A stretch of DNA of 40,796 bases, from contig JACWAD010000010.1 of assembly GCA_014874175.1 (NCBI GenBank), positions 1-40,796 of the forward strand. Direction: 5' to 3'. The notes under the pieces are model-generated. The model saw nothing but the letters and a program-made list of their open reading frames with translations. It searched no databases and was not told the DNA's origin. Below, in pieces: positions 1-40,796 of this stretch. The position numbers and the translations under genes are program-made. The stretch's first letter is position 1. Each line of letters begins with the position of its first letter. This DNA is from Thermoleophilia bacterium (GTDB taxonomy: Bacteria > Actinomycetota > Thermoleophilia > BMS3ABIN01).

Positions 1-1226
1 ATCATCAGCCCTGCCACAAACACGGCGATAATAACAAATCCAAGCATTGTGTAAAGACCGGAGCCTGCGCCTCCGGGCGCCACCTCGCCCAGGAGAATCA
101 GCAGCATCGCCACGCCGCCGCCCAGAGGCGTGTAGGAATCAAGCATGGAGTTGACGGCGCCGTCAGAGGTGGCGGTAGTGCCGGCGGCAAACAGCGCCGA
201 GCCGCCAATTCCGAACCTGACTTCTTTGCCCTCCATGTTCGGGCCGGCGGCCCCCAAATGGTGGATGAGCGGGTTGCCGCTATGCTCCGCCAGGTACATT
301 GTTCCCAGGGCGCCTATCAAGATGATCATCATTGCCGTCAGGATCGCCCACCCCTGGCGGGTGTTGCCTACCATCCTGCCGAACGTGTACGTAAGGGCAA
401 ATGGTATGGCCAGGAAAAGCAGGATTTCGGCAAAGTTGGCCAGAGGCGAGGGGTTTTCGTAGGGATGGGCGGAGTTGGCGCCAAAGAAGCCGCCGCCGTT
501 GGTGCCCAGCAGCTTGATCGACTCGAACGAGGCCACCGGCCCCATGGGAATGGTCTGGGTGCTTGCGCCGCCGCTGAGGGGCTGGACCAGCCGGGCTGCC
601 TCGTAACTGTTGAAATTCTGGATGACTCCCTGCGAGACGAGAAAAATGGCGGCGATGAGAGCGACCGGCAGCAGGATATAAAGGATGGACCGGGTGAGGT
701 CAACCCAGAAATTGCCGATCTCGCGGGCCGTGCGTCGGACTATGCCACGAATTAACGCAATGATAACAGTCATGCCGATTGCAGGCGCGACAAAATGGCT
801 GAGCGTCAGGGCAACCGTCTGGGTGAAGTAGCTTGCCGTTGCTTCCCCGGAATATGCCTGCCAGTTTGTGTTAGTGGCGAAGCTGACAGCGGTATTGAAC
901 GCCAGCGGCAACGGGAAGCCGGAGAACTTTTCCGGATTTAACGGCAGTACTCCCTGGAACGCGAGCACCAGGAAGATGAAGACCATGACGATGAAATTGA
1001 ACGTAAGCAGCGCCAGCGCGTAACGCTTCCAGCCGGTTTCTTTCTGCTCGTCGATGCCGGCCGCCCGGTAGACAAGGCGCTCCAGCGGCCGCATCACGGG
1101 GCTGAGCAGGTTCTTCTCGCCCTGATAGACCCTGGCCATGTAAGATCCAAGGGGTTTTACCAGCAGCAAGAGGACGCCAAAAAGTGCTGCTATCTCAATC
1201 CAGTCGTATATCTCGAAGTTCTGCAT
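1..1226 (-). CDS. kdpA: Potassium-transporting ATPase subunit A (KdpA), C-terminus truncated by window edge
   Basis: Reverse-strand translation [54 protein letters not shown]...[15 protein letters not shown]...[31 protein letters not shown]...[25 protein letters not shown] is typical KdpA; open at position 1 so absent from the ORF track. Confidence 0.95.
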
Positions 1227-1300
1227 ATAGACCTGTTTACCGCCGGGCTGGTCCCAGTTCTGCCCGCTAATTGCGTTGATTGAAACATAAATCGGGCATG

Positions 1301-1328
1301 AAAAAGCCGCCGGCAAGAGCCCAGCGGC
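1301..1328 (-). terminator. Intrinsic terminator of the riboswitch expression platform
   Basis: Minus strand gccgctgg-gctcttg-ccggcggc followed by ttttt: 8-bp stem (one G-U) plus T-tract, between the aptamer and kdpA. Confidence 0.85.
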
Positions 1329-1340
1329 CTAGCTTGCTCG

Positions 1341-1460
1341 TTGCCCTTCCAAACGCCTACGAGGTTAGCTGTCGGGCTCGGGCCTGGAAGTGCCCTATCC
1401 CCTGGGAATTCGCCCCGGAAGTGGTTCCCCCGCATCCGCCACAGGCGGATCTCGGCTACA
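1341..1460 (-). ncRNA. c-di-AMP riboswitch (ydaO/yuaA aptamer) upstream of kdpA
   Basis: Minus strand GCCGAGATCCGCC..GGCGGATGCGGGGGAACCACTTCCGGGGCGAATTCCCAGGGGATAGGGCACTTCCAGGCCCGAGCCCGACAGCTAACCTCGTAGGCGTTTGGAAGG matches the recalled ydaO consensus, including CCCGACAGCTAACnnCGnAGGC. Confidence 0.92.
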
Positions 1461-1479
1461 AGAAATATTTGCAGATAAT

Positions 1480-1508
1480 TATTTACTCCTGTGCGCGTTC
1501 GATGTCAA
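1480..1508 (-). promoter_or_regulatory. Sigma70-type promoter for the riboswitch-kdpA transcript
   Basis: Minus strand TTGACA (1508-1503), 17-nt spacer, TAAATA (1485-1480), just upstream of the aptamer. Confidence 0.75.
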
Positions 1509-1614
1509 GCAAGTAATAACTGTGATGAATATCAACGTTGGGGATGACCGCAATCATGCCATTCTGGCCGGGAGGGGGTATGCTTTAATAAACTGCTGTT
1601 TAAGAGGAGGGGTC

Positions 1615-1839
1615 ATGGCCGAGACAAGAAATATTGAAATTAGCGGCGAGAGCCTGATCGGGGACGCCATCGAGCAGATCCCGGGGGCAGCGGACGTGAT
1701 CGAGAAATATTTCGGCAGCGGCTGCTTTACCTGCCCCGGCATCAGGATGGAGTCGATCAATTTCGGCGCCACCATGCACGGCGTGAGCGCCGAAGATGTG
1801 GTGGCGGACCTGCAGGCGCTGCTTGAGCGGCAGCCATAG
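1615..1839 (+). CDS. DUF1858 domain-containing protein
   Basis: MAETRNIEISGESLIGDAIEQIPGAADVIEKYFGSGCFTCPGIRMESINFGATMHGVSAEDVVADLQALLERQP; SD-like gaggggtc; GCFTCPG Cys motif typical of DUF1858. Confidence 0.8.
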   Translation: MAETRNIEISGESLIGDAIEQIPGAADVIEKYFGSGCFTCPGIRMESINFGATMHGVSAEDVVADLQALLERQP

Positions 1840-1870
1840 CTACCGCCTGATGTTGATATTATGCAAGCGT

Positions 1871-1903
1871 CGCAGGGGGCGGCCCGGCGGGCCGCCCCCT
1901 GCG
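1871..1903. repeat. Near-loopless perfect palindrome (16-bp arms, 1-nt centre)
   Basis: cgcagggggcggcccg-g-cgggccgccccctgcg. Confidence 0.9.
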
Positions 1904-1919
1904 AATCGTTGACGCTACA

Positions 1920-1962
1920 GGCCGCGGGGCTCAGCGTGCCAGGCACGCTGAGCCCCGCGGCC
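1920..1962. repeat. Near-loopless perfect palindrome (21-bp arms, 1-nt centre)
   Basis: ggccgcggggctcagcgtgcc-a-ggcacgctgagccccgcggcc. Confidence 0.92.
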
Positions 1963-2061
1963 TTCAATTATTACAGAAACCTTACATTTTGCTAACAGCC
2001 CCTTAACTGCTCAAGGTGATAATTAACAGTCAAGATAGCGGCAGCAGGAGCTTTAAGCAAA

Positions 2062-2154
2062 ATGGAGACTCTTAAAAAAATACTTACGGCGGAGCAGATC
2101 CTGTTCCTGTTCGTGCTCTTTGTTTTTGTTGTTGTTTGGGCCATCACATCGTGA
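2062..2154 (+). CDS. Candidate 30-aa single-TM peptide
   Basis: METLKKILTAEQILFLFVLFVFVVVWAITS*; caggag 5-10 nt upstream; below the ORF track length cutoff. Confidence 0.5.
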   Translation: METLKKILTAEQILFLFVLFVFVVVWAITS

Positions 2155-2287
2155 GCCGGGCTCATTTTTTCGGGGTGGCGGCGCGCTGAGTTGACGCCAT
2201 GCTGATTTTTAGTGGCCGCGGACGGCCGCTCCCTTTCCACCAGGTTGCAATAACGCAACTTTTTTTCATATCTGCGTTGTAAGACTT

Positions 2288-2980
2288 ATGGACAAAAATG
2301 CGCCAGCCTGGTTATCTCCCGGTGAGGAAAAGCGGCTGGTCGAGCGGGCGAAAACGGAACCGCAGGCCTTCGGCGCACTTTACGACCGTTATTACCCGCT
2401 TGTTTACGGCTACATCCTGCGCCGCATTGGCAATGTTCACGACGCCCAGGATGTCACCGCCGATACTTTCTCCAAGGCCTTGAAAGCGCTGCCGCACTAC
2501 CAGCAGCGCGGCGCTCCGTTTTCCGCCTGGGTGTACCGGATTGCCACCAATGAGACCGACAGTTACTTCCGCCGCCGCAAACACCGGCTCCTCTCCCTCG
2601 ATTTCCTCTCCGAAAAGCGCGAGTTTGAGCTGCCGGACGACGCCGCCAGCCTGGAGCGGCAGCAGGCAGACATGGAAGAGCAACTCAAATTCTATGGCAC
2701 ATATGAGGCAATCATCAAAATGATGGAATCCTTGCCTGTAAAATATCAGGCCGTGCTCGCCCTCCGTTATTTTGAAAAGAAAAAAATTGCTGAGATCAGC
2801 GACATAACCGGGAAAAATATCAACACCGTCAAGTCGCTGCTGAAGCGGGCGACCGCCAGGCTGAGAGCCAAATGGGAAGCGGTGGAAGCAGCACAGACGG
2901 GCACCGGTAACCAAAAAATGCAACCCTTTCGGTGCGCCGCCGTTATACCGGAAGAAGGAGGGATCAGCCATGAAAGATGA
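2288..2980 (+). CDS. ECF-type sigma-70 family RNA polymerase sigma factor
   Basis: FGALYDRYYPLVYGYILRRIGNVHDAQDVTADTFSKAL (region 2), AFSAWVYRIA-like, LPVKYQAVLALRYFEKKKIAEISDITGKNINTVKSLLKRATARLR (region 4). Confidence 0.92.
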   Translation: MDKNAPAWLSPGEEKRLVERAKTEPQAFGALYDRYYPLVYGYILRRIGNVHDAQDVTADTFSKALKALPHYQQRGAPFSAWVYRIATNETDSYFRRRKHRLLSLDFLSEKREFELPDDAASLERQQADMEEQLKFYGTYEAIIKMMESLPVKYQAVLALRYFEKKKIAEISDITGKNINTVKSLLKRATARLRAKWEAVEAAQTGTGNQKMQPFRCAAVIPEEGGISHER

Positions 2981-3758
2981 CCGGTTTACAGAAATGCTTA
3001 CAGATATGGAGGTGCCGCAACTTAATAGCAGCGCCCATCAGGCGCTGCTGCGAACTGCCCTGGTTGATGCTTCCCGCCGGGAAAAGCAAACGCACAGGAA
3101 AGGATTTACCATGCGTCGAAAAATTCTTGCCAGCGCCACCGTGGGGCTGGCGTGCCTGGCCGCGATCGCCGCGTCGATCGTCATTCTGACCCCCGGGGAT
3201 CAGGCTTCAGCCGCCCAGGAGCTGGCGAAACAGAGCTCCGGTTATGTTGCCGGCCTCAGTCCAGGCGACAAGGCCAGCCTGACCCAGGAGTTCCGCACGG
3301 CCTACCATGCTGATCCGCAGCAGTTGCTGGATGAGGCCCAGCATGCCGGCGACCTGACCATGCTCACCTATGATCAGCTCAAGACCGATCATCCGGACAT
3401 ATTTGCACTGCTGTCTCCCAAAAACCCTGCCCCTGCCCCCAAAAACGCCGGCAACGGAGGAGCAGCGGGAACTGTAAGCACAGGAGGTCCGGTGCAGGGA
3501 CTGTCGGCGCCAGCAAAGCCGGTTCAGGTTACAGGAGCAGGCAGAGTTGCCGTTCAAGGCCCCGGCATGCCCCCGCCTGCCCCCGATCTTAGCAGCATGA
3601 AGTTCCTTCTGTTCACCAACAGCCAGGGGCAGAAGATACTGCTGGGGATAGGTCCTCCACCAGACACCGGGCCAACGCTCACTTTGACAATTGACAGCTC
3701 AGGCGCTACCAGCGGTTCTATCAGCGAAAGTGTTCCTGGAGCCAAGGCTGCAAAGTAA
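2970..3758 (+). CDS. Single-TM protein overlapping the ECF sigma gene; putative anti-sigma factor
   Basis: 11-bp overlap with the sigma gene; ~45-aa N-terminus, one TM (KILASATVGLACLAAIAASIVIL), Pro/Gly-rich C-terminal part. Confidence 0.6.
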   Translation: MKDDRFTEMLTDMEVPQLNSSAHQALLRTALVDASRREKQTHRKGFTMRRKILASATVGLACLAAIAASIVILTPGDQASAAQELAKQSSGYVAGLSPGDKASLTQEFRTAYHADPQQLLDEAQHAGDLTMLTYDQLKTDHPDIFALLSPKNPAPAPKNAGNGGAAGTVSTGGPVQGLSAPAKPVQVTGAGRVAVQGPGMPPPAPDLSSMKFLLFTNSQGQKILLGIGPPPDTGPTLTLTIDSSGATSGSISESVPGAKAAK

Positions 3759-3945
3759 GCAACCCAGGTCTGGGCCAAACGGGCGCCGAACGCCAGCGGC
3801 AGCTCCGGTGAGAGCTGCCACAAAGCCGGGGTCGGCCAGGTCCCGTGCAACTCAGCCGGAGGCCCCCAGAAATAGTGAAGCCAGTGAAGTTCAGCTAATC
3901 CTTCAGCGACCGCCAGTAAAAAAGGCCGGCGGCCGCTGGCGCCGG

Positions 3946-3975
3946 AGTAGGGGCAAGGCTTGCCTTGCCCCTACT
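3946..3975. repeat. Palindromic element (14-bp arms, 2-nt centre) between convergent genes
   Basis: agtaggggcaaggc-tt-gccttgcccctact; contains the stop codon of the minus-strand gene. Confidence 0.85.
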
Positions 3976-4417
3976 GCTTCAGATTCCCGGGCCGTGGCGC
4001 CGGCGGCGCAGCCGCCAGCGTCTTCCACATGTTCACGAAAAAAAGCAGCGCCCCGGCGGCGTAAAGGGCGCCGAAGGGCGCCACGCCGAATTTAAGCAGG
4101 TCCGCCTCCGAGTAGCCGGCGATGAAAAACATCACCACCAGGCCGGCAAGCCCGCTTATGTTGATCCACAGCTGAACCCTGGCTATGCCTTCGCTGTAAA
4201 GCGGCCGGCCGCTGAAGCGGGGCAGGATATGATATCCCACACCAAATATCAACATCATTACGGTGCCGAGTAAATTGACATGGGCGTGGGCAGATGTTAC
4301 GTAACCCGGGTGATTGGCGCCGGAAAACAAGCCCAGCGCGATCAGGACGCCCAGGGTGACTCCAGCCACCAACGACACCAGGCTGGTTCTGATAAATCCA
4401 ATAACCGTTGGGCTCAA
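3971..4417 (-). CDS. Short heme-copper-oxidase subunit I-like membrane protein (four predicted TM helices)
   Basis: SAHAHVNLLGTVMMLIFGVGYHILPRFSGRPLYSEGIARVQLWINISGLAGLVVMFFIAGY resembles a cbb3/NnrS-like His-containing fragment of HCO subunit I. Confidence 0.7.
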   Translation of the reverse strand: MSPTVIGFIRTSLVSLVAGVTLGVLIALGLFSGANHPGYVTSAHAHVNLLGTVMMLIFGVGYHILPRFSGRPLYSEGIARVQLWINISGLAGLVVMFFIAGYSEADLLKFGVAPFGALYAAGALLFFVNMWKTLAAAPPAPRPGNLKQ

Positions 4418-4479
4418 TTTTTCTCCTTAGAGGCCGTTTTTATCCGGTAGCCAGAATCAAGCATCCAGGATCCCCTCAA

Positions 4480-4623
4480 TCAGTGTCCTCCGTGAATCAA
4501 TACCGGCAGGCAGCTGACGCAGACCCACGTGTCTTCCTCGTCCCTGATGCACTTGATAAGTACATTCTGGCTGCTTGTTGCGCCGCACTGCAGGCAAACC
4601 GGCGTCTTGGCTTCGTCAGTCAT
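4480..4623 (-). CDS. Small zinc-ribbon-like protein (47 aa)
   Basis: MTDEAKTPVCLQCGATSSQNVLIKCIRDEEDTWVCVSCLPVLIHGGH; two CxxC motifs; gaaggagg SD before ATG at 4623. Confidence 0.65.
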   Translation of the reverse strand: MTDEAKTPVCLQCGATSSQNVLIKCIRDEEDTWVCVSCLPVLIHGGH

Positions 4624-4761
4624 ATGGCCTCCTTCGGAAAGTTTCCAGTTTCCAGTTTTCAGTTTAAACCCTCCACTGAATTTGAAACCCTGCATGAAGA
4701 ATATCCATTTGAGCAGCATTAAGGAATGAGGGCAATCAGTTACAAATGTGATCTTCGTCAT

Positions 4762-5436
4762 CTACCTCGCCCACTCCCTCAACCCCTCCCGGTCGATAAT
4801 GGTTATCTGTCTCCTGTCAATGCCGATGAGCCCGGCCCGTTCCATTTTTTTCAGCTCGCGGGTGGCGGTCTCGCGCGAGGTGCCGGCAATGTCGGCCAGG
4901 TCCTGGCGCGAGAGGGCCAGATTGATGCGCAGCCCGCCTGCGGCTTCCTCTCCGTACCGCTCCGCCAGTTTCAGCAGCAGCCCCGCCAGCCGGTGGGGCA
5001 CCTGCTTGAAGGAAAGGTCACGAATAAGCTCCATTGCCTGGCGCAGCCGCGCCCCCAGGACGCTAATGACCTTTAGGGCAATCTCCGGATGCAGCTTAAG
5101 CAACTCCCGGAAATCGCCGCGCCGAATCAGGTAGATCTCTGAATCGTCCATGGTGGCGGCCGTGGCCGGATAGGGGCCGCCATCAAACATGGGCACGTCG
5201 CCAAAAATCTGGCCGCTGTTCAGGATGGCCAGCACCTGCTCGCGCCCATCGCGGGAAGTCTTGTAAATCTTTACACGGCCGCTTTTGACCAGGTAAAAAG
5301 CGGCCGCCGGATCCCCTTCATGGAAAATGACCGTATCTTTCCGCAGTTTTCGTTTGACCACAAGCGGCACAATCTCTTCCAGCTCGTCATCGCTGAGGCC
5401 GGAAAAGACAGGCGTGCGGCGCAGATATTCTTTCAC
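4762..5436 (-). CDS. Crp/Fnr family transcriptional regulator
   Basis: cNMP-binding fold (VIFHEGDPAAAFYLVKSGRVKIYKTSRDGREQVLAILNSGQIFGDVPMF) plus HTH (LSRQDLADIAGTSRETATRELKKMERAGLI). Confidence 0.93.
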   Translation of the reverse strand: MKEYLRRTPVFSGLSDDELEEIVPLVVKRKLRKDTVIFHEGDPAAAFYLVKSGRVKIYKTSRDGREQVLAILNSGQIFGDVPMFDGGPYPATAATMDDSEIYLIRRGDFRELLKLHPEIALKVISVLGARLRQAMELIRDLSFKQVPHRLAGLLLKLAERYGEEAAGGLRINLALSRQDLADIAGTSRETATRELKKMERAGLIGIDRRQITIIDREGLREWAR

Positions 5437-5621
5437 GGGACGTGCCTTTCCTGACGTTCGTAATTTCAGGGACGTCTTTCCTGCGTTCCCGAGTCTTGCA
5501 TTGGGAATATAATTCCCGCTCGGTAACTCAGGAAAGGTACGCCCCCAGGATAAATAGTATAATAACTCCCACAGTCAATATCCGCAGGCAGCCGTTTTCC
5601 GCCTGCCGAAATCTTACGGCC

Positions 5622-7049
5622 ATGTCGACACCATCCACCTCGCTTCCAGGCAGCCCGATGTCATCGCGGCTGCTTGCAGATGTGGGAAGATTCATCGAAA
5701 AGAACGGGCTCATCCACGCCGGCGACCGGGTGCTTTGCATGGTCTCCGGGGGCGCCGATTCAGTCCTGATGCTGCGCCTGCTTGCGCGCCTCGCCTGCCC
5801 GGATGAAACCGCCTTTGCGGGAACATTCTCACTTGGCGTCTGTCATGTCAATTACGGCCGCCGGGGAGAAGCCAGCAACCAGGACGAGTCCTTTGTCCGC
5901 CGCCTGGCGGATCAGGCTGGCGTCCGGGTGCACGCTGTCAGGGCTCCCGATCACCCCGGCGCCAATTTCCAGGCATGGGCGCGGGATTACCGCTACCTGG
6001 CGGCTGAGAATCTCTGCCATTGGCAAGGCTACAGCCGTATTGCCGTTGGCCACAACCAGGATGACCGTATCGAGACGTTCATTTACCGCTTGATCACATA
6101 CTCGGGCCGCCGCTCGCTTTTGGTGATGCCTCCGCGCCGCGGCCGCGTCGTCAGGCCGCTTCTATCCCTGGAATCAGACCAAATCAGGGATTATTGCCGC
6201 CGGGAAGGAATTTCTTTCCGGCATGACAGCTCCAACCTGTCAATGGAATATGCGCGCAACCGCATCCGCGGGCAGGTCATCCCTCGCCTGGAAGAGATTC
6301 GCCCCGATTTCCGCTCTCATATCCTGGAAACGCTGTCCCAGCTTAAAGATGAAGAGGAAGTGCTCGCCAAGGCCATTAACGCTGCCTGGAATGAGGTAGT
6401 CATAAAAGAGGAAGGCCAGACCGTGCTTCTGGCAGGCTCCCTGTCAGACCTGCCTGCGGCCACGGCAAGGCTGTTGCTCAGGCGCTGGCTGGCCGAAGAC
6501 GGCGGCGGCGTACGCCTGTCGCGCCGGGTTCTTGATTCGGTTCTTGACCTGTGCCGGGACAAAAGCGGCAGCCGCGAGCTGTCTCTATCGGGGGGCCTGC
6601 GCCTGGAGCGCCGCTACGGCAGGCTTTACCGGGCGGCGGCGGCGCTCCTGTCGCCTGAGCCGGTTAGCCTTCCCGTCCCCGGCCGGGTGAAGTTTGGCGA
6701 TTTTGATATCGAGGCGGTAAAATCGCCGCAGTGGGGCGCGGCTCCCGCCAATCCTTGGCTGGCTACCGTTGATGAGGAATCACTGCCCGGGACGCTTGGA
6801 GTGCGTTCGTGGCGCCATGGCGACAGGTTCGAACCGCTGGGGCAGGGTGGCTCCAGGAGCCTCCAGGACCTGTTCGTGGACGCAAAGATTCCGCGCAGCC
6901 AGAGGTACAGAGTACCGGTGGTGACAAGCGGCGAGAAAATCGTCTGGGTGGCAGGCCTGAGGCTGGCGCAGGAATTCCGCGTAACTTCCAGAAGTGAGCA
7001 ACTGCTGGGGCTGAAGGCAGCCAGGAGGACAATTGATAACTTATTTTAA
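5622..7049 (+). CDS. tilS: tRNA(Ile)-lysidine synthetase
   Basis: PP-loop SGGADSVLML, NYGRRGEASNQDE, GHNQDDRIETFIYRL; ATG at 5622 preferred over the 5442 ORF start. Confidence 0.92.
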   Translation: MSTPSTSLPGSPMSSRLLADVGRFIEKNGLIHAGDRVLCMVSGGADSVLMLRLLARLACPDETAFAGTFSLGVCHVNYGRRGEASNQDESFVRRLADQAGVRVHAVRAPDHPGANFQAWARDYRYLAAENLCHWQGYSRIAVGHNQDDRIETFIYRLITYSGRRSLLVMPPRRGRVVRPLLSLESDQIRDYCRREGISFRHDSSNLSMEYARNRIRGQVIPRLEEIRPDFRSHILETLSQLKDEEEVLAKAINAAWNEVVIKEEGQTVLLAGSLSDLPAATARLLLRRWLAEDGGGVRLSRRVLDSVLDLCRDKSGSRELSLSGGLRLERRYGRLYRAAAALLSPEPVSLPVPGRVKFGDFDIEAVKSPQWGAAPANPWLATVDEESLPGTLGVRSWRHGDRFEPLGQGGSRSLQDLFVDAKIPRSQRYRVPVVTSGEKIVWVAGLRLAQEFRVTSRSEQLLGLKAARRTIDNLF

Positions 7050-7575
7050 CGAGGTTCTTTTTCGCGAAGAAGAGATTCAGGCGCGGGTAACGGAGATAGC
7101 CAGGCAGGTAAACGCCGATTACGAAGGCATGCAGCCACTTTTAGTCTGCATTCTTAAAGGGGCGGTCTTTTTCATGGCCGATCTGGCCCGCCAGATCGAG
7201 ATTCCCTGCGAGATGGATTTCATGGCCGTTTCCAGCTACGGCTCGGCCTCTGACTCTTCCGGAGTGGTGCGCATCCTGAAGGATCTGGATGCAGACATTA
7301 CCGGCCGCAACGTGATCATTGTGGAAGATATTATTGATTCAGGTTTGACTTTAAGTTATTTAAGGAAAAATCTGAGCGCGCGCAATCCCGCCTCGGTGGA
7401 AGTGGCGGCGCTGCTGACCAAGCCCGGCCGCCGCCAGGTTGATATAAATTGCAAGTATATAGGATTTGAGGTGGCCGACCGGTTCGTGGTCGGGTACGGG
7501 CTCGATTTCAACGAAAACTACCGCAATCTCAGGTTTATTGCCGTTCTGCCCGAGGAAGAGCTAAATCAGACCTAA
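7033..7575 (+). CDS. hpt: Hypoxanthine phosphoribosyltransferase
   Basis: VCILKGAVFFMADLARQI, MAVSSYGSASDSSGVVRILKDLDADITGRNVIIVEDIIDSGLTL; TTG start overlapping tilS. Confidence 0.95.
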   Translation: MITYFNEVLFREEEIQARVTEIARQVNADYEGMQPLLVCILKGAVFFMADLARQIEIPCEMDFMAVSSYGSASDSSGVVRILKDLDADITGRNVIIVEDIIDSGLTLSYLRKNLSARNPASVEVAALLTKPGRRQVDINCKYIGFEVADRFVVGYGLDFNENYRNLRFIAVLPEEELNQT

Positions 7576-7734
7576 GGCGCGGCGGTGGACGCTCTCTTGT
7601 CGAATCAGGCAAACTGCCGATTAGCAGCCTGATATGAGATAATGTAAAGGTCCTGAGGGTGGCGCATGGCGCCGCCCGGGATGAATATATTGTATGGGCG
7701 GCCCGGGTCGCCCGAAAGAAAGGTTTGAATTAAT

Positions 7735-9795
7735 TTGTCAAAGTTTTTAAGAAGCGCGGCTTTCCCGATTCTGATTGTCGTTTTGCTGGCGTTCTTCATC
7801 ATGCAGATCGTCAACAACCGGGGTTCCGGCAGCAACGAGATGAATTTTGGAGACTTTGTCCAGAAGGTCAAGAATCACGATGTAAAATCTGTGGATGTGA
7901 ATCAAAAGGACCATACGATGACGGTGGTCCTCAACGGCAGCGATCAGAAGATCAATGTCGGCTACTCCAATGACTATCCGCTAACACAGCTTTTCCTGGA
8001 CAATAACGTCAACGCGACCATAGAGGGGACGGGCTCGTCCATCTGGTCGTCGATCCTGATCTCGGCGCTGCCCATCTTGGTCATCGTCATCTTCTGGCTC
8101 TTTTTGATGAATCAGATGCAAGGGGGCGGCAACAAGGTAATGTCTTTTGGCAAGAGCCGCGCCCGGCGGATGAGCATCGATCAGCCCAAGGTCACTTTTA
8201 CCGACGTCGCCGGTGTTGATGAAGCGGTTGAAGAGCTCCAGGAAATCAAGGAATTTCTGGAAAATCCGCGCAAGTTCCAGAACCTGGGCGCCAAGATTCC
8301 CAAAGGCGTGCTGCTTTACGGCCCGCCGGGCACGGGCAAGACACTGCTGGCGCGGGCGGTCGCCGGCGAAGCAGGCGTTCCCTTCTTCTCCATCAGCGGC
8401 TCGGATTTTGTCGAGATGTTTGTCGGCGTGGGCGCCTCGCGCGTGCGCGACCTGTTTGAGCAGGCAAAGCAGAACACGCCCTGCATTATCTTCATTGATG
8501 AGATTGACGCGGTCGGCCGCCACCGCGGCGCCGGCCTCGGCGGCGGGCACGACGAGCGCGAGCAGACGCTGAACCAGCTGCTGGTAGAGATGGACGGCTT
8601 TGAAATGAAGGACAATGTCATCATGATTGCCGCCACCAACCGGCCCGATATTCTCGATCCGGCGCTGCTGAGACCGGGCCGTTTCGACCGCCAGATTGTC
8701 GTTGACCGGCCCGACCGCAAGGGCCGCGAGGCAATCCTCAAGGTGCACTCGCGGGGCAAGCCGCTGGGCAAAAGGATTGCCCTGGACGCACTGGCTGGGC
8801 AGACGCCCGGGTTTACGGGCGCTGACCTGGCGAACCTGGTTAACGAGGCGGCGCTTCTGGCCGCCCGCAACGGCAAGAAGACAATCGACATGGACGAGCT
8901 GGAAGAAGGCATCATGCGGGTTGTGGCCGGGCCGGAGAAGAAAAGCCGCATTTTGAGCGAGAAGGAGAGGCTCATCACCGCCTATCACGAAGTGGGCCAC
9001 GCCCTGGTGGGGCATTTTCTGCCCTACGCCGACCCTATTCACAAGGTTTCGGTGATCAGCCGCGGCCAGGCCCTGGGTTACACTATCTCCCTGCCCCAGG
9101 AGGACCGCTTCCTGGTGTCCAAGTCGGAGCTGCTGGACCGGCTGGCCAGCACCCTGGGCGGGCGCGCCGCCGAGGAGATCCAGTTTAACGAGGTCACCTC
9201 CGGCGCCGCCAACGACCTGCAGCAGGCCACCGAGATCGCCAAGCAGATGATCATGCGCTACGGCATGAGCGACAAACTGGGGCCGCGGACTTTCGGTCAT
9301 AACCACGCCCAGCCGTTCCTGGGGCGCGAGTTCAGCCAGGAGCCCGATTACAGCGAGGAGATCGCCCAGGAGATCGACGAAGAGATCCGCGCCATCATTG
9401 AAGATTCCCATATAAGGGCCAAGGACATCCTGACGTCGCATCATGAACAGCTGGATACTATCACCGGCATCCTCGTCGAGCGCGAGACGCTGGAGAAGGA
9501 AGAGTTCGAGGCGCTGCTGCATGGCAAGTCGGAGGCTGAAGTTTTCGCCAAGAAAGACGCCGAGCGCGCCGCCAAGGCCAAGCAGGAGGAACGCGAGCGC
9601 CTAGGCAGCATCAAGAAGCGGGAGAAGGAGCCGGCCGAAGGCGGCGGTATCGCCGGGCCGAAAGAGCCGCCCCTGGAGCCTTCCTACATGGAAGTCCATG
9701 GCCATGAAAATGATGGAGGCGGAGCCGCTAACGGCAACGATGACACCGGCGGCCCGGGAGCGGCCGGAGCCGATAATTTAGGATCACAAATCTAA
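7735..9795 (+). CDS. ftsH: ATP-dependent zinc metalloprotease FtsH
   Basis: [52 protein letters not shown] zinc motif, two N-terminal TM segments; TTG start. Confidence 0.97.
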
Positions 9796-9807
9796 CTTCC
9801 GCGAGGC

Positions 9808-10377
9808 ATGGACCGGGACAAGATCAATGAGGGCGTCCGCTTAATACTGGAAGGCATCGGCGAGGACTCCGGCCGCGAGGGGCTCAGGGAGACTCCCCGC
9901 CGCGTCGCCGAGATGTACGCCGATGTCTTTGCCGGCCTCAAGGCCGGAGACCCCGCCGCCATTATTACCACCATGCCGGCAGACAGGCACCAGGAGATGG
10001 TGCTGCTTAAGGGCATCAATTTCTTTTCCATGTGTGAGCATCACCTGCTGCCGTTCTTCGGCCAGGCGCACCTGGCCTACATCCCCAGCAAAGGTGGCAA
10101 GATCACGGGGCTCTCCAAGCTGACGAAGCTTGTCCAGGTGGTAGCCGGGAGGCCGCAACTGCAGGAGCGGATGACCTCGACTATCGCCGACGCCATGGAG
10201 CAGGCTCTTGACCCCCGTGGCGCGCTTGTGCTGGTGGAGGCGGATCACCTCTGCATGGCCATGCGCGGCATCCGCGTGCCGGCCAAGACAGTGACCTCCG
10301 CCGTGCGCGGCATCTTCCGCACCAACGCCGCTACCCGCGCTGAGGCGCTGGGGCTGATCAACGCAGGTAAAACATAA
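9808..10377 (+). CDS. folE: GTP cyclohydrolase I
   Basis: [54 protein letters not shown]. Confidence 0.96.
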
Positions 10378-10412
10378 CCGGCACCTTATGGCGTTGGGCG
10401 GTTAACCGATTC

Positions 10413-11279
10413 TTGAACCAGATATCTTTGCCAAAAAATTTTTCCGGCCGGCCCTGGCTTATCATGGGCATCCTCAACGTGACGCCCGACTCGTTTCATG
10501 ACGGCGGCCGCTTTGACTCGCTTGACGCCGCCACCGGGTGGGCGGGCGCCATGGCAAGAGCGGGCGCGGCCATCATTGACATTGGCGGCGAATCAACCCG
10601 GCCTGGGTCGGAGCCGGTAGCGGTTGATGAAGAGATGAGGCGTGTTATTCCGGTGATAGAGGCGCTTACTGCCGTCCTCAACGTGCCGGTCTCGATCGAC
10701 ACGGGCAAGGCCGAGGTGGCCCGCCGGGCGCTTAGGGCGGGCGCCGCCATTATAAATGACGTTACCGCCCTCCGGGGCGACCCACAGATGGCGGAAACGG
10801 CGGCAGAAGCAGGCTGCCCGGTCTGCATGATGCACATGCTGGGGGAGCCGCGCACCATGCAGGAGAACCCGTATTACGAAGACGTTGTCGGCGACATCAA
10901 AGAATTCTTCCGCCGGCGCATCGAGTTTGCCGTGTCCCGGGGTATTAAGGCGGAGAATATCATCCTTGACCCCGGCATTGGCTTTGGAAAGACGGTACAG
11001 CACAATCTTGCCATCCTTAGCCGTCTGGACGAGTTCTCGTCCCTGGGCCGGCCGCTCATGGTCGGCGCCTCCCGCAAGCGTTTCATCGGGACAATCGCCG
11101 GCGAGGAAGATACTGGCCGCCGGCTCCCAGGTACAATAAGCGCCAATGTTCTTGCCTTTGCAAACGGCGCCAGCATTTTCAGGGTGCACGATGTGGCCGA
11201 GAATTTCCAGGCGCTCAAGGTGGCGGAGGCGATACTACTGAAATCAGGACGGAGCGGCCAGGGCCCTGCAGGCGCATGA
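10413..11279 (+). CDS. folP: Dihydropteroate synthase
   Basis: LIMGILNVTPDSFHDGG, IDIGGESTRPGSEPV, ILDPGIGFGKT; TTG start. Confidence 0.96.
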   Translation: MNQISLPKNFSGRPWLIMGILNVTPDSFHDGGRFDSLDAATGWAGAMARAGAAIIDIGGESTRPGSEPVAVDEEMRRVIPVIEALTAVLNVPVSIDTGKAEVARRALRAGAAIINDVTALRGDPQMAETAAEAGCPVCMMHMLGEPRTMQENPYYEDVVGDIKEFFRRRIEFAVSRGIKAENIILDPGIGFGKTVQHNLAILSRLDEFSSLGRPLMVGASRKRFIGTIAGEEDTGRRLPGTISANVLAFANGASIFRVHDVAENFQALKVAEAILLKSGRSGQGPAGA

Positions 11280-11659
11280 GCGAAAGAAAAGAACATCCGC
11301 TCAGGATCACCATCAAGGGGCTTGAAGTTTTTGCCCATCACGGCCTGCTGCCCGAGGAGAAAGAGACGGGCCAGCAGTTTCTGTTCGACATCGGCCTCTC
11401 GCTCAAACACAGCGCCGCGCCGCATACTGATGACGTAGCCGACACGGCAGATTACTCAGCCGTCTGCGACTGCGTCGCCGGGGTCGCGGTGTCGAAGCCA
11501 TACAATCTGCTGGAAAAGCTGGCTGTTGTCACCGCCGATGAGATACTTTCCCGCTTTCCCAATGTTGACCGCGTCAAGGTTCGTGTTGCCAAGGTTTCGC
11601 CGCCGCTTAAGCACACCGTTTCGCAGGTGGCGGTAATGATCAAGCGGACGCGCGGCTGA
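11276..11659 (+). CDS. folB: Dihydroneopterin aldolase
   Basis: ITIKGLEVFAHHGLLPEEKETGQQFLFDIGL...DDVADTADYSAV. Confidence 0.93.
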   Translation: MSERKEHPLRITIKGLEVFAHHGLLPEEKETGQQFLFDIGLSLKHSAAPHTDDVADTADYSAVCDCVAGVAVSKPYNLLEKLAVVTADEILSRFPNVDRVKVRVAKVSPPLKHTVSQVAVMIKRTRG

Positions 11660-12171
11660 TGGCTGCCGCTTATGTCTCCATGGGATGCAACCTGGGCAAT
11701 TGCCGCGCCTACCTGGGACAGGCGCTGGACCTGCTCGACGCTCATCCTTTGATAAGAGTCAAGAAAATTTCCTCTCTTTACCTGACCGAGCCGGTGGGCG
11801 GGCTCAGGCAGCCGGATTTCTTAAACATGGTTGCCGGGATTGAAACTGACCTCTCGCCCGAACCGCTGCTGGAGGTCTGCCGTCTGGTGGAGGAGCAGCT
11901 GGGCGGCCGCGACCGCGGCGCTCCCCACGGCCCCCGCACCATCGACCTTGACATCCTTTTATACGAGCAAGTAGAAATAGCGGATAAGGATTTGACGCTC
12001 CCGCACCCGCGCATGCTTGAGCGGGCGTTTGTGATGGCGCCGCTGATGGAGATAGCGCCCCACGCCCGGCTGCCCGGCGGCCGCACGGTGGCGGAAGCAG
12101 CCACTTCTCTTGCCGACCGGCACCGGGTCGAGAAGCTGGGCGCGCTCGATTTGGATGGAGGCGGTTGCTGA
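11659..12171 (+). CDS. folK: 2-amino-4-hydroxy-6-hydroxymethyldihydropteridine pyrophosphokinase
   Basis: AYVSMGCNLGN, SSLYLTEPVGGLRQPDFLNMV, GAPHGPRTIDLDILLYEQ, LPHPRMLERAFVMAPL. Confidence 0.95.
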   Translation: MAAAYVSMGCNLGNCRAYLGQALDLLDAHPLIRVKKISSLYLTEPVGGLRQPDFLNMVAGIETDLSPEPLLEVCRLVEEQLGGRDRGAPHGPRTIDLDILLYEQVEIADKDLTLPHPRMLERAFVMAPLMEIAPHARLPGGRTVAEAATSLADRHRVEKLGALDLDGGGC

Positions 12172-12285
12172 ACGGTTCTTCGCCGCCCTCGGCTCCCCAG
12201 AATGACAGCTCGCATGGAGCCTGAGCTAATAACGATCAGTTATTCTTGAGAGAAACTGGAAACTGGGAACTGGAAACCTGTTTAA

Positions 12286-13200
12286 ATGGTTGATTACCGC
12301 CCATTACAGGGAGAGCTCCGTGCGCTGGCTCTGGCGAAGAACGCGATCATCATCGCCCATAATTACCAGCGCCCCGAGGTACAGGACGCGGCCGATTTTA
12401 CCGGCGACTCGCTGGAGTTGTCGCGCACAGCCGCCGCCACCGATGCCGGCATCATCCTCTTTTGCGGCGTCCATTTCATGGCGGAGACGGCCCATATTCT
12501 CTCCCCGGACAAGAAGGTGCTGATTGCCGAGATCCGCGCCGGCTGCCCCATGGCCGACATGATCAGCGCCGATGACATGCGCCGGCTCAAGGAGGAGCAC
12601 CCGGGAGCGCTGGTAGTCGCCTATGTAAACACCTCCGCTGCGGTAAAGGCTGAGACCGATATCTGCTGCACCAGCGCCAACGCCGCCAAGGTGGTGGCAA
12701 ACATCCCTGCCGGCAGGGAGATCATTTTTATTCCGGACCGCAACCTGGCTCTTTACGTGGAGAAGCAGACAGGCCGGAAACTGATCAAGTGGGAAGGGTT
12801 CTGCCCTACGCACGAGTACATCACCGCCGCCGACATCGCCAGGGCCAGGCAGGAGCATCCTGATGCGGTGGTAATCGCCCATCCCGAGTGCCTGCCCGGT
12901 GTGCAGGAAATGGCCGACTCGCTCCAGAGCACCTCGGGGATGATCCGCTTTGCCAAAAGCTCGCCTGCGCACGAGTTTATCATCGCCACCGAACTGGGCC
13001 TCAATCACCGGCTGGCGAAAGAGAATCCGGACAAGAAATTTTACTCTCCCACCAGGAAGGCCATTTGCCCCAACATGAAAATGACCACCTTGCCAAAGGC
13101 AGTCCAGACGCTCAAAGAGGAGCGCTACGAGATCCGCCTTCCGGAAGAGATCCGCCGGAAAGCCCTGGCGGCCGTTGAAGCAATGGTCCGCTACTCTTGA
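12286..13200 (+). CDS. nadA: Quinolinate synthase
   Basis: AIIIAHNYQRPEVQDAADFTGDSLELSR, CGVHFMAETAHIL, AYVNTSAAVKAETDICCTSANA, KAICPNMKMTTL. Confidence 0.96.
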   Translation: MVDYRPLQGELRALALAKNAIIIAHNYQRPEVQDAADFTGDSLELSRTAAATDAGIILFCGVHFMAETAHILSPDKKVLIAEIRAGCPMADMISADDMRRLKEEHPGALVVAYVNTSAAVKAETDICCTSANAAKVVANIPAGREIIFIPDRNLALYVEKQTGRKLIKWEGFCPTHEYITAADIARARQEHPDAVVIAHPECLPGVQEMADSLQSTSGMIRFAKSSPAHEFIIATELGLNHRLAKENPDKKFYSPTRKAICPNMKMTTLPKAVQTLKEERYEIRLPEEIRRKALAAVEAMVRYS

Positions 13201-13337
13201 GTTCAAAGTTCAAAGTAGTTCAAAGTTGACTACGGCCAGATCTCGGCAAGCCCCTCTTATCATTACGACGCAATAGCTTCACAGCCGGAGCGGGGATATA
13301 ATCCCCGCATGACATTAGCTCCCAGACTCATCAGATC

Positions 13338-14954
13338 ATGACCCGGCCGTATTTGCTGGCCGCCACCGATAGCGAGCCGGTCAAGCGTTTTTACGATGTC
13401 GTGGTCATTGGCAGCGGCATCGCTGGCCTGACCGCGGCGGTGGGCGCCGCCCGCAAGTGGAAGGTGGCGCTGATCAGCAAGAGCGTGCTCCGGGACACGA
13501 CCACCTTCCTGGCCCAGGGAGGCATAGCCGCCGCCCTCAGCGACAAGGATTCGCCCGACCTGCATTTCCAGGATACAATCCGCGCCGGTGACGGCCTCTG
13601 CAAGGAGGAAGCAGTCCGGATTCTGGTAAATGAGGGGCCGGCCCGCGTGCGCGAGCTGATGGAGATCTGCCCACGTTTCGACCGCGCCGGCGGCGACCTG
13701 GTGCTGGCCAGCGAGGGCGCCCATTCCGTGCCCCGCATCGCCCACGCGGGCGGCGACGCCACCGGCTCGGAAGTGGCCAGCGCCCTGACCAAGGCTATGC
13801 AGCAAGGCAGCCGCGTCCAGGTGCTGGAGCATGAATTTGTTGTCGATCTGCTCACCAACGGCGGCCGCTGCATCGGCGCTGTGTCGCTTAATTTAAAGAC
13901 GGGGGCCTTCACGCTCAACTATGCCATGGCGACGGTGCTGGCCACCGGGGGCTGCGGCCAGGTCTATTCGTTGACCACCAACCCCGTGGTCGCCACCGGC
14001 GACGGCATGTCAATGGCCTTCCGCGCCGGCGCCGCCATCGGTGACATGGAGTTCGTCCAGTTTCATCCCACCGGCCTGTATACGGACGAGTCGCCCGTTT
14101 TCCTGATTACGGAGGCGCTCCGCGGCGAAGGCGCCTATCTGCTCAACCACGCCGGCGAGCGGTTCATGGTCGGCGTCCATCCCCAGGCGGAGCTGGGACC
14201 GCGCGACGTGGTGGTGGGGGAGATGGTGCGCCAGATGGAGAGCTCCGGGCAGGAATATCTGTTCCTGGACGCCACCCACCTCGATTGCGACACGCTCAAG
14301 GAGCGCTTCCCGACCGTTTTTGATAATCTTCTTAAACGTAACTACAATATTTGTCATGATCGGATTCCGGTGGCGCCCGTATGTCATTACATGATGGGCG
14401 GCGTGGTGTCTGACATTTGGGGAAGGACGACGCTGCCGGGCCTCTACGCCAGCGGCGAGGTCGCCAACACCGGCGTGCACGGAGCCAACCGGCTGGCCAG
14501 CAACTCGCTGCTGGAAGGGCTGGTGTTCAGCGACCGCATCGTCCGCGACCTGGACAGCTACATCGGTGGCGCCGGGGAGGAAGTGCGGCGGCTTAATATC
14601 GAGCTTCCCGGCCCCAGCCGTGAGGGCAACCGGCCCGAAGAGGTGCGTGACTTAAGGAAACGGCTGCAGAAACTGATGACCGTGAGCGTGGGCACCGTCC
14701 GCGATGAAAAGGGGCTGACCGCGGCGGTTCAGGAGCTGGGGGACTTGCTCAACTCGCTGAAGGCGCCCCGGGCCGACCTGGAAGAATATGAGCTTTACAA
14801 CCTCCTTACGGTGGCCACCCACATCGCCAAGGCCGGATTCCTGCGCCAGGAGAGCCGCGGCGCCCACCTGCGCCGGGACTACACCGCCACCGATGACATC
14901 AAATGGAGGCGTCATATCAACTTCAGGCTGAAGAACGGCGAAGAAGACGTTTAA
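13338..14954 (+). CDS. nadB: L-aspartate oxidase
   Basis: DVVVIGSGIAGLTAAVGAA, GGIAAALSDKDSPDLH, HPTGLY, HYMMGGVVSDIWGRTTLPGLYASGEVANTGVHGANRLASNSLLEGLVF. Confidence 0.96.
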   Translation: MTRPYLLAATDSEPVKRFYDVVVIGSGIAGLTAAVGAARKWKVALISKSVLRDTTTFLAQGGIAAALSDKDSPDLHFQDTIRAGDGLCKEEAVRILVNEGPARVRELMEICPRFDRAGGDLVLASEGAHSVPRIAHAGGDATGSEVASALTKAMQQGSRVQVLEHEFVVDLLTNGGRCIGAVSLNLKTGAFTLNYAMATVLATGGCGQVYSLTTNPVVATGDGMSMAFRAGAAIGDMEFVQFHPTGLYTDESPVFLITEALRGEGAYLLNHAGERFMVGVHPQAELGPRDVVVGEMVRQMESSGQEYLFLDATHLDCDTLKERFPTVFDNLLKRNYNICHDRIPVAPVCHYMMGGVVSDIWGRTTLPGLYASGEVANTGVHGANRLASNSLLEGLVFSDRIVRDLDSYIGGAGEEVRRLNIELPGPSREGNRPEEVRDLRKRLQKLMTVSVGTVRDEKGLTAAVQELGDLLNSLKAPRADLEEYELYNLLTVATHIAKAGFLRQESRGAHLRRDYTATDDIKWRRHINFRLKNGEEDV

Positions 14955-15303
14955 CGCCGCCGGGGAGCACTTCTTCCAAGTCAGTTAATACCCGGCGATT
15001 TAACCCGGTAATTCAAGCTGTTCTAATTTAGTCGTCAGAACTGACAACGCGTCCGGCCCGGATGATATGATCACACGCTGGATGAACGGAAAATAATGAG
15101 CTCTACGACCTCACCAACAAGAAATAAAAATCGTCGAGCAAGGACCACATACTAAAGCAATAGGGAATTGATTCAAAAACAAAAATTAAATTGACCGAAG
15201 GAAGAGACTCAGACCGAAAGTCCTGCAATTCCCTGGCAGGCATTATCGCTATCGCAACCGGCTCATTCATGCTTAGGGAATAACATACTGCACGGAATCA
15301 GAC

Positions 15304-16149
15304 GTGAAACCACAAAGTGAATCGCAAATCTGCAAGATTGTCAGTCTGGCGCTGGCCGAGGACCTGGACGAGGGCGGCGACATTACCTCACGGGCGGTAA
15401 TTGACCCCGGCGCCGCCGGCGCCGCCCGGGTGGTCACCCGCCAGTCGTGCACGGTTTCCGGCATGGGAGCCGCAGCGGAGGTCTGCCGCCAGGTTGACCC
15501 GGCGCTCACCTGGCTGCCTCTGAGAAGTGATGGCGGCAGGATTCCCGCCGGGACCGAGGTTGCCAGGCTGGAAGGGCGCCTCGCCTCCATTCTCGCCGCA
15601 GAGCGCACGCTGCTTAACTTTCTCTCGCGCCTTTCGGGCGTCGCTACTTTGACGGCCGCATTTGTTGAGGCCGTCAGCGGCACAGGGGCCGCCATTGCCG
15701 CCACCCGCAAGACCAGCCCAGGGCTGCGGCTGCTGGAAAAGCAGGCGGTGGTCAACGGCGGCGGGTTGCCCCACCGCGCCGGCCTTTATGACGCTGTTCT
15801 TGTCAAGGACAACCATATCGCCGCCGCCGGAGGCGTGGCAGAAGCAATGGAGCGCATCCGCGCCAAGCTGGGCGACTCGGTTGACATCGAGATAGAAGTT
15901 GACACAATTGCCCAGTTAAAGGAGGCGCTGTCGGCGGGCGCCAGGCGGGTTCTTCTGGACAATATGACATCGGAAATGGTCAAGGAGTGCTCTGCGCTTG
16001 CGGCAGGCCTGGTCGAGATTGAGGCATCCGGAGGAATCGGCCTGGCCAGCGCCAGGCAGTTTGCCGAGGCGGGGGCCGGCATTATCTCTGCCGGGGCCAT
16101 AACCAGGGACGCTCCCGGAATTGACTTTTCCCTCGAGCTCGAGCCGTGA
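15304..16149 (+). CDS. nadC: Nicotinate-nucleotide pyrophosphorylase (carboxylating)
   Basis: AERTLLNFLSRLSGVATLT, ATRKTSPGLRLLEKQAVVNGGGLPHRAGLYDAVLVKDNHI, EASGGI. Confidence 0.95.
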   Translation: MKPQSESQICKIVSLALAEDLDEGGDITSRAVIDPGAAGAARVVTRQSCTVSGMGAAAEVCRQVDPALTWLPLRSDGGRIPAGTEVARLEGRLASILAAERTLLNFLSRLSGVATLTAAFVEAVSGTGAAIAATRKTSPGLRLLEKQAVVNGGGLPHRAGLYDAVLVKDNHIAAAGGVAEAMERIRAKLGDSVDIEIEVDTIAQLKEALSAGARRVLLDNMTSEMVKECSALAAGLVEIEASGGIGLASARQFAEAGAGIISAGAITRDAPGIDFSLELEP

Positions 16150-17135
16150 GCATGGAAGCAAAAATTCTGAATGAGCTTAACCGGGGAAAATATGTTTCCG
16201 GCGAGGCGGTCAGCGCCAGGCTGGGCCTCACCCGCTCCGCTGTCTGGAAAAACATCGGCGCCCTGCGGCGGCAGGGTTTCGTGATCGAGGCTTCAACGCG
16301 GCGCGGCTACCGCCTGGTGGATACGCCCGACAAGCTGCTGCCGGCGCTGCTTCAGCCCTTGCTAAAGGGCGCCCCCATCGCCGGCCCCGTGATTCACTTC
16401 CAGAAGACCGGCTCGACGGCCGGCGAAGCACGCCTGCTGGTTGAGGCAGGCTCTCCCGAGGGCACAATTGTGGCCGCCGAGGCCCAGACAAAAGGCCGGG
16501 GCCGCATGGGCCGCAAATGGATAACGCCCGCAGGGGATGCAATCGCCCTGTCTGTCATCCTGTATCCCAGCATCAGTCCCTCGCAGGCGCCGCTGCTTGG
16601 CCTCGCCACCGCCCTGGCAGCCAGGCAAGCCGTAAGCAGCGTCGTGGAAAAAGAGACAGGAGTGGCCGCCGCCATTGACCTCAAATGGCCAAATGACATT
16701 TACCTGGCGGGCAGGAAGGTGGGCGGGGTGCTGGTAGAGATGTCAGCCGAGCTGGACCGAGTGCGGTGGGTTATCGACAGCATCGGCCTGAATGTTAACA
16801 ATGACTTTGCCGGTTCGCCGCTGGAAAAAGAGGCAACCTCCCTGAGCTCCTTTTGGGACCGGCGGTTTGGACGCCTCGAACTGGCGGCTGCGGTCCTGAA
16901 GGAGCTGGGCCGGGCTTATGCCCGCATCCGTAACGGCAGGGGCCTGGCGGCTGTAGCGCGCGAATTTGAGAAGCATGACCTGCTTAAGGGCCGGCGCGTC
17001 GCGGTTTCCGCTCCCGAAGGCGCGGTGGAAGGGACGGTTGCCGGCGTTGACTCAGAAGGAAGGCTGCTCCTGCGCCTGCCCGGCGGCGGCGTGAGGGCGC
17101 TCTTTAGCGGCGAGGTTTCAGTGCGGCGGCCATAG
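16146..17135 (+). CDS. birA: Bifunctional biotin--[acetyl-CoA-carboxylase] ligase/repressor (N-terminal HTH)
   Basis: HTH ELNRGKYVSGEAVSARLGLTRSAVWKNIGALRRQGF; ligase core EAQTKGRGRMGRKWITP, DLKWPNDIYLAGRKVGGVLVE. Confidence 0.93.
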   Translation: MSMEAKILNELNRGKYVSGEAVSARLGLTRSAVWKNIGALRRQGFVIEASTRRGYRLVDTPDKLLPALLQPLLKGAPIAGPVIHFQKTGSTAGEARLLVEAGSPEGTIVAAEAQTKGRGRMGRKWITPAGDAIALSVILYPSISPSQAPLLGLATALAARQAVSSVVEKETGVAAAIDLKWPNDIYLAGRKVGGVLVEMSAELDRVRWVIDSIGLNVNNDFAGSPLEKEATSLSSFWDRRFGRLELAAAVLKELGRAYARIRNGRGLAAVAREFEKHDLLKGRRVAVSAPEGAVEGTVAGVDSEGRLLLRLPGGGVRALFSGEVSVRRP

Positions 17136-17958
17136 ACGGCGCCTGTGCTCCGCGCCACCGGCTTCTATCAGACCGGGCCACGAACAGGCCAATCGTCCAG
17201 CGAAAACAGGCCTGCTCCTGGCAGGCCGCCATCATCTTCGCCGCCTGCGCCGCTTTTTCTCCAAACAGGGAGTGCATCGCTCCGCGTTCGAGCAGGCTGC
17301 GGGACAGACCCAGGCAACTTTCATACTCTTCATCAATACGGACAATGCCAGTGTTCACTTCCAGGAAGCAGCGCCTGAGAACGGCCTCGACTGCGCCCCG
17401 GCGGCGCGCCTGCCTGGGCCAGTTACCGCCTCTGAGCTGAAATACGATTTTCCTTAAAGCCAGGTTGCCATTCATTTCAGCCGCGCCGCTTAGCGGCAGC
17501 GCCAGGGCCAGCACCCCGCCTGCCGCCAGCTTCACGATTTTTTGCCGCTCCACAAGGTCCAGCCATTGATAAGACATGGAAGATGCCACCAAGTCAAAAG
17601 AGGCCGGAGGCATTCCAGCCAGGGGACGGCAGATCCATTCAACTTCCGGGAGCCGCTGTCTGCCCCGGTCCAGCATCTGCGGAGCGGGTTCCAGGGCGGT
17701 GACCTGCGCTTCCGGGAAGCCGCTCTGAAACACAAGTGTGGAAAACCCCGTGCCGGCGCCTACCTCAAGCAGCCTTTCCACGTTCAGCCCCGCCGGCAGG
17801 AGCGCCACCAGTTCTGCCGCCACGCGGCCATAAAAGCGCTGGTGGCGGGGCTGGTCGTACGCAGCCGCAGCGGCGTTGAAAAAAGCGGCCGCCTGCAAGC
17901 CCGGTTCATTCCCGGAGGCGCCCGTGGGCGGGATTGGTTCTTTGCGGCAGGTCTTCAA
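17104..17958 (-). CDS. bioC: Malonyl-ACP O-methyltransferase BioC-like SAM methyltransferase
   Basis: SAM motif LLEVGAGTGFSTLVFQ; AAAAYDQPRHQR N-terminus; encoded in a biotin operon; 3' end overlaps birA 3' end by 32 bp (convergent). Confidence 0.8.
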   Translation of the reverse strand: MKTCRKEPIPPTGASGNEPGLQAAAFFNAAAAAYDQPRHQRFYGRVAAELVALLPAGLNVERLLEVGAGTGFSTLVFQSGFPEAQVTALEPAPQMLDRGRQRLPEVEWICRPLAGMPPASFDLVASSMSYQWLDLVERQKIVKLAAGGVLALALPLSGAAEMNGNLALRKIVFQLRGGNWPRQARRRGAVEAVLRRCFLEVNTGIVRIDEEYESCLGLSRSLLERGAMHSLFGEKAAQAAKMMAACQEQACFRWTIGLFVARSDRSRWRGAQAPSMAAALKPRR

Positions 17959-18617
17959 GAAAGGTTGGCTCCCAGCCAGGCTGCGATTGCCTCTGCCGTT
18001 TCCGCGGAGCTGACAACGTCGTTATGGCTGCTGTCCCTGATTTTCCGGCAGGGCATGCCTTCCTTTTCCCAGGCAGCGGTCAGTGATACAACCGACTCCA
18101 GCTCATGCGCCGCGCGCAAAAGCAGCGTGTTTGCGGCCGGGCACGGTTCGCCGGCCAGAATTTCCTCAAGTCCCTTAAATGGCCCCGCCTCATTAACCCG
18201 CCGCGGCCTCAGCGTGCGCATCAGCTCCTGCCTGTTTCCTGCGAAGATGGCCTTGCCGGGCATGGAGATGAGGACCGCCGTTCCCAGGCCCGCCTCCAGG
18301 CCAAGGCGGGCGCCGAGGCTGTGGCCAACAAAAAATGACGGTTTATCAAAAGAGGCAAGAGCTGAGTCCAGCGAGCGCCGCGCCGCCCTGTGCGTCAAAG
18401 GCTCGCCGCAGGCGCCGCCGTGGCCGGGCAGATCAAAAACCAGCAGCTTCAGCTTCAGACGGGCGGAAAGGTCCACAGCCAGGCACAGCATCTCGCGGCT
18501 GCTGCCGCCGTAGCCGTGGATAACAAGCCCTTCGTGGATCGCGCCCGGGCAGTTTACCAGGTAGCCCCTGCCGCGCCAGTCTTTAACCTTGACCATATAA
18601 TCGTCCGGTTCGTTCAT
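17955..18617 (-). CDS. Alpha/beta hydrolase, candidate pimeloyl-ACP methyl ester esterase (BioH-type function)
   Basis: VIHGYGGSSREML, LVFDLPGHGGA, nucleophile elbow VGHSLGAR, C-terminal SSHNDVV; 4-bp overlap with bioC. Confidence 0.75.
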   Translation of the reverse strand: MNEPDDYMVKVKDWRGRGYLVNCPGAIHEGLVIHGYGGSSREMLCLAVDLSARLKLKLLVFDLPGHGGACGEPLTHRAARRSLDSALASFDKPSFFVGHSLGARLGLEAGLGTAVLISMPGKAIFAGNRQELMRTLRPRRVNEAGPFKGLEEILAGEPCPAANTLLLRAAHELESVVSLTAAWEKEGMPCRKIRDSSHNDVVSSAETAEAIAAWLGANLS

Positions 18618-18667
18618 AAAGCCAGGAAAATTACAAAGGTGCGGGAGTCTTGACAGATCTGGCCAGC

Positions 18668-20743
18668 TTAACCATTTCCGCGCTCCGTCACTTCCCTGAT
18701 TGCCCAGGCGGTTGCATCAACCAGTTGTTTGAGTTCACCGGTGTGGATGGAAAGCGGCGGCACGAGCGCCACGGTATCGTCCAGGGGACGGATAATCACG
18801 CCCCGCTCGCGCGCCTTGAGGATGACGCGCCGGGCAACCCTTTCATGGAGCGGGAAGGGCGCCTGAGACTGCCGCTCCCTGACCAGCTCGACGCCTGCCA
18901 TCAGGCCCAGCTGCCGCACGTCGCCGACATGCGGCAGCCGTTTCAAAGGCTCAAGCAGTGCCGCCAGCCGCGCTGATCTTTTCCCGATCCCGGGAAGAAA
19001 ACCCGGTTTTCTGACCAGTTCAATATTGGCCAACGCCGCGGCTGAGGCCAGCGGGTTGCCGGTATATGTGTGGCCGTGGAAAAAGGTTTTCAGCTCTTCA
19101 TAACGCCCCAGGAAGGCGGCGTAAATCTCTTCCTTAAACAGAGTGGCGGCCAGCGGCAGGTATCCTCCCGTTATTCCTTTGGCCAAAGCAATGATATCCG
19201 GTCTTAGGTCTTCCTGCTGGCAGGCGAACATTGTGCCCGTGCGTCCGAAACCTGTGGCGACCTCGTCGGCGATCAGGAGGGCGCCGTGCCGCCGGCAGAG
19301 GCGAGTGATCTTTTTCAGGTAGCCGGGAGGCTGCACCAGCACGCCAGCGGCGGCCTGCACGCGCGGCTCTACGATCACCGCTGCGACACGCCCCGCCCGG
19401 CGCTCAAGCAGGGTTTCCAGGGCATCCAGGCATGCCAGCCGGCAGCCGGGATGGGAGAGGCCGGCGGTACAGCGGTAGCAATAGGCGGCCGGCGCCAGGT
19501 GCGCCCTGAACAGAAGCGGCCGGAACATGGAATGGTAAAGGTCATGGCCGCCAACGCTGACGGCGCCAAGGGTGTCTCCGTGATAGGCATTGACAAAGCT
19601 TATGAACTCGTTCCTGTCCGGCTGCCCGCTCTGGCGCCAGTACTGGAAGGCAACCTTCAGCGCTACCTCAACTGCGGTGGAGCCGTTGTCGGAGAAAAAC
19701 ACGCGCTCGAGCCCGCCGGGCGCCATCTCCGCCAGCCGCGCCGCCAGCAGCGCCGCTGGCTCGTTGCCAAGGCCCAGCAGTGTGGAATGGGCAACCTGTC
19801 CCAGCTGCTTTCTGACGGCCCGGTCCAGCTCCCCGCGGCGATGGCCGTGCACGTTAACCCACAGCGAGGCGGTGCCGTCAAGATAACAACTCCCCAAGCT
19901 GTCATTGAGATAACTGCCTTTTCCTGACACGATCATCAGCGGATGCGGCTTTTCGCCCTGGTATTCAAGCATGGCGCTGAACGGATGCCACACGTGCCTG
20001 CGGTCGGCATCAATCGCGCGACGGTGCCGGCTTTCTCCTTTTGTTTCAAGCTTTGACAGGTCAAGCCGGCCGGCTTGGCGCCCCAGAGCGCGAAAATCCA
20101 AAGCTTCCACGGAGACAGCCATCTCCGGTATGAGACCTATAACAGGAACTTTAGTCAAAACACCAAGCTCGGCAAGGTTGCTTCTCCCGGCCTCATCTGC
20201 TTTGGCGCGGCGGCGGTTGATGACAAGGCCGGCCACGCTCAGGCCCCGCTCCCGGCAGGCGCTTACCGTGAGCAGCGTGTGGTTAAGCGTCCCCAGTCGC
20301 GCTGTGGTGACAACGACTACGGGCAGGTCGAGCTCCTCGGCAATGTCAAGAAAGGTTTTTCTGGAGCTGACGGGGGCCATGATGCCGCCGGCGCCCTCGA
20401 CCAGTACGGCGTCGTATTTCTTCTTAAGGCGGTTGAGCTTGCCGGCAATGGCCCTGACATCAATCCTGACGCCATCTGCGGCAGCAGCCAGGTGCGGCGA
20501 AACAGGCTTACTCAGGCGGTAAAGGCCCACGTCTTCCTCGGGAATGCCGGCCGCGGCCGCAAGAAAGGCGTTGTCAGCCCAGATTTCCCGTCCCCGCCGT
20601 TTGCGGCAGCCTGCAGCCACAGGCTTGAAAGGTGCCGTGGCTACGCCCTGGCGGCGGTAGGCCAGGGCAAGCAGGGCGGTGGCGACCGTCTTGCCGACTC
20701 CGGTATCGGTGCCGGTCACAAGCAATGAGGGCAGCCGGCTCAA
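18668..20743 (-). CDS. bioDA: Fused dethiobiotin synthetase (N) - DAPA aminotransferase (C)
   Basis: Bio[39 protein letters not shown]; Bio[92 protein letters not shown]; one uninterrupted 691-aa frame. Confidence 0.93.
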
Positions 20744-21912
20744 ATTATCCCAGTCTCCATTGCGGAAGTGGCCAGCACATCAAGAGCCAGGTCCAGGTCT
20801 ACGTCTGCGTGGGCGGCGCTTACGGTCATCCGCAACCGGGCGGAGTTTTTTGGCACCGCCGGCGGCCGGATAGCAGGAATAAAAACCCCGCGCTCAAGGC
20901 AGCGCTGCGACAGACGAAGGGCGGAATCGGGGCTACCCGTGATTATGGGGATGATCGGCGTAAAGCCGGCGGGTATGTCAAAGCCTGCGGCCAAAAGGCG
21001 GCTGCGGGCCCTGCCCGCCAGCTCAAGCACGCGCTCCCGCCGCCACGGTTCCTGTTCAAACAGCCTTAGCGAAGCGAGGGCTGCCGCCAGCGAAGCTGGC
21101 GGCAGCCCTGTCGTGAAAATAAATGGCCTCGCCTTGTTTACCAGAAAATGGATCATCTCCCTGCTGCCGGCCACGAAGCCGCCCAGCGACCCAGCCGCCT
21201 TGCTAAGGGTGCCGATATCGATGTCTGCCTTGGCGCCAAGATGGGCGGCGGTTCCGCTTCCTCCCGGCCCGATAACGCCGGTTCCATGGGCGTCGTCCAC
21301 CACCAGCAGACAGACGTGACGGCGGGCCAGCCGCCCCAGGCGCACAAGCGGTGCCAGGTCGCCGTCCATCGAAAAAACGCCGTCGGTGACAATGAGCCGC
21401 CGGGCTGCCGGGCTGCCTTTTTTCAGCTGCCCTTCCAGATGGTCTGCGTCTGCGTGCCGGTAACGCTTCAGGGAGGCGCCGCTCAGCTGCCAGCCGTCAT
21501 AAAGGCTGGCGTGGTTAAAACGGTCCATGAAGAGTCTGTCCCCCGGGCCTGCCAGGACGGAAAGCACGGCCAGGTTGGCCAGGTAACCGGAGGGAAAAAC
21601 CAGCGCCGCTTCCTTTTCTTTCAGGCTGGCCAGATTTTCTTCCAGCTCACCGTACAGGGACGGATTGCCGCTTACCAGGCGCGATGCCGCCGCCGAACAG
21701 CCATGGCTGTCAAGCGCCCGTGCGGCAGCCGCTATCACGTCAGGATGAGTGGAAAGTCCCAGGTAATCGTTGCCCGAGAAAAGGATTGACTTAAAGCCGT
21801 CTATTGTGGCCCGCATCGGGCCCAGACACTCCTGACTGCGCAGGCGCCGGTCAAGCCTTACGGCCTCCAGGCGCTCAAGCTCGGTTGCGTATGAACGCCT
21901 AGCAGACGGCAT
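20740..21912 (-). CDS. bioF: 8-amino-7-oxononanoate synthase
   Basis: [71 protein letters not shown] start at 21912 gives a modest overlap with bioB. Confidence 0.92.
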
Positions 21913-22903
21913 CGGTTTCAAATCCAAGCCGCTTGAGCAACGCGATGTCACTGGCGGAGTCCGGGCCGGATGTTGTGAGCAGGTCGCCGATCAGGACGGC
22001 ATTTGCGCCAGCCTTAAAAGGCAGGGCCGGCCTGGCGGCAAAGGTCTGACTGCGCCCCCCGGCAACCCTAATTTGGGCGCGGGGCATAATCAGCCGGAAA
22101 ATTGCCAGGTACTTGGCAGCTTCCTCTGCAGCCATTTTCCTGCGGCCGCCGAGAGGCGTGCCCCGCACCGGGATGAGGAAATTCATTGGTATCGAGTCGG
22201 GTTCCAACTGGTTAAGCTGGAAGGCAAACTCAATCCGCTGCCGGGGGCTTTCCCCCAGGTTAAGGATGCCGCCCACGCAGGTCTCGATGCCGGCCTCCTT
22301 CAGGCGGGCAATGGTCCCCAGCTTGTCTTCATAGGAATGAGTTCTGCATATCCGGGCAAAAAAGCTGGCGGCGGTCTCGATGTTGTGATGGTAGCGGTTC
22401 AGGCCCGCCTGTTTAAGCAGCCCCGCCTGTTCGGCGCTGAGGCGGCCGGTTGAGGCGCACCGCTTCAGGCAGGTCTCCCCGCGGATGCGGTCCACGGCTT
22501 CAAGCACCGTTTCAAAGTCCGCGCGGCCCAAGGCGCCGCCGCTGGTGACGATGCAGAAACGGTGCGCGCCGGCTGCTTCGGCCCTGTGCGCGGCCGCTGT
22601 TATCTCCGCCACCGTCTTCATTCGATAAACCGGGGCGCCTGTGGCATAAAGCCGGGACTGGGCGCAAAAACTGCAGTCCTGGGCGCACATGCCGGAGCGG
22701 GCGTTTACTATTGAGCAAAGGTCGGCGCCCTGGCTGGCGAAACGGCGGCGTACGCCGTTGGCTATGTTAAAGAGCGCGCCGGTGTGGCCCTGGGGCAGGC
22801 CGGTCAGCAAAAGAGCCTTGTCAAAATCAAGATCGCTGCCGGCCAGCACGCTTTCTGCCACCGAGCCGAGCAGCTTGTCCCAACTGTCAACTTTAACTTC
22901 CAT
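21899..22903 (-). CDS. bioB: Biotin synthase
   Basis: SIVNARSGMCAQDCSFCAQS radical-SAM motif, HNIETAASFFARICRTHSYEDKLGTI; ATG at 22903 (TTG alternative at 22915). Confidence 0.96.
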   Translation of the reverse strand: MEVKVDSWDKLLGSVAESVLAGSDLDFDKALLLTGLPQGHTGALFNIANGVRRRFASQGADLCSIVNARSGMCAQDCSFCAQSRLYATGAPVYRMKTVAEITAAAHRAEAAGAHRFCIVTSGGALGRADFETVLEAVDRIRGETCLKRCASTGRLSAEQAGLLKQAGLNRYHHNIETAASFFARICRTHSYEDKLGTIARLKEAGIETCVGGILNLGESPRQRIEFAFQLNQLEPDSIPMNFLIPVRGTPLGGRRKMAAEEAAKYLAIFRLIMPRAQIRVAGGRSQTFAARPALPFKAGANAVLIGDLLTTSGPDSASDIALLKRLGFETDAVC

Positions 22904-22943
22904 GATTGTTGACAATCTTTATGCAAGCAGCCGTTCCTGTCAA
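22904..22943 (-). promoter_or_regulatory. bioB promoter with embedded 14-bp palindrome, candidate biotin operator
   Basis: Minus strand TTGACA-N16-TAAAGA, then GATTGTCAACAATC (palindrome, 2-nt centre) directly before ATG. Confidence 0.55.
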
Positions 22944-23149
22944 GCGCCGTTGTGGCCACTGTGCGCACTTATTTGATAAAATCAGGCTGCTCCCCTTTTC
23001 CGTGTTGCTTCCTCTTGTGGCGTAAGCGGATGCTTCGGCTTTTCACCTGCTTAGCCAGACTGCCATTGCAGCCTGCCGTTGGAATTGAAAGAATGTGCCT
23101 GCCAGGCTTCGCTGCGACAGGCCTGAGGCAGCGCGAATCCAGTTTTGCC

Positions 23150-23932
23150 ATGACAGCCTTTATGCTTGCCATAGATGTCGGCAACTCGCACACCGTTGCC
23201 GGTCTTTTTGCCAATGGAAACCTGTCAGAGCACTGGCGCGTCGCCACCGACGCCCATGCCACTGCCGACCAGTTGGCGGCGGTGCTGTCTTCGCTTCTGG
23301 CTCTTGGTGGACGGCGGCTGGACCAGGTGGGCGAGCTGATCGTGTCATCTGTTGTGCCGCCCCTGGTGAGCCAGTACGAGCGGCTGGCCCGGCGGCGCCT
23401 GGGCGCTGAGGCTCTGGTTGTAGGGCCGGGCATCAAGACCGGCCTGCCGGTTCTGACAAACAACCCGCATGAGGTGGGGGCGGACCGGATAGTGAACGCG
23501 GTCGCCGCCCTGGATATCCTGGGCGGGCCCAGCATTGTGGTGGATTTTGGCACCGCCACCACGTTTTGCGCCCTCTCTGGGGCTGGCGAGTACCTGGGCG
23601 GCGCCATCGCCCCCGGCGTGGTAGTCTCATTGGAGGCGCTGACGGCGCGGGCGGCGCAGCTTTCCCGGGTAGACCTGCTCAGGCCGGAGGCAGTCATCGG
23701 CAAGACAACCTCCGCTTCGCTCAGATCCGGAGTAATTTACGGTTTTGCCGGGCAGGTGGACGGCATTGTCAGCAGGATGAGGCGGGAGCTAGGAGGAGAA
23801 GAAGTTGCGACCATCGCCACCGGCGGCTTTGCCGGCCTGATCGTGCCGGAGACCTCCACCTTGAGCCGGGTTGACCCGCTGCTCACCCTGAAGGGTTTGA
23901 AACTTGTGCACGAAAGGAACCAAAAAAAGTAG
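23150..23932 (+). CDS. coaX: Type III pantothenate kinase
   Basis: LAIDVGNSHTVAGLF, VGADRIVNAVAA, VDFGTATTFCALSGAGEYLGGAIAPGV; ATG at 23150 preferred. Confidence 0.94.
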   Translation: MTAFMLAIDVGNSHTVAGLFANGNLSEHWRVATDAHATADQLAAVLSSLLALGGRRLDQVGELIVSSVVPPLVSQYERLARRRLGAEALVVGPGIKTGLPVLTNNPHEVGADRIVNAVAALDILGGPSIVVDFGTATTFCALSGAGEYLGGAIAPGVVVSLEALTARAAQLSRVDLLRPEAVIGKTTSASLRSGVIYGFAGQVDGIVSRMRRELGGEEVATIATGGFAGLIVPETSTLSRVDPLLTLKGLKLVHERNQKK

Positions 23933-24110
23933 CTTCCTGAGACTGCGCCTTGGAGTGCAGGATTTTCTCTGTTTTTTTGTAAAAGTTTTTTTTCGTGGAG
24001 CCGAAAGGAATAAAGCCTGTGCCGGCATCCCGACGTCCAAATCTCGGCAAGCCTGTCGCCGCCATTTATAACTCGGAAATCGGAACTTGGAACTTTGGAC
24101 TGGAGATTAA

Positions 24111-24947
24111 ATGAACCCTGAAACCACGGTCTCAAAGCCGGAGCGGTCCGGGCCTGAGACCCAGGCGAGGCCCTTCGTGATTGCCCATATCTCCGACATG
24201 CATGCCGGCTCGCAATACTTTGTCCCCAACCTGATGGACCGCGCCGTTATCGAGCTAAACGAGATGAAGCCGAACATCGTGGTGGTTACCGGAGATCTGA
24301 CCAACGAGGGTTTTAAACAGGAGTACCTGCTGGCTAAAAGTTACCTGGACAAGATTCAGTGTGATGATCTTGTGGTTGTGCCGGGCAATCACGACGCCCG
24401 CAACGTCGGTTACGTTCATTTTGAGGAGCTGTTTGGCTCCCGTCAGAGCGTCAGCCACAAGGACGGCATCAGCGTCGTGGGCGTCGACTCTTCCGAACCG
24501 GATCTTGACCACGGCACAATCGGCCGCCACCGCTACGCATGGCTGCGGGAGCAGTTTGCGCCGCCGGCCAATTTCCGCGTCTTCGTGCTGCACCACCACC
24601 TGCTGCCAGTGCCGGGCACCGGCCGCGAGCGCAACATGGTTTACGACGCTGGCGACGTCCTTGAGGTATTGCAGGAATGCGACGTAAACCTGGTGTTAAG
24701 CGGTCACAAGCACGTGCCGCATGCCTGGCGGCTGGAGAATATCTTTGCCGTCAATGCCGGCACAGTCTGCACGCTAAGACTGCGGGGGAAGGTGCGTCCC
24801 TGTTACAATGTCATCGAGATCGGCGCCTCCGAGGTGACCATCTGGCGCAAATATCCGTTCCATGACGCCGACCAGATCATCAGGTTTTCCCCCTCAACGC
24901 TCGCTTTTAAAAAATCGTTTCCGGCCACTGGGGAGGAAGCGCCTTGA
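24111..24947 (+). CDS. Calcineurin-like metallophosphoesterase, first gene of the putative cDPG operon
   Basis: HISDMHAGSQ, VVTGDLTNEG, VVPGNHDARN, VLHHHLLPVP, LSGHKHVPHA. Confidence 0.92.
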   Translation: MNPETTVSKPERSGPETQARPFVIAHISDMHAGSQYFVPNLMDRAVIELNEMKPNIVVVTGDLTNEGFKQEYLLAKSYLDKIQCDDLVVVPGNHDARNVGYVHFEELFGSRQSVSHKDGISVVGVDSSEPDLDHGTIGRHRYAWLREQFAPPANFRVFVLHHHLLPVPGTGRERNMVYDAGDVLEVLQECDVNLVLSGHKHVPHAWRLENIFAVNAGTVCTLRLRGKVRPCYNVIEIGASEVTIWRKYPFHDADQIIRFSPSTLAFKKSFPATGEEAP

Positions 24948-26323
24948 AGCGGGCGATTGCGCTCATTGATGGGGAGCATTACCCCAATGTGATCAGGGAG
25001 GCCCTGCAGGAGCTCTCGGACCGCTACCAGGTCGACGCCGCTGTGCTGATGGGAGGCACGGAAAAGCTAAACGGGGCAATGGCTGAGGACGCCGGGAAAA
25101 AATATTACGCGGTTCCGGTGATGTTTGACCCCGATCCCCTCAAGGCCTTTACGGCGGCCCTGCGCCGGCACCGGCCGCAGGTAGTTGTTGACTTAAGCGA
25201 TGAGCCGGTGCTAGGATACATCCAGAGGTTCCATTATGCCAGCTATGCGCTGGCTGCCGGGGCTGAATATCAAGGCGCCGATTTTACTTTTCTTCCTCCG
25301 TCTTTTTATAAGCTTTCCACGAAGCCTTCCATTTCTGTTATTGGCACCGGCAAGAGAATAGGTAAAACCGCCGTCAGCGGCTTTCTGGCCCGGGAAGTGA
25401 GAGGTCATCTTTCCAGGTCGGGAAAGGATGGGAAGGTTGTAGTTGTGGCAATGGGGCGAGGCGGCCCTCCGGAGCCGGAGCTGATCAGCGGTGAGAAGGA
25501 GCGGCTGGGAGCCGCCGAACTTCTCTCTTTCAGCAGGCAGGGCAAGCACGCCGCCTCGGATTATCTGGAAGACGCTGCGCTCAGCTCCGTGACGACCATC
25601 GGCTGCCGGCGCTGCGGCGGCGGCATGGCGGGTATGCCGTTTGTTTCCAATGTGGTTGAGGGAGCCCGCCTGGCCGAAACGCTGCCGGCGGCGCTGGTTA
25701 TCTTCGAGGGCAGCGGCTCGGCGCTGCCGCCCGTGAGCGCGGACCGGGTTCTGTGCGTGGCTGGAGCGAACCAGCCGGAGGACTACCTGCTCGGTTATTT
25801 TGGCGCTTACCGTATGCTTATCTCCGACGCGGTGGTTCTGACAATGTGCGAGGAGCCGCTGGCCAGTCCGGAAAAGGTTGAGAGGATCGCCACTGGCATA
25901 CGCAGCATCAAACCGGACGCCGAGGTAGTGACTACGGTTCTGAGGCCCAGGCCAGCAGGCGATATCAGCGGTGCCCGGGTGGCTTATTTTTCCACAGCGC
26001 CGGCGGAGATAGCCGGCCGCATCGCCGCTTACGTTGCGGAGACGTTCGATTGCTCCGTTGATTTTGTCTCGGCCGAGCTTGCCCGGCGGGACAGGCTGCG
26101 GGAGGCGCTGGCAGGACTGAAGCCCGCAGCGGTGGATATCTTCCTGACGGAGATAAAGGCGGCGGCCGTTGACGTGGTTGCCGAGGAGGCCGACAGCCGC
26201 GGCACGAGGATCGTTTTTTGCGACAACGTCCCGGTCGAGACAGGCGCCCCTGGGCGGCTGGCGCCGCTGATGGAGGACCTGGCCCGGCAGGCGATGGCAG
26301 AGTTTGGCAGGAGCGATGGCTGA
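24944..26323 (+). CDS. Cyclic 2,3-diphosphoglycerate synthetase family protein
   Basis: N-terminus RAIALIDGEHYPNVIREAL...VLMGGTEKL and nucleotide-binding ISVIGTGKRIGKTAVSGFLAR...VVVAMGRGGPPEPELI fit my recollection of the archaeal cDPG synthetase family; TTG start, 4-bp overlap with upstream gene. Confidence 0.82.
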   Translation: MKRAIALIDGEHYPNVIREALQELSDRYQVDAAVLMGGTEKLNGAMAEDAGKKYYAVPVMFDPDPLKAFTAALRRHRPQVVVDLSDEPVLGYIQRFHYASYALAAGAEYQGADFTFLPPSFYKLSTKPSISVIGTGKRIGKTAVSGFLAREVRGHLSRSGKDGKVVVVAMGRGGPPEPELISGEKERLGAAELLSFSRQGKHAASDYLEDAALSSVTTIGCRRCGGGMAGMPFVSNVVEGARLAETLPAALVIFEGSGSALPPVSADRVLCVAGANQPEDYLLGYFGAYRMLISDAVVLTMCEEPLASPEKVERIATGIRSIKPDAEVVTTVLRPRPAGDISGARVAYFSTAPAEIAGRIAAYVAETFDCSVDFVSAELARRDRLREALAGLKPAAVDIFLTEIKAAAVDVVAEEADSRGTRIVFCDNVPVETGAPGRLAPLMEDLARQAMAEFGRSDG

Positions 26324-27275
26324 GAAGCCCAGGGGCGACACGGGCCGTGAGCATACCGATCTGCAGATTGTCAGCAGGGAGTTCGGCCTGCCCTATTCAA
26401 AAGGCCTGATGGCGCAGTCGATCATGGCTACCGGGCTGCCGCCCGAGCGCGCTTATCATGTGGCCCGCGAGATCGAGCAGCACCTGATCGACAGCGGCGA
26501 GGCAAACATAACAATTTTCCGGCTGCGCGAGATCGCGCAGCAGGTTCTGGGGGAGGAAGAAGGGCACCGGTTCACGGAGCGGTACCGGCTCTGGCGGGTG
26601 CTGTCAGAGCTGGAGAAGCCGATGATTATCCTTATCGGCGGCGCAACCGGCGTTGGCAAAAGCACGCTGGCGCAGCAGGTGGCGCACAGGCTGGGCGTCA
26701 CCAGGCTGACGTCAACGGACTCGATTAGGCAGGTGATGAGAGCCTGTTTCTCGAAGGACCTGATGCCCTCCATTCATTATTCTTCCTTCGAAGCCGGGCA
26801 GGTTGTCAGGGCCGCCGACAAGCGCGGCGCCGACCGTGACATCAGCGGTTATGTGTCACAGATTGAGAAAGTAAGCGTCGGCGTCAACGCGATCATAGAG
26901 CGCGCCATCAGGGAGGGCACGAGAATGGTGGTTGAAGGCGCCCACATCGTGCCGGGCTTTTTAAACGAGAAGCTCTGGCGGGACGCCATCGTCATCCAGG
27001 TGCTGATGGTGGTGCAGGATGCCGACAGGCACCGGGGGCACTTCTACGTGCGCGACCAGGAGACCGACGGGGTGCGGTCGCTGAACAAGTACATGGCCAA
27101 CCTGGAAAAGATCAGGCGGGTGCAGACCTTTCTGATGGAGAGGGCCAAGGAGGCCGGCTGGCCGGTAATTGACAACCACAGCATTGACGATGCTGTCAAA
27201 ATTGTGATGGGAGTCGTGCTTGAAGCGGTTAACAAATATCAGAAATCCTGCAATCTACAAATTGAGGTGAATTGA
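26316..27275 (+). CDS. 2-phosphoglycerate kinase (ATP-cone-like N-terminus plus P-loop kinase)
   Basis: ATP-cone-like YSKGLMAQSIMATGLPPERAYHVAREIEQHLIDSG; P-loop ILIGGATGVGKSTLAQQVAHRLGVTRLTSTDSIRQVMRA; EGTRMVVEGAHIVPGF, typical of methanogen 2-PGK. Confidence 0.85.
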   Translation: MAEKPRGDTGREHTDLQIVSREFGLPYSKGLMAQSIMATGLPPERAYHVAREIEQHLIDSGEANITIFRLREIAQQVLGEEEGHRFTERYRLWRVLSELEKPMIILIGGATGVGKSTLAQQVAHRLGVTRLTSTDSIRQVMRACFSKDLMPSIHYSSFEAGQVVRAADKRGADRDISGYVSQIEKVSVGVNAIIERAIREGTRMVVEGAHIVPGFLNEKLWRDAIVIQVLMVVQDADRHRGHFYVRDQETDGVRSLNKYMANLEKIRRVQTFLMERAKEAGWPVIDNHSIDDAVKIVMGVVLEAVNKYQKSCNLQIEVN

Positions 27276-27955
27276 TGGACCTTTTCATCGATACTGCCAA
27301 CCTTGATGACATCCGCGAGATCTCGCGCTGGGGCATTCTCAGGGGGGCGACCACGAACCCGACGCTGCTTTCCCGCGAGAGCGGAGATTATAACATGATT
27401 TTGCAGGAGATATGCGGGCTGGTCGGCGGGCCAGTAAGCGCTGAGGTTTTGGCAGACGACGCCGAGGGTATGGTAGCGGAGGCGGAGCAGTTGGCGGGCC
27501 TGCATGACAGCATTGTCATCAAGCTGCCCACGACCGCTGAGGGGCTGCAGGCTGCCGGCGAGCTAAAGCGCCGGCAAATAAAAACAAACGTCACCCTGGT
27601 TTTTTCTGCCAACCAGGCCCTGATGGCGGCCACTGCGGGGGCGACTTATGTCAGCCCGTTTGTCGGCCGGCTTGATGATATCGGGCACGATTCCGGGGAG
27701 ATCCTGGCGGATATCGTCGATATCTTTTCTGTTAACAAGATTTCCACTAAAGTAATTGCAGCCAGCATCCGACATCCCTTGCATGTCACCCAGGCCGCCC
27801 TGCTCGGGTGCGACATTGCCACTATTCCACCGCAGGTTTTCCGGAAGATGCTCAAACATCCGTTGACAGACATCGGCATTAAGCTTTTCAAGCAGGACTG
27901 GGAGAAAAAGCAGAAAAAGCAGACGGAAAAGCAGGCTTTGGACGTTGGACTTTAG
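27275..27955 (+). CDS. Transaldolase / fructose-6-phosphate aldolase-like (TalC/Fsa family)
   Basis: MDLFIDTANLDDIREISRWGILRGATTNPTLLSRE, KTNVTLVFSANQALMAATAGATYVSPFVGRLDDIG. Confidence 0.93.
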   Translation: MDLFIDTANLDDIREISRWGILRGATTNPTLLSRESGDYNMILQEICGLVGGPVSAEVLADDAEGMVAEAEQLAGLHDSIVIKLPTTAEGLQAAGELKRRQIKTNVTLVFSANQALMAATAGATYVSPFVGRLDDIGHDSGEILADIVDIFSVNKISTKVIAASIRHPLHVTQAALLGCDIATIPPQVFRKMLKHPLTDIGIKLFKQDWEKKQKKQTEKQALDVGL

Positions 27956-28042
27956 ATATGGGATAAACCCGAGACCCGAAAACCCGAAACCAAAAACCCA
28001 GAAAGGAATTTCAATTTTGAACTTTGAACTCGGAAATGGATC

Positions 28043-29299
28043 ATGGAAATAGTAGAACATCAAAATCAGGAAGAGGAAGTAGAATCCCAGGTCAATGCTG
28101 ACCCGGACGATGGCGCAGCCGGGACAAAAGCGGACAAAGAAGCGCCGCGGCCGGTAAAGGAGGCTCCGGGGCGGCCGCCTGAACGGGTAAAGCTCAAGAC
28201 CGGCACCCTGGACCTGCTGCCGGACGGATTCGGATTCCTGCGCACGAAAGGGTACGTCCAAAGCGACGAGGACATTTACGTTTCCCTCTCGCAGATCAGG
28301 CGCTTCAACCTCAGGCGCGGTGACGAGATAACCGGGCAGGTGCGCGAACCAAAGGACAGCGAGAAATACAACGCCCTGCTCAAGATTGAGGCGGTCAACG
28401 GGGTGGAGCCGGAATCGGCGCGCCGCCGGCCCAATTTTGACGCGCTCACCCCCCTGTTCCCGATGGAGCGCCTGCGCCTGGAGACAGAGCCGGGCGTCAT
28501 CGCCACCCGGGTGATAGACTTGATTGCTCCCATCGGCAAGGGGCAGCGCGGCCTGATCGTGTCGCCGCCCAAGGCCGGCAAAACTACCATCCTGAAGCAG
28601 ATTGCCAACAGCATCACCGAAAATGCTCCAGATGTATACCTGCTTGTGCTGCTGGTGGATGAGCGGCCCGAGGAAGTAACCGACATGCAGCGCTCTGTCA
28701 AGGGAGAGGTGGTCAGCTCCACTTTTGACCAGCCTTCTGACAATCACGTCCAGGTGGCCGAGCTGGTGCTTGACCGCGTGAAGCGGCTGGTGGAGTCGGG
28801 GCGCGATGTTGTCGTGCTGCTGGACAGCATCACCAGGCTGGCGCGGGCCTACAACTTGACGGCGCCCGCCAGCGGCCGCATCCTCTCCGGCGGCGTCGAT
28901 TCCACGGCGCTGTTCCCGCCAAAGAAGTTCTTTGGCGCCGCCCGCAACGTTGAGGAGGGAGGCTCACTAACGATCCTGGCGACCGCACTTGTTGACACCG
29001 GCAGCCGCATGGATGAGGTCATCTTTGAGGAGTTCAAGGGAACGGGCAACATGGAGCTGCATCTTGACCGCAGGCTGGCCGACAAGCGCATTTTCCCCGC
29101 CATCGACATCGAGCGCTCCGGCACCCGCAAGGAAGAGCTGCTGATGGAAGAGGCGGAAGCAACACAAGTGTGGAAGCTGCGCAATGTGCTGCACGCTCTT
29201 GACCCGGGCGCCGCCATTGAGCTGCTTATCTCCAAGCTGCGCGAAACGAAGGATAACCCGCAGTTCCTGAAAGAGATTCAGAAGAACTCATCCAGGTAA
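28043..29299 (+). CDS. rho: Transcription termination factor Rho
   Basis: [13 protein letters not shown] cold-shock-like domain, [56 protein letters not shown]. Confidence 0.97.
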
Positions 29300-29331
29300 A
29301 AGAAAAGACCGGGCGCGCCCGGTCTTTTCTT
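29300..29331. terminator. Bidirectional intrinsic terminator between rho and the convergent zinc-ribbon gene
   Basis: Perfect 32-bp palindrome aagaaaagaccgggcg-cgcccggtcttttctt. Confidence 0.88.
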
Positions 29332-29365
29332 GCAGCGGCTTGCTGGAGAGCCGAAGTTTGCCTGA

Positions 29366-29809
29366 TCAAAAGTCGATGGGCAGGATGTGATCCCTGTTCA
29401 GCGCTGTGATGAATTTTTCCGCTTCTTCTTCCATGTTTTTCTTCTGCATGCTGTCAAGCTCTTTCATTAGTGTCTCGCGTCCGATGCGGGCATTCTTGAG
29501 CAGCTCGCGCACGGTCTCGCGGTCAACGACCAACTCGCGCTTGCAGAGGCAATTCGGGCAAAGCAGCATCACTTTCCACTCCATGTCGTTGATCTGGTAG
29601 CGCTCAACTGGGTAGACCAGTTTGGAACGGCATAGCGGGCACGTCTGCAGCTCGGTTCTTTTTTTCTGCAATTCGGCCATGATTTCCTTGATTATGCTGC
29701 CGGTGGATCCTATATCATCAAAGCAGACAAGATCGATTACCTGCCCCTGGGCAAGGACCACTCTCTGGACGAAAAATTCGCTATTCTTGTTGTTGCTATC
29801 TGTGAACAA
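29366..29809 (-). CDS. Uncharacterised zinc-ribbon protein (147 aa)
   Basis: CPLCRSKLVYPVERYQINDMEWKVMLLCPNCLCKRELVV, two CxxC pairs; convergent with rho. Confidence 0.7.
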   Translation of the reverse strand: MFTDSNNKNSEFFVQRVVLAQGQVIDLVCFDDIGSTGSIIKEIMAELQKKRTELQTCPLCRSKLVYPVERYQINDMEWKVMLLCPNCLCKRELVVDRETVRELLKNARIGRETLMKELDSMQKKNMEEEAEKFITALNRDHILPIDF

Positions 29810-29969
29810 TCAACTGCTTCTTTATTTTTCATCGCCCATCAAGACTTCACGTCTCGCCCTAAAAGTTTCGCCCGGCAGATGGAAATCAGTTCTGAAATTC
29901 TTCTCTGCCAGCCTTCGATAGCTCTATCGGCATACCGCGGGGATTCTTAATCTGAAGGCTGGAGATGTT

Positions 29970-29997
29970 GCAGGGGCATGGTACGGCATGCCCCTGC
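29970..29997. repeat. Palindromic element (11-bp arms) downstream of rpoN
   Basis: gcaggggcatg-gtacgg-catgcccctgc. Confidence 0.75.
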
Positions 29998-30008
29998 GAA
30001 CTTTGATG

Positions 30009-31352
30009 TTATCCTCGCCGCCGCCGCGACGCCGGCGGGATGGCTGCCTGCTGGCGGTACTTGGCCACGGTGCGGCGCGATATTGATATTTCTTCTTTTT
30101 TGAGCAGGTCCGTGAGCCGCTGGTCTGAAAGCGGGCGCCGGCTGTCTTCATCGGCAATCAGGACGGCGATCCGTTTCTTTATGGCGCTGGAGGCAAGGCT
30201 CCCGCCCGCCGCTGCGTAGCCGGCGGAGAAAAAATAGCGCAGCTCGAAAACGCCAAAGGGCGTGTTCATGTACTTGCCTACGATGGCGCGGCTGACAGTG
30301 GAAGGGTGCACGTACAGAGAGTCTGCAATCTGCTCAAGTGTGAGGGGTTTCAAGTGACCGGGCCCATGCTCAAAGAAACCGGGCTGGGCTTCGGCGATGG
30401 CGCGGGCAACCTTGATCATGGTAATGCGCCGCTTGTTAATGTCACGAATAAACTCGTTGGCATTTTTCAGCCTTGATTTTATGTAATCGCGGGTGGCGGC
30501 TTCCCCGCCCGCGGCCATTTTTTTATACATAAGGTTCACCTTCAGGAAGGGCGTCAACTCCCTGTTGGCGAGCACCTGGACCCGGCCCTGGCTGACCTGG
30601 ACGAAAACATCGGGAATCACCACCGCCGCCGGCGGGCCGGCGTCAAAGAGGGAACCGGGTGAGGGGTTGAGACTGCGGATGAGATCGATTGCCTTTTCCA
30701 CCCGATCCTTTTGCGCGCCAAGCTCTCTCGCGATCTCGCCGCTGGCGCCGCGGGCGACCTGCTTAAGGTGCTTTTCTGCGATCCTGAGGGCAGTCTTGCC
30801 TGCGCCCAGTTGCCTGAGCTGGATGGCGAGGCATTCTTCCAGGCTGCGCGCGGCCACCCCGGGAGGGTCAAATTCCTGCACGAGCTTTAGCACCTTGCCG
30901 GCCTGGGCAGTGTTGCTGCCTGCCGCCCGGGCGACATCCCGGACCGCCTCGCGCAGATACCCATCGTCGTCCAGGTTGCCGATTATGGCAAGCCCGAGCC
31001 GCCTTGCAGCCGGAGAGAGGTCTTTTAAATCCAGCTGCAGAGTCAGGTGGTCGGCAAGGGTGAGGGGGCTGGCGGCCAGTTCAGGCGGGATGACTGTCCC
31101 GGATGCGGGCACCCCGGCCCGGCTGCCGGTGCGCGCCACTGCGGCGTAATCACGCCAAAGCCGGCGGCCCGGCGCCGGGGCAATGTCGAGATCGGCCGGC
31201 TCGGGGATTTCCAGCACCGGATTTTCATCGATTTCCCTGCGAATTAATTCCCTCAGCCCGGCCGCATCGAGCCGCAGTATCTTCAGGCTCTGGTAGAGCC
31301 GGGGAGACAGCTTCTGCTGCTGGCGGATGGTTAGGGAAGGCTTGATTTTCAT
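30009..31352 (-). CDS. rpoN: RNA polymerase sigma-54 factor
   Basis: Region I MKIKPSLTIRQQQKLSPRLYQSLKILRLDAAGLRELIRREIDENPVLEI; HTH LEQIADSLYVHPSTVSRAIVGKYMNTPFGVFELRYFFS; RpoN box SRRTVAKYR. Confidence 0.95.
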   Translation of the reverse strand: MKIKPSLTIRQQQKLSPRLYQSLKILRLDAAGLRELIRREIDENPVLEIPEPADLDIAPAPGRRLWRDYAAVARTGSRAGVPASGTVIPPELAASPLTLADHLTLQLDLKDLSPAARRLGLAIIGNLDDDGYLREAVRDVARAAGSNTAQAGKVLKLVQEFDPPGVAARSLEECLAIQLRQLGAGKTALRIAEKHLKQVARGASGEIARELGAQKDRVEKAIDLIRSLNPSPGSLFDAGPPAAVVIPDVFVQVSQGRVQVLANRELTPFLKVNLMYKKMAAGGEAATRDYIKSRLKNANEFIRDINKRRITMIKVARAIAEAQPGFFEHGPGHLKPLTLEQIADSLYVHPSTVSRAIVGKYMNTPFGVFELRYFFSAGYAAAGGSLASSAIKKRIAVLIADEDSRRPLSDQRLTDLLKKEEISISRRTVAKYRQQAAIPPASRRRRG

Positions 31353-31378
31353 TATGTCCCCGGAAGCTCCCGTAACTT

Positions 31379-32197
31379 TTAATAGTATGACAGACTGCCG
31401 TCCTTCTTGGCGCGTTGAACAGCGTAGCGGAAGATAATCAGGCTGATCGGCAGGGTGATTACTGAAAAGACAACCAAGGCAATGAGGTCATGACTGATGC
31501 CGGCAAAACCGGCGCCCTCCAACAGCGCCAGGCGGATTGCCCTCAGCGAGTAAGTAATCGGGAACAGGTAAGAGATCACCTGGAGCCAGCCTGGCAGGAT
31601 CGTAATCGGATAATAAACCCCGCCCAGCAGCGTCGAGGATGTGCTAAGCGCCCAGGCAATCGGGTCGCCCCGCTTGAAAATCATGATAAAACTGGCGGAG
31701 ATTATCCCCAGGCTGCTGAAGGCAATCACGGTAAGAAGAAGCGCCACCACCGCCGGAAGCACGTTGGCGCCGCTTAAATCAAGCCCGAAAAACAGCACTC
31801 CCAGGAGCAGGTAGACGCCGACCCTTAGCGAGGTGAAAGTGAAATTCCATTGGGATGATGAAAGAACTATATTGGATAGCCTTGTGGGAGTCACCAGCAT
31901 TGCCTCTAGCGTCCCCATCATCTGCTCAGCCCGGATGCTGGAGGAAAAGCTGCCCAGGCCCACGGAGAGGAAGTTGGAAAAGGCAATGCCGATCAGGACA
32001 AAGGAAAAGTAGCTGCCGCCATATTCCTTAAGCGCATTTCGTACATGGGGAGAATCCCCCAAGAGTTTGGCGACAAAATAAAACATCACCACCGAGAAGA
32101 AGATGCTGGCAAACTGGAACACAAATGAGAAGCGGTAGCTGACTTCGAGGAGGGCGTCCTTTTTCAGGAAGGCCATTGGTTTTCTGAGCGGAGCCAT
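31379..32197 (-). CDS. ABC-2 type transporter permease
   Basis: Six hydrophobic segments; EQMMGTLEAMLVTPTRLSNIVLSSS and STLLGGVYYPITILPGWLQVISYLFPITYSLRAIR are typical. Confidence 0.88.
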   Translation of the reverse strand: MAPLRKPMAFLKKDALLEVSYRFSFVFQFASIFFSVVMFYFVAKLLGDSPHVRNALKEYGGSYFSFVLIGIAFSNFLSVGLGSFSSSIRAEQMMGTLEAMLVTPTRLSNIVLSSSQWNFTFTSLRVGVYLLLGVLFFGLDLSGANVLPAVVALLLTVIAFSSLGIISASFIMIFKRGDPIAWALSTSSTLLGGVYYPITILPGWLQVISYLFPITYSLRAIRLALLEGAGFAGISHDLIALVVFSVITLPISLIIFRYAVQRAKKDGSLSYY

Positions 32198-32983
32198 TTA
32201 AGCCTCCGCCCGCGACTGCTCAACCAGCCCCAGGAAAAAGTCAGACAGGGAGGCGTCGCCCGCCAGCTCTCGAACGCTCCCGCAGGCCTTCATCTCGCCG
32301 CCATACATAATCCCGATGCGGTCGCACACCTGCTCCGCCTCAGCCAGGTGATGGGTGGCGAGGATGACGGTTTTCCCTTGAGCTATCAGCTCATTCCTGA
32401 TAAAGCTGTGCAGTTTGTGAGCCGCCACCGGGTCCAGACCCTTGGTGGGCTCGTCCATGAAAAAGATGTCAGGATCCGCAAGCAGGCCACGCGCCAGGGC
32501 CATGCGCTGCTTCATCCCGGTCGAATACTGGTTGAAGCGGCGGTCGGCGGCTTCGGCCATGTCCACCTGCTCAAGCAGCATCGGGATGCGCTCGTTTGCC
32601 AGCTGCCGCGGCAGGCCGTAGAGGGCGGCAAAGAACTTGAGGTTTTGCCGGCCTGTGAGCCTCCAGTAAAAGCTGCGTTCCTCGCTGGAGACAAGCGCAA
32701 TTGAGGACTTCACCTTTCCCTGTTGCCTGACCAGGTCAAACCCGTTTACAGTGGCGCTGCCCTGGCTGGGCAACAGCAGCGTGCAAAGCATTTTAGTGAG
32801 AGTGGTCTTGCCCGCGCCGTTGGGGCCCAGCAGGCCAAAAATCGCGCCGCGCTCCACTTCCATGTTTACATTTGAGACGGCTGTGATAGTTTGTTTCTCA
32901 AAAAAATGGCGGAGCGAGGAAAACCCCCGCCGCTTGGCAAACTCTTTGGTCAGGTTGCTGGTTTGAAGGACAACATCGGCCAT
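32198..32983 (-). CDS. ABC transporter ATP-binding protein
   Basis: Walker A GLLGPNGAGKTTLTKML, FNQYSTGMKQRMALARGLLADPDIFFMDEPTKGLDPVAAH; ATG at 32983. Confidence 0.93.
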   Translation of the reverse strand: MADVVLQTSNLTKEFAKRRGFSSLRHFFEKQTITAVSNVNMEVERGAIFGLLGPNGAGKTTLTKMLCTLLLPSQGSATVNGFDLVRQQGKVKSSIALVSSEERSFYWRLTGRQNLKFFAALYGLPRQLANERIPMLLEQVDMAEAADRRFNQYSTGMKQRMALARGLLADPDIFFMDEPTKGLDPVAAHKLHSFIRNELIAQGKTVILATHHLAEAEQVCDRIGIMYGGEMKACGSVRELAGDASLSDFFLGLVEQSRAEA

Positions 32984-32999
32984 TGGGCCATATTTTAAC

Positions 33000-33971
33000 A
33001 TGACGGTTGGCGCCTCACATATCAATAAGCCCTTTTATATTGGCGGCGTGCGCCTGCCTAACAGGCTGGTGCAGGCGCCCATGGCCGGCGTCAGCGGCCG
33101 CGCCTTCCGCCTGCAGGCAAGGCGTCATGGCGCTGGCCTCACGTCAACCGAAATGGTAAGCAGCTACGGGGTCCATTACCGCAACACGCGCACGCTCGGC
33201 ATGCTGGCGCTTGGCGCCGCCGAGCGGCCGGTGGCAGTGCAGCTTTTTGGCAGTGACCCCGGCGTGATGGCCGCCGCCGCGGCCGTGGCCGAATCTGCCG
33301 GCGCCGATATCATTGATATCAACATGGGCTGCCCTGTGCGTAAAGTGATAAAAACCGGGGCCGGCGTGGCGCTGATGGAGGACGAAAGGCTGGCGGCCAG
33401 GATCGTGGCCGGCGTGGCCGCGGCAGTAAGCGCACCGGTAACCGCCAAGATAAGGTCCGGCGCCCGCAGCCGCATTACGGCGCTCTCGCTGGCGCCGCGG
33501 CTGGAAGAAGCGGGCGCCGCGGCAATTTGCATTCACCCCCGCCTGGGCGATGCCGGCAGCAAGGACCGGGCCGATCATTCTGTCACAAAAGAGATTGTTG
33601 ATATGGTTGGCATTCCCGTAATAGCAAGCGGGGACGTCCGCGCGCCTGCAAACGCCGCAGATCTGCTTAAAGCGGGATGCGCGGCGGTGATGGCGGCCCG
33701 GGCCGCCCTAGGCAACCCCTGGCTGTTTGCCGACCTGCTGGCTGAACGGCAGCCGCACCCGCGGCCGCCGGCTGAGGTGCTGGGAGAGATGCGCCTGTTT
33801 TACGCCGGCCTCGTGGATGAGGCCGGCCCCGAGCTGGCAGGCCGCGCCATGCGCAAATTTTACGGCTGGTACCTGAGGCCGTTCCGGCCGCCCGCCGCTC
33901 TGCGCGACGGACTCAGGCGGGCGGCGGATTTTGAGGAGGCAGCCGGACTGATCCGCTCGCTGTTGTTGTGA
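33000..33971 (+). CDS. dus: tRNA-dihydrouridine synthase
   Basis: LVQAPMAGVSGRAFRLQARRHGAGLTSTEMV, IDINMGCPVRKVIKTGAGVALM, GIPVIASGDVRAPANAADLLKAGCAAVMAARAALGNPWLF. Confidence 0.92.
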   Translation: MTVGASHINKPFYIGGVRLPNRLVQAPMAGVSGRAFRLQARRHGAGLTSTEMVSSYGVHYRNTRTLGMLALGAAERPVAVQLFGSDPGVMAAAAAVAESAGADIIDINMGCPVRKVIKTGAGVALMEDERLAARIVAGVAAAVSAPVTAKIRSGARSRITALSLAPRLEEAGAAAICIHPRLGDAGSKDRADHSVTKEIVDMVGIPVIASGDVRAPANAADLLKAGCAAVMAARAALGNPWLFADLLAERQPHPRPPAEVLGEMRLFYAGLVDEAGPELAGRAMRKFYGWYLRPFRPPAALRDGLRRAADFEEAAGLIRSLLL

Positions 33972-33977
33972 CAGAGG

Positions 33978-34010
33978 CAGGGCGCAGCGTGCTCCGCACG
34001 CTGCGCCCTG
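33978..34010. repeat. Palindromic element (15-bp arms, 3-nt loop) between convergent dus and polX
   Basis: cagggcgcagcgtgc-tcc-gcacgctgcgccctg; shares CAGCGTGC/GCACGCTG with the 1920-1962 palindrome. Confidence 0.88.
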
Positions 34011-34026
34011 CTGCGCCGAAGTTGTT

Positions 34027-35757
34027 TCAAGCCGGCTCTTTGGGCCTGCCCAGCAGCTTTTTCATCTGCGCCAGCGTCATCGTGTTCAGCACCGTGGCCG
34101 GCTTGATCCAGCCGCGGCGGGCGGTAGCGACGCCGTATTTTAAATCCAGCCCCTCGGGACCGTGGGCGTCGCTGTTTATCACCAGCCTGACGCCGGCATC
34201 CTGGGCGGCCCGCGCATTCCTGTCGCCCAGGTCAAGGCGCTGGTAATGCGAGTTGATCTCCAGGGCGGTGCCGGTGGCCGCCGCCATGTCAATAATCATT
34301 TTTACGTCAACGTCGTAGGCGTCGCGGCGGTTGATGATGCGGCCGGTGGGATGGCCAATGGCGCGCACGTAGGGGTTCTCCATGGCCGCCTGCATCCGCG
34401 TCATGATCCGGGCGCGGCTCTGGCCGAAACCGGAATGTATGGAAACGGTAACAAAATCAAGCAGCTTCAGGTACTTGTCCGCCAGGTCCAGGCTGGCGTC
34501 GGCTTTGACATCGCACTCGCAGCTTGTGAATATGTGAAATCCTTTCAGCTTCCGGTTAAGAGCCGCCACTTCTTGCAGCTGTTTTTCCAGCTTCGCCGGC
34601 GTCAGTCCCTGGACCATGCCCAGCGACTGGGTATGGTCGGAGATGGCCATGTAACTGTAGCCCATCTGTCTGGCCGCCAGAGCCATCTCCCGGATGCTGG
34701 CCCGGCCATCGCTCCAGTCGGAGTGCACGTGCATGTCTCCCTTGATGTCGCCGGGACCGATCAGGCGAGGCAGCCGGTGATCCGCCGCAGCCTCGATCTC
34801 GCCGTTGTTCTCGCGCAGCTCCGGCTCGATATAGTCCAGGCCCAGCAGCCGGTAGACTTCTTCTTCAGTGGCGCATTTATGGATTCTGCCGCTGCCTGAT
34901 TCCTCGACCCCGTACTCGCTCACTTTCAGGCTTCTTGAGATGGCCAGCTCCCGCAGGGCCACGTTGTGGTCCCTGGAGCCGGTAAAATGCTGCAGCAGGT
35001 TCCCGTAAAGGTCATGAGGGACGACGCGCAGGTCAATCTGGAGACCAGTGTGGGTGCGTATCGAGCACTTGGTGGGTCCCATGCCGATTACCTCGTCAAC
35101 CATGGCCAGCCGGCTGAATGCCCAGGTAAGCGCCTCCGGCCTGGATGCGGTGGCGATGATGTCCACATCCTTGACGGTCTCTTTCATCCGCCGGACGCTG
35201 CCGGCGCAGGTGACGTTGCGCGCCTCCTTCAGCTTTTTCAGCCCGGCGGCGGCGGCTTCGGCGATAGGGAGCGCTTCTCCTAAAAGCACGCGCGTCCCGC
35301 GCGCCTTCAGGCGGGCGATGGCCTTGAGGATGTTCTCCTGCGCCTTGGGTCCCAGGCCAGGCAGGGCAGCAATGCGCCCCGCCGTGGCGGCCGCCTCCAT
35401 GTCTTCCAGGGAGGCGACGCCCAGTTCCTCCCAGACCTTGCGCGCGGTTTTGGGGCCGATTCCCTGAACTTTCTGTATCTTCACGAGGTCGGAGGGATAG
35501 CGGCGCCTGTAATCTTCCAGCTCCGCTAGCCTGCCTGTCTCAAGCAGCTCGGTGATCTTGGCGGCGATCTTCTCACCGATATCGGGCAGGCTTGTCAGCT
35601 CCCCCCCGGAGGCCAGCTCCTTCAGGGAGACATTGGTTTCGGCAACGCGGCGGGCGGCTTTCTGCACGGCGATGGTCTTGTACTTGTTCTCGCCGTCAAG
35701 GTCCATCATGTCGGCAAGCATATCAAGGGATGCAGCGATCTGGAGATTGGACAGCAT
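34027..35757 (-). CDS. polX: DNA polymerase/3'-5' exonuclease PolX (X-family polymerase plus PHP domain)
   Basis: HhH IQKVQGIGPKTARKVW, polymerase KDVDIIATA, PHP DMHVHSDWSDGRASIREMALAARQMGYSYMAISDHTQSLG. Confidence 0.95.
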   Translation of the reverse strand: MLSNLQIAASLDMLADMMDLDGENKYKTIAVQKAARRVAETNVSLKELASGGELTSLPDIGEKIAAKITELLETGRLAELEDYRRRYPSDLVKIQKVQGIGPKTARKVWEELGVASLEDMEAAATAGRIAALPGLGPKAQENILKAIARLKARGTRVLLGEALPIAEAAAAGLKKLKEARNVTCAGSVRRMKETVKDVDIIATASRPEALTWAFSRLAMVDEVIGMGPTKCSIRTHTGLQIDLRVVPHDLYGNLLQHFTGSRDHNVALRELAISRSLKVSEYGVEESGSGRIHKCATEEEVYRLLGLDYIEPELRENNGEIEAAADHRLPRLIGPGDIKGDMHVHSDWSDGRASIREMALAARQMGYSYMAISDHTQSLGMVQGLTPAKLEKQLQEVAALNRKLKGFHIFTSCECDVKADASLDLADKYLKLLDFVTVSIHSGFGQSRARIMTRMQAAMENPYVRAIGHPTGRIINRRDAYDVDVKMIIDMAAATGTALEINSHYQRLDLGDRNARAAQDAGVRLVINSDAHGPEGLDLKYGVATARRGWIKPATVLNTMTLAQMKKLLGRPKEPA

Positions 35758-35758
35758 G

Positions 35759-36859
35759 TCAAACTATCTGTTTATAAATTTCCCTCGTTTTTGCCGCAGC
35801 TTTCTCCCAGCTGAACTTTTTTGCCCGGGCAAGCCCTTTATCGATCAGCTCCTGCCGCAGCGAGCCGGAGCCGAGCACCGTCTCAAGCGCGGCCGCCATG
35901 TCCGCGGCGCTGGACGGATCGACAAGTATGGCGGCGTCTCCGGCAACCTCGGGGATGGAAGCCGAGTTTGAAGTCACAACCGGCGTTCCGCACGCCATGG
36001 CTTCCAGGGGCGGCAGCCCGAAACCTTCATAAAAAGAAGGAAACAGCAGCGCCTCGGCCATGCTGTAAATGGCCGGCATGTCAAAGTCATTGACGTATCC
36101 GGCAAAGATTACCCCTTCCAGGTCCAGACCGGCGAACGCCCTGCCGGGCGGCAGGCGGCAGTAATCGACGCCGGTGACAACCAGGCTCACTTCAGGCATT
36201 GTTCGCCTCAGGGAAGCATAAGCCTGAATAGCCGTGTGAATGTTTTTGCGCGGCTCCGTGGAGCCGACAGCAAGGATGAACCTGGCCGGCAGGCCGTAAC
36301 GTTCGCCGGCGCGTTTCAGTTCCTTCTCGTCCGGCACCTGGCGGAATATCTCCGGGACGCCGTTAAAGACGACGCTGATCTTGTTTTCACTGATGCCGCT
36401 CCAGTCAATGATGTCCCGCCGCGAGAAATCGGAGACCGTAATCACATGGTCCACCCCGCGCACGCGGGCCTTCAGGCGCCGCTCATAGAGCGCCGCCCTG
36501 CTGCGGCTGTAATAATCAGATGCCAGCCGCACGAGGATAATGTCATGCAGGGTCATCACCGAGGGACAGGCCAGCTTGGCCGGGCTGGGGAGTCCCATGT
36601 CGCGGGGCGAATGGTAAATGTCGATCTTGCGGTTGGCAAGCTCGTGCGGCAGCCGATACTCCTTGTAGAGGTAGTTTGCTATCCGCTCGGCGTAAGAAAT
36701 GTCGTGGTAGGATCCTCCCGCCATCCGCTGGTTCCGCGCAAACAGTATCACCTGGTCGTCAGTCCCGAGGCGCCTGAGATGCCTTACCAGCTCATGGGTG
36801 TACGCAGAGGTGCCGGTGCGGTGGAATAAAAGAGGCAATCCCTCGATACCAATTTTCAT
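35759..36859 (-). CDS. Glycosyltransferase family 1/4 (GT-B)
   Basis: RFILAVGSTEPRKNIHTAIQAYASLR, ALLFPSFYEGFGLPPLEAMACGTPVVTSNSASIPEVAGDAAILVDP. Confidence 0.93.
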   Translation of the reverse strand: MKIGIEGLPLLFHRTGTSAYTHELVRHLRRLGTDDQVILFARNQRMAGGSYHDISYAERIANYLYKEYRLPHELANRKIDIYHSPRDMGLPSPAKLACPSVMTLHDIILVRLASDYYSRSRAALYERRLKARVRGVDHVITVSDFSRRDIIDWSGISENKISVVFNGVPEIFRQVPDEKELKRAGERYGLPARFILAVGSTEPRKNIHTAIQAYASLRRTMPEVSLVVTGVDYCRLPPGRAFAGLDLEGVIFAGYVNDFDMPAIYSMAEALLFPSFYEGFGLPPLEAMACGTPVVTSNSASIPEVAGDAAILVDPSSAADMAAALETVLGSGSLRQELIDKGLARAKKFSWEKAAAKTREIYKQIV

Positions 36860-37100
36860 GGCTAAGAATCTATCTCAAAAGGTTGTTCATTGGGAAGGTT
36901 GTCCATCGCGAAGTCTATCCTAAAAGGTTAGCGGGGGCGAAGATTAGGCAAATTGGGCAATTTGGAGGAATTGTCTCCCGGACGGTTAAATTGAAATTTG
37001 CCTGCCCTTGCGAGGAGCTCGTAATTCCCCGGATTTAACTGAAAATTTACAGCTCCGCCCTTGCGGCCCAATCTGGACGGGCATAGAGTGTGAGAAGGCC

Positions 37101-40100
37101 TTGAGAAGCGTGTTCGACATTACTAGGAGGGGCAAAAGAAAGTACTACCTGCTGGCCGGCGCAACTCTGGCCGCTGCCCTGGTGGCTGCCTTCGTTTACC
37201 CCGGCTGGCGCGACTCCGGACCGCCGCCGAAAACCATTGGCGCCGATTTGGTTAAAACCGGGGCCGAGCTGGGGCAAAGCGGGAGTATGCAGGGCACCAG
37301 AGTCGGGGCGGGCGAGACCGGCAAGGACGTGCTGACGCTGGCTGCTGCGCGCGGCCAGGGCATTTACACTTCCGGCAAGTTCCAGGCCGGTTATCCCTTT
37401 AACGCGCTCGGCCTGCACTGGATGGCGCAAGTGCCGGCCGGGGCAGACATCAAGGCAGAGGTCCGCTTCAGCCAGGATGGCTCCAATTGGGGGAAGTGGC
37501 AGCAGGTAAGCATCGATGATGATGTCCCCGACTTCGTTGTTAAAACCAGGTCTGCCGGGGAGACAATCGGCGAGCTCGTGTTCGCCGACAGGGCGCGTTT
37601 TTTCCAGTACCGCCTCACCCTGACCGGCAATGCCGCCGGACAGGTTCCCCAGGTAAGCAGGTTCACCGCCAGCTACATTGACGCCAAGGGTTATCACCAG
37701 TCGCCGCTGTCAATCTCGGCCATTACCAGGCGGGTAGGCTGGATGCTAAACCCGCCCCAGGCGAGCGCCGAGCCAGGGGTCATCTCCCGGGCCCAGTGGG
37801 GCGCCGATGAATCGCTGATGACCTGGACTCCCGAGTACGCCACCCCGCAGAAGATAATTGTCCACCATACTGTGACCCAGAACTGGGACTCCGACCCGGC
37901 TGCCACCATCCGCTCAATTTATTACTACCACGCCGTCAGCCTCGGCTGGGGTGATATTGGCTACAATTACCTGATCGATCCATACGGCAATGTTTACGAG
38001 GGGCGCGCCGGCGGCGCCAGCGCGCCCCCGGGCCAGTCCGTCATCGGCGGCCACGTCTACGGTTGGAACTCAGGCTCGATCGGGATTGCCGCCCTGGGTG
38101 ATTATGATTCGACCGATATCACCCCGGCCATGTACAACGCCTTTGTCTGGCTGATCACGCAAAAGGCAAACCAGTTTTGCATTAATCCCGAGGGCTCCGA
38201 TTACTTTGTTCATTATGACCCATTTAACAACTATGCTCCCGTGGGCAGCAGTCCGCCGAATATCATCGGTCACCGCGACGCCTATCCAACCGATTGCCCC
38301 GGAGACATGCTGTATGCGCATATACCCGGCTTTCGCGCCGACGCCAGCCGCAACTACCGGCCCACCATCAGGATAGTCGATCAGACGCCGACCGTCACAA
38401 CCAGCAACAGCCGCCCGCTCCTTTACGCCGACTTTTTTGGCTGCTCGATCGCAAATCCCGCGTCCATCAGCATGACTCTGGACGGAGCCGACGTCACGGC
38501 CGGCTCAACCAGGACCACCACCTACGCCAGCTACCGGCCGCCGGCGCCGCTTGCCGCCGGGACGCACACTGTCTCCATGACTGCGTCGGATTACGTCGGC
38601 CACACCAAGACGGTGAGCTGGCCCTTTACCGTCGCCTCCCCCGGCTACAACCCGCGCGACTATCTCTGGAGCTGGTACGACTCGGTCAGCTCCAAGAACT
38701 GGGTGCTGATGGCAAACCCGGCCTCGTCCGGCGCCGGCACGCTTTTCTTCGACCTTTACATTGGCGGCAGGTACATGGGCCTCTCCGGCTTTGGCCCGCT
38801 GGGCGCAAGCCCCGGCTTTCCCGGCTCCCTGATGGCGGCAAGCGGCGCAACGCTAACGCCTCATTACTCAGGCGTTATGGGAGGCCCGGTAGACGCCGCC
38901 TCTGTAACCGGCGGGCCGGCAATTGTCTCCCAGAGAGTGCTCTGGGGGCAAAACTCCTTTGAGGAGGTGCCCGGCAGTGACTACTTAAGCCTCTCCAGTG
39001 ACTATTACTGGACCTGGTACGATCAGCAGAGCCCCGGATTTACCAACTGGGTGCTTGTCTCTGATCCAAACTCCTATCCTGTTTACTACCAGGTCCTATT
39101 GAAGGGTAAGCTTCTGGCAAGCGGCAGCGTTGGCCCCGGAGGAAGCGCCACCCCCACCTTCCCAGGAAAGATGGGCGGCCCCCTGGAGGCAAGGGCCTGC
39201 CAGTCACCCTTTAACCCCGACGGCAGCTGCTCCCAGCCGGCCAAGGTGATTGCCTCCCAGCGGGTGCTTTCAGGCGGCGGCTCTGCCTTTAACGAGGTGC
39301 CCGGCATCCCCGCCTCCCAGCTTTCGGACCACTACCTTTGGACCTGGTACGACATGCAGTCGCCCGGGGCCCAGGACTGGGTGCTGGTAAATAACGTAAA
39401 TAGTTTTCCGGTTTATTACGAGCTCAGGATTGCCGGCCAACTCATAAACAGCGGCACCGTCGCCCCCGGCGCCAGCACCACCCCCACCTTCCCCGGCAAG
39501 ATGGGCGGGCCGGTGGAGCTGCAGGCCTGGACCGCGGCGCAGCCGCGCACGCCGGCCAAGGTGATGGCATCGCAGCGCACCCTCTGGGGTCCATCGTTTG
39601 AGGAAGTGCCCGGCTACCCGGCGGCGAGCCTTAACTCTGCCTATGTTTGGACCTGGTACGATCAGCTCAGCGCCGGCGCCACCAACTGGGTGCTTGTCTC
39701 CAACCCCAACCCCTGCCCGGTTTATTACGAGCTGAGGATCAGGGGCCAGCTGGTGAGCAATGGCACAATCATGCCCGGCCGCAACGTTACCCCGACTTTC
39801 CCGGGCAAGATGGGCGGACCCGTGGAGCTGCAGGCCTGGACAGATTCCGGCAAGAGCGCCGTGGCCAACGTGATGGCGTCCCAGCGCGTCCTTTGGAACG
39901 GCTACTTTAACGAGGTGGCCGGTAGCGTCTTTAACAAGAACCCGGGGACGTCATGCAGAGCCCCGGCCACAACCGTCACTTCCAGCGCCGCCTTTGAGGT
40001 CAGGGAAAGCAACGGCAACCCGCTCACAACTCTGGCCGCCGGGCAGACGGCGGCGGTCTCGTACAGCAACGGGGCCTACCAGGTGACGACCAGCACCGGC

Positions 40101-40796
40101 TACAGCCACTCGGGCAGCGCCAGCATCAGGATGTCTTCCCCCGGCGGCGGCATCATGCAGGTGACTTCCTATCACGACATTCCTTCCTGGAATGCAAATC
40201 TCGATGACAACCAGTTCCGGGGAACGATAGAGGCTGTTTACTCACCGGTGTCAAAGAAAGTCTGGGTTGTCAACGAGCTGCCGGTTGAAGACTACCTGAA
40301 AGGCATCGCTGAAACCAGCGAGGGTGATCCCCCCCAATACCTGGACGCGATGAGCGTCGCCGCCCGCAGCTACGCCCTCTGGTATGTGAACAGCGGCGGC
40401 AAGTACGGCAGTTCGGAAGTATTTGATCTCAAGAACAGCCGCAACGGCAATGGCGACGACCAGCAGTACAAGGGCTACGGCCTGGAAGAGCGGTTTCCCA
40501 ATCTGGTGACGGCGGTAAACAGCACCGCCGGTCAAGTGGTCACCTACAACGGCAGCGTCGCCCTGGCCTCGTATTTCTCGCAGTCGGACGGTTTCACTCG
40601 TTCGGCGCTCTCGGCATGGGGCCTTAACTACCCATGGCTGATGTCCGTGCCCGACCCCGATTGCAAGGGCATGCCCCTGGAAGGGCACGGGGTCGGCTTA
40701 AGCGCCCACGGCGCCCTTATGCGCGCCTCCCGCGGCAACAGCTACCAGGCGATTCTCGGATATTACTACACCAACACAACCGTCGCGGCCAGGAAC
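37101..40796 (+). CDS. Secreted multidomain protein: PGRP/Amidase_2 domain + four ~100-aa repeats + SpoIID/LytB domain (runs past window end)
   Basis: One continuous frame of 1232 codons to the window edge, absent from ORF track because it is open-ended; TM YYLLAGATLAAALVAAFVY; amidase IIVHHTVTQNW...IGHRDAYPTDCPGDM; repeats W(T/S)WYD...NWVLV...TFPGKMGGPVE...ASQR.LWG..F.EVPG; SpoIID VVNELPVEDYLKGIAETSEGDPPQYLDAMSVAARSYALWYV...GHGVGLSAHGAL. Confidence 0.92.
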   Translation, partial: MRSVFDITRRGKRKYYLLAGATLAAALVAAFVYPGWRDSGPPPKTIGADLVKTGAELGQSGSMQGTRVGAGETGKDVLTLAAARGQGIYTSGKFQAGYPFNALGLHWMAQVPAGADIKAEVRFSQDGSNWGKWQQVSIDDDVPDFVVKTRSAGETIGELVFADRARFFQYRLTLTGNAAGQVPQVSRFTASYIDAKGYHQSPLSISAITRRVGWMLNPPQASAEPGVISRAQWGADESLMTWTPEYATPQKIIVHHTVTQNWDSDPAATIRSIYYYHAVSLGWGDIGYNYLIDPYGNVYEGRAGGASAPPGQSVIGGHVYGWNSGSIGIAALGDYDSTDITPAMYNAFVWLITQKANQFCINPEGSDYFVHYDPFNNYAPVGSSPPNIIGHRDAYPTDCPGDMLYAHIPGFRADASRNYRPTIRIVDQTPTVTTSNSRPLLYADFFGCSIANPASISMTLDGADVTAGSTRTTTYASYRPPAPLAAGTHTVSMTASDYVGHTKTVSWPFTVASPGYNPRDYLWSWYDSVSSKNWVLMANPASSGAGTLFFDLYIGGRYMGLSGFGPLGASPGFPGSLMAASGATLTPHYSGVMGGPVDAASVTGGPAIVSQRVLWGQNSFEEVPGSDYLSLSSDYYWTWYDQQSPGFTNWVLVSDPNSYPVYYQVLLKGKLLASGSVGPGGSATPTFPGKMGGPLEARACQSPFNPDGSCSQPAKVIASQRVLSGGGSAFNEVPGIPASQLSDHYLWTWYDMQSPGAQDWVLVNNVNSFPVYYELRIAGQLINSGTVAPGASTTPTFPGKMGGPVELQAWTAAQPRTPAKVMASQRTLWGPSFEEVPGYPAASLNSAYVWTWYDQLSAGATNWVLVSNPNPCPVYYELRIRGQLVSNGTIMPGRNVTPTFPGKMGGPVELQAWTDSGKSAVANVMASQRVLWNGYFNEVAGSVFNKNPGTSCRAPATTVTSSAAFEVRESNGNPLTTLAAGQTAAVSYSNGAYQVTTSTGYSHSGSASIRMSSPGGGIMQVTSYHDIPSWNANLDDNQFRGTIEAVYSPVSKKVWVVNELPVEDYLKGIAETSEGDPPQYLDAMSVAARSYALWYVNSGGKYGSSEVFDLKNSRNGNGDDQQYKGYGLEERFPNLVTAVNSTAGQVVTYNGSVALASYFSQSDGFTRSALSAWGLNYPWLMSVPDPDCKGMPLEGHGVGLSAHGALMRASRGNSYQAILGYYYTNTTVAARN
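38661..39935 (+). repeat. Four in-frame protein repeats (98-114 aa) inside the amidase/SpoIID protein
   Basis: Repeat starts at 38661 (YLWSWYD), 39003 (YYWTWYD), 39333 (YLWTWYD), 39642 (YVWTWYD); shared FPGKMGGPVELQAW and VMASQRVLWG core. Confidence 0.9.

Follow-up and report, generated by a model that had tools for sequence, protein, structure and literature searches.

A candidate operon for cyclic 2,3-diphosphoglycerate turnover in a Thermoleophilia bacterium, with a phosphoesterase linked to the synthetase in bacteria and archaea

The window, i.e., the whole stretch of 40,796 nucleotides analyzed here, comes from a MAG of Thermoleophilia (Actinomycetota; genome G000, 1.78 Mb in 107 contigs) and contains four overlapping genes (Table 1). 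The closest relatives of this genome that bear a name are likewise uncultured Thermoleophilia represented by MAGs. The open reading frames given in the preliminary description are all present on the + strand, and the overlaps agree exactly. The tetranucleotide TTGA (24944-24947) combines the TTG start of the gene for cyclic 2,3-diphosphoglycerate (cDPG) synthetase (cDPGS) with the TGA stop of the phosphoesterase gene. For 2-phosphoglycerate kinase (2PGK), the ATG at 26316 is preferred over the TTG at 26304 because it has the better ribosome-binding site (AGGAG just 5' of the ATG); with this start, the overlap with the cDPGS gene is 8 bp. The kinase and aldolase genes meet in TGATG (27273-27277), and a purine-rich stretch resembling a ribosome-binding site precedes each of the four starts. 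The upstream neighbor within the family of the window genome is coaX. A promoter and terminator scan of the locus gave signals at chance level and was uninformative. Carriage by a plasmid or virus was rejected, the searches having returned 0 plasmid and 0 viral matches.

Table 1. Genes of the locus and its flanks, with the corresponding entries of the list of open reading frames
Feature	Coordinates	Strand	ORF list	Remarks
Type III pantothenate kinase (coaX)	23156..23932	+		ORF open from 22952; start approximate
Calcineurin-like metallophosphoesterase, candidate cDPG hydrolase	24111..24947	+	24111-24947	278 aa; PF00149, metal-ligand motifs
Cyclic 2,3-diphosphoglycerate synthetase (cDPGS)	24944..26323	+	24944-26323	459 aa, TTG start; M. 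fervidus ligand and P-loop residues
2-phosphoglycerate kinase (2PGK), ATP-cone-like N-terminus	26316..27275	+	26304-27275	ORF open from TTG 26304
Fructose-6-phosphate aldolase/transaldolase family	27275..27955	+	27272-27955	ORF open from TTG 27272; rho-linked
Transcription termination factor Rho	28043..29299	+		Downstream context kept in Actinomycetota

The cDPGS matches the Methanothermus fervidus enzyme (PDB 8ORU/8ORK) over residues 2-433 of 459 (E = 9e-115), and sequence comparison indicates full-length homology that includes the N-terminal domain, which has no other known relatives. The ligands of 2,3-diphosphoglycerate (2,3-DPG), Mg and nucleotide in the M. fervidus enzyme are E45, K46, K145, R146, T150, D208, E305, P335, T353 and E404 (PMC10690619). 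P335 aside, the window protein carries equivalents of all of these, its counterparts of the ligand and P-loop residues being E40, K41, K137, R138, K141, T142, D206, E303, T351 and E403; its proline 335 is invariant in alignment A3, the equivalence to M. fervidus P335 being uncertain in numbering. Across a 112-sequence alignment, E45, K46, K145, R146, T150, D208 and E404 (M. fervidus numbering) are invariant, a few gapped rows aside, T353 is threonine in 111 sequences and serine in one, and E305 is glutamate in 95 and aspartate in 15. The window protein is predicted to be an ATP-dependent enzyme that would cyclize 2,3-DPG. In the cDPGS tree, where deep support is modest, most of the actinobacterial sequences lie on one side, and the archaeal sequences, M. 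fervidus and one Gemmatimonadota sequence on the other; a divergent actinobacterial branch (families f12 and f55) groups beside the archaeal sequences. The methanogen side of this comparison consists of the M. fervidus synthetase alone, and the tree gives no support for a recent acquisition from methanogens, though its deep branches are weak. PDB 9SXB clusters among the cDPGS of Thermococci, which means that enzymes of this kind are already represented by a deposited structure.

The kinase aligns with almost the whole of the NCBIfam model PRK04220 (E = 7e-93), and its scores of 311 and 323 bits lie below the curated cut-offs of 343 and 603 (PRK04220 and PRK12337, respectively), this being the best family by far. 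The match is full-length and comprises an ATP-cone-like N-terminus (PF03477, E = 3e-5, slightly under the cut-off) and the P-loop kinase. The P-loop, GGATGVGKST, occupies residues 112-121 as numbered from the TTG at 26304 and, together with ~20 further columns, is fully conserved among 89 bacterial and archaeal homologs. Homology and the intact active-site residues of both proteins support the earlier suggestion that 2PGK and cDPGS form the two-step route to cDPG.

The phosphoesterase belongs to the Metallophos family PF00149 (E = 1e-20), with the metal-ligand motifs SDxH (residues 28-31), GD (61-62), GNHD (92-95), HHH (161-163) and GHxH (198-201), and with the subfamily motifs RNVG (97-100), PGTGRERN (168-175) and R225. 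Its AlphaFold model, which is confident (pLDDT 89.6), comes closest to the solved folds of Rv0805 and GpdQ, with purple acid phosphatases also returned by the fold search; the closest solved relatives are cyclic-nucleotide and glycerophospho-diesterases. Identification as a cyclic-nucleotide phosphodiesterase or anti-phage phosphoesterase equivalog was rejected, the scores being far under the NCBIfam cut-offs (42 vs 225 and 40 vs 400 bits for the CpdA/SpdA equivalogs). The archaeal counterpart is a protein of ~500 aa with two tandem phosphoesterase domains, of which the N-terminal one is 34-47% identical to the bacterial protein. In the alignment, the bacterial proteins and the archaeal N-domain retain the complete set of calcineurin-type metal ligands, whereas most of the archaeal C-domains lack several of them (D to E, H to N, and GHxH to GHGG); the Asgard C-domain retains most. 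The bacterial proteins and archaeal N-domains also share, among others, N98, V99, G100, D131, H163, P168, G171, E173, R174, G181 and D182, which are not found in Rv0805; R225 lies beyond the stretch of Rv0805 compared. R174 and R225 would be plausible residues to bind a trianionic ligand. The window genome encodes a paralog (L002) that is 47% identical and shares the GTGRERN motif. A counterpart of this paralog persists in two congeners that lack cDPGS (G001 and G002), so that the motif is not confined to a cDPG context and the subfamily may act on several substrates. A precise loss of the cassette from these congeners was rejected, the whole region including rho being absent from both genomes.

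Genes for cDPGS are widespread: they are present in 40 of the 60 relatives of the window genome within Thermoleophilia, in 201 of 396 sampled Actinomycetota genomes (a few of the matches being weak), in 91 of 115 genomes of the Theionarchaea/Thermococci phylum and, clearly, in 5 of 195 genomes of the Asgard phylum, the center genome being counted in both archaeal samples. Most of the 115 genomes in the phylum of the Theionarchaea genome probably are Thermococci. The genome counts throughout share ancestry.

The phosphoesterase co-occurs with cDPGS. Of the 40 Thermoleophilia genomes that encode cDPGS, 39 have an ortholog at a threshold of E <= 1e-100, vs none of the 20 that lack cDPGS; the sole exception (G037) encodes cDPGS and 2PGK and has no phosphoesterase genome-wide. 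For 2PGK, the respective counts are 40/40 and 0/20. The Fisher test for the co-occurrence of the phosphoesterase and cDPGS gives p = 5e-15, a value that overstates independence because the genomes are related. The phosphoesterase gene lies directly upstream of the cDPGS gene, in the same direction, in 36 of 40 actinobacterial loci (~30 further families); the identical order kept across many families excludes a chance arrangement. The archaeal gene is located downstream of 2PGK, co-directionally in the Asgard Borrarchaeum, Theionarchaea and some Thermococcus-like genomes and convergently in many Thermococcus-like genomes. Among the 115 genomes of the Theionarchaea/Thermococci phylum, 89 encode both cDPGS and the phosphoesterase, 2 cDPGS only, 9 the phosphoesterase only and 15 neither, and the two genes are at most 6 kb apart in 74 of the 89 genomes that have both; the Pyrococcus-like genomes have kept both genes, but apart. 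In family f12 and in archaea, cDPGS, 2PGK and the phosphoesterase come without rho or the aldolase. There are also loci with cDPGS and 2PGK but without the phosphoesterase (families f9, f10 and f42), and a Gemmatimonadota genome (L021) encodes this pair and lacks the phosphoesterase altogether. The three genes form a conserved module that spans two domains of life, and a functional tie is indicated by a neighborhood that is kept despite differing order, strand and surroundings, which otherwise would be hard to explain. The companionship of the phosphoesterase with the cDPGS-2PGK pair, taken from one genome in the preliminary description, thus recurs elsewhere in bacteria and archaea; of the four genes described there, three are linked and the aldolase falls outside the module.

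The aldolase is a TalC/Fsa-type protein (278 bits with TIGR00875, above the cut-off of 246) that is encoded in 25 of the 40 actinobacterial loci, only between 2PGK and rho and only in Actinomycetota; it was absent from every archaeal cDPGS locus examined. The Rubrobacter-type loci contain a GlpX fructose-1,6-bisphosphatase between cDPGS and rho. In Bacillus subtilis, a transaldolase and glpX also are encoded near rho. Membership of the aldolase in the cDPG pathway was rejected, given its restriction to the actinobacterial rho context, and we judge it to be a bystander that belongs to the rho neighborhood. The proposed connection of the module to sugar-phosphate flux through this enzyme is not supported: among 37 untruncated actinobacterial loci, 12 do not contain the gene, and neither do any of the archaeal loci examined.

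We infer the catalytic activities at this locus, the substrate of the phosphoesterase and the physiological role from the sequences. The reading that we consider reasonably probable is a three-gene operon for cDPG turnover. Under this scheme, 2PGK would phosphorylate 2-phosphoglycerate to 2,3-DPG, and cDPGS, with ATP, would close the intramolecular phosphoanhydride to yield cDPG. The metallophosphoesterase would then open the cyclic pyrophosphate through attack of a two-metal hydroxide on one phosphorus, giving 2,3-DPG and possibly further products, so that cDPG would serve as a pool under dynamic control, for phosphate, carbon or signaling, and not as a dead-end osmolyte. Its position beside the genes for cDPGS and 2PGK in both bacteria and archaea makes the phosphoesterase the best candidate for a cDPG hydrolase gene. 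Several observations count against the scheme: the paralog L002 with its counterparts in genomes lacking cDPGS, the genomes and loci that combine cDPGS and 2PGK but have no phosphoesterase, the nine archaeal genomes with the phosphoesterase only, and the diesterase nature of the closest solved relatives. In its broader form, whereby the phosphoesterase is a cDPG hydrolase, cDPG is no specialty of methanogens but is both made and degraded in Thermococci, Theionarchaea, many deep-branching Actinomycetota and some Asgard archaea, and the archaeal version is a duplication with an active N-half and a mostly degenerate C-half, the proposal stands at about even chances.

The phosphoesterase could belong to the pathway and yet have a substrate other than the cyclic pyrophosphate, either 2,3-DPG, which it would convert to 2- or 3-phosphoglycerate, or damaged products or by-products of 2PGK and cDPGS. 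Phosphomonoesterases occur in the metallophosphoesterase superfamily, in line with the purple acid phosphatases among the fold matches, and the M. fervidus cDPGS is reversible (PMC1224877), so that a separate hydrolase is not strictly needed there. Nevertheless, the closest relatives in sequence and fold, Rv0805 and GpdQ, are phosphodiesterases, and the same source refers to a membrane-bound cDPG hydrolase activity in Methanothermobacter thermautotrophicus (PMC1224877, citing van Alebeek 1994 and Sastry 1992); we regard this alternative as rather unlikely. Less likely still is an unrelated function of the protein, as a cyclic-nucleotide or nucleic-acid phosphodiesterase that remains next to cDPGS through operon inertia, as the matches to Rv0805, CpdA/SpdA and anti-phage phosphoesterase models (the NCBIfam ones far below their cut-offs) might suggest: the genes are linked repeatedly in two domains, with orders, strands and neighbors that differ, inertia does not explain neighborhoods that are rearranged and still preserved, and the ortholog is absent from the Thermoleophilia without cDPGS. 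There is little to recommend the idea that the main task of the bacterial pair is to provide a cofactor-dependent phosphoglycerate mutase with 2,3-bisphosphoglycerate, cDPG being a side product or buffer: although 2PGK would make 2,3-DPG and the literature search found no report of cDPG in these bacteria, the cDPGS ligand residues are retained across ~110 aligned homologs and, contrary to the prediction, Rubrobacter-type loci (L188, L189, L216 and L219) combine the phosphoesterase and cDPGS without an adjacent 2PGK.

For the preferred turnover scheme, three sets of reports make a controlled metabolite pool a more attractive role for cDPG in bacteria than that of a bulk osmolyte. In M. thermautotrophicus, cDPG turnover is rapid and is interpreted as carbon and phosphate storage (PMC1224877); in Thermococcales, the synthetase responds to pressure and cDPG is reported never to have been detected (PMC4890121, PMC7511516); and for Rubrobacter, the literature lists mannosylglycerate, trehalose and di-myo-inositol phosphate as solutes (PMC3505630, PMC6741124). 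Should cDPG synthesis be encoded by half of the sampled Actinomycetota, the textbook role of a methanogen thermoprotectant is at best partial. The phosphoesterase would provide a concrete gene for a degradation step known as an activity, testable in cultured hosts amenable to genetics such as Thermococcus kodakarensis, and an identified hydrolase would make cDPG levels settable in production strains.

Compared with known systems, the window cDPGS resembles the M. fervidus enzyme over the full length, in the N-terminal cDPGS-specific domain, the P-loop and all inspected ligand residues, but is bacterial, has a TTG start overlapping the phosphoesterase gene, and belongs to the actinobacterial branch of the tree, outside the methanogen and Thermococci sequences. 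The kinase has the same order of ATP-cone and P-loop kinase domains as M. fervidus and archaeal 2PGK (PRK04220, PRK12337), although it scores under both curated cut-offs. A 2023 paper describes cDPG as exclusive to hyperthermophilic methanogens. Genome or proteome accounts place cDPGS outside methanogens, in Thermococcales and Nitrosocaldus (PMC4890121, PMC7511516, PMC5797428, PMC7554672), as is the case here, but, in the excerpts available, mention neither bacteria nor a phosphoesterase partner. The phosphoesterase shares the two-metal calcineurin-like fold and metal ligands with class III cyclic nucleotide phosphodiesterases (Rv0805, CpdA/SpdA) and GpdQ, but is ~25% identical to them or less and has the additional RNVG, PGTGRERN and R225. 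The reaction predicted for it is that of the M. thermautotrophicus cDPG hydrolase, which is described as membrane-bound and for which the literature search yielded no gene assignment.

The second phosphoesterase of G000, the genome that contains the window, belongs to the same subfamily as the enzyme of the module, to which it is 47% identical, and retains the GTGRERN motif. Its gene (locus L002) is flanked by a P-type ATPase-like ORF on one side and a double rhodanese-like ORF on the other. Within the window, BioD-like AAA_26 and class-III aminotransferase (BioA-like) domains are fused in a single protein, and bioF- and bioB-like ORFs adjoin this gene. The sigma-54 gene is complete, with all three Pfam domains present; sigma-54 is uncommon among Actinomycetota. 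The small ORF between rho and rpoN encodes paired CxxC motifs and had no match in Pfam and NCBIfam searches.

Additional features of G000
Feature	Location	Strand
BioD-like/BioA-like fusion, 691 aa	window 18668-20743	-
CxxC ORF, 147 aa	window 29366-29809	-
Sigma-54 (RpoN)	window 30009-31352	-
Second phosphoesterase	L002 1477-2286 (G000:C31)	

Several Thermoleophilia families appear to lack rho; no convincing rho was found in five genomes of this class (G001, G002, G019, G024 and G028), each 97-99% complete. In the Rubrobacter-type loci L188, L189, L216 and L219, with no 2PGK adjoining at the locus, the gene order is phosphoesterase-cDPGS-GlpX-rho.
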